NCBI RefSeq assembly: GCF_011320115.1
Contig: NZ_JAANOZ010000018.1
Coordinates: 1 to 47,184 of the forward strand
Reading direction: 5' to 3'
Source: Croceibacterium segetis
GTDB taxonomy: Bacteria; Pseudomonadota; Alphaproteobacteria; Sphingomonadales; Sphingomonadaceae
Length of the DNA: 47,184 bases
Positions 1 through 47,184 of this stretch are shown here, one piece after another. The notes below the pieces were generated by a model that was not told where the DNA came from, ran no database searches, and worked only from the letters and a program-made list of their open reading frames with translations. Within the stretch, counting starts at the first letter, position 1. Every line of letters begins with the position of its first letter. The position numbers and the translations under genes were made by a program.

Positions 1-1252
1 TGGCGATGCGTTCCTTGAGCAGGTTGCCGTAAACCGACGGGTGGCGCGGCATGAATGGCGCGCCGAAGCAGGTGCTGAAGGTCGCCTCGGGCTCGGTCAC
101 GCCGATCTCGGTGCCGGCGACCTTGGCGGTGTAGCCCGAGAGGAAGTGGTACATCGCCTGGTCGGGCGTCAGCCGCGCGATCGGCGGCAGCACGCCGAAC
201 GCGTCGGCAGTCAGCATGACGACCGTGGACGGCACCGGGCCGAGGTTCGCCGCCGAGGTGTTGGGAATGAACTCGATCGGATAGGCGCCGCGGCTGTTCT
301 CGGCGAGGCTGGCGTCGTCGAAGTCGAGCTCGCGGGTGTCGGGGTTCATCACCACGTTCTCGAGCACCGTGCCGAACATCCGGCTGGTGGCATAGATTTC
401 GGGCTCGGCCTCGGGCGAAAGACGGATCATCTTGGCGTAGCAGCCGCCCTCGAAGTTGAACACGGCGGTATCCGACCAGCCGTGCTCGTCGTCGCCGATC
501 AGCGTGCGGCTGGCGTCGGCCGAAAGCGTGGTCTTGCCGGTGCCGGAGAGACCGAAGAACACCGCGGTCCTGCCGTCGGAACCGATATTGGCACTGCAGT
601 GCATCGGCATCACGCCTTTCACTGGCAGCAGGTAATTGAGGATGCCGAAGACGCTCTTCTTCATCTCGCCGGCGTACTTGGTGCCGCCGATGAGGATCAG
701 CTTCTCGGTCAGGTTGACCGCGACCACCGTCTCGCTGCGGCAGCCGTGGCGCGCGGGATCGGCGCGGAAGCTCGGCAGGTCGATGATCGTATATTCGGGT
801 GCGAAGTGGGCCAGCTCGTGCCGGGTCGGGCGCACCAGCAGGGTGCGCACGAACAGGCTGTGCCAGGCGAGTTCGGTGATGACCCGCACGTTGACGCGGT
901 GCTCGGGCTGCGAGCCGCCGAACAGGTCGGCGACGTAGAGCATGTCCTTCTCGCCAAGTGCCTTGAGGAAGTCTTCCTTGAGCGCCGCGAAGTGCTCCGG
1001 CGTCATCGGTACGTTGACCTTGCCCCACCACACGGTGTTCTCGGTCTCGGCGTCACGGACGATGAACTTGTCCTTGGCGCTGCGCCCGGTGTGGTTGCCG
1101 GTTTCGACCACCAGCGGACCATGCGCCGCCAAGTGGCCTTCGCGGTTGCGGATCGCCTCTTCGACGAGCGCGGCGGTGCCGAGGTTTGCCTTGATCTGGG
1201 CACGGGTCGAGATGCCCTGATCGGCGAGGGAAACAGTATGCGATACGGTCAC
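1..1252 (-). CDS. pckA: Phosphoenolpyruvate carboxykinase (ATP), 3' end outside window
   Basis: Converts oxaloacetate and ATP to phosphoenolpyruvate, CO2 and ADP, the entry step of gluconeogenesis in the cytosol. The first 417 codons are present; the family is about 530 residues, so roughly the last fifth lies outside the window. The protein opens [14 protein letters not shown]. The kinase-type P-loop [10 protein letters not shown] is encoded near 555-527, and the family stretch [13 protein letters not shown] is encoded near 930-890. The start is a GTG at 1252-1250 behind a purine-rich GAGAGAGG. A long plus-strand open frame over the same bases is an antisense shadow. The gene is divergent from chvI, an arrangement familiar in alphaproteobacteria and consistent with control by that two-component system. 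Confidence 0.95.
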
Positions 1253-1423
1253 GCGAGGCCTCTCTCGATAATAGACGAAAACCGGCGGGCAGCGCCGGGG
1301 GTAGCTCCTGCGTTCGCGCATAGTCGCCACCGTCCCCGGCGTCAATTTGGCTCACCTGCAGCGCGGCAAAGCATCTTGATACCAAACAGGATTCCTTAAC
1401 AACAACAATTGTTTACCGCTGGC

Positions 1424-1451
1424 ACAATCGGCGAGGTCGCAAGCCGATTGT
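1424..1451. promoter_or_regulatory. 9-bp perfect inverted repeat upstream of chvI
   Basis: ACAATCGGC (1424-1432) and GCCGATTGT (1443-1451) are perfect inverted repeats separated by 10 bases. They lie 54 bases before the chvI start, in the 253-base gap between the divergent pckA and chvI genes. The element could be a regulator-binding site for either promoter or a hairpin in the chvI leader. There is no T-run, so it is not a standard terminator. Function is inferred only from position. Confidence 0.4.
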
Positions 1452-1505
1452 CTCGGCAAGGGCAAAGCTGTAACCCCTTCCGGGTGCAAGCCAGAGCCCG
1501 CTCCC

Positions 1506-2261
1506 ATGGCCAGTGACCCCGCCCAGCAAGCCGCTGATCCGCCAGCCGTCGACGGCCGGCGCACGATCGCCCTCGTCGACGACGACCGCAACATCCTGAC
1601 CACGCTGTCGATCGCGCTGCAGGCCGAAGGTTTCGCCACGCGAGTCTATTCCGACGGCGAAGCGGCGCTCAAGGCGCTCGCCGAAAACCCGCCCGACCTG
1701 GCGGTATTCGACATCAAGATGCCGCGGATGGACGGGATGGAGCTGCTCCGCCGGTTGCGCGAGCATTCCGACCTGCCGGTGATCTTTCTCACCAGCAAGG
1801 ACGAGGAGCAGGATGAGGCTGCCGGCCTCGCGCTCGGCGCCGACGACTACATCACCAAGCCGTTCAGCCAGCGCCTGCTGCTCGCCCGCGTCCGCGCAAT
1901 CCTGCGCCGCGCCGGCCCGCCGCAGAGCCCGGGCGGCGATCCGCAGCCGGGCGAGGCGACGGTCATCGAGCGCGGCCGGCTGACGATGGACCCGGCGCGG
2001 CATCGCGTCACCTGGGCGGGCAAGACGGTTTCTCTGACGGTCACCGAATTCCTCATCCTCGAGGCGCTGGCCAGCCGGCCGGGCGTTATCAAGAGCCGCA
2101 ACCAGCTGATGGACGCGGCCTATCCCGACGACGTGTTCGTCGACGATCGCACGGTCGACAGCCATATCAAGCGCCTGCGCCGCAAGTTCCGCGCGGTCGA
2201 TCCCCAGTTCGAAGCGATCGAAACGCTCTACGGCGCCGGCTACAGCTTCTCCGATGGCTGA
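1506..2261 (+). CDS. chvI: Two-component response regulator ChvI (OmpR family)
   Basis: DNA-binding response regulator of 251 residues, partner of the adjacent ChvG kinase. The receiver domain (about 20-135) shows the acidic pocket VDDD (24-27), phospho-acceptor Asp69 in [15 protein letters not shown], Thr96 and Lys118 in ITKPF. A winged-helix OmpR output domain fills about 150-250, with [17 protein letters not shown] as recognition region. In rhizobia ChvG/ChvI answers acid and envelope stress; I infer a similar envelope role here. No clear Shine-Dalgarno precedes the ATG. The stop overlaps chvG by 8 bases, so translation is probably coupled. Confidence 0.93.
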
Positions 2262-3816
2262 AAGGGCGCCGCGCCGCCGGCCCGACTTTCTCTCCCACCC
2301 GGGACGCTGGTCGAGCCGGCTTTCGCTCACCCCGCGGATCCTGGCGGTCAACCTCCTGCCGCTGGCATTGCTCGGCGGCGGCATCTTCTATCTCGATTCC
2401 TATCGCAAGCAGCTGCTCTCGGAACGCTACAAGCTCGCCCGGATCGAGGCGCAGATCACCGCTGAGGCCCTCGCCGGCGCGACGCGCGAGCGGCAGGACG
2501 CGGTGCTGACCCAGATCGGCAAGGAGCAGCACATGCGGCTGCGCATCTTCGATCCCCAGGGCCGCCTCACCGCCGACAGCTTCGCGCTCGACAAGCCGGC
2601 GTTCCAGCTCGGCCAGATCGGCGCCGAGACCTGGCGGGGCAGGTTTTCGCGCTGGCTCGACCGGGCGGTCGACACCATCGTCGGGGCCGAGCCGATCCCC
2701 GACTACGTCGAGCCCAACGCACCGCGCGCCGACGCCTGGCCCGAGCTGCGCCGCGCGCGTGAAGAGCGCCTCACCCAGATCGAGCTGCGCGACGCGCCCG
2801 ACGGCACGCCGGTGATCAACGCCGCCGCGCCGGTGGGCCTGGCGGGTACGACGCTGCTGACGACGCGCAACGCGATCGACATCACCCAGAAAGTCCGCGA
2901 GGCGCGCAGCACGCTGGGAATCGCGGTCGGCCTCGCGCTGCTCATCTCGATCATGCTCTCGCTGTTCATGGCGCGGACGATCGTCACCCCGCTGCGCACG
3001 CTCGCGCGCGCGGCGATCCGCGTGCGCCTCGGCCGCGGGCGCGAGATCGAGGTTCCGCGGCTGCCCGAGCGGCACGACGAGATCGGTTTGCTCGCGCGCG
3101 CCGTTGCCGACATGACCGGGGCGCTGCGCCACCGCATCGACGCGGTCGAAAGCTTTGCCGCCGACGTCGCGCATGAGATCAAGAACCCGCTCGCCAGCCT
3201 GCGCAGCGCGATCGACTCGCTCGGGAAAGTCGAGGACCCCGAGCTGCGCAAGCAGTTGACCCAGATTGCCGCGCACGACGTCCGGCGCATCGACCGGCTG
3301 GTGAGCGAGATCTCCGAAGCCAGCCGTATCGACGCCGAGCTGAGCCGGGCGACGTTCGAGCCGGTCGATCTCGCCCGGTTGGTGGCCAACGTCATCGAGC
3401 GGCGCGAGGCGCGCGGCGAGAACGGCACCTGCCGGATCGAGCTGGCGCGCGGTGGCGGCTCGGCGGTGGTGCTCGGCGTGCCGCTCAGGCTCGAGCGGGT
3501 GATCGAGAACCTGCTCGACAACGCGGTCTCGTTCTCGCCCGAAAACGGCGCCATCATCGTGTCGGTCGTCCGCGACGAGGAGACCGTTGAAACCTCGGTG
3601 TGCGATCAGGGCCCCGGCATTCCCGCGGAAGCGCGCGAGAAGGTATTCACCCGCTTCAATTCGTTGCGGCCCGAGGCAGAGGACTTCGGCGATCACAGCG
3701 GGCTCGGCCTGGCCATCGGCCGAACCATCGCCGAAGCGCACGACGGGACGCTGATCGTGCGCGATCCCGAGCATGGCCCCGGCGCGTGCCTGGTGCTGAC
3801 CCTGCCGGCAGCGTGA
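2254..3816 (+). CDS. chvG: Sensor histidine kinase ChvG
   Basis: Inner-membrane sensor kinase of 520 residues. Transmembrane helices at about 28-47 and 219-241 bracket a periplasmic sensing domain of about 170 residues. A HAMP linker follows (about 240-292), then the dimerisation/phospho-acceptor helix with His307 in [13 protein letters not shown]. The ATPase domain has the N-box around Asn423 ([11 protein letters not shown]), the G1 box DQGPGIP at 451 and a G2 box GLGLAI near the C-terminus. The length matches the ChvG/ExoS family. The gene overlaps both chvI (8 bases) and hprK (4 bases), so all three are expected on one transcript. Confidence 0.93.
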
Positions 3817-4232
3817 GCACAATACTCGCCAACGTCACTTGCGTCGCGATCGACGGACGCGGCGTGCTGATCGAGGGCCCGCCCGGCAGCGGCAAGTCGA
3901 GCCTGGCGCTGGCATCGATCGACCGCGGCGCCGTGCTGATCGGCGACGACGGGGTGACGCTCGAAGACCGCGGCGACCGCTTGTGGGCTGTGCCGCCGCC
4001 GAACATCGCCGGCCTGATCGAGGTCCGCAACGTCGGCCTGGTCCGCCTGCCGGCCGTGTCGGCACCGCTGGCCCTTGTGATCCGCCTCGACGCCGCCGCG
4101 CCGCGCTTCATCGACAGCCCAGACCAGGCCGGGCTTGCCGGCCACGCGCTGCCGCTCGTCGCCCTCGATCCAGCCAGCCCGATCCTGCCGTTGCTCGCCG
4201 AATATGCCCTGAAAACCTACGGTTTGGCCTGA
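3813..4232 (+). CDS. hprK: HPr kinase/phosphorylase, short alphaproteobacterial form
   Basis: Phosphorylates HPr on its regulatory serine. The 139-residue protein is only the catalytic domain, with the P-loop GPPGSGKS at 22-29 followed by GDDGVTLEDRGD and GLIEVRNVGLVRLP; the N-terminal domain of Gram-positive HprK is missing, as usual in alphaproteobacteria. The start is the GTG at 3813 inside the chvG stop (GTGA overlap). An upstream ATG in the same frame at 3600 would run through chvG and is not a credible start. Its substrate HPr is encoded four genes downstream. Confidence 0.9.
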   Translation: MSTILANVTCVAIDGRGVLIEGPPGSGKSSLALASIDRGAVLIGDDGVTLEDRGDRLWAVPPPNIAGLIEVRNVGLVRLPAVSAPLALVIRLDAAAPRFIDSPDQAGLAGHALPLVALDPASPILPLLAEYALKTYGLA

Positions 4233-4271
4233 GCCCTTCCCTTTCGCCGGGCGAACGCGCAAGAAAATCCC

Positions 4272-5195
4272 ATGGCGAGCGAATCTCCCACCGACCGCCA
4301 GCGCATCCTGCTGGTCACCGGCATGCTCGGCGCCGGAAAGACAACCGCGCTGCACGAGCTCGAAGACATCGGCTGGGAAGCGGTCGACAACTTTCCCATC
4401 CGCTTGCTCGGCCGCCTGATCGGGCGCGAAGGCGAGCGGGGGGACGGCGAGGCCCCATCGCTGGCGATCGGCTTCGATTCCCGCACGCGCGGCTTTTCGC
4501 CGGACCGAGTGATCGAACGGGTCAAACAGTTGAGCGCGCGCGCCGACCTCGAAGTCACCACGCTGTTCCTCGACTGCTCGACCGCCGAGCTGCAGCGGCG
4601 GTTCGACGAAACCCGCCGCCGCCACCACCTGGCGCAGGACGTGCCGGTCGACATCGGCGTGCTCGCCGAGCGCGAGCTGCTCGCCCCTCTGCGGCGCTGG
4701 GCCGACGTGCTGATCGACACCACGCGCTTTTCGTCGAACGAGCTGCGGCAGGTTATCCGCCAGCACTTCGCCGGCCAGTCGAGCGGGCAGATGACCGTGA
4801 CCATCTCGAGCTTCGGGTTCGCCCGCGGGGTGCCGCCGGCGGCCGATCTGGTGTTCGACATGCGCTTTCTCGACAACCCGCACTGGCAGCCCGAGCTGCG
4901 CGAGCTGACCGGGCTGGACAAGCCAGTCGGCCAGCACATCGTCAAGGATCCGGCGTTCGAGGAGAATTTCGGCCGCATCTGCGAGCTGCTGATCGACCTG
5001 CTCCCGCGCTACGCAGCGCAAGGGAAGACCTACGTCAACATCGCCTTCGGCTGTACCGGAGGGAGACACCGGTCTGTGTTCATGGCGGAAAAGGTCGCCG
5101 CGGCCTTGCGCGATGGCGGCTTTTCGCCGACCGTGCTGCACCGGAACCTCGGCTCGCGCGCAGCCGGGGCGATTGAGGGGTCGCATCAGCCGTGA
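4272..5195 (+). CDS. rapZ: RapZ family nucleotide-binding protein
   Basis: 307-residue P-loop protein of the RapZ/YvcJ family. The Walker A motif GMLGAGKT lies at about 17-24, followed by VDNFP, and the C-terminal domain carries the family signature NIAFGCTGGRHRSV. In E. coli RapZ is an RNA-binding adaptor for small RNAs that control amino-sugar synthesis; in alphaproteobacteria the role is less clear. Its place between hprK and the EIIA/HPr genes points to carbon or cell-wall precursor control. It lies 39 bases after hprK, in the same operon. Confidence 0.92.
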   Translation: MASESPTDRQRILLVTGMLGAGKTTALHELEDIGWEAVDNFPIRLLGRLIGREGERGDGEAPSLAIGFDSRTRGFSPDRVIERVKQLSARADLEVTTLFLDCSTAELQRRFDETRRRHHLAQDVPVDIGVLAERELLAPLRRWADVLIDTTRFSSNELRQVIRQHFAGQSSGQMTVTISSFGFARGVPPAADLVFDMRFLDNPHWQPELRELTGLDKPVGQHIVKDPAFEENFGRICELLIDLLPRYAAQGKTYVNIAFGCTGGRHRSVFMAEKVAAALRDGGFSPTVLHRNLGSRAAGAIEGSHQP

Positions 5196-5239
5196 ATTGG
5201 GAGTATGCGCCCCGTCCTTGCCTGCCGTTTAGGGCAGAA

Positions 5240-5253
5240 TCGAAAGATTTCGA
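5240..5253. promoter_or_regulatory. Palindrome TCGAAA-GA-TTTCGA before the EIIA gene
   Basis: A perfect 6-2-6 palindrome ends 15 bases before the EIIA start codon, in the 73-base gap after rapZ. It could be a small operator or a leader hairpin that affects translation. I see no classical promoter hexamers close by, so the role is unknown. Confidence 0.25.
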
Positions 5254-5268
5254 GAGTAACCTGACCAC

Positions 5269-5673
5269 ATGATCGGAATGATCCTGGTGACCCACGGCCG
5301 TCTGGCCGAGGAATTCGTCCATGCCATGGAGCACGTTGTCGGCGAACAGCCCGACGTGGCGACAATCTGCATCGGCCCCAACGATGACATGGAGGCGCGC
5401 CGGCGCGAGATCGCCAACGCGATCAAGCGCGTCGACAGCGGCAAAGGCGCGGTGATCCTCACCGACCTGTTCGGCGGCACGCCGTCGAACCTGGCGATCT
5501 CGCTGCTCAAGGCGGGCAAGACCGAGGTGATCGCGGGGATCAACCTGCCGATGCTGATCCGGCTGGCCGGCGCACGCAAGGACATGGACCTGACCGCCGC
5601 GGTTACCGCCGCGCGCGAAGCCGGGCGCAACTACATCACGGTCGCCTCGGAGTATCTGGGACAGGACGCGTAA
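5269..5673 (+). CDS. PTS EIIA component, mannose/fructose type
   Basis: 134-residue phosphotransferase-system EIIA domain of the mannose class. The N-terminus MIGMILVTHGRLAEEF places the phospho-accepting histidine at residue 9, and LTDLFGGTPSNLA is the other family signature. No EIIB or EIIC sugar-transport partner is present nearby, so this is more likely a regulatory phosphoprotein fed by HPr than a sugar importer, as proposed for the alphaproteobacterial nitrogen-PTS-like branch. It precedes ptsH by 9 bases. Confidence 0.9.
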   Translation: MIGMILVTHGRLAEEFVHAMEHVVGEQPDVATICIGPNDDMEARRREIANAIKRVDSGKGAVILTDLFGGTPSNLAISLLKAGKTEVIAGINLPMLIRLAGARKDMDLTAAVTAAREAGRNYITVASEYLGQDA

Positions 5674-5682
5674 GGCTTCCGC

Positions 5683-5958
5683 ATGACGGCAGCGAAGCAG
5701 ACGGTCACGATTTGCAACAAGCGTGGCCTGCATGCGCGGGCAAGTGCCAAGTTCGTCGGTGCGGCGGCGCTGATGGAAGGCGCCAGGATCACCGTCACCA
5801 AGGACGGGTCGAGCGCCGGAGGAACCTCCATCCTCGGCCTGATGATGCTCGGCGCGGCCAAGGGCGATACGATCGAGATCGCCGTCGAGGGTGACCAGGC
5901 CGAGGCGCGGCTCGAAGAGCTGGTCGCGCTGGTCGCGGGCCGCTTCGGCGAGGACTAG
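5683..5958 (+). CDS. ptsH: Phosphocarrier protein HPr
   Basis: 91-residue HPr. The active-site histidine is His17 in NKRGLHARASAKFV. The regulatory serine equivalent to Ser46 is Ser49 in SSAGGTSILGLMML, which is the target expected for the HprK encoded in the same operon. HPr passes phosphate from enzyme I to the EIIA encoded just upstream. Enzyme I is not in this window. Confidence 0.95.
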   Translation: MTAAKQTVTICNKRGLHARASAKFVGAAALMEGARITVTKDGSSAGGTSILGLMMLGAAKGDTIEIAVEGDQAEARLEELVALVAGRFGED

Positions 5959-5968
5959 GGTCGCTTCC

Positions 5969-6784
5969 GTGACCCGCCGCACGATCACCGGTTTCTCCAA
6001 CCCGACCGTCAAGCTGCTGCGCAGCTTGCGCGACAAGAAGCACCGCAAGCGCGAAGGCAAGTTTCTCGCCGAAGGCTTGCGGCTGCTGACCGACGCCCGC
6101 GAAAGCGGCCGCTTGCCCGAGATGCTGGTGATGGCCGACCGGCGCGACGAGCATCCGCTGCTCGAAGCGCTGGCGACCGAAATCGACAGGTCCGGTGGCG
6201 AGATTCTCGAAACCAGCCCCGAGATTCTTTCCAAGATCACCGGCAAGGACAACCCGCAGGCCGTGCTCGGCGTATTCGCCGAATTCGACACCTCGCTCGC
6301 CGCGCTCGACCGCACGGCCGCGCCGATCTGGCTGGTGGCGCAGGCGCTGCGCGATCCCGGCAACCTCGGCACGATGCTGCGCACCGGCGACGCCGCCGGC
6401 GCCGGCGGGCTGATCCTGATCGACGAGTGCGCCGACCCGTTCAGCGCCGAGGCCGTGCGGGCGAGCATGGGCGCGGTGTTCACGCAAGCGATCGCCCAGG
6501 CGCCGTGGGGCGAGTTCATTGCCTGGTTGCGCCAGGACGAAGGCCAGCTCGTAGCCGCCAGCCTGCGCGATGCGGTGCCCTATCGTGGCGCGCCGTACCA
6601 GGCGCCGTGCTTCATCCTCGTCGGCAACGAATCGCGCGGACTGCCGGAGGAATACGAAGCCGCCTGCGATCTCAGGGTGACGATTCCAATGCGCGGTCGC
6701 GCCGACAGCCTCAATGCGGCAATTGCGGGCGCGGTGCTGGCTTACGAGGCGCTGTCCTCGCTCAGTCCCCCGAAACGAGGCTGA
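5969..6784 (+). CDS. SpoU/TrmH family RNA 2'-O-methyltransferase
   Basis: 271-residue SPOUT-class methyltransferase that uses S-adenosylmethionine. The N-terminal substrate-binding part reads TGFSNPTVKLLRSLRDKKHR and KFLAEGLRLL. The knotted catalytic domain shows ALRDPGNLGTMLRT, CADPFSAEAVRASMGA, VGNESRGLPEE and a final SLNAAIAGAVLAYE, which are the three SpoU motifs. The likely substrate is 23S rRNA, but tRNA cannot be excluded. I take the GTG at 5969, 10 bases after the ptsH stop; an upstream in-frame codon at 5891 lies inside ptsH. The 3' end overlaps the convergent lipoprotein gene by 23 bases. Confidence 0.88.
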   Translation: MTRRTITGFSNPTVKLLRSLRDKKHRKREGKFLAEGLRLLTDARESGRLPEMLVMADRRDEHPLLEALATEIDRSGGEILETSPEILSKITGKDNPQAVLGVFAEFDTSLAALDRTAAPIWLVAQALRDPGNLGTMLRTGDAAGAGGLILIDECADPFSAEAVRASMGAVFTQAIAQAPWGEFIAWLRQDEGQLVAASLRDAVPYRGAPYQAPCFILVGNESRGLPEEYEAACDLRVTIPMRGRADSLNAAIAGAVLAYEALSSLSPPKRG

Positions 6785-7481
6785 CCACGCTCCACTTGCC
6801 GTTGCGGCGGCTAGCCAGCAGGCGGTAATCGAGCAGGCTGCGCAGCTTTTCGGTCGCGATGTAACCCTTGGCCTCGCCGAGCGTGGTGACATGCTGGAAC
6901 GGATCGTCGGGCTTGAGCGTGTTGAGCGTCACGACATCCCAGGAGATCGCCTCGATGGGCTTGCCCTTGGGATCGGGCGCGGCCAGCAGCGGCACTTTCT
7001 CTCCAACGACAAGCATTCCACTCGTCTGGTCGACCTTGTCGATGTGCTGCTCGAAATACCACGGAATCGTCAGCCCGCCCTGGCTGTTGGCCGCGCAGCC
7101 GAGGGCGAGCAGGTCGTCGAGCTCATCCCACAACATCCAGTCCTTGCTGGTGAGCCGCTTCTTCAGCTCGGCGCGGCCGGTGCCGCCGCCGAAGTCGAGC
7201 TTGATGTCCTCGGCGGCGAGCGCAACGAACGCGCTGCTGTCGCGGGCCATCACCGCCTCGGCCAGCTTCTCGCGGAATTCCTCGGCGCCCGGCAAGTCGT
7301 GACAGGTGTCGCGCGGAGCATAGGGACCCTGGGCGAGCGGTGCCGGCTCGGGCTCCTTGGCCCCGACCAGCTCCGAAGCGGATTGCGCGAGCTTGTCGGA
7401 GGGCGCCTTGTGACGATCGCACGCTGCGGCCGACAGCAGCAGCGGCGGGAGCGCGATCGAGGTCCACAGCCGTCCAGTCAT
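6762..7481 (-). CDS. Predicted lipoprotein of unknown function
   Basis: 239 residues starting MTGRLWTSIALPPLLLSAAAC, a lipoprotein signal with the modified cysteine at about residue 21, so the mature protein should be membrane-anchored. A middle part (EFREKLAEAVMARDSSAF) resembles NTF2/SnoaL-like helices, and a later segment (GMLVVGEKVPLLAAPDPKG) looks like an SH3-type repeat; both are weak impressions. The start at 7481 lies inside the end of rmuC with an ATGA overlap, so the two are co-transcribed. I do not recognise a named family. Confidence 0.75.
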   Translation of the reverse strand: MTGRLWTSIALPPLLLSAAACDRHKAPSDKLAQSASELVGAKEPEPAPLAQGPYAPRDTCHDLPGAEEFREKLAEAVMARDSSAFVALAAEDIKLDFGGGTGRAELKKRLTSKDWMLWDELDDLLALGCAANSQGGLTIPWYFEQHIDKVDQTSGMLVVGEKVPLLAAPDPKGKPIEAISWDVVTLNTLKPDDPFQHVTTLGEAKGYIATEKLRSLLDYRLLASRRNGKWSVVSLVSGD

Positions 7482-8827
7482 CCGCTCTCGCCAGTCTCCT
7501 CGACCCGGGTCCCGGCCACCAGGCGGACGGGCGCAGGTTCTTCCTCGTCGCCACCTGTATAGCGCGGCGCGCTTTCGACAAGGGGCACGTCGGGAATTTC
7601 GGCTTTGCCGATATCGACCCCCTTTTCGGCCAGCCGCTTGCCGGAGGAAAGGACATTCCGCTCGAAGCTGCCGACGAACTTGTTGTAATTGTTGACCGCC
7701 GTTTCGAGCCCGCCGCCCACGCGCTTGAGATGCTCGGCGGCGGTGCGTAGCCGTTCGTATAGTTCCGCGCCCATCCGGCCGATCTCCTGCGCCTCCCGCG
7801 CCAGCCCGTCCTGCCGCCAGACTTGTGCCACCGTGCGGCAGATCGCGACGAGATTGGTCGGCGTGGCCAGCAGCACCCGCTTCTCGAAAGCGAAGTCCCA
7901 TAGCTCGGGATCGGCTTCGAGCGCGGCGGCGACGAAATGCTCGCCGGGGACGAACATCACCACGTAGTCCGGCGCGTCCTCGAACTGGCTCTGGTAGCTC
8001 TTGGCGCCGAGCGTCTGCACATGGCCGCGCATCGATTTGGCGTGAAGCGCCAGGTGCCGCTTGCGCTCCTCCTCGTCGTCGGCCTCGAAGGCGGCCTGGT
8101 AGGCGTTGAGCGAGACTTTGGCGTCGATCACCAGCTTCTTCTGGCCGGGCACGTTGACGATCGCATCTGGGCGCAGGCGGCCCTCTTCGGTGTCGAGCGA
8201 GTGTTCGAGGTGAAAATCGGTGTGCTCGGCCAGGCCGCATTGCTCGAGGACGTTCTGCAACGCGCGCTCGCCCCAGCGCCCCCGGGCCTTGGGCGCGTTG
8301 GTCAGGGAATTGCCGAGCCGCGCCGCTTCCTGCCGGATCGCTTCCTGGCCGGCGCGCATGTTCTCGATCAGGCCGGTGAGCTGGCCGAAGCTGTCGACCC
8401 GCTTGGCTTCGAGATTGGCGACTTGCTCCTCGTAGCTCTTGAGGCGCTGGTGGACCGGCTCAAGCAGCGATTTGACCGCTTCCTTGTTCGATTGCTCGGC
8501 ATGGCCGAAGCGCTCGGCGGCCGCCTTTAGGAATTCCTCCTGCGCCTTCGAGAGCACTTCGCCGCCGGCGGCCTTGAACTGCGCGAGCAGATGCTCGCGC
8601 GCCTCGTTGAGCTGCTGAATCTGCCTGTCGAAATTCTCCGCATTGGCCTTGAGCGTGGCGAGCTCGATCCGGGCGTCGCCGAGCTCGCTGACCGCCCGCT
8701 TGAGTTCCTCCTCGCGCTCGGCATGGCGCGCTTTCCAGTCGGCCGCCGGGCGCGAACCGAGCAACCAGCCGACCAGCGCGCCACCCGCGAGCGCGACGAG
8801 GATGAGAATGACGGCGGTGATGTCCAT
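7478..8827 (-). CDS. rmuC: DNA recombination protein RmuC
   Basis: 449-residue RmuC-family protein. An N-terminal transmembrane anchor (about 4-24, ITAVILILVALAGGALVGWL) leads into a coiled coil (about 40-170). A PD-(D/E)XK nuclease-like domain follows, with GRWGERALQNVLEQ, LRPDAIVNVPGQKKLVIDAK and VVMFVPGEHFVAAAL. RmuC limits inversions and rearrangements at repeats in E. coli. I take the ATG at 8827; a further upstream in-frame start adds 19 Arg-rich residues before the membrane anchor and is less likely. Divergent from fhs. Confidence 0.92.
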   Translation of the reverse strand: MDITAVILILVALAGGALVGWLLGSRPAADWKARHAEREEELKRAVSELGDARIELATLKANAENFDRQIQQLNEAREHLLAQFKAAGGEVLSKAQEEFLKAAAERFGHAEQSNKEAVKSLLEPVHQRLKSYEEQVANLEAKRVDSFGQLTGLIENMRAGQEAIRQEAARLGNSLTNAPKARGRWGERALQNVLEQCGLAEHTDFHLEHSLDTEEGRLRPDAIVNVPGQKKLVIDAKVSLNAYQAAFEADDEEERKRHLALHAKSMRGHVQTLGAKSYQSQFEDAPDYVVMFVPGEHFVAAALEADPELWDFAFEKRVLLATPTNLVAICRTVAQVWRQDGLAREAQEIGRMGAELYERLRTAAEHLKRVGGGLETAVNNYNKFVGSFERNVLSSGKRLAEKGVDIGKAEIPDVPLVESAPRYTGGDEEEPAPVRLVAGTRVEETGESG

Positions 8828-8976
8828 GCGAACGGCCCTTCTGGAACGAAGCGCGAACCTATCGGGCCGAACGCGCGCGCACAACCCCGCTGCGGGAGCC
8901 CTCCACCGGCAGCGGCTGACCGCACGCCAGAATCACCCTTGAGATTCGCCCCCTGCCGATTGTATGGGGTGCTTAC

Positions 8977-9002
8977 AATTTCGGACTCGCGAAATTTTCG
9001 CG
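8977..9002. promoter_or_regulatory. Overlapping inverted repeats upstream of fhs
   Basis: Two overlapping dyads lie 44-69 bases before the fhs ATG. AATTTCG (8977-8983) pairs with CGAAATT (8990-8996) across 6 bases, and the near-palindrome CGCGAAATTTTCGCG spans 8988-9002. They stand in a local AT-rich patch between the divergent rmuC and fhs genes. This looks like an operator or two alternative hairpins in the fhs leader. No known riboswitch fold was recognised. Confidence 0.4.
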
Positions 9003-9045
9003 TAAGTGAAACGTTGCCGAGCCCCACAACGGAAGAGGAAGCCCA

Positions 9046-10716
9046 ATGGCCACCGATATCGAGATCGCCCGCGCAGCCACGATGAAGCCGATCGGCGAGA
9101 TCGCGGCGCGGCTGGGCATCCCCGACGACGCGCTCGAGCCATACGGCCGCACCAAGGCCAAGATCGCCATGGACTGGATCAAGCAGCAAGCCGGCCGCGA
9201 AGACGGCAAGCTGATCCTGGTCACCGCGATCAACCCGACTCCCGCGGGCGAAGGCAAGACCACCACCTCGGTCGGCCTCACCGATGGACTCAACCGGATC
9301 GGCAAGAACGCCGTGGTGTGCCTGCGCGAGCCTTCGCTCGGGCCGTCGTTCGGGATGAAGGGCGGCGCGGCCGGCGGCGGCTACGCCCAGGTCGTGCCGA
9401 TGGAGGACATCAACCTCCACTTCACCGGCGATTTCCACGCGATCACCAGCGCGCACAACCTGCTTAGCGCGATGATCGACAACCACATCTACTGGGGCAA
9501 CGCGCTCGACATCGACACTCGCCGGGTGACCTGGCGCCGGGTGCTCGACATGAACGATCGCGCGCTGCGCCAGGTCGTCGTCTCGCTCGGCGGCGTTTCC
9601 AACGGTTACCCGCGCGAAGCCGGGTTCGACATCACCGTGGCTTCCGAGATCATGGCGATCCTGTGCCTCGCCACGTCGATCGAGGACCTCGAGGAATCGA
9701 TCGGCAACATCATCGTCGCCTACCGCCGTGACAAGAGCGCGGTGACCGCGCGCGACATCAAGGCGCACGGCGCGATGACCGTGCTGCTCAAGTCGGCGAT
9801 CCAGCCGAATCTGGTGCAGACGCTCGAGAACAACCCGGCGTTCATCCATGGCGGCCCGTTCGCCAACATCGCCCACGGCTGCAACTCGGTGACCGCCACC
9901 AAGACCGCGCTCAAGCTGGCCGACTACGTGGTGACCGAGGCCGGCTTCGGCGCGGATCTCGGCGCCGAGAAGTTCTTCGACATCAAGTGCCGCAAGGCCG
10001 GGCTCAAGCCCTCGGCCTGCGTGATCGTCGCCACCGTGCGCGCGCTCAAGATGAACGGCGGGGTGGCCAAGGCCGATCTCGGCAAGGAAGACGCCGGCGC
10101 GGTCAAGAAGGGCGTGGTCAACCTGTTGCGCCACATCGAGAACGTGCGCCAGTTCGGCGTGCCGGCGGTGGTGGCGATCAACCACTTCGTCACCGACACC
10201 GAGGCCGAACTCAAGGTGATCCAGGAGGCGGTGGCGGAAGTCGGCACCGAAGCGATCGTTTGCACGCACTGGGCCAACGGCGGCGCCGGGACCGAGGCCC
10301 TGGCCAACAAGGTGGTCGAAGTGGTCCAGAGCGGCGCCGCGCAGTTCGCCCCGCTCTACCCCGCCGAGATGCCGCTGTTCGAAAAGATCAACACCATCGC
10401 CACGCGCATTTACCGCGCCGACGAGGCGATCGCCAACAAGTCGGTCCGCGACCAGCTCAAGGCGTGGGAAGACGCCGGCTTCGGCCACCTTCCGGTGTGC
10501 ATGGCCAAGACCCAGTACAGCTTCACCACCGACCCGACTCAGCTCGGCGCGCCGGTGCACCACACGGTGCCAGTGCGCGAGGTGCGCCTCTCGGCCGGCG
10601 CCGGCTTCGTCGTCGCCATCTGCGGCGACATCATGACCATGCCCGGCCTGCCCAAGGTGCCGAGCGCGGAAGCGATTCATCTCGACGAGAACGGCCAGAT
10701 CGAAGGGCTGTTCTAG
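9046..10716 (+). CDS. fhs: Formate-tetrahydrofolate ligase
   Basis: Makes 10-formyltetrahydrofolate from formate, ATP and tetrahydrofolate, feeding one-carbon units to purine and formyl-Met-tRNA synthesis. The 556-residue length is standard. The P-loop [12 protein letters not shown] lies at about 63-74, followed by the family stretches [20 protein letters not shown] and [10 protein letters not shown]. The C-terminus has [18 protein letters not shown] good Shine-Dalgarno (GGAAGAGGAAG) precedes the ATG. It is a single-gene unit ended by a hairpin at 10743-10770. Formate consumption fits the fmt and def genes a few kb downstream, though these are not linked in an operon. Confidence 0.97.
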
Positions 10717-10742
10717 GATCCGAGATCGCCAGACGAAACCCG

Positions 10743-10770
10743 AAGCGCCGCTCCGAAAGGGGCGGCGCTT
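10743..10770 (+). terminator. Intrinsic terminator after fhs
   Basis: A 12-bp stem AAGCGCCGCTCC / GGGGCGGCGCTT with one G-T pair closes a GAAA tetraloop, followed by CTGCTTTG. It starts 26 bases after the fhs stop. The T-run is weak, as is common in GC-rich genomes. Confidence 0.7.
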
Positions 10771-10875
10771 CTGCTTTGTGCCCGCGGCGCAGGGCCACTC
10801 GTTAAGGTCTCGCGCGTACGGCGAGATCACCGCGACCCGTCAGCCGACCCGGGTCCAGCATCGAAACGAACCCGC

Positions 10876-11274
10876 GTGCCCCAGAACAACTTCGAAATCG
10901 AATGCGACCGCCTCTCGAGCGTGGTCGACGGCGCCTTGTTCGAACGTCTGCAGTGGGAGCGCAACGTCGGCCCGGTGCTGGCGCGGCTGGTGGCGTTCGC
11001 CCATGCGGCGCTGGAGAAGCGCGGCGAGTTCGAATTCACCGAGGAAGGCGCGACGCGCGACGTCAAACGCTTCGTGCTCAAGGTCCACGCCAATCGCGTA
11101 ATGGCGGTTGCCATGCGCGTGGAGACCGGCCGGGCCGTTCTCGAAGCCCAACCGATTGACCGCAGCCGCTATTCGCTGGCCAGCGGTCCGCCTCTGTCGG
11201 TCGCCTTCGAAGAGCTCGACGAGCAATGGATGGCCCGGGCCCTGCAAGAGTTGTTCAGCCGCGTCCAGTCCTGA
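10876..11274 (+). CDS. Hypothetical protein
   Basis: 132 residues, no signal peptide or membrane segment, so cytosolic. It begins with GTG and reads NNFEIECDRLSSVVDG; the rest alternates acidic and basic with a short final amphipathic helix (EQWMARALQELFSRV). Coding character is good (GC-rich third positions throughout), but no strong Shine-Dalgarno precedes the GTG and I recognise no family. It is alone between the fhs terminator and the L,D-transpeptidase gene. Confidence 0.6.
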   Translation: MPQNNFEIECDRLSSVVDGALFERLQWERNVGPVLARLVAFAHAALEKRGEFEFTEEGATRDVKRFVLKVHANRVMAVAMRVETGRAVLEAQPIDRSRYSLASGPPLSVAFEELDEQWMARALQELFSRVQS

Positions 11275-11542
11275 CTTTGGCGGAATCTTTGCAAGCGCAT
11301 CCGGAACGTCGTCTGTTTGGAAGCGCACATCGTCCGCGGCTATTGAATGGCAGATCATGGCAACCGCGCTTTTCTTGCGGCGCCGCGATGTTCAGGATTG
11401 CCTGTCCCTAACTTTCGTTAGGAACGATTGTGGCTATTGGCGAATTTTGCCGAGACTCACCCGACGTTAAGGAACCTCCTGCGATTATTTTTATGGGCTT
11501 CGAGGTCTTCAGGCTCATGGAACGGATAGGGGAATCGCCGGT

Positions 11543-12898
11543 TTGAAAGGTATGTCGCTCTCTCGTGTAGGCCGAACGGCCGTCTTCCTGCCTCTGGCCC
11601 TTTCAGTCGCGTTGTCGCAGCCGGCATTCGCCAAGAAGAAGGCTGCCCCGCCGCCGGTAGCGGTGCACGTACCCACCTTCCAGGAACAGCTCGCCTCGCA
11701 CGCCACCGGCGAGCTGAAAAGCTTTTACGCCTATCGCAGCGCTCCAATGTGGACCCGCGCCGACGGCACGTTCGATCCTGCCGCGCTGGAACTCGTCAAG
11801 CTGGTGCAGACGGCCGACGCCGATGGGCTCGACCCCGCCGCGCTCCATGCCTCGGAGCTTGCCCAGGCGGTAAGCCAGGCGCAGGCTACCCCCACTCCGG
11901 CGGCGCTGATCGATGCCGAGGTTCGGCTTTCCCAGAGTTTCGCCGATTACGTCGCGGCGCTGCGGAAGCCCGCCCCTTCGGGCATGACTTACGAAGCGGC
12001 CACGCTACGTCCGCACACGCTTGGAACCTATTATACTCTCTCCGAAGCGGCAAAGGCGCCCTCGCTCGCCGAATACATCCACGACATGCGCTGGATGCAT
12101 CCGCTCTACGCGCCGCTGCGTCGCCTCGTCGCCGAAGGGGCGGCCGGTCCCTCCGAGCGGCAGGTGGCGGTGGCCAACCTCGCCCGCATCCGCGACATTC
12201 CGGCGCATCCGGCCGATCGATACATCCTCATCGACGCCGCCAATGCCACCCTGTCGATGTACGAAGGCGACCGCGTCGTCGACACGATGCGGGTCATCGT
12301 CGGCAAGGCCGTCACCCAAACGCCGATCTACGCCGGTTACGTGCGCTACGCTGTGACCAACCCGTATTGGAACGTACCGGACAACCTGGTGCGCAGCCTG
12401 ATTGCCAGGAACATGCTGTCGCAGGGCGCGCGGTACATGAAGCGCCAGGGCTACGAAGTGGTTGACGGCTGGGAACCCGACGCCGCTGCGCTCGACCCGA
12501 ATTCAATCGACTGGCACGCTGTACAGCGCGGCGACATAGAGCCTCACGTTCGGCAGCTTCCCGGCCCGATCAACTCGATGGGCAAGGTCAAGTACGAGTT
12601 CCCCAACGTTTACGGCATCTATCTCCACGACACCCCGGAGAAAGACCTTCTCGAGAAGGATGTGCGCCAGCTCAGCAACGGCTGCATTCGGCTGGAAGAC
12701 GCCAACCGGCTCGGCCGCTGGTTGCTGGGGGGCGATCTCGCCGCCATCTCCAAGGGCGCTCCCGAGCAGAAGGTTGACCTGCCGCAACCGGTGCCGCTCT
12801 ATATCACCTACCTGACGGCACACCCGGACGGGGACCGGATCGCAGTCAGCAGCGATCCTTACGCCCACGACCGGCAAACGCTCGCAGCGCTCGACTAA
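11543..12898 (+). CDS. L,D-transpeptidase, YcbB/YkuD type
   Basis: Periplasmic peptidoglycan cross-linking enzyme (3-3 bonds) or relative. A signal peptide covers about 1-30 (cleavage near SQPAFA/KKK). A helical region (45-200) resembles the scaffold of YcbB enzymes. The YkuD catalytic domain runs from about 226 to 395 with His362 in YGIYLHDTP and nucleophile Cys381 in LSNGCIRL; a capping-loop-like insert lies between. The 451-residue length fits. I favour the TTG at 11543 because AGGGGA ends 9 bases before it; the ATG at 11552 has only a poor site one base upstream. Either keeps the signal peptide. Confidence 0.88.
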   Translation: MKGMSLSRVGRTAVFLPLALSVALSQPAFAKKKAAPPPVAVHVPTFQEQLASHATGELKSFYAYRSAPMWTRADGTFDPAALELVKLVQTADADGLDPAALHASELAQAVSQAQATPTPAALIDAEVRLSQSFADYVAALRKPAPSGMTYEAATLRPHTLGTYYTLSEAAKAPSLAEYIHDMRWMHPLYAPLRRLVAEGAAGPSERQVAVANLARIRDIPAHPADRYILIDAANATLSMYEGDRVVDTMRVIVGKAVTQTPIYAGYVRYAVTNPYWNVPDNLVRSLIARNMLSQGARYMKRQGYEVVDGWEPDAAALDPNSIDWHAVQRGDIEPHVRQLPGPINSMGKVKYEFPNVYGIYLHDTPEKDLLEKDVRQLSNGCIRLEDANRLGRWLLGGDLAAISKGAPEQKVDLPQPVPLYITYLTAHPDGDRIAVSSDPYAHDRQTLAALD

Positions 12899-12924
12899 CG
12901 GCGGAACCAACCTCGCGCTTCCGC

Positions 12925-12947
12925 GCTCCTTTCCCGAAGGAAGGAGC
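12925..12947 (+). promoter_or_regulatory. Hairpin pairing with the Shine-Dalgarno of the copper-binding gene
   Basis: GCTCCTT (12925-12931) is the exact complement of AAGGAGC (12941-12947), with 9 bases between. The right arm contains the Shine-Dalgarno AAGGAG, seven bases before the ATG at 12954. When folded, the ribosome-binding site would be paired. No T-run follows, so it is not a terminator. Regulation of translation is inferred. Confidence 0.4.
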
Positions 12948-12953
12948 ATTCGC

Positions 12954-13394
12954 ATGTCGATCGAGAAGATGATTTCCGAGCATCCGCAAGTCGGATCGGA
13001 CTACAACGAGGCGCTCGGCCGGGCGGTCAAGCACGCGATGTATTGCGCGGCAATCTGCAATTCCTGCGCCGATGCCTGCTCGGCCGAAGAAATGGACATG
13101 CGCCAGTGCATCCGCACGTGCTCGGACTGCTCGGACGTGTGCGAGGCGACCTATCGCGTCGCCACCCGCCGGACCGGCGACAACCGGCAACTGATCCGCA
13201 CGATGCTGGCGACCTGCGTCCACGCCTGCGAGATTTGCGAGGCCGAGTGCGCCAGGCACGACAACGCGCATTGCCGCCGCTGCGCGCAGATGTGCCAAGA
13301 ATGCGCCGAGGATTGCCGACGCGCACTGGAGAGTCTGAACGACGAGGTCCACGCCGACGGGCAGGTCAGCCACTTCGAGCACGGCGCCGCTTGA
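12954..13394 (+). CDS. Cysteine-rich four-helix-bundle copper-binding protein (DUF326)
   Basis: 146 residues with 17 cysteines, mostly spaced CxxxC, CxxC and CxxCxxxC along helices (YCAAICNSCADAC, CSDCSDVC, CEICEAEC, CRRCAQMCQECAEDC). This is the pattern of DUF326 and Csp-type copper storage proteins, in which helical bundles are lined with thiolates that bind many Cu(I) ions. There is no Tat or Sec signal, so the protein is likely cytosolic like Csp3. Copper binding is inferred from family. A strong Shine-Dalgarno (GAAGGAAGGAG) supports the ATG and sits in a hairpin. Confidence 0.87.
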   Translation: MSIEKMISEHPQVGSDYNEALGRAVKHAMYCAAICNSCADACSAEEMDMRQCIRTCSDCSDVCEATYRVATRRTGDNRQLIRTMLATCVHACEICEAECARHDNAHCRRCAQMCQECAEDCRRALESLNDEVHADGQVSHFEHGAA

Positions 13395-13483
13395 GGCAGC
13401 ATAATTCGAAGCGCCGAGCGTTTTGCCTCCGCGCGCGCATTTATGGTATGGCGGCCTGTCGCCAGTCGAGGGAGCCTGTCTCC

Positions 13484-13984
13484 GTGCGCAGAACGCTCGT
13501 GATCTCCGCCTTCGTCGCCGCAACCACGGCATTCCCGCTCCTCGCCTCGCCGGCAAGCGCCGGTCGGGTCAGGCCCGAATACCAGACCAGCTGGGGCAAG
13601 GCCGGTGTTTCGCTCGAGGAATATTGGATCGACGCCAGCGAGTGCGGCCACACGGCCGCGGCTACCGACCTGTCAGGCACGGCACCGGCCGAGGCGCTCG
13701 TTCTGGCATCGCGGATGATCACCAACCAGAACGGCTACGACGATGTCGAACGGGCGTTGCGGCTCGCTCCGCCGGACGTTCAGTGGAACCGCGCAGGAAC
13801 CATCATGCGGCACGAGCTGGAGCGCTGCCTGACAGATCGGGGCTACACAAGGTTCAGGCTAACCAAAGGCCAGGCCCACCAGCTAAAGACATTGGCAGTG
13901 GGCAGCCTCGAGCGACGCAAGTACCTCCACAAACTGGCGAGCGATCCGGCCGTGCTGGCTGGGCAGGCGCTGGAGGACTCCTGA
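13484..13984 (+). CDS. Secreted hypothetical protein
   Basis: 166 residues. The start is the GTG at 13484, nine bases after GAGGGAG; an ATG at 13448 would add 12 polar residues ahead of the signal peptide. The N-terminus VRRTLVISAFVAATTAFPLL ends at ASPASA, a good Sec cleavage site, so the product is periplasmic. The mature part has two cysteines (SECGHT and ERCLTD) that may form a disulfide. I recognise no named domain. It is convergent with def, leaving only six bases between the two stops. Confidence 0.7.
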   Translation: MRRTLVISAFVAATTAFPLLASPASAGRVRPEYQTSWGKAGVSLEEYWIDASECGHTAAATDLSGTAPAEALVLASRMITNQNGYDDVERALRLAPPDVQWNRAGTIMRHELERCLTDRGYTRFRLTKGQAHQLKTLAVGSLERRKYLHKLASDPAVLAGQALEDS

Positions 13985-13990
13985 GCAGCC

Positions 13991-14557
13991 TCAGGCAGCG
14001 TTGCGCAGTTTCTCGAGCTTCTTGAGCGCCATCGAGCGCTTGAGGCGGCTCAGGTGGTCGATGAACAACACGCCTTCGAGGTGGTCCATCTCGTGCTGGA
14101 TGCAGGTGGCCAGCATCCCTTCCATGTCCTCCTCGTGGACCTTGCCCTCAAGGTCCTGCCAGCGAACGCGGCACGCCTTCGGGCGGTCGACGTCGGCATA
14201 GATCTCGGGGACCGAGAGGCAGCCTTCCTGGTAAGTTGACAGCTCCTCGGCCGGATCGATGATCTCGGGGTTCACAAACACGCGCGGGTCGTGCTTGACC
14301 GGCTGGTGGGTGTGGTGATGCCCGCCGTGATCGCAGTCCTCGGGCTCCGCGTCCTCGTCGGGCTCCTGCAGATCGATCACCAGTAGGCGGATCGGCTCGC
14401 CAACCTGAATGGCCGCCAGACCAATGCCGCGCGCGGCGTACATCGTCTCGAACATGTCGGCGGCGAGCGCCTTGAGCCCGTCGTCGAACGTCTCGACGCG
14501 TGTGGAAACGGTTTTCAGCCGGGGATCCGGCACTTCGAGGATTTCACGGATAGCCAT
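13991..14557 (-). CDS. def: Peptide deformylase with His-rich insertion
   Basis: Removes the N-formyl group from new polypeptides; a cytosolic Fe2+/Zn2+ enzyme. All three motifs are present: GIGLAAIQVG, EGCLSVPE (metal-binding Cys) and QHEMDHLEG (two metal-binding His and the catalytic Glu). The 188-residue length exceeds the usual 165-175 because of an acidic, then His-rich insert (DEDAEPEDCDHGGHHHTH, about residues 68-85) between the second strand and VFVNPEII. The enzyme should be active. It partners functionally with fmt, located 1.3 kb away and not co-transcribed. Confidence 0.95.
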   Translation of the reverse strand: MAIREILEVPDPRLKTVSTRVETFDDGLKALAADMFETMYAARGIGLAAIQVGEPIRLLVIDLQEPDEDAEPEDCDHGGHHHTHQPVKHDPRVFVNPEIIDPAEELSTYQEGCLSVPEIYADVDRPKACRVRWQDLEGKVHEEDMEGMLATCIQHEMDHLEGVLFIDHLSRLKRSMALKKLEKLRNAA

Positions 14558-14602
14558 GCGCTAAAGATAAGCATTTCGCGCCGTAACGACAAGTGAACGC
14601 GC

Positions 14603-14628
14603 GGAACCTCGCGGGGTTTGCGACGGTT
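14603..14628 (+). promoter_or_regulatory. Possible EcfG-type (general stress) promoter
   Basis: GGAAC at 14603-14607 and GGTT at 14625-14628 are separated by 17 bases, close to the GGAAC-N16/17-CGTT consensus of the alphaproteobacterial general stress sigma factor. The second half deviates (CGGTT rather than CGTT). The ATG of the NTF2-like gene lies 23 bases downstream. Confidence 0.3.
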
Positions 14629-14650
14629 AACCCGGGTAAAGGAGAGCGCC

Positions 14651-15034
14651 ATGGCCGACAGCACGCAAACCATCGTCGATCTGGAGACCCGGTTCTGGAA
14701 GGCGCTGGTCGACAAGGACACCGGCGCCGCCGCAGCGATGATCGCCGACGAGTGCCTGATCACCGGTCCGAGCGGCACGATGCGGATCGATCCTGGCAAG
14801 TACAAGACGATGATGAAGGACGGCCAATGGACGCTCGACACCTTCGAGTTCAGCGACCTGAAGGTGATCTTCCCGGCCGAGGACACCGCCGTGGTCGCCT
14901 ACAAGGTCCACCAGAAGGGCGAGCTCAAGGGCAAACCGATGGACATGGAGTGCGCCGACAGCACCGCGTGGGTGAAGGACGGCCGCGCGTGGAAATGCGC
15001 GCTGCACACCGAGACTATCCTCGAGACGGCTTAA
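14651..15034 (+). CDS. NTF2-like / DUF4440 family protein
   Basis: 127 residues with the cone-shaped NTF2-like pattern: an opening helix (IVDLETRFWKALVDKDTGAA), AMIADECLITGPSG, then alternating beta strands ending AWVKDGRAWKCALHTETIL. Such proteins bind small ligands or serve as isomerase-like folds; no substrate can be named. No signal peptide. The ATG at 14651 follows AAAGGAGAG at good spacing. The stop is shared tail-to-tail with the next minus-strand gene (TTAA at 15031-15034). Confidence 0.78.
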   Translation: MADSTQTIVDLETRFWKALVDKDTGAAAAMIADECLITGPSGTMRIDPGKYKTMMKDGQWTLDTFEFSDLKVIFPAEDTAVVAYKVHQKGELKGKPMDMECADSTAWVKDGRAWKCALHTETILETA

Positions 15035-15267
15035 TCGGAAGGCCGATTGAGTAACATGCAGGCGAGCGCCAGCGCGCTGGCCGCGCCGGCGATCGGCAGC
15101 CACCATTTGAAAAACTGCCAGTAGAGCTGCGGTGTGTAGGCGCCGCCTTCGTCGACGTAGATCCCCAGCGGATTTCGGTCCGCAAGGTCGCCGGCCATCC
15201 ATAGCGACGGAATCGCCGACGCTACCAGCGCGAACAGCCAGCCGCCGACGATCCAGCCGCGCTTCAT
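15031..15267 (-). CDS. Small membrane protein, two transmembrane helices
   Basis: 78 residues. A first hydrophobic helix (about 4-24, [20 protein letters not shown]) and a second (about 55-72, [18 protein letters not shown]) flank a loop with [20 protein letters not shown]. The start overlaps the recR stop (ATGA), so it is co-transcribed behind recR. No family was recognised. Confidence 0.65.
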
Positions 15268-15860
15268 CCGACCGGCCGGCGCGCCCGCAACGCCTGCGCA
15301 AGCGTGCCCTCGTCGAGGTAATCGAGCTCGCCGCCGACCGGCAGCCCGTGGGCGAGCTGGGTGATCCGTACCGGATATGCCTCAAGCCGTTCGGCGAGGT
15401 AGTGCGCCGTCGTCTGGCCTTCGAGGGTGGCGTTCATGGCCAGAACGACTTCGTCGATACCGCCCTGCGCTACCCGCTCGATCAGCCTGCCGATGCTGAG
15501 ATCCTCGGGGCGAATGCCCTCCAGTGCCGACAGCCTCCCACCGAGCACATGGTAGCGGCCGGTGAACAGCTTGGCCCGGTCGAGCGCCCACAAGTCGGCG
15601 ACATCCTCAACCACGCACAGCTGACGAGCGTCGCGGCGAGGATCGGCGCAGATGCCGCACGGGTCGCGGGTATCGACGTTGCCGCAGACGTGGCACTCGA
15701 CCAGCGTGTCCTGCACCGCGGTGAGCGCCTGGAGCAGCTGCCCGAGCGCGGTTTCGCGGCGCTTGACCAGCCACAGCACAGCGCGCCGAGCCGAACGCGG
15801 GCCGAGCCCCGGAAGGCGGGCGAGCGCGGCGCTGAGCGCCTCGATCTCTTGCGATGCCAT
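15264..15860 (-). CDS. recR: Recombination mediator protein RecR
   Basis: 198 residues, part of the RecFOR pathway that loads RecA at gapped DNA. Helix-hairpin-helix [17 protein letters not shown] near the N-terminus, then a zinc finger [16 protein letters not shown] (four Cys) and a Toprim domain with [12 protein letters not shown] and [12 protein letters not shown]. The start MASQEIEAL at 15860 matches the usual N-terminus; a farther in-frame ATG adds 15 atypical residues. The recO and dnaX genes often near recR are not in this window. Confidence 0.95.
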
Positions 15861-15904
15861 GGGCCGGCAGATAGGGCCATGGCGGGCGCTTAGGAAGGGT
15901 GGCA

Positions 15905-16810
15905 ATGCGGATCGTCTTCATGGGCACGCCCGAGTTCGCGGTCCCCACGCTCCTGGCGTTGCACGAGGCCGGGCACGAGATCGTCGCGGCCTACACTCAG
16001 CCGCCCCGTCCCGCGGGCCGCGGCAAGGCGGATCGCAAGTCGCCAGTGCAGCTCGCCGCCGCAAAGCTGGGGATCGAGGTGCGCCACCCCATCACCCTGC
16101 GCGATCTCGAGGCGGAGGCCGATTTCCTCGCGCTCGAGCCCGAGCTGGCGGTGGTCGTCGCTTATGGCCTGATCCTGCCCACGCCGATCCTCGAAGGGCC
16201 CAAGCGCGGCTGCCTCAACGTCCACGCCAGCTTGCTGCCACGCTGGCGGGGGGCGGCACCGATCCAGCGATCGATCCTCGCGGGCGATAATGTGACCGGC
16301 GTGACGATCATGCGGATGGAAGCGGGCCTCGACACGGGGCCGATGCTGGCGAGCGCGCGGGTGCCTATCGAGGACAAGACCAGCGGCGAGCTGCACGCCG
16401 AACTCGCCGAGATCGGCGCTCGCCTGCTGGTCGAAACCGTCGCCCAACTCGATCAGATCAAGCCGCAGCCGCAACCCGAGCTAGGGGCGACCTACGCGGC
16501 CAAGATCGACAAGGTCGAGGCACGGATCGACTGGAGCAAGCCCGCCGAGCTGATCGAGCGCGAAGTACGCGCCTTTGCTCCGTTCCCCGGTTCCTGGTTC
16601 GAACTCGACGGCGAACGGATAAAGGTCTTGCGTGCCCGTACCATCGGCGTGAACGGGGCCGATGGCACGGTGCTCGATGACGAGTTGACAATCGCCTGCG
16701 GCCAGGCGGCGCTTCGCCTCCTGACAGTCCAGCGCGCCGGCAAGCCGGCGATGGGCGCCGATGACTTCCTGCGCGGCAAGCCCGTGCCGGCAGGAACCGT
16801 GCTCAGGTGA
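15905..16810 (+). CDS. fmt: Methionyl-tRNA formyltransferase
   Basis: Formylates Met-tRNAfMet using 10-formyltetrahydrofolate. 301 residues. The N-terminal Rossmann domain begins [16 protein letters not shown], with the catalytic region [20 protein letters not shown] and the SLLPxxRGAAP signature. The C-terminal tRNA-binding domain includes [17 protein letters not shown] chose the ATG at 15905 because AGGAAGGG lies 6 bases upstream; a GTG two codons earlier abuts it. The gene overlaps truA by four bases (GTGA). Confidence 0.97.
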
Positions 16811-17553
16811 CCCGCTTTGCGCTCACGCTTGAATTCGATGGCGGCCCGTTCATGGGCCTGCAGCGGCAGGATCACGGGCCGAGCGTGCAGCGGGCGCTCG
16901 AGGCGGCGGTCCACGCGGTCACTGGCGAGACAGTGACGATGCACAGCGCCGGACGAACCGACAGCGGCGTTCACGCGCTGGCGATGCGCAGCCATGTCGA
17001 CATCGCCAAGGCGATCGAGCCGTTCCGGCTGATGGAAGCGGTCAACGCCCACCTGCGGCCCGACCCTATCGCCGTGCTCGCCTGCGAGGTGAAGCCGGAC
17101 GATTGGCACGCGCGCTTCTCATGCGTCGGGCGGCAATACGAATACCGCATCGTCAACCGCCGCGCGCCGCTGACGCTCGAGCGCGGTCGCGCCTGGCACA
17201 TCGCCCGCGAACTCGACGCCGACGCCATGCACCGCGCGGCTCAGGCGCTCGTCGGACACCACGACTTCACCACATTCCGCTCCGCGCATTGCCAGGCGAA
17301 CGATCCGGTCAAGACGCTCGACCGGCTCGATGTCCGGCGCGAGGGCGAGCGCGTCATAATCGAGGCCGCGGCGCGCAGCTTCCTTCATCACCAGGTCCGC
17401 TCGATGGTCGGCACCCTTGCGCTGGTCGGCCAGGGGCAATGGCGCGAGGAACAGGTCCCCGAGGCGCTGGCGGCCAGGGACCGCGCCGCGCTCGGCCTCA
17501 ACGCTCCGGCTGAGGGCCTGTATTTCGTGCGGGCACTCTATCCGGACGAATGA
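16807..17553 (+). CDS. truA: tRNA pseudouridine(38-40) synthase
   Basis: Converts uridines 38-40 of the tRNA anticodon arm to pseudouridine. 248 residues with the catalytic Asp in [28 protein letters not shown] near the N-terminus, and [13 protein letters not shown] near the C-terminus. It starts with GTG inside the fmt stop and is translated behind fmt. Its last 56 bases overlap the 3' end of the convergent penicillin-binding protein gene. Confidence 0.96.
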
Positions 17554-19726
17554 CCTGATCGAACGTCGGCGGCGGCGTCGGTGACGGCGTCGGTAGCTTG
17601 CCTGTCGGCTGCACGCGCACCCCGTTGCGATCGATCCCCAGCGTCACCGGCACGCCGTTGATCTGGGTCGTGATCGTGGCCCCGTCGTCGTGGATCTGCA
17701 GGTTCGTGTCGCCGTCGCCGAGGGGGATATCCCGCAGGTCCGGCACGTCCTGCGGCTGAACCGGACCCTCGGGGTTGGGCGACGGACTCGGGCGCACCGG
17801 GCGCGGAGCAGGTGCGAGCTTGAGCGCCTGGACCATGAAATCGTGCCAGATCTGCGCCGGCACTCCGCCACCGTGGGCGCCTTTCAAGGGCGTGTTGTCG
17901 TCGTTGCCCATCCACACCCCGACGACGAGGTCACCGGCGTAGCCAACGAACAGCGCGTCGCGGTTGTCCTGCGTCGTGCCGGTCTTGCCGAAGCTCGGGA
18001 CTGGCAGCCTGGCAGCGCGAGCGGTCCCTTCGCTGACGGTGCGCGCCAGCAGCTGCTCGATCTCGTCGTGCTCGGTACCGGAGAGGCGGTGACGCTCGGC
18101 GAACAGCCAATCGAACCAGCCCTCCTCTTCCGCTGGAAACGCACGCGGTTCGACCGGGAACTTGTTGGCCGCCACTCCGGCGTAGGCGCTGGTCAGTTCG
18201 AGCAGCGTCATCGTGGAGGTGCCGAGGGCAAGGCTCGGGTCCCCGTGCGCCAGCGGCGAATCGACGCCGAGCTTCTTGGCTTCTGCGATCACCGCGTCGT
18301 CGCCGACAGTCTGCAGCAGCCGCACCGCAGCAACGTTGCTCGAGCGGGCGAAGGCGTCCTCGAGCGTGATCCGGTCGGAATAGCTGCCGCTGGCGTTCTT
18401 CGGCCGGTATGAGCCCTGCTGAAACTGGCTGTTGTCGATCGTGCTGTCGGGCGTCATGCCCTTCTCGAACGCGGCGAGGTAGACGAACAGCTTGAACGTG
18501 GATCCGGGCTGCCTTTGCGCCTGCGTGGCGCGATTGAACGGCGACTTTTCATAGTCCTTGCCGCCGACCATCGCCACGACTTCGCCATTAGACCGCATCG
18601 CCACCAACGCGACTTGCGCGCCTCCAAGCGGCGCGCGCTCGATCACGCGCCGGGCAATGCCCTGCAGGCGCGAGTCGAGCGTAGTCCGCAGCGTCTGACG
18701 CGAGTAGCCGACGTCGCTCAGCTGACGCGCCTGCGGCAGCGCCCAATCGGCGAAGTAGGTCCCGGTTGGAAGATCGTTGTTGGGGCGGACGTCGAGCTGG
18801 GGCGTGGGGGTCCGCCGAGCTTGCGCGGCTGTCATGTAGCCGGCCGCCACTTCGGCCGACAACACGGTGCGCATCCGCTGGCGCGCCAGCTTGAAGTTGT
18901 CGGTCGGAGCGTACCGCGACGGCGCCTGAAGCAGCCCCGCGAGCATCGCCGCCTGACCCGGCGTCAGCTTTTCCGGTTGGCGATAGAAGTAATGCAGCGA
19001 GGCGGCGCGCAGGCCATAAGTGTTATCGCCGAAGTAGGCGTTTGAAAGGTAGCGCTCGAGGATCTCGTCCTTGGTCAGCCAGGCCTCGAGCCAGAACGCG
19101 ATCAGCGCCTCGCGCGCCTTGCGGCCGAGCGTCTGCTTGGGCGAGAGGAACGTGAACTTGGCCAGCTGCTGGGTGATCGTGCTGCCGCCCTGGGTGCGCC
19201 CGGTGGTCAGGTCGCTCCACGCGGCGCGGGCGATCCCGCGCGGATCGACGCCCCAGTGGTGATAGAACCGCCGATCCTCGATCGCGATGAACGCATGGAC
19301 CACATGCGGCGGCAGCTTCGACACCCGCACTGGCTTGTCGACGATCGCGCCGTTGCGCGCGATCGGCGTGCCGTCGGCCGCAAGCAGCGTGACCTCGGGC
19401 GGCGCGATCGGCTGCAGCGACTTCGACAACGGCGCGGTGATTGCCAGCCACAGCACGGTGAGGACGAACAAGCCGAAGAACGTCGCGAAGCCGCGGCTGA
19501 TCCACCACCAGCGGCTGCGCTTCTTCTGCGGCTGATCCGATTGGGGAGCGTCTGGCTTCGACTCGGGAGGCTTGTTAGCGCCGAGATAGCGGTCGATTTG
19601 CTCGAGCCGCGCCGCCCAGCGGTCGCCGGGCGCATCCTGCAGCGAATAGAACGTCGGCTCGGTCGCTTCCCCCGACGGGCCAGCGCCACCCTTCTGCTTG
19701 CCAGATCGATCCCAGAACATCCGCAT
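17498..19726 (-). CDS. Class A penicillin-binding protein (transglycosylase/transpeptidase)
   Basis: Bifunctional peptidoglycan synthase, 742 residues. A cytoplasmic basic N-tail is followed by a membrane anchor at about 77-98 ([18 protein letters not shown]). The GT51 domain (about 110-280) has the catalytic Glu150 in [13 protein letters not shown] and [11 protein letters not shown]. The transpeptidase domain has Ser409 in GSTFK (SxxK), SSN at 462-464 and KTGTT at 581. The last 100 residues are Pro-rich and extend beyond usual PBP1 enzymes of this type. It most resembles PBP1A/PbpC-like proteins; the exact class cannot be fixed by eye. Confidence 0.93.
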
Positions 19727-19798
19727 CGGTACTGTTTTAACTCCGTAACACAGTTTGGCGAACGCCGTTTAGAAATCAAGCGCTGAACGGGAAATGGC

Positions 19799-20611
19799 TT
19801 AGGCTGCGTTCGAGCCGCCATGTCCTGGGTGCTCGCCCGGCCGTTGCGGGATCAGCCGGACCAGAGCGACGATCGCCACCGCCAGTACCATCGAGGCGAG
19901 CGGCCGACTGAGCGATAGGCCACCATCGGCAAGCGGTTTATCGAGGAAATCGCCAATCGTTGCGCCAAGCGGACGAGTGAGAATGAAGGCGATCCAAAAC
20001 AGCAGCACGTGGCCGAGACGGGTCCAGAAGTAAGCTGCAGCGACCATCGCCAGCAGTGCGCCGAAGAACAGCGCGCCGCCGCCATAGCCGAAGCTCGAGT
20101 CCGCGATCCAGTCGCCGAGCGCTGTGCCGAGGGTCTGCGAGAAAGTAATCGTCACCCAGTAGAACGTCTCTTCACGCGGGCTGACGACGCTCCTGACGGA
20201 GATCGTTCCGGTGGCCCGATACCAGGCCAACAGCGACAGCAGCACCAGCGCGAGCAGCAGCGCGGAGCCGCCGGCATAGCCGATGCCGATCGACCGTGTG
20301 GCGAAGTCGGCCAGCGTCGTGCCCGCGGTGGTCGAGGCGACGATCGTCGCCCAGTAGAGCCACGGATTGAACTTGCGCGCGCCGATCTGGGCCCACACCA
20401 GCACGATCAGCAGCGCTCCGAAGATCGCGCTGCCGACTAGATAGCCGTTGAAACCGCCCTGCCCTGCCTCCGGCGTGGTCTCGCCCAGCCAGCTCATCGA
20501 AACGGCGTCGCCGCCGGTTTCGCCGAGCGTGGTGGCGAGAATCTTGATGATCCAGAATCCCAGCGTGACCGCAGGCACTTTGGTCATCGCGCCTCGTGCC
20601 GCGCCGTCCAT
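19799..20611 (-). CDS. DUF347 / COG4705 integral membrane protein
   Basis: 270 residues, about eight membrane helices. It is built of four similar units, each with a Gly-Asp pair in a helix (TLGETGGDAV, TAGTTLADF, TLGTALGDWIAD, PLGATIGDFLD), the hallmark of the DUF347 repeat. The repeated acidic residues inside membrane helices suggest a cation transporter, but no substrate is established to my knowledge. The ATG at 20611 has GGGAG eight bases upstream. The gene lies 72 bases ahead of the PBP gene on the same strand. Confidence 0.82.
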   Translation of the reverse strand: MDGAARGAMTKVPAVTLGFWIIKILATTLGETGGDAVSMSWLGETTPEAGQGGFNGYLVGSAIFGALLIVLVWAQIGARKFNPWLYWATIVASTTAGTTLADFATRSIGIGYAGGSALLLALVLLSLLAWYRATGTISVRSVVSPREETFYWVTITFSQTLGTALGDWIADSSFGYGGGALFFGALLAMVAAAYFWTRLGHVLLFWIAFILTRPLGATIGDFLDKPLADGGLSLSRPLASMVLAVAIVALVRLIPQRPGEHPGHGGSNAA

Positions 20612-20687
20612 TCGCGATACTCCCGTGAGCCCGACTGCCGAATCGCCAGCCTATCGGATCGCTTTAGCTCCCCGCGCCGATGAAAAG

Positions 20688-20939
20688 CTACGACGTCCCG
20701 TCGCCTTGGCCGTCGCCGTTCTTGTGCGCCTCTCGGCCCGCGACCACACCGAAATCCTGGGACTTCTCGCGAGCCGCGGCAGAAGTGAAACCTTCGGCGG
20801 CAAGGCCTCGCTTGAGCAGCTCGCGCACGGCGGCAGCTCGGGTCGGCATGCGGCGGGCAAACCGCCAATCGTCGATCGCCGACAGTTCATCCTCGGTGAG
20901 CATGATTTGCAAACGCTGCTCGCGCATCAACTCGCTCAA
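20688..20939 (-). CDS. Ribbon-helix-helix-like small DNA-binding protein
   Basis: 83 residues. After LSELMREQ, a beta strand (RLQIMLTEDELSAIDDW) and two helices (FARRMPTRAAAVRELLKRGLA) match the CopG/Arc ribbon-helix-helix pattern. The tail is polar and disordered. Such proteins are dimeric repressors or antitoxins, but no toxin gene adjoins. The start is TTG at 20939, chosen because a perfect AGGAGG lies seven bases upstream; the ATG four codons later has no such site. It diverges from the histidine kinase gene across an AT-rich gap. Confidence 0.72.
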   Translation of the reverse strand: MSELMREQRLQIMLTEDELSAIDDWRFARRMPTRAAAVRELLKRGLAAEGFTSAAAREKSQDFGVVAGREAHKNGDGQGDGTS

Positions 20940-20946
20940 GCTTCTT

Positions 20947-20952
20947 CCTCCT
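20947..20952 (-). promoter_or_regulatory. Strong Shine-Dalgarno that fixes a TTG start
   Basis: AGGAGG on the minus strand, seven bases before TTG at 20939 and nineteen bases before the first ATG. The spacing is ideal only for the TTG. Confidence 0.7.
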
Positions 20953-21075
20953 GATCTCGCTCTCCAAACGGCGCGGCCTGCGTGACCGCGCAGCATCCAG
21001 AGAGGCGCCATGAGACGTCACTTACTCATTTTACACATTCGTCGCGGTTTGGTTCCGTTGTGCAAGCGGCGCAAT

Positions 21076-21116
21076 AGTATTGGAATACTCAACATGGGTT
21101 CTATTGTAATATTCCA
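21076..21116. promoter_or_regulatory. Nested inverted repeats in an AT-rich divergent gap
   Basis: AGTATT-GG-AATACT (21076-21089) is a perfect palindrome, and TGGAATA (21081-21087) is again mirrored by TATTCCA (21110-21116). The repeats sit in about 130 bases (21015-21150) that are far more AT-rich than the rest of the window, between the divergent ribbon-helix-helix and kinase genes. They look like operator sites, possibly for the ribbon-helix-helix protein itself. Confidence 0.4.
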
Positions 21117-21151
21117 TATACCCGCTGACAAATGCAATAAACTTGCACATC

Positions 21152-21901
21152 ATGTCAAATACTGATAAAGCAACGCGCTTCATGGCACATCGGGATTTCC
21201 TCCACGCGGGTGAAGTCCGGGACTCGCAACCCGGATCGCTTCCGTCTGTCGAGCCGAATGTCTCCAGTTCCGAAGCCAATCACCGGATTTCCAACAATCT
21301 TGCCATTCTGGCGAGCGCGGTCCGCATTCGGGCGTCAGACGTCTCTCGCCGGCAGCAGCACCTTAGCCACGATGAGGTGTCGCTGATTCTCGGCGATGTC
21401 AGCGCCAAGATCCTGGCCATCGCCTGGCTGCACCGCTTTCTCTCCGACAAGCCCGGCGCCGATTGCCTAGAGCTCAACGATCACCTGTACCGACTGAGCG
21501 AAACCCTGCTTTCGGCCCTAAGCGATCCGCAACGCGCCAAGCTGGTGAGAATCGGTGTCGGCGAGTGCTTCGTCGCGGTGCGCGAGGTCGTTCCGCTGTG
21601 CCTGATCGTCACCGAGGTGGTCACCAACTCCCTGAAGTACGCGCATCCGACCAAGGTTCCGGGCAAGATCTTCGTCGGCTGCCGGGAAGAATGCGACGGG
21701 TCGCTGATCGTCGAGATAGCCGACGATGGCGTCGGCCTGCCCGAGGGATTCGACCCGCAGGCCGACGGTGGCACCGGGGCAAGGACGATTCGCGCCCTGG
21801 CACAGCAATTGGGCGCCCAGACAAGCTTCGATTCCGGCCCTGTCGGCCTGCGCTTCAAGCTGCGGGTGCCGTCGCGCACGAGCCGCGCTCGCGCAGCATA
21901 G
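21152..21901 (+). CDS. HWE/HisKA_2-family sensor histidine kinase without sensor domain
   Basis: 249 residues. The phospho-acceptor helix has EANHRISNNLAILASAVRI, the HisKA_2 signature, with the His at about residue 44. The HATPase domain follows with VVTNSLKYAHP (N-box) and EIADDGVGLPEG (G1 box). The N-terminal 40 residues are polar and there is no membrane segment, PAS or GAF domain, so the kinase is cytosolic and may be driven by a partner protein. Kinases of this family often feed PhyR in the general stress response of alphaproteobacteria; that role is inference. A TTG at 21143 is an alternative start; neither has a strong Shine-Dalgarno. Confidence 0.8.
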   Translation: MSNTDKATRFMAHRDFLHAGEVRDSQPGSLPSVEPNVSSSEANHRISNNLAILASAVRIRASDVSRRQQHLSHDEVSLILGDVSAKILAIAWLHRFLSDKPGADCLELNDHLYRLSETLLSALSDPQRAKLVRIGVGECFVAVREVVPLCLIVTEVVTNSLKYAHPTKVPGKIFVGCREECDGSLIVEIADDGVGLPEGFDPQADGGTGARTIRALAQQLGAQTSFDSGPVGLRFKLRVPSRTSRARAA

Positions 21902-21910
21902 GCATTGCCG

Positions 21911-22894
21911 TTACGCCTTGGCGACGACGCTTTCGGGCAGCTCGTCACCGAACACGCGCTGGTAGTATTCCGCCACCAGCATCCGCTCGGCCTCATCGCA
22001 CTTGTTGAGGAAGGTCACGCGGAAGGCGAAGCCGACGTCGCCGAAGATTTCGGCGTTCTGTGCCCAGGTGATCACCGTTCGCGGGCTCATCACGGTCGAG
22101 ATGTCGCCGCCGATGAACCCCTGGCGTGTCAGTTCTGCGACGCGGATCATGTCGGCGATGGTCTTGTCGGCGATCTTGGTCTTTGACTTGACGATCTCGA
22201 GTTCGACCGGCGCCGGCAGGTAATTGAGCGCGGTGACGATGTTCCAGCGGTCCATCTGGCCCTGATTGATCGCCTGGGTTCCGTGATAGAGCCCGCTGGT
22301 GTCGCCGAGGCCGACCGTATTGGCGGTCGAGAACAGGCGGAACCACGGATTCGGCCGAATCACCCGGTTCTGGTCGAGCAGGGTCAGCTTGCCCGACTGT
22401 TCGAGCACGCGCTGGATGACGAACATCACGTCCGGCCGACCTGCGTCGTATTCGTCGAACACGAGCGCCACAGGATGCTGCAGCGCCCACGGCAGCAAGC
22501 CTTCGCGGAACTCGGTGACCTGCAAGCCGTCGCGCAGCACGATAGCGTCGCGTCCGACCAGGTCGATGCGGCTGATGTGTGCATCGAGGTTGATGCGGAT
22601 GCACGGCCAGTTGAGGCGCGCAGCCACCTGCTCGATGTGGGTCGACTTGCCGGTGCCGTGATAGCCCTGGATCATCACCCGGCGGTTGTGCGCAAAGCCG
22701 GCGAGGATCGCGAGCGTGGTGTCCGGATCGAACACGTAGGCATCGTCGATGTCGGGGACACGCTCGTCTGCCTTCGAGAAGGCGGGAACCTTCCAGTCGG
22801 TGTCGATGCCGAACGTCTTGCGAACGTCGACTTCGGTGTCAGGCGCCGCCATCAGGGTGCCGGATTCGCCGTGGGTAGAGGTCATTTCATTCAT
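21911..22894 (-). CDS. cobS: Cobaltochelatase subunit CobS
   Basis: 327-residue AAA+ ATPase subunit of the aerobic cobaltochelatase CobNST. Walker [10 protein letters not shown] begins at about 77, Walker B ALVFDEYD ends at about 150, and [19 protein letters not shown] is characteristic of the family. The N-terminal [11 protein letters not shown] is also typical. CobT, usually the next gene downstream, is missing: nine bases beyond the stop lies the convergent kinase gene. CobS-like proteins without CobN are common in non-cobalamin makers, so a cobalamin role is not certain here. Confidence 0.93.
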
Positions 22895-22970
22895 CGCCGG
22901 CCACGCCTATACGCGCCGACTTGGCGCTGCAACAAACAATGGCAACTGTCTGCCGGGAGGAAAACGCTTC

Positions 22971-23612
22971 ATGAAGATTTACGGATTTCCACTGTCGCCT
23001 TTCGTTCGCAAAGTGGTTATTGCCGCGCGCGAGAAGGGACTCGAGTACGATCTGGTCCCGGCCAATCCGAGCCAGCCGACCGAGGAGTTCCTCAAGGTCA
23101 GCCCGTTCAGCAAGATTCCCGCTCTCGAGGACGGGGATTTCTGCCTCGCCGATTCGACTGCGATCGTCGCCTATCTCGATGCCAAGTATCCTGAGCCACC
23201 GCTGTTCCCCGTCGAGGCGCAGGCGCGCGGGCGCGCGGTGTGGTTCGAGGAAGTATCCGACACCGTGCTGGTCCCGGCCGGCGCACCGATCGTGGTCAAC
23301 CGCTTCCTGCGGCCGAAGATCTTCGGGACCGACGGTGACGAGGAAGCGGCCAAGGCGGGCGAGGAGGCGATCAAGAAGCCGCTGGGTTATCTCGAAAGCG
23401 CGGTGAGCGACAGCGGCTGGCTCGACTGGAACTTCTCGATCGGCGACATCGCGGTGGCCTGCACGATCAAGACGCTCGGCTACACCGGCTGGACGCTCGA
23501 TCCTGCGGCTTATCCCAAGTTGGCGGCATGGTACGGCCGCGTGACCGAGCGCGCTGCATGGCAGCAGGCGGCGGACGAGGAAGACGCGGTCTTCGCCTCG
23601 ATGCAGGGCTAG
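22971..23612 (+). CDS. Glutathione S-transferase family protein
   Basis: 213 residues. The N-terminal thioredoxin-like domain opens MKIYGFPLSPFVRKVV, with Ser9 in the catalytic position, the cis-Pro segment KIPALEDGD and the glutathione-binding ADSTAIVAYL. A helical C-terminal domain follows. Likely conjugates or reduces electrophiles with glutathione; substrate unknown. GGGAGG precedes the ATG. It is divergent from cobS and overlaps the HxlR regulator gene tail-to-tail at CTAG. Confidence 0.88.
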   Translation: MKIYGFPLSPFVRKVVIAAREKGLEYDLVPANPSQPTEEFLKVSPFSKIPALEDGDFCLADSTAIVAYLDAKYPEPPLFPVEAQARGRAVWFEEVSDTVLVPAGAPIVVNRFLRPKIFGTDGDEEAAKAGEEAIKKPLGYLESAVSDSGWLDWNFSIGDIAVACTIKTLGYTGWTLDPAAYPKLAAWYGRVTERAAWQQAADEEDAVFASMQG

Positions 23613-24301
23613 CCGACCTTCGCGGGCAGGTGGAACAAGTCGATGAAGCGATCCGCGAGGGCGCGGTCGCCGTCGATGCGGACCCCCTGCCCCGCGAGGT
23701 CTTCCGGGGGGACCTTGCGGTAGAACACCGCCGCGAGAAGCGGCGCCGCCGGCGCGCGGAAGATCGCTTGCGCGCGCTCGATCGAGCCGCGGCGGATCGG
23801 CAATCGGCCGTCCTTCAGCTCCGCCAGGTAAGACTCGCCGGCGAGATCGAATCCGATCGTCGCATCGAATTCGGTCGCCCGCACCTTGTCGAGCATCGTG
23901 CGCAAGCTGAGCATTAGCGATACCGGTGACAGCGGCAGTGTGGGGTCATGGCGCGGCGAGGTCGCCGCCCAGCGTCCGAGCTCCTGGAGCGCCGGTTCGG
24001 CGAGATAGCCCCATTCGGTCAGCTCGTAGACTTGCACGTTCGCCGGCGGCGGCAGCACTCGCTTGGCTACGGCGCCTGCCCGTTCGAGGCTTTCGAGCCG
24101 CTCGGTCAGCACCTTGGCGCTGATTCCGTTCAACGCCTTGCGCAACTCGGAAAACCGGCGCGGCCCCATCATCAGCTCGCGCACTACAAGCATCGACCAC
24201 CGCTCGCCGACCAGTTCCATGGCGAAGGCCGTCCCGCAGGCGTCTTCATACCACCGGCCGTGGCGCGTTTCCGACGACTCGGTTTCTTTTTGTAACTTCA
24301 T
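23609..24301 (-). CDS. HxlR-family transcriptional regulator
   Basis: 230 residues. The winged-helix domain (about 20-115) reads ALNGISAKVLTERLESLERA with a preceding GERWSMLVVRELMMGPRRF, the HxlR signature. A C-terminal domain of about 100 residues resembles an SCP2-like ligand domain (FDLAGESYLAELKDGRL). The start is ATG at 24301; a longer in-frame start would run across the operator. HxlR proteins answer aldehydes, quinones or oxidants; here the divergent gene run encodes detoxification enzymes, which it probably represses or activates. Confidence 0.87.
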   Translation of the reverse strand: MKLQKETESSETRHGRWYEDACGTAFAMELVGERWSMLVVRELMMGPRRFSELRKALNGISAKVLTERLESLERAGAVAKRVLPPPANVQVYELTEWGYLAEPALQELGRWAATSPRHDPTLPLSPVSLMLSLRTMLDKVRATEFDATIGFDLAGESYLAELKDGRLPIRRGSIERAQAIFRAPAAPLLAAVFYRKVPPEDLAGQGVRIDGDRALADRFIDLFHLPAKVG

Positions 24302-24318
24302 AGTTGCTTTTAGTAACT
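24302..24318. promoter_or_regulatory. Probable HxlR operator
   Basis: AGTTGCT-TTT-AGTAACT is a near-perfect inverted repeat (one mismatch) directly abutting the HxlR start codon, in the gap to the divergent DUF899 gene. A further GTAACTT sits at 24292-24298 just inside the HxlR gene. Placement fits autoregulation and control of the divergent operon. Confidence 0.5.
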
Positions 24319-24372
24319 CATTGCGGCACGAATCGCAAGTCCCGAGTCGCGGGAGCCCGTGGAGAGGTGAAG

Positions 24373-25092
24373 ATGAGCGACCCAGTAACACTGCCGTCCG
24401 AACTGCAGCCGGCTCGGGAGATGGCCCAGGCCAACAAGACGAGCTGGCTGGGCGAAAGCGCCGAGTACCGCCAGGCCCGCAACGCCCTGCTGGCCGACGA
24501 GATCGAGCTGCGCCGGCAAATCCAGCGCGTCGCCGAACAGCGGCGCGCGCTGCCGCCGGGACCGGTCGCCAAGGACTATCGCTTCCTCGACGATCAGGGC
24601 GCGGAGGTCAGCCTGCTCGACCTGTTCGGCAAGCATGGCACCCTGTTCACCTATTTGTGGATGTACGGGCCCGAGCGCAAACGGCCCTGCCCGATGTGCA
24701 CCTCGTTCGTCGGCTCGCTCGACATCCCGGCGCCGGACATCGAGCAGCGCCTCTCGCTGGCGATCATCGGCCGCTCGCCGCTGGCGCGGCAGCTTGCCTT
24801 TGCTCGCGAGCGGGGGTGGCGCAACCTCAGGTTCTACCAGCCCGTCGGCGACGAATTCGAGCGTGACATCCAGTGGATAGTCGATGGCGAGGAATGGGCC
24901 CGCGTGCTCGTCTGGACGCGCGACGGCGACACGGCGCGCCTGTTCTGGGCCGCCGAAGGCGGGCCCGAGACCGCCGACCCTGGCTTCGATCCGCACCTGG
25001 CGCCAGACCCCACTCCGCTCTGGAATGTCATCGACTGGACACCCGAGGGGCGCAGCAAGGACTGGTACCCCAAGCTCGATTACTCAAACTGA
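24373..25092 (+). CDS. DUF899 thioredoxin-like family protein
   Basis: 239 residues. The family pattern is clear: KDYRFLDDQGAEVSLLDLF, then FTYLWMYGPERKRPCPMCTS with a CxxC pair, FVGSLDIPAPDI, and the closing WNVIDWTPEGR. The fold is thioredoxin-like; a redox or peroxide role is plausible but unproven. The ATG at 24373 follows GGAGAGGTGAAG. First gene of the plus-strand detoxification run and the likely direct target of HxlR. Confidence 0.85.
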   Translation: MSDPVTLPSELQPAREMAQANKTSWLGESAEYRQARNALLADEIELRRQIQRVAEQRRALPPGPVAKDYRFLDDQGAEVSLLDLFGKHGTLFTYLWMYGPERKRPCPMCTSFVGSLDIPAPDIEQRLSLAIIGRSPLARQLAFARERGWRNLRFYQPVGDEFERDIQWIVDGEEWARVLVWTRDGDTARLFWAAEGGPETADPGFDPHLAPDPTPLWNVIDWTPEGRSKDWYPKLDYSN

Positions 25093-25114
25093 AGCACAGC
25101 CAAAGGAATTGACG

Positions 25115-25549
25115 ATGAGCAAGATGATTTTCGTGAACCTGCCGGTCACCGACCTGGCGAAGTCGATGGCCTTCTACGAAGCGCTCGGCTTCACCAACAA
25201 CCCGCAGTTCACCAACGAGAACGCCGCCGCCATGGCCTGGTCAGACGAAATCGTCGTCATGCTGCTGACGCACGACTTCTGGAAGACCTTCACAAGCAAG
25301 GCGATCCCCAACGCGAAGGAGAGCGCGCAAGTGCTGCTGTGCGTCAGCATGGATAGCCGCGAGGCGGTCGATGCGATCGTCGGCGACGCGAAGCGCGCGG
25401 GCGGCGCCCCCGACCCGACGCCGACGCAGGACCACGGCTTCATGTACGGCCGCAGCTTCGAGGATCCCGACGGTCACATCTGGGAAACGATGTGGATGGA
25501 TCCCAAGGTCGCCGCCGGCGAGATGCCGGTCGAGCATATCGAAGCCTGA
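25115..25549 (+). CDS. VOC-superfamily (glyoxalase-like) protein
   Basis: 144 residues. The vicinal-oxygen-chelate fold is seen as FVNLPVTDLAKSMAFYEALGF at the start and YGRSFEDPDGHIWETMWMD at the end, the latter giving the usual C-terminal metal-ligand glutamate. The family includes glyoxalases and antibiotic- or dioxygenase-related enzymes; substrate unknown. AAAGGAATTGACG precedes the ATG. Lies 22 bases after the DUF899 gene. Confidence 0.85.
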   Translation: MSKMIFVNLPVTDLAKSMAFYEALGFTNNPQFTNENAAAMAWSDEIVVMLLTHDFWKTFTSKAIPNAKESAQVLLCVSMDSREAVDAIVGDAKRAGGAPDPTPTQDHGFMYGRSFEDPDGHIWETMWMDPKVAAGEMPVEHIEA

Positions 25550-25576
25550 GGCGCGGCAAAGGACAGGAGAGAGCCG

Positions 25577-25999
25577 ATGGCATCCCTTGCGCAAACACCC
25601 AACGATAGCGCCCCGGCTTCCGTCTGGATTGGCCGCGCGCTCAGCATGCTGTTCGTCGTGTTCATGCTCGGGGCCTCGGTCGCACCAAAGCTGCTCGGCC
25701 TCGACGTGGCGACCCAGACTCTCACCGAACTTGGCTGGCCTGCGCGCTTCGTGCTGATGATCGGTCTGTTCGAGCTCGCCTTCACGGTGCTTTACGCGAT
25801 CCCGCGCACCAGCGTGCTCGGCGCCATTCTGATGACCGCGCTCCTCGGAGGCGCGCTGGCGACGCGGATGCGCGTGGGCAGCCCGCTGTTCAGCCACACG
25901 CTTTTCAGCATCTATCTCGCCCTGTTCATGTGGGGCGGGCTCTGGCTCCGCTCCCCGGTACTGCGCGCGCTGATCCCCCTCACTCAAGCAAAGGACTGA
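25577..25999 (+). CDS. DoxX-like membrane protein
   Basis: 140 residues with four hydrophobic helices (about 16-38, 55-73, 78-96 and 108-125). Features include LSMLFVVFMLGASVAPKLLG, and ELGWPARFVLMIGLFELAF resembling the DoxX-like family. DoxX proteins assist thiol-redox and detoxification systems at the membrane. GGAGAGAG precedes the ATG. Four bases before the next GST gene. Confidence 0.8.
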   Translation: MASLAQTPNDSAPASVWIGRALSMLFVVFMLGASVAPKLLGLDVATQTLTELGWPARFVLMIGLFELAFTVLYAIPRTSVLGAILMTALLGGALATRMRVGSPLFSHTLFSIYLALFMWGGLWLRSPVLRALIPLTQAKD

Positions 26000-26003
26000 T
26001 CCC

Positions 26004-26675
26004 ATGGCTACCCAACCCGCCCCCGTCGTCACTGCGTTCGACTGGGTTCCCGATTTCGCCAAGGGCCTGGTGCGCGACTTGCGCGTGCGCTGGGCGTTCG
26101 AGGAGATCGGCGCGCCTTACGCTGTTGAAAAATTCGGCGCCGCCAACCCCCGCCCAGACGGCTACGCCAAGTGGCAACCGTTCGAGCAGGTCCCGGCGTA
26201 CCGCGACGGCGAGGTCGAACTCTTCGAATCTGGTGCGATCCTGCTGTACATCGCCGAGAAGCACGGCGCGCTGCTACCGAAGGACGAGGCGAAGCGTTGG
26301 CAGGCGATCGCCTGGCTGTTCGCCGCGCTCAACAGCGTCGAGCCTTCAATCATGCGCTATTTCGCTTACGAGGTGTTCAACGCGGGCCAGGACTGGACGG
26401 AAGGCGCCAAGGAATCGGTGATCCCGCTGCTGCGGCAGAAGCTCAAGCGGGTGAGCGACGCGCTCGGCGACGACGACTGGCTGGCAGGCGAATTCTCGAT
26501 CGCCGATATCCTGATGATTACGGTGCTCAACAACCTGAAAGACACCCCCTTCATCGCAGAATTCCCCACGCTCACCGCTTATCACAAGCGCGGCACCGAG
26601 CGTCCGGCCTACCAGCGGGCGCTTGCCGCGCAACTGGCCGACTTCGACGGCCCCGCGCCCAACCGGGGAGGCTGA
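26004..26675 (+). CDS. Glutathione S-transferase family protein
   Basis: 223 residues, second GST of the region. The thioredoxin-like domain has VRWAFEEIGAPYAVEKF, the cis-Pro stretch EQVPAYRDGEVELFESGAIL and YIAEKHGALLP. The C-terminal helical domain includes the conserved N-capping motif FSIADILM. The N-terminal extension (MATQPAPVVTAFDWVPDFAK) lacks an obvious catalytic Ser/Cys/Tyr at the usual place, so the chemistry is uncertain. It is followed after three bases by the DUF1428 gene. Confidence 0.87.
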   Translation: MATQPAPVVTAFDWVPDFAKGLVRDLRVRWAFEEIGAPYAVEKFGAANPRPDGYAKWQPFEQVPAYRDGEVELFESGAILLYIAEKHGALLPKDEAKRWQAIAWLFAALNSVEPSIMRYFAYEVFNAGQDWTEGAKESVIPLLRQKLKRVSDALGDDDWLAGEFSIADILMITVLNNLKDTPFIAEFPTLTAYHKRGTERPAYQRALAAQLADFDGPAPNRGG

Positions 26676-26678
26676 GCC

Positions 26679-27038
26679 ATGCACCTCGACGGCTTTGTTA
26701 TTCCCGTCCCGGAAGGCAAGCGGCAGGCCTACCTTGAGATGGCACATTGGTTCGACCAGGCGATGATCGATCTCGGCGCGCTCGAGGTGGTCGAGGGCTG
26801 GGAAAGCGACGTGCCCAACGGCAAACGGACTGACTTCCGCAAGGCCGTCGCCGCCGAGCCGGGCGAAAAGATCGTCTTCTCGTGGATCCTGTGGCCCGAC
26901 AAGGCGACGGCCGACGCGGCGCACGAGGCGATCCACGAGGACGAGCGCTTCAAGGCGATGACCGAAATGCCGTTCGACGGACGGCGGATGATCTTTGGCT
27001 CGTTCGAGCCGATGCTGGACCTGAGGAGGCCCCAATGA
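26679..27038 (+). CDS. DUF1428 (YbaA-like) family protein
   Basis: 119 residues with the family marks VIPVPEGKRQAYLEMA, WESDVPNGKRTDFRKAV, EKIVFSWILWPDKATADAA and MPFDGRRMIFGSFEPM. The fold is a ferredoxin-like dimeric barrel; the activity is unknown. Members often sit in stress or detoxification clusters. The stop overlaps the following VOC gene (ATGA). Confidence 0.88.
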   Translation: MHLDGFVIPVPEGKRQAYLEMAHWFDQAMIDLGALEVVEGWESDVPNGKRTDFRKAVAAEPGEKIVFSWILWPDKATADAAHEAIHEDERFKAMTEMPFDGRRMIFGSFEPMLDLRRPQ

Positions 27039-27829
27039 CTGGCATGCCCATCTGGTTTGAACTGATGACGCCCGATCCCGACGCGGTGCGTGATTTCTAC
27101 CGCGCCGTCGTCGGCTGGGACATCGGGCCCGCGGGGATGACCGCGGGCAGCGGGCAAATGGACTACCGCGCGATTCAGCGCGGCGACGGCGGAATGGCCG
27201 GCGGCGTGCTCGGCCTCAGCCGGGACATGATCGACGGCGGCGCAAAGCCGGGCTGGTTGGCATATTTCCATGTCGACGACGTGCCCACGGCGGTCGAGAA
27301 AGTCGAACAGCTGGGCGGGAAAACCTGGATGCCCACCCGCACGATGGATGTCGGCACAATGGCGATGGTCGCCGATCCGCAAGGCGCGCCGTTCTACCTT
27401 ATGGATCCCATTCCGCCGGCCGATAATCCCGACGCGAAGAGCGACGTGTGGGATCGCGAGAAGGCGCAGCATTGCCGGTGGCTCGAGCTCGAAACCACCG
27501 ACGAGCCCGCAGCCACGGCGTTCTACACCGCCATGTTCGGCTGGACCGCCGAAAACACGATGCCGATGGGAGACAAGGGCGTGTACCGCTTCGTCGAGCA
27601 TGAAGGGCACACTATCGGCGCGATCAATCCGTGGATGCCCGACGGCATGTCGGTTTCGTGGCTGCCCTATTTCGGGGTCGCCGACATCGACAAAGCGCAC
27701 GAGGCGGCCAAGAATTCCGGCGGCACGATCCGGGGTGAAGTGCACGAGGTGCCCGGAGGCGACTTCATCTTCATGGCAAACGACCCCGCGGGCGCAGCGG
27801 TCGCTTTCGTCGGCCCGAAAGGAGAATGA
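27035..27829 (+). CDS. Two-domain VOC-family protein
   Basis: 264 residues containing two glyoxalase-like halves. The first reads FELMTPDPDAVRDFYRAVVG to VADPQGAPFYLMDP. The second reads WLELETTDEPAATAFYTAMF to ANDPAGAAVAFVGP. Such tandem VOC proteins resemble hydroxylase/antibiotic-resistance-like members (CFP30-type). The ATG at 27035 lies in the DUF1428 stop and follows GGAGG. Confidence 0.87.
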   Translation: MTGMPIWFELMTPDPDAVRDFYRAVVGWDIGPAGMTAGSGQMDYRAIQRGDGGMAGGVLGLSRDMIDGGAKPGWLAYFHVDDVPTAVEKVEQLGGKTWMPTRTMDVGTMAMVADPQGAPFYLMDPIPPADNPDAKSDVWDREKAQHCRWLELETTDEPAATAFYTAMFGWTAENTMPMGDKGVYRFVEHEGHTIGAINPWMPDGMSVSWLPYFGVADIDKAHEAAKNSGGTIRGEVHEVPGGDFIFMANDPAGAAVAFVGPKGE

Positions 27830-27831
27830 TC

Positions 27832-28314
27832 ATGGCCAACAAGGCCTCCAACTGCATCTGGTACGAGTCCGGAGCCGAAGACGCGGCGAAGTTCTACGCC
27901 TCGGTGTTCCCTGACAGCGCGGTCGGCGCGGTCCACAGCGTGCCCGGCGACTTTCCCGCCGGCGAGCAAGGCCAGGTGCTGACGGTCGAATTCACCGTCT
28001 GCGGCATCCCCTGTCTCGGCCTCAACGGCGGCCCGCACTTCAAGGCGAGCGAGGCGTTCTCGCTGATGGTCTTTACCGACGATCAGGAAGAGACCGACCG
28101 CTACTGGGACGCCATCGTCGGCAACGGCGGACAGGAAAGCCAGTGCGGCTGGTGCAAGGACAAGTGGGGCATCAGTTGGCAGATCACCCCGCGCGCGCTG
28201 ATGGCCGCGACGACCCATCCGGACAAGGCCGCCGCCAAGCGCGCGTTCGAGGCGATGATGCAGATGAAGAAGATCGACATTGCCGCGATCGAAGCGGCCG
28301 TAAGGGGAGACTGA
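27832..28314 (+). CDS. VOC-family protein, PhnB / 3-demethylubiquinone-methyltransferase-like
   Basis: 160 residues: CIWYESGAEDAAKFYASVFP, then FTVCGIPCLGLNGGPHFK and QCGWCKDKWGISWQITP, the standard signature of this VOC branch. Old annotations call it a ubiquinone methyltransferase, but no methyltransferase motifs are present. I chose the ATG at 27832 because GGAG ends seven bases upstream; an ATG two codons earlier is too close to the Shine-Dalgarno. Confidence 0.87.
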   Translation: MANKASNCIWYESGAEDAAKFYASVFPDSAVGAVHSVPGDFPAGEQGQVLTVEFTVCGIPCLGLNGGPHFKASEAFSLMVFTDDQEETDRYWDAIVGNGGQESQCGWCKDKWGISWQITPRALMAATTHPDKAAAKRAFEAMMQMKKIDIAAIEAAVRGD

Positions 28315-28318
28315 GATC

Positions 28319-28993
28319 ATGGCACGCAAGATCGTCGGTACGGTATTTCAGACGCTTGACGGAGTCATGCAAGCACCAGGCGGGCCGAGCGAAGACCCCA
28401 CTGGCGGGTTCGAGTTCGGCGGCTGGCAGTTCGGCTTTCCCGACGAGGAGGCCGGCGAGGCGATCGGCGCGAGCCTGCAACCGCCTTATGCCCTCCTGCT
28501 CGGCCGGCGGACCTACGACATCTTCGCGTCGTATTGGCCCCACCAGGAGAGCGATGACGAGAGCGGACAGGTTGCCCGGGACTTCAACGCGGCTGAGAAG
28601 TTCGTGATGACGCATTCGGACGCGCCGCTCGAATGGGAGAACAGCCACCGGGTCGCGGGCTTCGACGAATTGGCGGAAATCCGCGGCGGCGATGGGCCGG
28701 ATTTGCAGGTCTGGGGCAGCAGCACGCTCTATCCAGGCCTCGTGGAGCGTGGCCTGCTCGACCGGCTGACGGTGCTGACCTATCCCCTCGTGCTCGGCAA
28801 GGGGAAGCGCCTGTTCTGCGACGGCACGCCGGCTGCGACGCTGCGGCTTGAGAGCGGCAAGATGACCGGCCGCGGGACCACGGTTGCCAGTTTCGTTCCC
28901 GAGCTTGGCGTCGAACTTGGGCAGAGCCCGCCTGTCGAAGGCAATGCGAGCGAGGAGCGCCGCCAGAGGCGCATCGCCGAAGGTAGCTGGTGA
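28319..28993 (+). CDS. Dihydrofolate reductase / RibD C-terminal domain family protein
   Basis: 224 residues. The reductase-like domain shows KIVGTVFQTLDGVMQ, LLLGRRTYDIFASYW, LQVWGSSTLYPGLVERGLLD and TYPLVLGKGKRLF, the marks of the YwjB/RibD_C group of NADPH-binding proteins. It is not the housekeeping folA. An extra 35-residue polar, charged C-terminus follows. Substrate unknown. The stop overlaps the next GST start. Confidence 0.85.
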   Translation: MARKIVGTVFQTLDGVMQAPGGPSEDPTGGFEFGGWQFGFPDEEAGEAIGASLQPPYALLLGRRTYDIFASYWPHQESDDESGQVARDFNAAEKFVMTHSDAPLEWENSHRVAGFDELAEIRGGDGPDLQVWGSSTLYPGLVERGLLDRLTVLTYPLVLGKGKRLFCDGTPAATLRLESGKMTGRGTTVASFVPELGVELGQSPPVEGNASEERRQRRIAEGSW

Positions 28994-29670
28994 TGCTGGC
29001 GCTCTACGGGCATCCGTTCTCGTCCTACACCTGGAAGGCGCTGATCGCGCTCTATGCCAACGGGACCGAGTTCGAGTTCCGAGAAATCGACCCGTCGGTG
29101 CCGAAATACGAAAGCTTCACCGGCAAGGCGCACCCGTCGGGTCAGTTCCCGGTGCTGACCGACGGCGACGCGATCGTCGTCGAAACGAGCGCGATCATCG
29201 AACACCTCGCGGTTCACCACCCCGGCCCCGCCCCGCTTATCCCGGCCGATCCCGCCGAGGCCGTCGTGGCGCGGATGATCGACCGGGTGTTCGACAATTA
29301 CGTCATGGGCAACATGCAGCGGTTCATGGCGGCATACTTCGTCGACAAGGACGATCCAGCCGCAGGGGGCTTGCGGGACGAGCCCTTCGCGCCGGAAATG
29401 GTCGCTGCCAAGGTCGGGTTGCGCCGCGCCTACGCCTGGCTCGAGCGGTGGCTTTCGGCGAATGCGCTGCCGCCGCACGTCAGCCTCGTGACCTGCGCAG
29501 CCGCCCCGTCGCTATTCTATGCCGACTGGGTAGAGCCGATTCCCGAGGACTGCCCGCGCCTTGCCGCCCTGCGCGCTGAGCTCCTGGCGTTGCCCCCGGT
29601 CGTCCGCTGCGTCGATGAGGCACGGCCCTATCGCCCCTACTTCCCCCCGGGTGCGCCCGATCGCGATTGA
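28990..29670 (+). CDS. Glutathione S-transferase family protein
   Basis: 226 residues, third GST. ALYGHPFSSYTWKALIALYA contains the Ser of the GST active-site loop, followed by GQFPVLTDGDAIVVETSAII with the cis-Pro and glutathione-binding Glu-Thr/Ser pair. The C-terminal helical domain is normal. It begins GTG-ATG; GAAGG lies six bases before the GTG and nine before the ATG, so either may be used. Overlaps the preceding gene. Confidence 0.87.
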   Translation: MMLALYGHPFSSYTWKALIALYANGTEFEFREIDPSVPKYESFTGKAHPSGQFPVLTDGDAIVVETSAIIEHLAVHHPGPAPLIPADPAEAVVARMIDRVFDNYVMGNMQRFMAAYFVDKDDPAAGGLRDEPFAPEMVAAKVGLRRAYAWLERWLSANALPPHVSLVTCAAAPSLFYADWVEPIPEDCPRLAALRAELLALPPVVRCVDEARPYRPYFPPGAPDRD

Positions 29671-29683
29671 ACAGGAGAGGCCG

Positions 29684-30121
29684 ATGCACGAGCTTACCAT
29701 CACCCGTTACATCGACGCCCCGACCGACCGGGTGTGGGACGTCATGGCCAACCGGATGGAGGAATGGTGGTGCCCGAAGCCGTGGCGTGCCGAATTCGAC
29801 GGTCTCGAACGGCGCCCCGGCGGCAACGGCAGCTGCACCATGTACGGCCCGGACGGCGAAGTGCATCCACACCCCGGCACCGTCCTCGCCTGGGACGAAG
29901 GTCGCCGCTTCGCCTTCACCGACGCGATCGTCGACGACCTCGAGCCGGCCGGCCCGTTCATGATCGGCATTTGGGAGGTCGAGCCCGAGGGCAGTGGTAC
30001 CCGCTACACTGCGCGCGCACGTCACTGGACCGAGGCGGATTCGAAACGCCACGACGAGATGGGCTTCGAAGCCGGCTGGGGCGCCTGCGCCGAGCAGCTC
30101 AAGACGCTCTGTGAGAATTGA
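29684..30121 (+). CDS. SRPBCC / AHSA1-like domain protein
   Basis: 145 residues of the START/Bet v 1-like fold: LTITRYIDAPTDRVWDVMA, then EEWWCPKPW, the strand pair GSCTMYGPDGEVHPHPGTVL and the closing helix ERTARARHWTE-type region followed by GWGACAEQLKTL. These proteins bind hydrophobic ligands. AGGAGAGG precedes the ATG. Last gene before the SOS-box gap. Confidence 0.85.
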   Translation: MHELTITRYIDAPTDRVWDVMANRMEEWWCPKPWRAEFDGLERRPGGNGSCTMYGPDGEVHPHPGTVLAWDEGRRFAFTDAIVDDLEPAGPFMIGIWEVEPEGSGTRYTARARHWTEADSKRHDEMGFEAGWGACAEQLKTLCEN

Positions 30122-30133
30122 CCTGCCCTTTTT

Positions 30134-30148
30134 GTTCTCTTATTGTTC
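30134..30148 (+). promoter_or_regulatory. SOS (LexA) box GTTC-N7-GTTC
   Basis: GTTC (30134-30137) and GTTC (30145-30148) are separated by exactly seven bases within TTGTTCTCTTATTGTTCTC, matching the direct-repeat LexA box of alphaproteobacteria. It sits in a 51-base gap between the SRPBCC stop and the next GST start, 25 bases before the ATG. It should make the GST-GFA-DUF5990 genes inducible by DNA damage; LexA binding itself is inferred. Confidence 0.65.
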
Positions 30149-30172
30149 TCGCCACTTGGGGAGCGATTCGCG

Positions 30173-30805
30173 ATGGCCGCCTTCACCTTCTTCTACAATC
30201 CGATGAGCCGGGCGCAGATTGCCCGTTGGGCGCTGCACGAAGTGGGAGCCGACTACGAGCCGGTGCTGGTCAAGTGGGACGACAAGCCCGCGGCGCTCAT
30301 GGCGGCGAACCCGATGGGCAAGCTGCCGACGATCATCCACCATCACGGCGGCCACGATCACGTGGTGAGCGAAGGCGCGGCGGTGTGCCATTATCTCGCG
30401 GCCACCCATCCCGAGGCCGGGCTGCTGCCCGGCGAGCACGAGATGGCCGACTATTTCCGCTGGCTGTTCTTCGCCGCGGGGCCGCTCGAGCAGGCGGCGA
30501 CGGCGAAGATGTTCGGCTGGCAGCTGCCGCCCGAGCAGGAGATGGCCGCCGGTTTCGGCAGCTACGACAGGACGATGGACGCGCTCGACGGTTGGCTGTC
30601 GAGCCATGACTACGTGTGCGGCGAACGGTTCACGATGGCCGACGTCTACCTCGGCTCGCACGTCGATTGGGGGTTGATCTTCAAGTCCTTTCCCGAGCGG
30701 GCCAGTTTCACCGCCTATCTCAATCGGGTGCGGGCGCGGCCAGCCTACCAGGAGGCCAAGGCGATCGACAACAAGCTGATCGAGGAGATGCAGGCGCATG
30801 GCTAA
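30173..30805 (+). CDS. Glutathione S-transferase family protein (SOS box upstream)
   Basis: 210 residues, fourth GST. FTFFYNPMSRAQIARWALHE carries the Ser of the active-site loop; NPMGKLPTIIHH holds the cis-Pro, and VVSEGAAVCHYLA binds the gamma-glutamyl group. C-terminal GERFTMADVYLGSHV is the conserved N-capping box. I use the ATG at 30173, nine bases after GGGGAG; a longer in-frame TTG start would lie within the SOS box. The stop overlaps the GFA gene by eight bases. Confidence 0.87.
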   Translation: MAAFTFFYNPMSRAQIARWALHEVGADYEPVLVKWDDKPAALMAANPMGKLPTIIHHHGGHDHVVSEGAAVCHYLAATHPEAGLLPGEHEMADYFRWLFFAAGPLEQAATAKMFGWQLPPEQEMAAGFGSYDRTMDALDGWLSSHDYVCGERFTMADVYLGSHVDWGLIFKSFPERASFTAYLNRVRARPAYQEAKAIDNKLIEEMQAHG

Positions 30806-31289
30806 CGAGACCGCCGCGCTCGAAGGCCACTGCGCTTGCGGCGAGGTTCGCTACCGCCTCGCCGACCGTCCGTTCGCGGTGCATTGCTGCCATTGCCGCG
30901 ATTGCCAGCGCGAGACAGGGTCGGCCTTCGTCATCAACGGGCTGATCGAGACGCCGATGGTCGAGGTGATCGCCGGTTCGCCCGAAATGATCGGCACCCC
31001 ATCGGCCAGCGGCAAGGGCCAGCAGATCGTCCGCTGTCCGACCTGCCACGTCGCGCTGTGGAGCCATTACGGCGGAATGGGCGAGAAGGCCGCGTTCGTC
31101 CGTGTCGGCACGCTCGAAAATCCCGACGCCTGCCCGCCGCACGTGCACATCTTCACCGGCAGCAAGCAGCCGTGGTTCGAGCTCTCGATGGACGCGCCGG
31201 CCTACGACGTGTTCTACAGTCGCGACGATCTCGACACGCTGTTCGGCCCGGATGGCGCGGCTCGCTGGCGCGCTTTGCGGGGCGGCTGA
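30798..31289 (+). CDS. GFA / CENP-V family zinc protein
   Basis: 163 residues. Zinc-binding cysteines appear as CACGEVRYRL, HCCHCRDCQRETGSAF and RCPTCHVALW, the signature of the glutathione-dependent formaldehyde-activating (GFA) fold. The founding enzyme was described as condensing glutathione with formaldehyde, but most relatives have no proven activity. Position behind a GST supports a glutathione link. It overlaps its neighbours on both sides. Confidence 0.88.
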   Translation: MANETAALEGHCACGEVRYRLADRPFAVHCCHCRDCQRETGSAFVINGLIETPMVEVIAGSPEMIGTPSASGKGQQIVRCPTCHVALWSHYGGMGEKAAFVRVGTLENPDACPPHVHIFTGSKQPWFELSMDAPAYDVFYSRDDLDTLFGPDGAARWRALRGG

Positions 31290-31711
31290 TGACGGCCAAG
31301 CGAACCGTTCGAATGCGCCTGTTGCGCGACGACCCGGCGGCGCCGAGCGGCGACGCCAGCGCCCCGTTCGGGCTGCAGGACAAGGACGAGAACTTGCAAC
31401 CGCCGATAAAGCGCGCCGATGGCATGCATGTGTTCGACTTCGAGCTGACGGTGAGCGAGGGGCCCGACGGGCGGCCGAACTTCACCGGCCCATTCGCCTG
31501 CGGGCCGCGCGACCAACGCTTCGTCTATCTCTCGTGGCCGCGCACCGACGGCTGCGGCTATGTCAATCGCATCAAGGTGCGGCTCACCGATCTCGATTGG
31601 CGGCTGGTGAACGCGGCTATCGAACGCGGCGTCCCGCTCGAAGCCGATGCCAGCGGACGCAAGGCAGGCGGCGGTACCGTTCCGGCGCAGTGGCGGTTCG
31701 GCGAAGGGTGA
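31289..31711 (+). CDS. DUF5990-like protein
   Basis: 140 residues, soluble. Family-like features are RMRLLRDDPAAP, FGLQDKDENLQPPIKRADG, FDFELTVSEGPDGRPNFTGP and FVYLSWPRTDG. No function is known. The ATG overlaps the GFA stop by one base, so it is in the same transcript. Domain name given from memory of the sequence pattern. Confidence 0.7.
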   Translation: MTAKRTVRMRLLRDDPAAPSGDASAPFGLQDKDENLQPPIKRADGMHVFDFELTVSEGPDGRPNFTGPFACGPRDQRFVYLSWPRTDGCGYVNRIKVRLTDLDWRLVNAAIERGVPLEADASGRKAGGGTVPAQWRFGEG

Positions 31712-31757
31712 ACCGGCCGGAGGTTCCCAATCGGCCCGCGGCTAGGTACAAACGCCT

Positions 31758-32027
31758 ATGCCCGATCCGATCCGCCAGTGGTTCGTCGCCCACCCCGAAA
31801 GCGTCGGCGAGACCTACACCGAGCATTTTCGCGTCGCCTCGCGCTTCGGCCTGACGATGGTCGCCGGCGGGTTCGCCTGCTTCGTCCACGCCTTATTTCC
31901 GGCGCTCTTCGTCCGCACCGGCAGCACCACGATCAAGGGACTTTACAGCGAGATGCTCGCGCGCCAGCCGGACGCGCCCCGCCCCGCTTACGAAGAGCCC
32001 CACTGGCAACCGGAATACGAAATCTGA
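31758..32027 (+). CDS. DUF6356-like small membrane protein
   Basis: 89 residues. Opens DPIRQWFVAHPESVGETYTE and HFRVASRFGLTMVAGGFACF, with one hydrophobic segment (about 32-50), then HALFPALFVRTGSTTIKGLY. Small proteins of this pattern are frequent in sphingomonads, where they are annotated DUF6356. Function unknown. The stop lies seven bases from the stop of the convergent J-domain gene, which closes the accessory run. Confidence 0.7.
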   Translation: MPDPIRQWFVAHPESVGETYTEHFRVASRFGLTMVAGGFACFVHALFPALFVRTGSTTIKGLYSEMLARQPDAPRPAYEEPHWQPEYEI

Positions 32028-32034
32028 GCCGTCG

Positions 32035-32631
32035 TCAGGCGAACGCCGCCGCCTTGCGCAGCAGCTGATAAGCCTCGACCACCCGCTGCAGCCGGCCTTC
32101 GTGGCTGCGATCGCCGCCATTGCGATCAGGGTGGTAGCGGCGGACGAGTTCGGAATAGCGCCGCCGCAAGCGCTGGCGGTCGGCCTGCGGATCGAGCCCC
32201 ATGACTCCGAGCGCCTCGCGCTCGCGCGCGCTGAAGCGCGACCAGGAGGTATCGAACGCCTGTCGCCCGGCTGCGCGGGCACGAATGTCGTTGGCCCGCG
32301 AGCCGATCGCGTCGAGCGGGTCGTGGAAGTCGGCCCAGCGCGGCATGCCGTCGACCCCGGCGTCGGCTCGGAACACGCGCGTTTCGGTACGCCAGCCGGC
32401 GATAGGCGATTGCGCGGCGAGGATCTCGTCGGCGCTCATCCCCTCGAACCAATCGTAACCTGAATTGAACTCGCGCACGTGCTCGAGGCAGAACCAGCGC
32501 CAGTCACCCGGGCCGTCAAACCCGGGGGAGCGCGATCCCGGCGCGCGGAACTCGCCCGGCTCGTCGCATCCCTCCGCTTCGCATTCGCGCCCCGTTTCTT
32601 CGTAACGGCCGTGGAACCTCTGGCTTCGCAT
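32035..32631 (-). CDS. J-domain (DnaJ-like) protein
   Basis: 198 residues. The J domain is at the C-terminus (about 140-198) with RRYSELVRRYHPDRNGGDRS containing the essential HPD. The N-terminal half has a Cys pair (CEAEGC), GDWRWFCLEHVREFN and YDWFEGMS, a conserved alphaproteobacterial companion domain. It should recruit and stimulate DnaK for an unknown client. It is divergent from bolA over 43 bases. In my memory of other alphaproteobacteria this J-protein adjoins cobS; here 9 kb intervene. Confidence 0.87.
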   Translation of the reverse strand: MRSQRFHGRYEETGRECEAEGCDEPGEFRAPGSRSPGFDGPGDWRWFCLEHVREFNSGYDWFEGMSADEILAAQSPIAGWRTETRVFRADAGVDGMPRWADFHDPLDAIGSRANDIRARAAGRQAFDTSWSRFSAREREALGVMGLDPQADRQRLRRRYSELVRRYHPDRNGGDRSHEGRLQRVVEAYQLLRKAAAFA

Positions 32632-32674
32632 CGGCTATAGGATGGGGAGAGTCGCCTCGGAAGGAAACCCCAAT

Positions 32675-32953
32675 ATGGCAGGAAGTGTCGCCCGCGAGAT
32701 CGAAACCCTGCTCGGCCACGCCTTCGTGCCGACGCGGCTCGAGGTGATCAACGACAGCGCCCGCCACCACGGCCATGCGGGTGACGACGGCAGCGGCGAA
32801 TCGCACTTCACTGTGGTGATCGAAAGCGTCGCCTTCGCCGGCAAGAACCGCCTCGAGCGCCAGCGGATGGTCAACCGCGCGCTGGGAGACATTCCCGGCC
32901 AGCGGGTCCACGCGCTCGCCATCCGCGCCTTCGCTCCCGGAGAAGCCGGATGA
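32675..32953 (+). CDS. BolA family protein
   Basis: 92 residues. VAREIETLLGHAFVPTRLEVINDS leads to the BolA signature RHHGHAGDDGSGESHFTVV and RLERQRMVNRALGDI, then HALAIRAFAPGE. BolA proteins work with monothiol glutaredoxins in iron-sulfur and iron sensing, and the conserved histidines are present. The ATG at 32675 follows AAGGAAA; an earlier in-frame ATG adds 11 residues and has no ribosome-binding site. It overlaps the GST gene by four bases. Confidence 0.92.
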   Translation: MAGSVAREIETLLGHAFVPTRLEVINDSARHHGHAGDDGSGESHFTVVIESVAFAGKNRLERQRMVNRALGDIPGQRVHALAIRAFAPGEAG

Positions 32954-33654
32954 GCTACCAGCTGTGGTATTGGCCGAACATTCCCGGCCGCGGCGAGTTC
33001 GTCCGCCTGGCGCTCGAAGCGGCCGAGGTCGAATACGAGGACATGGCCCGTGAGAAAGGGGCCGAGGCGCTGATCGAGGACCTGCAGGGCCGCAGCGGCA
33101 TCAAGCCGCTCGCCCCGCCCTACCTCGTGATCGACGACGACTTGTGCGTCGGCCAGACGGCCAACATTCTCGCCGTTCTGGCCGACCGCCACGACTTCGG
33201 CGCAGGCGAGCTGGACACCGACCTTCAGCTCATCCAGCTCCAGCTCGACGTGACGGACATCGTTGCCGAGGTGCACAACGTCCACCATCCGCTCGCCGGC
33301 AGCTTGTACTACAATGACCAGATGGACGCCGCCTACGAAGCTGCGCAGCACTTCCGCGACGAGCGCATCCCTCATTTTCTCAACCACTTCGAAAGCGCGC
33401 TCGAGGAGAACGGCGGCCCATACATGCTCGGAGACAACTGGGCGCACGTCGACACCAGCCTGTTCCAGCTGATGGAAGGGCTCGACTACATGTTCCCAAA
33501 GCGGATGCGTCAACTCGATTACCCGCGGCTCGAGCTTTGCCGCCAGGCGGTCATGGAAATCGACGGCATCGAGGCCTATCTGGCCTCCGACCGCCGCCTG
33601 CCGTTCAATCAAGACGGCATCTTCCGCCACTATCCCGAACTGGACTCGGAATGA
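32950..33654 (+). CDS. Glutathione S-transferase family protein
   Basis: 234 residues, fifth GST of the window and of a different subtype. The N-terminus SYQLWYWPNIPGRGEFVRLA resembles sigma/alpha-type GSTs, with a Tyr early in the active-site loop; LAPPYLVIDDDLCVGQTANIL holds the cis-Pro region. C-terminal helices are longer than in the other four. It lies between bolA and the pirin gene with four-base overlaps on both sides. Confidence 0.86.
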   Translation: MSYQLWYWPNIPGRGEFVRLALEAAEVEYEDMAREKGAEALIEDLQGRSGIKPLAPPYLVIDDDLCVGQTANILAVLADRHDFGAGELDTDLQLIQLQLDVTDIVAEVHNVHHPLAGSLYYNDQMDAAYEAAQHFRDERIPHFLNHFESALEENGGPYMLGDNWAHVDTSLFQLMEGLDYMFPKRMRQLDYPRLELCRQAVMEIDGIEAYLASDRRLPFNQDGIFRHYPELDSE

Positions 33655-34535
33655 GCATCTTGAAGACGGTCACTCCGGTGACCCACGATCTCGGCAGCTT
33701 CGAGGTGCGCCGGGCGATCCCGAGTCCGGAGTGCCGGATGGTCGGGCCGTTCGTGTTCGTCGACCAGTTCGGCCCGGCGCAGCTCGCGCTAGGCGAGGGG
33801 ATGGACGTGCGCCCGCATCCGCACATCAACCTAGCGACGGTCACGTGGCTGTTCGAAGGCGCGATCGACCACCGCGACAGCCTTGGAACCTTCTCGACGA
33901 TCCATCCGGGGACGGTGAACCTGATGACTGCCGGCAGCGGCATCGTCCACTCGGAGCGTAGTCCAGCATCCGAGCGCATGGCGGGCCCGAAGCTCTACGG
34001 CATGCAGACTTGGCTCGCGCTGCCCGAAGGCCGCGAGGAGATTGCCCCGGCGTTCGAAGCCGTGAGCGACCTGCCGGTGATCGACGGCGGCGGTGCGCAG
34101 GCGCGCATCGTCATGGGCTCGCTGTGGGGCAGCCGTGCAGCGACGACTTGCTACGCCGAGACCATCTACGCCGAGATCGTGCTCGCAGCCGGCGGCGCGA
34201 TCCCGATCGAGGCCGAGGCCGACGAGCGCGCGGTCATGCTGGTCGGCGGCGAGGCGAGCCTCGATGGCCAGGTGCTCAAGCTTTACGATCTGGTCGTGCT
34301 CCGCCCGGGCGACGCCATGACGCTGCGGTCCGAAAATGGCGGGCGGGCGATGCTGCTCGGCGGCGAGGCGTTCACCTCGCGGCGCTACGTCTGGTGGAAC
34401 TTCGTCAGCTCCGACCGCGAACGGATCGAGCAGGCCAAGGCCGACTGGCGCGAAGGCCGTTTCGGCAAGGTTCCGGGTGACGAAGAAGAATTCATTCCGC
34501 TTCCGGAAGTGCCCAAAACCGTCAGTTATCCATAG
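33651..34535 (+). CDS. Pirin family protein
   Basis: 294 residues, bicupin. VGPFVFVDQFGPAQLALGEG and VRPHPHINLATVTWLFEGAI give the metal-binding histidines of the N-terminal cupin, with IDHRDSLGT and MTAGSGIVHSE completing the site. The C-terminal cupin ends at TSRRYVWWNFVSSDRERI. Pirins are iron-binding; some are quercetinases and others act as redox regulators. It is the last gene of the bolA-GST-pirin unit, closed by a hairpin three bases after the stop. Confidence 0.92.
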   Translation: MSILKTVTPVTHDLGSFEVRRAIPSPECRMVGPFVFVDQFGPAQLALGEGMDVRPHPHINLATVTWLFEGAIDHRDSLGTFSTIHPGTVNLMTAGSGIVHSERSPASERMAGPKLYGMQTWLALPEGREEIAPAFEAVSDLPVIDGGGAQARIVMGSLWGSRAATTCYAETIYAEIVLAAGGAIPIEAEADERAVMLVGGEASLDGQVLKLYDLVVLRPGDAMTLRSENGGRAMLLGGEAFTSRRYVWWNFVSSDRERIEQAKADWREGRFGKVPGDEEEFIPLPEVPKTVSYP

Positions 34536-34537
34536 CA

Positions 34538-34569
34538 AACCGGCCGCTCCGGTTACGAAGCGGCCGGTT
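34538..34569. terminator. Hairpin between convergent pirin and urcA-like genes
   Basis: A perfect 11-bp stem AACCGGCCGCT / AGCGGCCGGTT with a 10-base loop. It starts just after the pirin stop and ends 18 bases before the stop of the convergent minus-strand gene, so it could serve both. No clear T-run follows on either side. Confidence 0.6.
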
Positions 34570-34587
34570 CGGCGAGGCGCTTATGGG

Positions 34588-34887
34588 TCAGCTGGCGATG
34601 AACGCCGCGCTGTCGAACGCCACGCCCTTGCTGTTGAGCTGCTCCATCGCGCTGTCGCGCGCCGAAGCCTTGCACTGCTGCCACGCCGACACTGCGCTCA
34701 GGTCACGGATGTCGGGACGGGCGCAGGCGGCTTCGACGCGCTGGGCGAGAACCTTGACGCCGGCGGGCGAGGCAAGATCGAGGTCGCCGTAGGTCACCTG
34801 GGTGGCGAACTCTTCGGCCGCGGCCGGGGCAACGGCGAGGAGGGAAAGCGAGGCGGCAAGAACCGCGTTGATGGCAAGCTTGGTCAT
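34588..34887 (-). CDS. UrcA family protein, secreted
   Basis: 99 residues. Signal peptide about 1-22 (AINAVLAASLSLLAVAPAAA), mature part with VTYGDLDLASPAGVKVLAQR and VEAACARPDIRDLSAVSAW, the UrcA pattern with two Cys. UrcA proteins are small periplasmic proteins common in Sphingomonadales and Caulobacterales; function unknown. CGGAG precedes the ATG. About 226 bases upstream are free of genes, with no promoter I can name beyond a TTGACT near 35028-35033 (minus strand). Confidence 0.82.
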   Translation of the reverse strand: MTKLAINAVLAASLSLLAVAPAAAEEFATQVTYGDLDLASPAGVKVLAQRVEAACARPDIRDLSAVSAWQQCKASARDSAMEQLNSKGVAFDSAAFIAS

Positions 34888-35113
34888 GATGAAACTCCGA
34901 GGGTCGGCGCCGTGATTGGCGATGGCACCCATATGCCGCAGGGGGCGTCGCAGGAGTTTGCCCGACGTGACGCAAATTGTCGGAGATTGTACGGCGGCCG
35001 TGCCGCGCACGAAACTGGACAAAGTCAACGATTAGCGGGGTTTGGCAAAGAAATAATCATGCTCGCTGGTCGCACGTCTGCGACACGCGTTACATTTCGC
35101 CCACTCGGTGTCG

Positions 35114-36181
35114 TCAGGATTCGCCGAGCCAGTCGACCCATGCACCATGTGGATGGGCCTCCGCCAGCTTCACCGGTTCTGCGCCGCCGGGCCAGTAGCG
35201 CACGCGCAACTCGTGCTTGAAGGTCTGGCGATTGGTCTCGAGAGCCAGCCAAGCGAGCGGCCTTTCGGCGCTTGCCTTCGCGCCCGCCGCCTCCATCGCC
35301 TCGGTGACCGCCTGCTGGGTCGCATCGGGCAGGTATTGCCAGACGATCGAATGGAACAGCACGCGGGTAACGCCCGCCTCCTGCGGCGCGGCCAGCCGCT
35401 CGCGGACGAATTCGCCGGCGTCCATCCCGACGAGCTCGGGCGCCGACCGCTCGGCCATCGCGATGGCGGCGTCGAGGCGCGCCATGCGTTCGGTCGCGTC
35501 GGGCCAGACGTAGGCCTTGAGGCGCAGCGCTTGCTGCGGATCGCTGAGGTCGACCGGCGACCGATCGCATCCGCGCGCGGCAACGATCTCCACCTTGGCG
35601 TCAGGAGGCGGCGGACCGCGCCATTCGGGGGCGATCTTCATTCGCGACAGGCTTGGTCCCGACCTCACCCCGCCGAGGTCGTAACGATAGCGCCCCATCA
35701 TCGTGTTGATCCCGGCGCTGGCGCCGATTTCGTTGAGCTCGAACTTTGGCCCGACTCGCTGCGAGAGCCACAGCAGCCCGGCCATGATGCTCGCGGAACG
35801 CCCGGCCTCGTTGGTCTGCGGTGGGCCATCTAGCCACGGCATTAGCCGCGCGTCGTACTTGGCCACCATGTCCACGACGATCGCGTCGATCGCGGCCTGA
35901 TCGGTCAGCAGCCCGGCATAGACCGGCTCGAGCCGCCGGTCCTCGCCGGAAAGGCACAGCCAGTGCAGGCCGCCGGCGATGCGCAGCGGCATGGCGTCCG
36001 CCAGCACCAGCCCATGCCAGTTGGCCATCCGCCGCCCGGTGGCGGTCTCCGTGTCGAGAATCGCCAGCTCAGCGCGGATCACGCGCGCGGTGCGCGGCGC
36101 GCTGGCCTCCTCGGCATGTCGGGCTTGCCATTCGATCGCCTCGCGCACGTCCAGAATGTCGGTCACCCCGGTTCCCGCCAT
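35114..36181 (-). CDS. DUF2332 family protein
   Basis: 355 residues, cytosolic. The family pattern is seen in [56 protein letters not shown] (resembling a SAM-binding loop) and [20 protein letters not shown]. The C-terminus has [20 protein letters not shown]. Some relatives look like methyltransferases, but no activity is known. The gene diverges from hisG with only 41 bases between the start codons. Confidence 0.82.
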
Positions 36182-36222
36182 ATGCGTTGCCCTTTCTCCA
36201 CCTGCCGACTATCTGCGCCGCG

Positions 36223-36873
36223 ATGCCCGAACCGCTGACCTTCGCCGTGCCCAAGGGGCGCATCCTCGACGAGGCGCTGCCGGTGATGGCGCGCGCCGGC
36301 CTCGTGCCGGAAAGCGCGTTTCACGACAAGGGCAACCGCGCGCTGTCGTTCGCCTGCCACGGCGGCGACATGCGGATCATCCGCGTGCGCGCATTCGACG
36401 TCGCCACATTCGTGGCCTTCGGCGCGGCGCAGGCTGGGATCGTCGGCTCGGACGTGATCGAGGAGTTCGACTTTTCCGAGCTCTACGCGCCGGTCGACCT
36501 CGACATCGGCCACTGCCGGCTGTCGCTCGCCGCGCCGCAGAAAGCGAAGCGAGTGGACAACGCCAGCCACATCCGCGTCGCCACAAAGTACCCCAACATC
36601 ACCCAGCGCTGGTTCGAGCGGCAAGGCGTGCAGGCCGAGTGCATCAAGCTCAACGGCGCGATGGAGCTGGCGCCAGGGCTCGGGCTTGCCGGGCAGATTG
36701 TCGACCTCGTCTCGACCGGCCGGACGCTGGCCGATAACGGCCTCGTGGAAACGGCGACGATCATGGAGGTCTCCGCCCGGCTGATCCTCAATCGCGCGGC
36801 ACTCAAGACCGACCCGCGCGTCGCCGCACTGGTCGAGACGTTCCGGACGCTGGTCGCCGAGGCAGCTGCCTGA
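36223..36873 (+). CDS. hisG: ATP phosphoribosyltransferase, short form
   Basis: First step of histidine synthesis: condenses ATP with phosphoribosyl pyrophosphate. 216 residues, the short HisG_S type without the C-terminal histidine-sensing domain; such enzymes need the HisZ regulatory subunit, which is not in the window. Signatures are [46 protein letters not shown] and the PRPP loop [14 protein letters not shown]. The stop and the hisD start overlap by one base. Confidence 0.94.
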
Positions 36874-38162
36874 TGCAGCGGCTCAAGACCAGCGACCCCG
36901 ATTTCGAGGCGAAGTTCGCCCGCCTGGTCGACGACCGGCGCGAAAGCGACGTCGAGGTCGCGCACGCTGTCGACGACATCCTCGACCGGGTCCGCGACCT
37001 CGGCGACGAGGCGCTGATCGAATACACCGCACGCTTCGACGACCATCGGCTACGTTCGGACGAGGACTGGCGGATCAGCCCAGACACCTGCAAGCAGGCA
37101 TTCGAAGCGCTCGACCCCAGGTTGCGCCAGGCGCTCGAGCTCGCGGCTGACCGCATTCGCGCCTACCATCGGGACCAGCTGCCGCGCGACCGCGACTTTA
37201 CCGACGACGCCGGCGTGCGCCTGGGAGCGCGCTGGAGCGCCGTCGATGCGGCAGGGCTCTACGTGCCGGGCGGCCGTGCCTCGTACCCCTCTTCTCTGCT
37301 GATGAACGCGATTCCGGCCAAGGTCGCCGGGGTCGAGCGACTGGTGATCGCCACGCCGACGCCCAAGGGCGAGGTCAATTCGCTGGTGCTCGCCGCCGCG
37401 CACCTCGTCGGCATCGAGGAAATCTGGCGCATCGGCGGAGCGCAGGCGATTGGCGCGCTCGCCTACGGCACCGATCGGATCCGGGCCGTCGACGTGATCG
37501 TCGGCCCGGGCAATGCCTATGTCGCCGAAGCGAAGCGCCAGCTCTACGGCGTGGTCGGCATCGACATGGTCGCCGGTCCGAGCGAGATCCTCGTCATCGC
37601 CGACGGCAAGAACGATCCCGAGTGGATCGCCGCCGACCTGCTCAGCCAGGCCGAGCACGACCCTCTGGCGCAGTCGATTCTTATCACCGACGACCCGCAG
37701 TTCGCCGAACAGGTCGAGGACCGTATCGACGTGCAATGTTCGATGCTCTCGACCCGCCGCACCGCGCGGGCGAGCTGGGACGACTTCGGGGTGCTGCTGA
37801 TCGTGTCCGACTTGTCCGAAGCCCCCGCCCTCGCCAACCGGCTCGCCGCCGAGCATGTCGAGCTGGCGGTCGACGATCCCGAGGCGCTGTTCGCGCAGAT
37901 CCGCCACGCCGGCAGCGTTTTCCTCGGCCGGCACACGCCCGAGGCGGTGGGAGACTACATTGCCGGACCCAACCACGTGCTGCCGACCGGTCGCCGAGCG
38001 CGCTTCGCCAGCGGGCTGTCGGTGCTCGACTTCATGAAGCGCACCAGCTTCATTTCCATGGATGCCGAGGCGCTCGGCAAAATCGGCCCGGCGGCGATCG
38101 CGCTGGCCGAGGCCGAAGGGCTTCCGGCGCACGCCCAGTCGGTCGAGCTGAGGCTCAAATGA
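36873..38162 (+). CDS. hisD: Histidinol dehydrogenase
   Basis: Last two steps of histidine synthesis: NAD-dependent, zinc-containing oxidation of histidinol. 429 residues, standard length. Motifs in order are GLYVPGGRASYPSSLLMNAI, RIGGAQAIGALAYGT, VGPGNAYVAEAKRQLYG, MVAGPSEILVIAD and the zinc-site segment LLSQAEHDPLAQ. Near the C-terminus GDYIAGPNHVLPTGRRARF is intact. Co-transcribed with hisG, nusB and thiL. Confidence 0.96.
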   Translation: MQRLKTSDPDFEAKFARLVDDRRESDVEVAHAVDDILDRVRDLGDEALIEYTARFDDHRLRSDEDWRISPDTCKQAFEALDPRLRQALELAADRIRAYHRDQLPRDRDFTDDAGVRLGARWSAVDAAGLYVPGGRASYPSSLLMNAIPAKVAGVERLVIATPTPKGEVNSLVLAAAHLVGIEEIWRIGGAQAIGALAYGTDRIRAVDVIVGPGNAYVAEAKRQLYGVVGIDMVAGPSEILVIADGKNDPEWIAADLLSQAEHDPLAQSILITDDPQFAEQVEDRIDVQCSMLSTRRTARASWDDFGVLLIVSDLSEAPALANRLAAEHVELAVDDPEALFAQIRHAGSVFLGRHTPEAVGDYIAGPNHVLPTGRRARFASGLSVLDFMKRTSFISMDAEALGKIGPAAIALAEAEGLPAHAQSVELRLK

Positions 38163-38614
38163 GCCGCGGCGGTCCCAAGCGCTCACGGGCGCGCGCGGCG
38201 GCGCGCCTCGCCGCAGTGCAGGCGCTGTACCAGCACGAGATGGAGAGCACCGCGCAGGCCAAGCTGCTCGACGAGTTCCACCAGCACCGCCTCGGCCGAG
38301 AGATCGAGGACGAGCAGTACGAACAGGCCGACGTCGACTTCTTCGACGACCTGGTCATCGGCACGCTCGCCAGGCGCGAGGAGATTGACGGCCTGCTGAG
38401 CGAACGCCTGGCCCAGGGCTGGAGCCTCCCCCGGCTCGACAAGACCATGCTCCAGATTCTGCGTGTAGGCGCCTACGAACTGCTTGCCCGGCCGGACATC
38501 CCGGTCGGCACCGCGATCAGCGAATACGTCGATGTCGCTCACGCCTTTTTCGAGGACCGTGAGGCGAAGTTCGTCAACGGCGTGCTCGACGCCGTGTCCA
38601 AGGCGGTGCGGTGA
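38159..38614 (+). CDS. nusB: Transcription antitermination factor NusB
   Basis: 151 residues. All-helical RNA-binding protein of the rRNA antitermination complex. Arg-rich N-terminus (SRARAAARLAAVQALYQHEM), central SLPRLDKTMLQILRVGAYEL, and C-terminal EYVDVAHAFFEDREAKFVNG, VLDAVSK, all typical. ATGA overlap with hisD and GTGA overlap with thiL indicate one operon. Confidence 0.95.
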   Translation: MSRGGPKRSRARAAARLAAVQALYQHEMESTAQAKLLDEFHQHRLGREIEDEQYEQADVDFFDDLVIGTLARREEIDGLLSERLAQGWSLPRLDKTMLQILRVGAYELLARPDIPVGTAISEYVDVAHAFFEDREAKFVNGVLDAVSKAVR

Positions 38615-39477
38615 GCGCCGAGCGCGCCTTCATCGAGTCCCTCAAAACCCTGGCCACAGACCCCGCCGCGCGCGGGCTTGCGGACGATTGCGCGGTAATC
38701 GAGGTCGGCGGCGAGACGCTGGTGCTGACCCACGACATGATGGTCGAAGGCGTCCACACGCTGCCGGGGCAGGACGCGGCCGATATCGCGTGGAAGCTGG
38801 TCACCACCAATCTCTCGGACCTGGCCGCCAAGGGCGCGCGGCCGCTCGGCGTGCTGCTCGGGCACATGCTCGGCCCGGACGACGAGCGCTTCGCCGGCGG
38901 CCTCCGTGAAGTTCTCGCCCGGTACGATGTGCCCTTGCTCGGCGGCGACACCTCATCGGGCGGACCGCCGCGCGCGTGGGGGCTGACCGCTATCGGGCGC
39001 GCGACGCACCGGCCCGTGCCTTCGCGCTCCGGGGCCAGAGCGGGAGACACGGTTTGGGTGACCGGGCCGCTCGGCGCGGCGATGGCGGGGTTCGAGGCCC
39101 TGCGCGGCGGCACCGGCGCGGGCAGCGTGGCCTTCCGCCGCCCGCTCGCCTGTCTGGCGGAAGGCGAGGTGCTTGCCCCCTTCGTCACCGCGATGATGGA
39201 CATTTCGGACGGGCTGCTGCTCGACGCGTCGCGAATGGCTGAGACGAGCGGAGTGACGATTTCGCTGCGCTCTGCCGACGTGCCCATCGCCGTTCCGGAG
39301 GAGCGACGGGCCGATGCGCTGCGCTGGGGGGAGGACTACGAGTTGCTGTTCACACTCCCCGCCGGCGCCGAGCCCACGGTAAGCGCCTGGCGCATCGGCG
39401 AGGTGCGTGAACGAGGCGATGCGGCGCTATTGCTCGACGGCCAACCGCCAACGGGCCCGCTCGGCTACGAGCATTAG
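38611..39477 (+). CDS. thiL: Thiamine-monophosphate kinase
   Basis: Phosphorylates thiamine phosphate to thiamine pyrophosphate. 288 residues. Metal and ATP-binding segments are LADDCAVIEVGGETLVLTHD, MMVEGVHT, VTTNLSDLAAKGARPLGVLL, LLGGDTSSG and VTAMMDISDGLLLDASRMA. The last part has RWGEDYELLFTLPAG. It starts with GTG in the nusB stop. Its 3' end overlaps the convergent desaturase gene by four bases. Confidence 0.94.
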   Translation: MSAERAFIESLKTLATDPAARGLADDCAVIEVGGETLVLTHDMMVEGVHTLPGQDAADIAWKLVTTNLSDLAAKGARPLGVLLGHMLGPDDERFAGGLREVLARYDVPLLGGDTSSGGPPRAWGLTAIGRATHRPVPSRSGARAGDTVWVTGPLGAAMAGFEALRGGTGAGSVAFRRPLACLAEGEVLAPFVTAMMDISDGLLLDASRMAETSGVTISLRSADVPIAVPEERRADALRWGEDYELLFTLPAGAEPTVSAWRIGEVRERGDAALLLDGQPPTGPLGYEH

Positions 39478-40484
39478 AGCGGCGAGCAGTCGACTCCGCG
39501 CTGCTCGAGGATCGGCTTCATCTCGTAATAGGCGTACTTGGTCGCGTGGTTGGGGATGCCCGGATAGAGGTGGTGGACGATGTGGTACTGCATCCCCAGC
39601 GACAGCCAGTGGCCGACCCAGGTTCGGAACACGCGGGTGTTGGTGTAGCGGTCGAGCCCGTCGCGCGGATGGTGCGGGGCCCAGCTCAGCCAGTAGCGGA
39701 TGTAGCTGAGGCCGAGGTGCCGCGGCAGCCAGAACAGGAAGCAGGCAACGAAGGCGTATCCACTCCACGCCAGCGCGAAGAGGAACCCCATGCTGCCCAG
39801 TTGCAGCAGCATCGTGTCGCGCAGGGCGACCTGGGCCTCCGGCGTGCCGATCCGCTCGAGGCAGCGCTTGTAGTGATGGATCGAGCCGTCGGCGCCGGGC
39901 TGCCGGTTGAGCCAGGTCTTGACCCAGGCCATGATCGGCCCGCTGGCGCCGTCGGTGTAGTCCGGGTCCATCACCGGATCGTTGCAATGGTAATGGTGAT
40001 GCATGTGCATCAGCCGCGCCATTGAAAACGGGAAGATCAGGATTAGCGTGGCGACCTGGCCGACCAGTTCGTTCCAGAAGTGGTACTTGGTGCCCGGCCG
40101 GCCGATGTTGCGATGCATCGCCTCGTGGCTCGGGATGTAGCCGACCGCGGCGATGAACGTGGCGAAGAGGAAACAGGGCCAGATCGGGATGATCTGCATC
40201 ATCGTCAGCGGGAACATCGCCAGCCACAGGCCGAAGCAGCCAAGCGTCAGCACGGTATAGATCCGCATATGCTTCGGGTCGGCCATGAACTTCTCGGCCA
40301 CCTCCCGTTCCTGCAGTCGCAGGTTGACGCGGACGTGCTTGTCGAGCTGGGGCGCGTGGCGCCATTCGAATGCCGAACGCTCGGCGGCGGCGCCCTCGAC
40401 GCCGCCTTCGATCAACCCGGCGTCACCGGGCAGGGCGTAGTCTTCCGCCTCTTCGCGGGTCAGGTCGTCGAGCGGGCGGTCCAT
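39474..40484 (-). CDS. Fatty-acid-desaturase-fold protein, CrtR-like
   Basis: 336 residues, membrane di-iron oxygenase fold. Histidine boxes are PSHEAMHRN, MHMHHHYHCNDPVMDPD and QYHIVHHLYPGIPNH. Membrane segments lie at about 75-95, 98-116, 146-165 and 230-265. The boxes, especially HHxxCNDPxxDPD and YHxxHHLxPxIP, resemble CrtR-type beta-carotene hydroxylases and related lipid desaturases. Sphingomonads make hydroxylated carotenoids, so a pigment role is possible; an acyl-lipid substrate is equally possible. Translation follows the small gene upstream with a one-base overlap. Confidence 0.8.
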   Translation of the reverse strand: MDRPLDDLTREEAEDYALPGDAGLIEGGVEGAAAERSAFEWRHAPQLDKHVRVNLRLQEREVAEKFMADPKHMRIYTVLTLGCFGLWLAMFPLTMMQIIPIWPCFLFATFIAAVGYIPSHEAMHRNIGRPGTKYHFWNELVGQVATLILIFPFSMARLMHMHHHYHCNDPVMDPDYTDGASGPIMAWVKTWLNRQPGADGSIHHYKRCLERIGTPEAQVALRDTMLLQLGSMGFLFALAWSGYAFVACFLFWLPRHLGLSYIRYWLSWAPHHPRDGLDRYTNTRVFRTWVGHWLSLGMQYHIVHHLYPGIPNHATKYAYYEMKPILEQRGVDCSPL

Positions 40485-40681
40485 CAAATCCACCGCCCCC
40501 TGATGTTGGCGTAGAGCCCCCAGAGGCCACCGAACAGCAGCCCGAAGCCGATCCGCGAGAGGCCGAGCGGCGCGTCGATCTGCCAATAGGCCATCGTCTG
40601 CGCGGTCAACGGCGCAATGAAGCCGATCCCGAAGAGGAACGGCATCCAATAGAGCAGTTTGCGGATTACGAGGGCGCCCAT
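40484..40681 (-). CDS. Small membrane protein preceding the desaturase
   Basis: 65 residues with two hydrophobic helices (about 9-27, [17 protein letters not shown], and 42-60, [18 protein letters not shown]). It is immediately upstream of the desaturase gene, with stop and start sharing one base, so the two are co-translated. It may be a partner or assembly factor, but no family was recognised. Confidence 0.68.
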
Positions 40682-40807
40682 CGGCCGTTTACCTAAATTA
40701 AACCATGGTCCGCCGCAAGATTCAGGGGCTTGCCGTCACAAATCGGGTCAGCCGCCATGGCGCGGCGGCCACCGCCGAGGTCGGCGCGGAAATCCGCCGC
40801 AAGGGGC

Positions 40808-40836
40808 TTGCACGCGCCCCGCGCGCCCTCTAGCCA
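40808..40836 (+). promoter_or_regulatory. Possible housekeeping promoter of hppA
   Basis: TTGCAC (40808-40813) and TAGCCA (40831-40836) are 17 bases apart, about 75 bases before the hppA start. The -35 is a fair match and the -10 is weak. A GC-rich dyad CCGCC-N7-GGCGG lies upstream near 40751-40767. Low confidence, from reading only. Confidence 0.25.
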
Positions 40837-40910
40837 GCTTCGTCGCCTGCGGCCGAGGGAGTTCCCGTCGGGCCGCGGCTTTGTTTTGGGAAATAGGGGG
40901 AAGGCTAGCA

Positions 40911-43031
40911 ATGAGCCTCGTAGGTATTTCGATTGTTCTGGGACTTCTGGCCGTCGTCTACGGCTTCGTCACCAGCCGCCAGATCCTCGGCGCGTCCGCC
41001 GGCAGCGACAAGATGCAGGAGATCGCCGGGGCGATCCAGGAAGGCGCGCAGGCCTACCTCAAGCGCCAGTACACCACCATCGGCATCGTCGGCGTCGTCG
41101 TCGCGGTGATCGTCGCTATCTTCCTCGGCCCGATCAGCGCCGCCGGCTTCGTGCTCGGCTCCGTCCTCTCGGGCTTCGCCGGCTTCATCGGCATGAACAT
41201 TTCGGTGCGGGCCAACGTGCGCACCGCTGCGGCAGCCCAGAAGGGCTTGCAGCAGGGCCTGACCCTCGCCTTCCGCGCCGGCGCGATCACCGGCATGCTC
41301 GTCGCCGGTCTGGCGCTGCTCGCGATCGCGGTGTTCTTCTGGTACCTCACCGGCCCGGGCGGCTACACCGTCGGCGGGACCGACCGCACGGTCGTGCAGG
41401 CACTCACCGCACTGGCCTTTGGCGCTTCGCTGATCTCGATCTTCGCCCGTCTCGGGGGCGGCATTTTCACCAAGGCGGCCGACGTCGGCGCCGACCTCGT
41501 CGGCAAGGTCGAGGCGGGCATCCCCGAGGACGACCCGCGCAACCCGGCGGTCATCGCCGATAACGTGGGCGACAACGTCGGCGACTGCGCCGGCATGGCA
41601 GCCGACCTGTTCGAGACTTACGTCGTCACCGTTGGCGCCACGATGGTGCTCACCGCGCTGCTGCTCGGCGGCGCCGGCGACAAGCTGATGGCACTGATGA
41701 GCCTGCCGCTGCTGATCGGCGGCGCCTGCATCGTCACCTCGATCATCGGCACCTACTTCGTCCGTCTCGGCGGCGGCACCAACATCATGGGCGCGATGTA
41801 CAAGGGCTTCCTCGTCACCGCAGTCCTCTCGATTCCGGCGATCTACGGCATGATGATGCTCGCGCTCGGCGACATGAACGCGGTCGTTGGCGTCGCCGGC
41901 GGCGGTGGCGGCAACTTCACCGGCATGGACCTGTTCTGGTGTTCGCTGCTCGGCCTCGTCATCACCGGGCTAATCATCTGGATCACCGAGTACTACACCG
42001 GGACGAACTTCCGCCCGGTGCGCTCGATCGCCAAGGCTTCGGAAACCGGCCACGGCACCAACGTCATCCAGGGCCTTGCGGTGTCGCTCGAATCGACCGC
42101 ACTGCCCACCCTGGTGATCGTCGCGGGCATCATCATCGCCTACCAGCTCGCTGGCCTGCTCGGCATCGCCTACGCGGCGACGGCGATGCTCGCCCTCGCC
42201 GGCATGGTTGTCGCGCTAGACGCTTACGGCCCTGTGACCGACAACGCCGGCGGCATCGCCGAGATGGCCGGCCTCGACGACGCGGTCCGTGCGAAGACCG
42301 ACGCGCTCGACGCGGTGGGCAACACCACCAAGGCGGTGACCAAGGGTTACGCGATCGGTTCGGCGGGCCTCGCCGCGCTGGTGCTGTTCGCCGCCTACAC
42401 CACCGACTTGCGCGAGTTCTTCCCCGCGCTGAACGTCGATTTCAGCCTCGAGAACCCGTACGTTATCGTCGGGCTGCTGCTCGGCGCGCTGCTCCCCTAC
42501 CTGTTCGGCTCGATGGGCATGACTGCCGTCGGCCGCGCGGCGGGAGACGTGGTCAAGGACGTGCGCGAGCAGTTCGCGGGCGACCCGGGCATCATGGCCG
42601 GCACCAGCCGTCCGAACTATGCCCGCACGGTCGACCTGGTCACCAAGGCGGCGATCAAGGAGATGATCGTGCCGAGCTTGCTGCCGGTGCTCGCGCCGAT
42701 CGTGGTCTACTTCGTGATCACCGCGATCGCCGGGCAGGCCAACGGCTTCGCCGCACTCGGCGCGCTGCTTCTCGGCGTGATCGTCGGCGGGCTGTTCGTG
42801 GCGATCTCGATGACCGCCGGCGGCGGAGCGTGGGACAACGCCAAGAAGTACATCGAAGACGGTCACTACGGCGGCAAGGGCTCCGAGGCGCACAAGGCCG
42901 CGGTGACCGGCGACACGGTCGGCGATCCCTACAAGGACACCGCCGGCCCGGCGGTGAACCCGATGATCAAGATCACCAACATCGTCGCGCTGCTGCTCCT
43001 GGCGGCATTGGCCGCTCACGCCGGCGTCTGA
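40911..43031 (+). CDS. hppA: Proton-pumping membrane pyrophosphatase, K+-independent
   Basis: 706 residues, about 16 membrane helices. Hydrolyses pyrophosphate and pumps H+ across the inner membrane. The substrate site shows the run [20 protein letters not shown] and [19 protein letters not shown]; a second site [13 protein letters not shown] and a third [19 protein letters not shown] complete it. The residue deciding K+ dependence is Lys474 in [15 protein letters not shown], where K+-dependent enzymes have Ala; the pump is therefore K+-independent. GGGGGAAGG precedes the ATG. Single-gene unit with its own terminator. Confidence 0.96.
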
Positions 43032-43052
43032 TCTTCACGACTGAGTTCAAGA

Positions 43053-43084
43053 GCCCCGTCCGGCTGGCGCCGGGCGGGGCTTTT
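43053..43084 (+). terminator. Intrinsic terminator after hppA
   Basis: An 11-bp stem GCCCCGTCCGG / CCGGGCGGGGC with one G-T pair and a 6-base loop, followed by TTTT. It lies 22 bases after the hppA stop and before tesB. Confidence 0.85.
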
Positions 43085-43099
43085 GTGTAGCCGCCGGGG

Positions 43100-43978
43100 A
43101 TGAGCGAACCGACCTCCGAAGCTCTCGTCGCCAACCTGCTACGGCTGCTCGAGCTCAAGTCGCTCGGCGAGGACCGCTTCGAAGGCCCACGGCGGCGCGA
43201 CGGGGTCGGGCGGGTGTTCGGCGGCCAGGTCATCGCCCAGGCGCTGATGGCGGCGCAGGCGACCGTACCCGACGACCGCCCGGCGCATTCGCTCCACGCC
43301 TACTTCCTGCGCGGCGGCAGCGAGGAGCACGATGTCGAGTACCGCGTTGAACGGGGCTTCGACGGTGGCAGCTTCGCCAACCGGCGCGTCGTCGCGATGC
43401 AGCAGGAGCGGCAGATCCTCGCCTGCTCGGTCTCATTCCAGCGGTCAGAGGACGGACCCAGCCACCAGTCCGCGACGATGCCCGCGGTGCCCCCGCCGGA
43501 CGACCTCGAGCCCGAACACGAAGTCCTGGCACGCCACCGCGCCGAAATCGAAGCTCACGCGCCGCGGATCATCCTGCGCCCGCGACCGATTGAGGTGCGC
43601 GCAGCCAACCCGATGGGGCTCCTCAGCCGCGAACCGGGCGCACCGGAGCAGCGCGTGTGGTTCCGCGCTCGCGCACCCCTTCCCGACGATCCTAACCTGC
43701 ACCGCGCGGTGCTGGCCTACTTCAGCGACATGCGGTTGATGGCGACCTGCCTGCTACCCCACGGCCTCGCCTTCGCGCGCGGCGACGTGCGCGGAGCGAG
43801 CCTCGACCACGCACTGTGGTTCCACGAGGATGCCCGCGCCGACGAGTGGCTGCTTTACGCGATGGACAGCCCATGGAGCGGCCACGCCCGCGGGCTCAAC
43901 TTCGGCCGCGTGTTCACCGGCGACGGCCGGCTGATCGCCAGCGTGGCGCAGGAAGGAATGTTCCGGGCCACCCGCTGA
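43100..43978 (+). CDS. tesB: Acyl-CoA thioesterase II
   Basis: 292 residues, double hot-dog fold; hydrolyses acyl-CoA to free fatty acid and CoA. The first hot dog has RVFGGQVIAQALMAAQATV and HSLHAYFLRGGSEEHDVEY. The second has HRAVLAYFSDMRLMATCLLP and SLDHALWFHEDARADEWLLY, with the active-site Asp in SLDHALWFH, then FTGDGRLIASVAQEGMFR. Length and motifs are standard. It lies just behind the hppA terminator and is convergent with the anti-sigma gene. Confidence 0.93.
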   Translation: MSEPTSEALVANLLRLLELKSLGEDRFEGPRRRDGVGRVFGGQVIAQALMAAQATVPDDRPAHSLHAYFLRGGSEEHDVEYRVERGFDGGSFANRRVVAMQQERQILACSVSFQRSEDGPSHQSATMPAVPPPDDLEPEHEVLARHRAEIEAHAPRIILRPRPIEVRAANPMGLLSREPGAPEQRVWFRARAPLPDDPNLHRAVLAYFSDMRLMATCLLPHGLAFARGDVRGASLDHALWFHEDARADEWLLYAMDSPWSGHARGLNFGRVFTGDGRLIASVAQEGMFRATR

Positions 43979-44000
43979 GCCGCGCAGTCCGTCTAGCGAA

Positions 44001-44693
44001 TCAACGCCATGCGCTGGCCCGCGCGGCTCGCTCTTGGTCTGCCGTGAGCGCCGGCCCGGCGGCCATGTCCTGGGCCTTCGCCATCAGTTCGGCCGCGGTG
44101 CTTCCGGCCATTTGGTAGTTGCCTTGCTGCATCGCGGCGGCACCGCCTACGGCCTTCAATTGCCAGCCGATCGCATCCTTGCAGGCGATCCCGCTTTGCG
44201 CGGCGCCGGCGAAAGCGCGGCAGTATTGCCCGCCGTCGTTTCGGAAGCTGAGGAGCATGCGAGTGGGCGCGCCGGATTCTTGCGTGGCGACGAGCTGGTT
44301 ATCGAGCGCGGACGCAAGCTGCGCACCGGCGTAGCCTTCCGGCACCTCGCCGCCGCGCGGCAGGAAGACCGCCAGCGCGAGCGACGCGGCGAGCGCCGGG
44401 CCGACGATCCAGCCCCAGCGTGGAATGCCGCGTGCGGCGCGGCGCTGCTTCGCCGCCGTGAAATCGATCACCTTCGGCGCCGCCTTGCCAAACAGCGCGG
44501 TCAGGCTTTCCGGCACGGGCTCGTCGAGGATCGGCGCAAAGTGGGCGGACAGGCGGTCCCTGAGCGCGCGATGCCGCGCAACCTCGGTCGCCAGCGTCGG
44601 GTCGGCCGCGACCGCCGCTGCCACTTCGCTCTGCCGCGGCTCGGCGAGCTGGCCGTCGGCAAAGGCCGCCAGTTCCTCGCGCAACACCCTCAT
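44001..44693 (-). CDS. Membrane anti-sigma factor of the adjacent ECF sigma
   Basis: 230 residues. A cytosolic N-terminal part begins MRVLREELAAFADGQL and contains ARHRALRDRLSAHFAPIL, fitting a helical sigma-binding domain. It lacks the His-x3-Cys-x2-Cys zinc motif of ZAS anti-sigmas. One membrane helix lies at about 94-112 (WGWIVGPALAASLALAVFL). The periplasmic part of about 115 residues has two Cys (QYCRAF and IACKDA) that could form a disulfide. Start at 44693 overlaps the sigma stop (ATGA). Role inferred from position, topology and overlap. Confidence 0.82.
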   Translation of the reverse strand: MRVLREELAAFADGQLAEPRQSEVAAAVAADPTLATEVARHRALRDRLSAHFAPILDEPVPESLTALFGKAAPKVIDFTAAKQRRAARGIPRWGWIVGPALAASLALAVFLPRGGEVPEGYAGAQLASALDNQLVATQESGAPTRMLLSFRNDGGQYCRAFAGAAQSGIACKDAIGWQLKAVGGAAAMQQGNYQMAGSTAAELMAKAQDMAAGPALTADQERAARASAWR

Positions 44694-45154
44694 ACGCCGT
44701 CTCCCAGCCACGCCATCAGCGCGTCGCGCCCGCGCACCAGCCGCGAGTTGAGCGTGCCGACAGGGCAACCGACGATCTCGGCGGCTTCCTTGTAGGAATA
44801 GCCTTCGACCATCACCAGTAGCACCGCCTCGCGTTGCTCGTCAGGCAATGTGCCCAGGCCGCGCTCGATCACCGAAAGCGTGACCGCTTCTTCCTGCCCG
44901 CCGCCGCCACCGACCGACAGGCCGGCTTCCTCGGCGACGAAGGTCTCGCCCCGGCGCGTCCTCGCGCGGCTTTCGTCGATCCAGATATTACGCATCATTC
45001 GGTACATCCAACTGTCCAGTCGCGTGCCCGGCTGCCACAAATCGCGCTTTTCGAGCGCGCGGATCACGGTCGCCTGGCACAAGTCGTCGCCGTCGGCGGG
45101 GTCGCGCGCCAGGCCCGCGGCGAAACGCCGCAGCCGGGGTAAGAGCGCCATCAC
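44690..45154 (-). CDS. ECF-type RNA polymerase sigma factor
   Basis: 154 residues. Region 2 is LLPRLRRFAAGLARDPADGD, DLCQATVIRALEKRDLWQPG and SWMYRMMRNIWIDESRA. Region 4 is LPDEQREAVLLVMVEGYSYK and EAAEIVGCPVGTLNSRLVRG. No region 3, so it is an ECF (group 4) factor. The first ATG/GTG/TTG codon of the frame is the GTG at 45154 (ATG next), but in-frame coding seems to extend nine codons upstream (IADDGFEQG) to an ATA at 45181 with GAGG six bases before it. The longer form would be closer to typical ECF N-termini. Operon with the anti-sigma. Confidence 0.9.
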   Translation of the reverse strand: MMALLPRLRRFAAGLARDPADGDDLCQATVIRALEKRDLWQPGTRLDSWMYRMMRNIWIDESRARTRRGETFVAEEAGLSVGGGGGQEEAVTLSVIERGLGTLPDEQREAVLLVMVEGYSYKEAAEIVGCPVGTLNSRLVRGRDALMAWLGDGV

Positions 45155-45198
45155 GCCTTGCTCGAAGCCGTCGTCGGCTATGACTTGCCTCGTTTCAT

Positions 45199-45225
45199 GG
45201 ATTAAACGGATGAGACCGTGCGTTT
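45199..45225 (+). promoter_or_regulatory. ECF-like promoter of the protease gene
   Basis: GGATTAAAC (45199-45207), 13 bases, CGTTT (45221-45225). Read as a -35 of GGATT and a -10 of CGTTT the gap is 17 bases, within the ECF range. Transcription would start near 45232, about 23 bases before the protease ATG. The same pattern stands on the opposite strand and again at 46531. Confidence 0.5.
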
Positions 45226-45230
45226 CATCC
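45204..45230 (-). promoter_or_regulatory. ECF-like promoter of the sigma/anti-sigma operon
   Basis: On the minus strand GGATGAAAC (45230-45222), 13 bases, CGTTT (45208-45204). It overlaps the plus-strand promoter almost completely because AAACG and CGTTT are each other's complement. It would give autoregulation of the sigma factor, with a start near 45197. Confidence 0.5.
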
Positions 45231-45254
45231 GTGCTTCATGCGAAATAGCAAGAG

Positions 45255-46496
45255 ATGTCGAGAATGCGTGCTCCCTTCACCCTGCTGACCGCCTGCGCGG
45301 TGCTGCTCACGGTCCCTGCCGCGGCGCAGCTGCTGCCGGGCGTCGGCGTGCCGCAATTGCCAGTGGTGGGGCCGGTCGCGCAAGGCCTCGAGCAGACACT
45401 CGACCGCCCGCTGCAAGACATTCGCCAGACCGCGCAGCAGCTGGTCGAGGCGCGCGCGGACCGCATCGCCGACCTGCTGCGGCGCCAGAGCGAATTCGTC
45501 GAACCCGATGCCAACGGCGAGCCGGCGGTGCGCGGCGAACTTCTGCTGGTCGATGCCGATGCGGCGACGCTCGGGGCTGTGCGCGCGGCGGGCTTTAGGG
45601 AAGCGGGCAGCGAACAACTTGGCTCGCTCGGAATAAGCGTCACCCGATTGCAGGTGCCGCGGGGCGCGTCGCTCGGCGAGGCGCAGCGGCACTTGCTGCG
45701 CGTGGCGCCCGCCGCCGAGATCGCCCCGGACAACCTGCATTTTCAGAGCGGCGGCACGGCGACGCTCGAAGTTGCGGCTGCCGCGGCCGTCGCGCCCGCG
45801 ACGATCGCCACTCCCGTGGGAGTGATCGACGGCGCTCCGGGCAAGGGCCAGCAAGTCGCCGCGCTGCGCGGCTTCGCCAAGGGCGCGCCGCTGGCCAGCA
45901 ACCACGGCAGCGCGGTCGTTTCGCTGCTGCAAGGCGCGGGCGCGCGCCGGGTGCTGGCGGCCGACGTCTATGGCAGCGATCCGGCGGGCGGCAACGCGCT
46001 CGCCATCGTTCGCGCGCTCGACTGGCTCGCCGGGGCCGGCGCGCGCGTGGTCTCGATCAGCCTGGTCGGTCCGCGCAACGCAGTGCTCGAGAAGGCGCTC
46101 GGAGCGCTGCAACGAAAGGGCATGATCGTGGTCGCCGCCGTCGGCAACGACGGCCCTGCCGCGCCGCCGTCCTATCCGGCGTCCTATCCCGGGGTACTGG
46201 CGGTCACCGGTGTCGATCGCCGCCAGCGCCCGCTGATCGAGGCTGGCCGCGCGCTGCACCTCGACTACGCCGCACCTGGAGCCGACATCCGTGGCCGCGA
46301 CAAGGCGGGGAAATGGGCCAGCCTGCGCGGAACCTCCTTCGCCGTCCCTCTCGTTGCCGCTCGCGCCGCGGCCGCGCTCGCCCGCGGCGGATCGTGGCGG
46401 GCGGCGCTCGACCGCGAAGCGGTGGACCTGGGGCCGCAGGGACCGGACGGGCAATTCGGCCGCGGGCTGCTTTGCCGCGAGTGTGCCCGCCGCTAG
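45255..46496 (+). CDS. Secreted subtilisin-like (S8) serine protease
   Basis: 413 residues. A signal peptide ends near AVLLTVPAAA (about residue 24). A helical prodomain-like region (about 35-75) and a small alpha/beta segment precede the protease. The S8 catalytic residues are Asp192 in VGVIDGAPG, His217 in SNHGSAVVSLL, the oxyanion Asn298 in VAAVGNDGP and Ser361 in RGTSFAVPLVAA. It is shorter than typical secreted subtilisins and ends in LLCRECARR with two Cys. The ATG at 45264 is a slightly better-spaced alternative start. It diverges from the ECF operon and shares its promoter element. Confidence 0.88.
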   Translation: MSRMRAPFTLLTACAVLLTVPAAAQLLPGVGVPQLPVVGPVAQGLEQTLDRPLQDIRQTAQQLVEARADRIADLLRRQSEFVEPDANGEPAVRGELLLVDADAATLGAVRAAGFREAGSEQLGSLGISVTRLQVPRGASLGEAQRHLLRVAPAAEIAPDNLHFQSGGTATLEVAAAAAVAPATIATPVGVIDGAPGKGQQVAALRGFAKGAPLASNHGSAVVSLLQGAGARRVLAADVYGSDPAGGNALAIVRALDWLAGAGARVVSISLVGPRNAVLEKALGALQRKGMIVVAAVGNDGPAAPPSYPASYPGVLAVTGVDRRQRPLIEAGRALHLDYAAPGADIRGRDKAGKWASLRGTSFAVPLVAARAAAALARGGSWRAALDREAVDLGPQGPDGQFGRGLLCRECARR

Positions 46497-46530
46497 CCGA
46501 ACCGGCTCGCAAAATTCTTTCCCATCGCGT

Positions 46531-46557
46531 GAATTAAACCGCTCGGGACATCCGTTT
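46531..46557 (+). promoter_or_regulatory. Third copy of the ECF-like promoter
   Basis: GAATTAAAC (46531-46539), 13 bases, CGTTT (46553-46557), with the same spacing as the two copies at 45199-45230. It stands 35 bases after the protease stop and 53 bases before the next ATG, so the downstream gene probably has its own sigma-dependent promoter. A weak stem AGCCG-AAC-CGGCT (46495-46507) overlaps the protease stop. Confidence 0.5.
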
Positions 46558-46610
46558 TCCTTTCGAACCGGCAGCAGACCCTGCCGGCGAATGGAAGAAG
46601 GAACCCAGTC

Positions 46611-47184
46611 ATGAAACGGATTTGGATCGCCGGATCGGCCATCGCTCTCATCGCCCTCCCGGCGCAAGCGCAGATTCTCGGCGGCGGCGGGGGACTTGGC
46701 GGCGTGCTCGGCGGCGCCGGCTCGGTCGGCGCGATGCCGTCGTTCCCCTCCCTCCCCGACCTGCCCAGCAATCCCACCGGCGGCACATTGGGTGCCACCG
46801 GCAGCGGCTCGGCCAGCGGCAACGGCTCGGCGCATGTCGACCACCACAGGGGCCATGTCGACGCAAGCGGAAACGGCAACGCCAGCGGCAACGGCGGCCT
46901 GAACGGCGTGCTCAACACCCCGGCGGGCAGCGCCAACGGCAGCGGCCGCGCGAGCGGCTCGGCATCGGGCGGCGGCTCGGCGTCGGCGGACCTGATCGGC
47001 ACCGACCAGCTTCGTTCGACCGCGCAAGGCGCCGTCGCGGGAGCGCGCGGAACCGCGCAGCAGGCGCGCGGCACGGCCTCGGGCCTCGCCGGAGGCGCCG
47101 GTTCGCTGGCCGGCAACGCCTCGGGCAGCGGCTACGGCGCCGCGAACGGCTCAGCCGGCTACGCGTCGGGCGCGCTCGCCGCGG
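46611..47184 (+). CDS. Secreted Gly/Ala/Ser/Asn-rich low-complexity protein, 3' end outside window
   Basis: 191 codons are present with no stop. A signal peptide (MKRIWIAGSAIALIALPAQA) is followed by QILGGGGGLGGVLGGAG, a Pro/Ser segment (MPSFPSLPDLPSNP) and then long runs built of SGNGSA, SGNGNASGNG, SANGSGRASGSASGGG type units. A short more ordered patch reads DLIGTDQLRSTAQGAVAGAR before another low-complexity stretch with SGYGAANGSAGYASG. The composition resembles surface, adhesin or matrix proteins, but no family was recognised. GAAGAAGGA precedes the ATG. An ECF-like promoter precedes it. Confidence 0.75.
   Translation, partial: MKRIWIAGSAIALIALPAQAQILGGGGGLGGVLGGAGSVGAMPSFPSLPDLPSNPTGGTLGATGSGSASGNGSAHVDHHRGHVDASGNGNASGNGGLNGVLNTPAGSANGSGRASGSASGGGSASADLIGTDQLRSTAQGAVAGARGTAQQARGTASGLAGGAGSLAGNASGSGYGAANGSAGYASGALAA

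Follow-up and report, generated by a model that had tools for sequence, protein, structure and literature searches.

The window analyzed here is the 47,184-nucleotide contig NZ_JAANOZ010000018.1 of Croceibacterium segetis. At one end, genes for an ECF sigma factor, a membrane anti-sigma factor, a peptidase S8, and a secreted Gly/Ala/Ser/Asn-rich protein lie together, with identities as described in the original prediction. The features of this cassette are as follows:

44001..44693, minus strand: membrane anti-sigma factor (ORF; AlphaFold model)
44690..45154, minus strand: ECF sigma factor of 154 aa with a GTG start (above cut-off for Pfam Sigma70_r2 and r4_2)
45199..45230, both directions: shared palindromic promoter, 32 bp, GGATTAAACG-N12-CGTTTCATCC (57 exact cases aligned)
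45199..45225, plus strand: promoter copy toward the S8 protease gene (motif match)
45204..45230, minus strand: promoter copy toward the sigma/anti-sigma genes (motif match)
45255..46496, plus strand: secreted subtilisin-like S8 protease (Pfam PF00082 over cut-off; signal peptide and N-terminal pro-region)
46531..46557, plus strand: third promoter copy, non-palindromic (start codon of the low-complexity gene 54 bases past its end)
46611..47184, plus strand: secreted low-complexity protein (ORF, cut by the contig end)

The sigma factor is of the two-domain type, with regions 2 and 4 only. Its true start is possibly located ~27 nt further upstream; in the start region of 71 loci, this putative start reads CTG or GTG in many relatives and ATA in C. 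segetis. In the AlphaFold model, the anti-sigma factor begins with a helical anti-sigma domain at the N-terminus, which is followed by a single membrane helix of low confidence and a periplasmic beta-sheet domain. All 13 aligned rows, including Sinorhizobium meliloti EcfR6, have both periplasmic cysteines, C158 and C171. NCBIfam anti-sigma models matched weakly, below cut-off, and a weak match to NepR (E 0.09) was also observed. Because the best hit of the fold in a comparison with the PDB had an E-value of 0.27, we name no structural relative. The protease, which possibly starts at 45264 instead, has D192, H217, N298, and S361 (the Asp/His/Ser triad and the oxyanion Asn) kept in 59 of 59 aligned sequences. 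After residue 21, the low-complexity protein is composed of 28% Gly, 18% Ala, 14% Ser, and 6% Asn. It had no family match, and no Pfam family covers the whole protein; the rest of its gene is on another contig (G000:C11:33-353) and has a PRC-barrel-like end. Among 18 aligned low-complexity proteins, including the cut protein of the window, 15 matched the PRC profile (best E 3e-5; the first member was below the curated cut-off), and the fold of one relative (L246) matched PRC structures with a probability of 1.00 and a best E-value of 1.8e-3, none being ≤1e-3. A role in anti-phage defence was considered and rejected, since a dedicated search gave no match for the anti-sigma factor, protease, and low-complexity protein of the window and only one marginal match for its sigma factor (E 0.009); in the same search, the S. 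meliloti protease described below gave a weak match to IetS as well as a match to a generic subtilase model (E 4e-18).

The original prediction reported three copies of a 27-base motif, GRATKAAAC-N13-CGTTT, two in the divergent gap and one before the low-complexity gene. We found exactly three matches in the window, including the one before the low-complexity gene, and none in 100 dinucleotide shuffles. Both gap copies are present; however, they are not separate but overlap by 22 bases as one 32-bp palindrome, in which each half is predicted to be the −35 element for one direction and the −10 element for the other. The genome-wide search proposed at the time returned the same three window sites and none elsewhere in 3,284,002 bases (3.28 Mb), and the reversed pattern gave no matches. 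Allowing one mismatch added a single site (C38:154496), which lies within another coding frame that we take to resemble a methyltransferase gene; we rejected it as a further regulon member and regard it as a chance match. With ≤2 mismatches, there were 22 matches in total compared to 11 in the control, so that looser matches are largely noise.

To follow the co-occurrence of the four genes across Sphingomonadales, as also proposed originally, we searched 296 genomes of the order using a protease cut-off of our own choice (E 1e-115). An orthologous protease was present in 70 genomes, and the exact palindrome was present in 56 of these compared to 0 of the other 226. The latter contained 12 stray single sites versus 9 for the reversed pattern, and these sites therefore represent background. 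All 57 exact palindromes are located between sigma/anti-sigma genes and an S8 protease gene, and 100 of 101 loci have the palindrome in both directions when up to two mismatches are allowed. Sigma factor, anti-sigma factor, and protease genes are constant neighbors in the fetched type I loci, and a separate low-complexity gene follows the protease gene at 69 of the 71 type I loci. Three loci from other orders, found by protein alone, also have an exact palindrome and a low-complexity gene. Locus counts are not independent because the loci are related by descent. The motif pair led to 57 loci and a single copy to 2, and protein searches supplied 12 variant, 3 other-order, and 27 named loci. The objection that the motif counts are a mere product of the motif search is answered in part by these protein-based searches; the protease profile (A3) was built mostly from motif-found loci. 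Among 50 protease places, 40 were fetched, 2 were already in the set, and 8 were left out, and the corresponding numbers for 45 weaker places were 28, 1, and 16. Of the 15 genomes with a single match and no pair, 4 were fetched by motif place, with the cassette present in G179 and G289 and absent in G021 and G076; for G080 and G267, the protein place was used to fetch the locus.

A site ahead of the low-complexity gene and after the S8 gene was present in 96 of 101 loci versus 15 of 1,010 control stretches, all scored at ≤2 mismatches from the same five-variant consensus, which was picked after these third sites had been seen. Concerning the low-complexity gene itself, 68 of the 71 type I loci passed an automatic signature and one more (L063) was included manually; at L109, this place is occupied by a different secreted ORF rich in Gly/Thr, and no low-complexity gene was found at the L100 locus. 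A fifth gene, for a small secreted helical protein, is present in 22 of 71 loci and has its own site within two mismatches in 21 of 22; a search for this gene in the C. segetis genome gave nothing at E 1. The third and fifth-gene sites are non-palindromic, oriented toward their own gene, and mostly located 43 to 66 bases upstream of the start. Of 95 scorable loci, 72 have T at the fourth −35 base of all three promoters, 19 have A in all three, and 4 are mixed. The A form is that of Sphingopyxis. In most Sphingopyxis loci, the three promoters are altered together, probably in a single event, while 3 of 11 sampled Sphingopyxis-type loci (L206, L209, and L211) have a mixed palindrome.

The original prediction knew of no described system with this gene set, which holds only in part. 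A sigma factor, an anti-sigma factor, and a divergent serine protease are a described arrangement of ECF26, widely conserved in that group (PMC6180224), whereas we found no description of a low-complexity partner or a palindromic shared promoter in the literature searched. The cassette has the ECF26 traits of a two-domain sigma factor, a divergent serine protease gene, and the domain order of the anti-sigma factor. Compared to the ECF26 promoter (−35 GGAATA, −10 GT), GGA and CGTT occur in both and the AAAC extension differs; the fourth −35 base is T here and A in Sphingopyxis. In a sigma factor tree, RpoE6 of S. meliloti is placed among the S8-linked sigma factors; the deep branches and root are unresolved, so we used only one supported clade. 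The S8-linked factors did not form a single group separate from the genome's other factors in this tree, which has long branches and in which one "own" row (L191) reads as a response regulator rather than a sigma factor.

The S. meliloti RpoE6/EcfR6/SMa0142 locus (ECF26) has the same gene order and orientation as the window, with identities of 43% (sigma), 29% (anti-sigma), and 31% (protease), and EcfR6 has the same two periplasmic cysteines. It differs in its −35 element (GGAATA rather than GGATKAAAC), in that we saw no palindromic shared promoter in the gap, and in that no PRC-barrel protein follows the protease. Its low-complexity material comprises a short tract in the protease and a secreted (NSSS)n ORF after the anti-sigma gene, annotated on the wrong strand in the record examined. 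Overexpression of RpoE6 raises expression of the divergent protease gene SMa0142, ecfR6, SMa0146, and SMa0148 (PMC6180224). This agrees with the originally proposed single regulon of four genes, which has strong comparative support from the palindrome and third site. In total, 40 genes were up, of which 27 are common to the RpoE2 regulon (PMC6180224); thus, the RpoE6 regulon is not closed in S. meliloti. The size of this response is a further difference from the window. S. meliloti RpoE1 and RpoE4, classified as ECF26 by the authors, also have a membrane anti-sigma factor and control sulfite oxidation genes; a protease/low-complexity gene is not named in the sections consulted (PMC3511301, PMC6180224). 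Based on this literature, sulfite was considered as a possible signal acting on the C158-C171 pair.

EcfG of the alphaproteobacterial general stress response (ECF15) has a similar GGA...CGTT promoter style, and C. segetis has a separate, presumably EcfG-like, sigma factor on C42 near what we take to be a PhyR-like gene. The sigma factor of the window differs from EcfG in having a membrane anti-sigma factor and only three exact sites. In E. coli RpoE/RseA, the anti-sigma factor is cut by DegS, a protease of the HtrA type, and to our knowledge this system has no low-complexity partner. Like the cassette, the E. coli system comprises an ECF sigma factor, a membrane anti-sigma factor, and a periplasmic protease (PMC8103513).

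Outside this group, 30 of 41 S8 proteases beside such a sigma factor in other lineages carry a fused low-complexity tract, compared to 0 of 27 without a closely similar one; the criteria were a stretch of no more than 2.5 bits in the protease N-terminus and a sigma factor match with E below 1e-25 within 4.5 kb. Among the 11 sigma-adjacent proteases that miss the 2.5-bit threshold, 3 have a separate gene. Of the 27 loci scored as "without," 8 contain a weaker match to a sigma factor somewhere in the stretch (E 1e-15 to 1e-7). Tract chemistry ranges from Asp-rich through Gly-rich to rich in Glu/Ala, a variation that speaks against a single cleavage sequence. The PRC domain is absent in several lineages and replaced by an OmpA domain in one. 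These fusions indirectly support a link between protease and low-complexity protein.

Judged by sequence, it is nearly certain that one sigma factor drives its own operon, the protease gene, and the low-complexity gene. As a whole, we consider it likely that the locus is a small ECF26-type signalling cassette with a three-promoter regulon and a protease/low-complexity pair acting outside the cytoplasm. The membrane anti-sigma factor would hold the sigma factor until an envelope signal hits its periplasmic domain, and the freed sigma factor would then fire three promoters of one sequence family. The 32-bp palindrome would serve both the sigma operon and the secreted S8 protease gene, the one-way copy would drive the gene for the secreted low-complexity, PRC-barrel-bearing protein, and in some relatives the fifth gene would be added behind the same kind of site. 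As the fusions in other lineages suggest, protease and low-complexity protein are probably a pair outside the cytoplasm, in which the latter may either serve as the substrate of the protease or, as a flexible carrier, position the protease at the envelope.

Alternatively, the palindrome could be the operator of a dimeric repressor or activator of both divergent genes, with the sigma factor a bystander. The near-perfect inverted repeat in the 57 exact cases would fit this explanation, although most of this symmetry is demanded by the search pattern itself; however, the third and fifth-gene sites are one-way, the spacing of the half-sites (GGAT-N18-CGTTT) fits an ECF promoter, the S. meliloti protease gene with the promoter GGAATAGACCGACGACTCAGCCGTTCT is induced by RpoE6 (PMC6180224), and an unsystematic look noticed no other constant regulator gene at the locus. 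We consider the operator explanation highly improbable. It is unlikely, if less so, that the feedback loop of the original prediction applies, with the induced protease cutting the periplasmic domain of the anti-sigma factor as its site-1 protease and thereby locking the system on. The constant neighborhood and the action of both proteins outside the cytoplasm are in agreement with such a role, but a protease made only after activation would result in runaway positive feedback, the activation mechanism is called hypothetical by the S. meliloti authors (PMC6180224), and the fusions indicate the low-complexity tract rather than the anti-sigma factor as the protease partner. Somewhat less unlikely is that the low-complexity gene codes for an unrelated surface or matrix protein, which merely shares the sigma promoter, and that the protease is a general periplasmic quality-control enzyme. 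A C-terminal domain that varies (PRC barrel, OmpA, or none) is expected of an envelope structural protein; yet a separate gene so regularly following the protease gene is hard to explain by chance neighborhood, and the same applies to the presence of fused tracts in proteases with such a sigma factor nearby and in none of the 27 others.

Beyond the favored pair outside the cytoplasm, we tentatively suggest, as possible though not probable, that alphaproteobacterial ECF26 modules near-constantly include a secreted low-complexity tract of drifting chemistry (poly-Asp, Gly/Asp, Gly/Asn, Glu/Ala, and Gly/Ser), which is part of the protease itself in some cases and encoded by a separate sigma-driven gene in others. 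The protease would handle the tract as a composition-blind chain, the pair would be a dedicated envelope probe or effector, and the Sphingomonadales palindrome, entered by polymerase in one direction at a time, would be a see-saw between the signalling pair and the protease.

In summary, the core of the cassette is known; what looks new is the partnership of the two proteins and the mirror-image promoter shared by the divergent genes. The low-complexity partner is easy to miss because no Pfam family covers it and because of the wrong-strand annotation in S. meliloti. The S. meliloti study was unable to assign a role to its protease-linked ECF26 sigma factor (PMC6180224). With a three-promoter regulon and a protease present in 70 of the 296 sampled genomes, the cassette offers a compact, testable gene set in cultivable sphingomonads.

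Three exact matches to the motif GRATKAAAC-N13-CGTTT, a candidate sigma promoter, were found in the window at the positions originally predicted, compared with none in 100 shuffles, and a search of the whole genome returned only these three. The two copies in the gap between the divergently oriented ECF sigma and S8 protease genes overlap and form one 32-bp palindrome (GGATTAAACG-N12-CGTTTCATCC, 45199-45230), which is GGATKAAAC-N13-CGTTT whichever strand is read, such that AAACG of one −35 element is CGTTT of the opposite −10 element. Such a palindromic promoter would engage polymerase in only one direction at once. The third copy is as follows:
46531-46557, non-palindromic, directed towards the low-complexity gene, the start codon of which is 54 bases beyond

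The exact motif is present in 71 of the 296 genomes of the order sample (Sphingomonadales). Using a profile search of these genomes for proteases of the close group with our own cut-off of E 1e-115, we identified 71 loci in 70 genomes (type I loci). The overlapping motif pair was detected in 56 of the 70 type I genomes vs 0 of the 226 others, and each of the 57 pairs (two of them in a single genome) is located between the sigma/anti-sigma genes and the protease gene. Single sites in the 226 genomes without type I numbered 12, while the reversed control gave 9; therefore, we consider these stray sites as background. Fourteen type I genomes lack the exact pair; 11 of them are from one genus, which we take to be Sphingopyxis because named Sphingopyxis loci share its variant palindrome, GGAAGAAACG-N12-CGTTTCTTCC. 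Eight of the 11 contain this variant and three contain mixed forms (L206, L209, and L211), and the low-complexity promoter in Sphingopyxis-type loci is mostly GGAAGAAAN...CGTTC. Across 95 loci in which all three promoters could be scored, 72 had T,T,T at the fourth −35 base, 19 had A,A,A, and 4 were mixed. Three promoters changing in concert is predicted if they share one sigma factor, although the joint change was probably one event in one lineage.

Of 101 loci, comprising 71 of type I, 3 from outside the order, and 27 named (some duplicating sampled genomes), 96 have a site with ≤2 mismatches to a five-variant consensus after the protease gene. Among length-matched control stretches taken from these loci, 15 of 1,010 contained such a site. 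The five variants were picked once the sites themselves had been seen. In L058, the site is exact and farther from the protease gene. The three outside the order (L146-L148) were located by protein search only, and each has an exact palindrome as well as a low-complexity gene. Three genomes (G110, G151, and G177) hold a type I locus together with a second, more distant sigma-protease locus.

In 69 of the 71 type I loci (68 by automatic signature and L063 by hand), the protease gene is followed by a low-complexity gene encoding an AQ[LIV]LGG-type mature end. At this position, L109 instead carries a different ORF, rich in Gly/Thr, and no low-complexity gene was found after the protease in L100. 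In the window, this gene is interrupted by the contig end, and the remainder, with a PRC-like domain, is at G000:C11:33-353 on another contig of the same genome; the assembly gap splits the gene at 47184, and the start of that contig repeats the last codons of the window. Within the protein, conservation was seen at the mature N-terminus and in two blocks, VDRRSG and GTD. Most aligned proteins have a C-terminal PRC barrel (profile matches in 15/18), a region modeled with a pLDDT of about 90 and matching PRC structures in a fold search (probability 1.00, best E 1.8e-3). In L101, an OmpA domain replaces this barrel, while the proteins of several lineages have neither domain. Judging from one structure model, the N-terminal low-complexity half may not be plainly disordered. 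In the model of the protein encoded at L246:7255-8103, residues 48-119 form three beta strands of ~22 residues (pLDDT 56-74).

The sigma factor of the window (regions 2 and 4) and the protease (subtilase) both score above the Pfam cut-offs; neither the anti-sigma nor the truncated low-complexity protein had a Pfam match at E 1. The catalytic residues D192, H217, N298, and S361 of the protease are kept in 59/59 aligned loci. Two periplasmic cysteines of the anti-sigma are unchanged in 13/13 aligned rows, including EcfR6 of S. meliloti. In an AlphaFold model (mean pLDDT 72, pTM 0.34; periplasmic sheet ~85), they face each other on adjacent strands (157-163 and 166-172), and this strand register is compatible with a disulfide. 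Comparing the sigma start region (45154-45199, minus strand) with the 71 loci, we observed that many Erythrobacter-type relatives seemingly start at CTG (some at GTG or TTG) directly after a GGAAGGC-like ribosome site; the window codon at this position is ATA (about 45181), and the first start is otherwise GTG at 45154. The upstream neighbors at 40659-43978, which from ORF translations we take to resemble a membrane pyrophosphatase and an acyl-CoA thioesterase, are outside the cassette. A fifth gene, encoding a secreted protein of ~115 residues and usually convergent with the anti-sigma gene, is present in 22 of the 71 loci, 21 of which have a site with ≤2 mismatches upstream of it; a search of the window's own genome found none.

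On pSymA of S. meliloti (strain ml46), as in the window, the anti-sigma and sigma genes are on one strand and an S8 protease gene is divergent. This sigma factor corresponds to RpoE6, which is assigned to group ECF26 in PMC6180224, with the divergent serine protease described as an arrangement widely conserved in this group. The same study reports that RpoE6 overexpression raised 40 genes (27 common to RpoE2), among which its neighbors, including those for the protease SMa0142, SMa0146, and SMa0148, were most prominent; that ecfR6 was also upregulated; and that the authors could define no role for RpoE6 (PMC6180224). The SMa0148 promoter given in that study is located at L112:1372, immediately upstream of a DUF6065 gene, which would place SMa0146 between the DUF6065 gene and the anti-sigma gene. 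On the anti-sigma strand, the S. meliloti interval contains an ORF for a secreted product with some twelve repeats of the NSSS type, opposite to which the record annotates a "hypothetical protein"; S. medicae has a comparable ORF. Two such ORFs, both encoding secreted low-complexity products of the (NSSS)n type and both following the anti-sigma gene, are as follows:
L112:2328-2786, minus strand, S. meliloti pSymA
L115:2708-3262, minus strand
By elimination, we infer that SMa0146 is the (NSSS)n ORF.

That the sigma factor reads these promoters is suggested by the conservation of the sites, by their joint change, and by the RpoE6 overexpression results in S. meliloti. The predicted regulon comprises the sigma operon, the protease, and the low-complexity gene and has the strongest support that sequence alone can give. 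Our literature search, which covered listings with the openings of abstracts, did not turn up any earlier account of ECF26 having a low-complexity partner or of a palindromic promoter shared in this way; the main ECF classification may list parts of this.

The original prediction also proposed that the protease could act on the low-complexity protein or on the anti-sigma. We examined 68 further protease loci (class and order). In 41 of them, a sigma factor of this kind (E < 1e-25) is encoded within 4.5 kb of the protease gene, and in 27 it is not; for 8 of these 27, the stretch contains a weaker match to the sigma. A low-complexity tract (a 40-residue stretch with ≤2.5 bits entropy in the N-terminal part after the signal peptide) is present in 30 of the 41 sigma-adjacent proteases vs 0 of the 27 others (Mann-Whitney p 2e-9, with loci counted regardless of phylogeny). 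The fused tracts include poly-Asp, DDIEDDVE-like, GDGD, GGNGGN, EEAEEEA, and other types. Among 58 type I proteases measured (56 values), none was below 2.7 bits, and the low-complexity gene is separate there. At L151:9361-9822 and L153:6248-6730 (oriented coordinates), separate secreted Asp-rich repeat proteins are encoded near proteases that themselves bear acidic tracts. In the sigma tree, S8-linked sigma factors overall did not separate as a single group from the other factors of the genome, with deep branches unresolved. A single supported clade (27 rows, 99/91) holds all 23 type I rows that were included, together with L146-L148 and the tract-bearing locus L220; the split form therefore looks derived. 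The feedback loop proposed to run via the anti-sigma is conceivable but gained no support from these data. Because of the fusion pattern, the low-complexity tract would be the best candidate for the partner of the protease.
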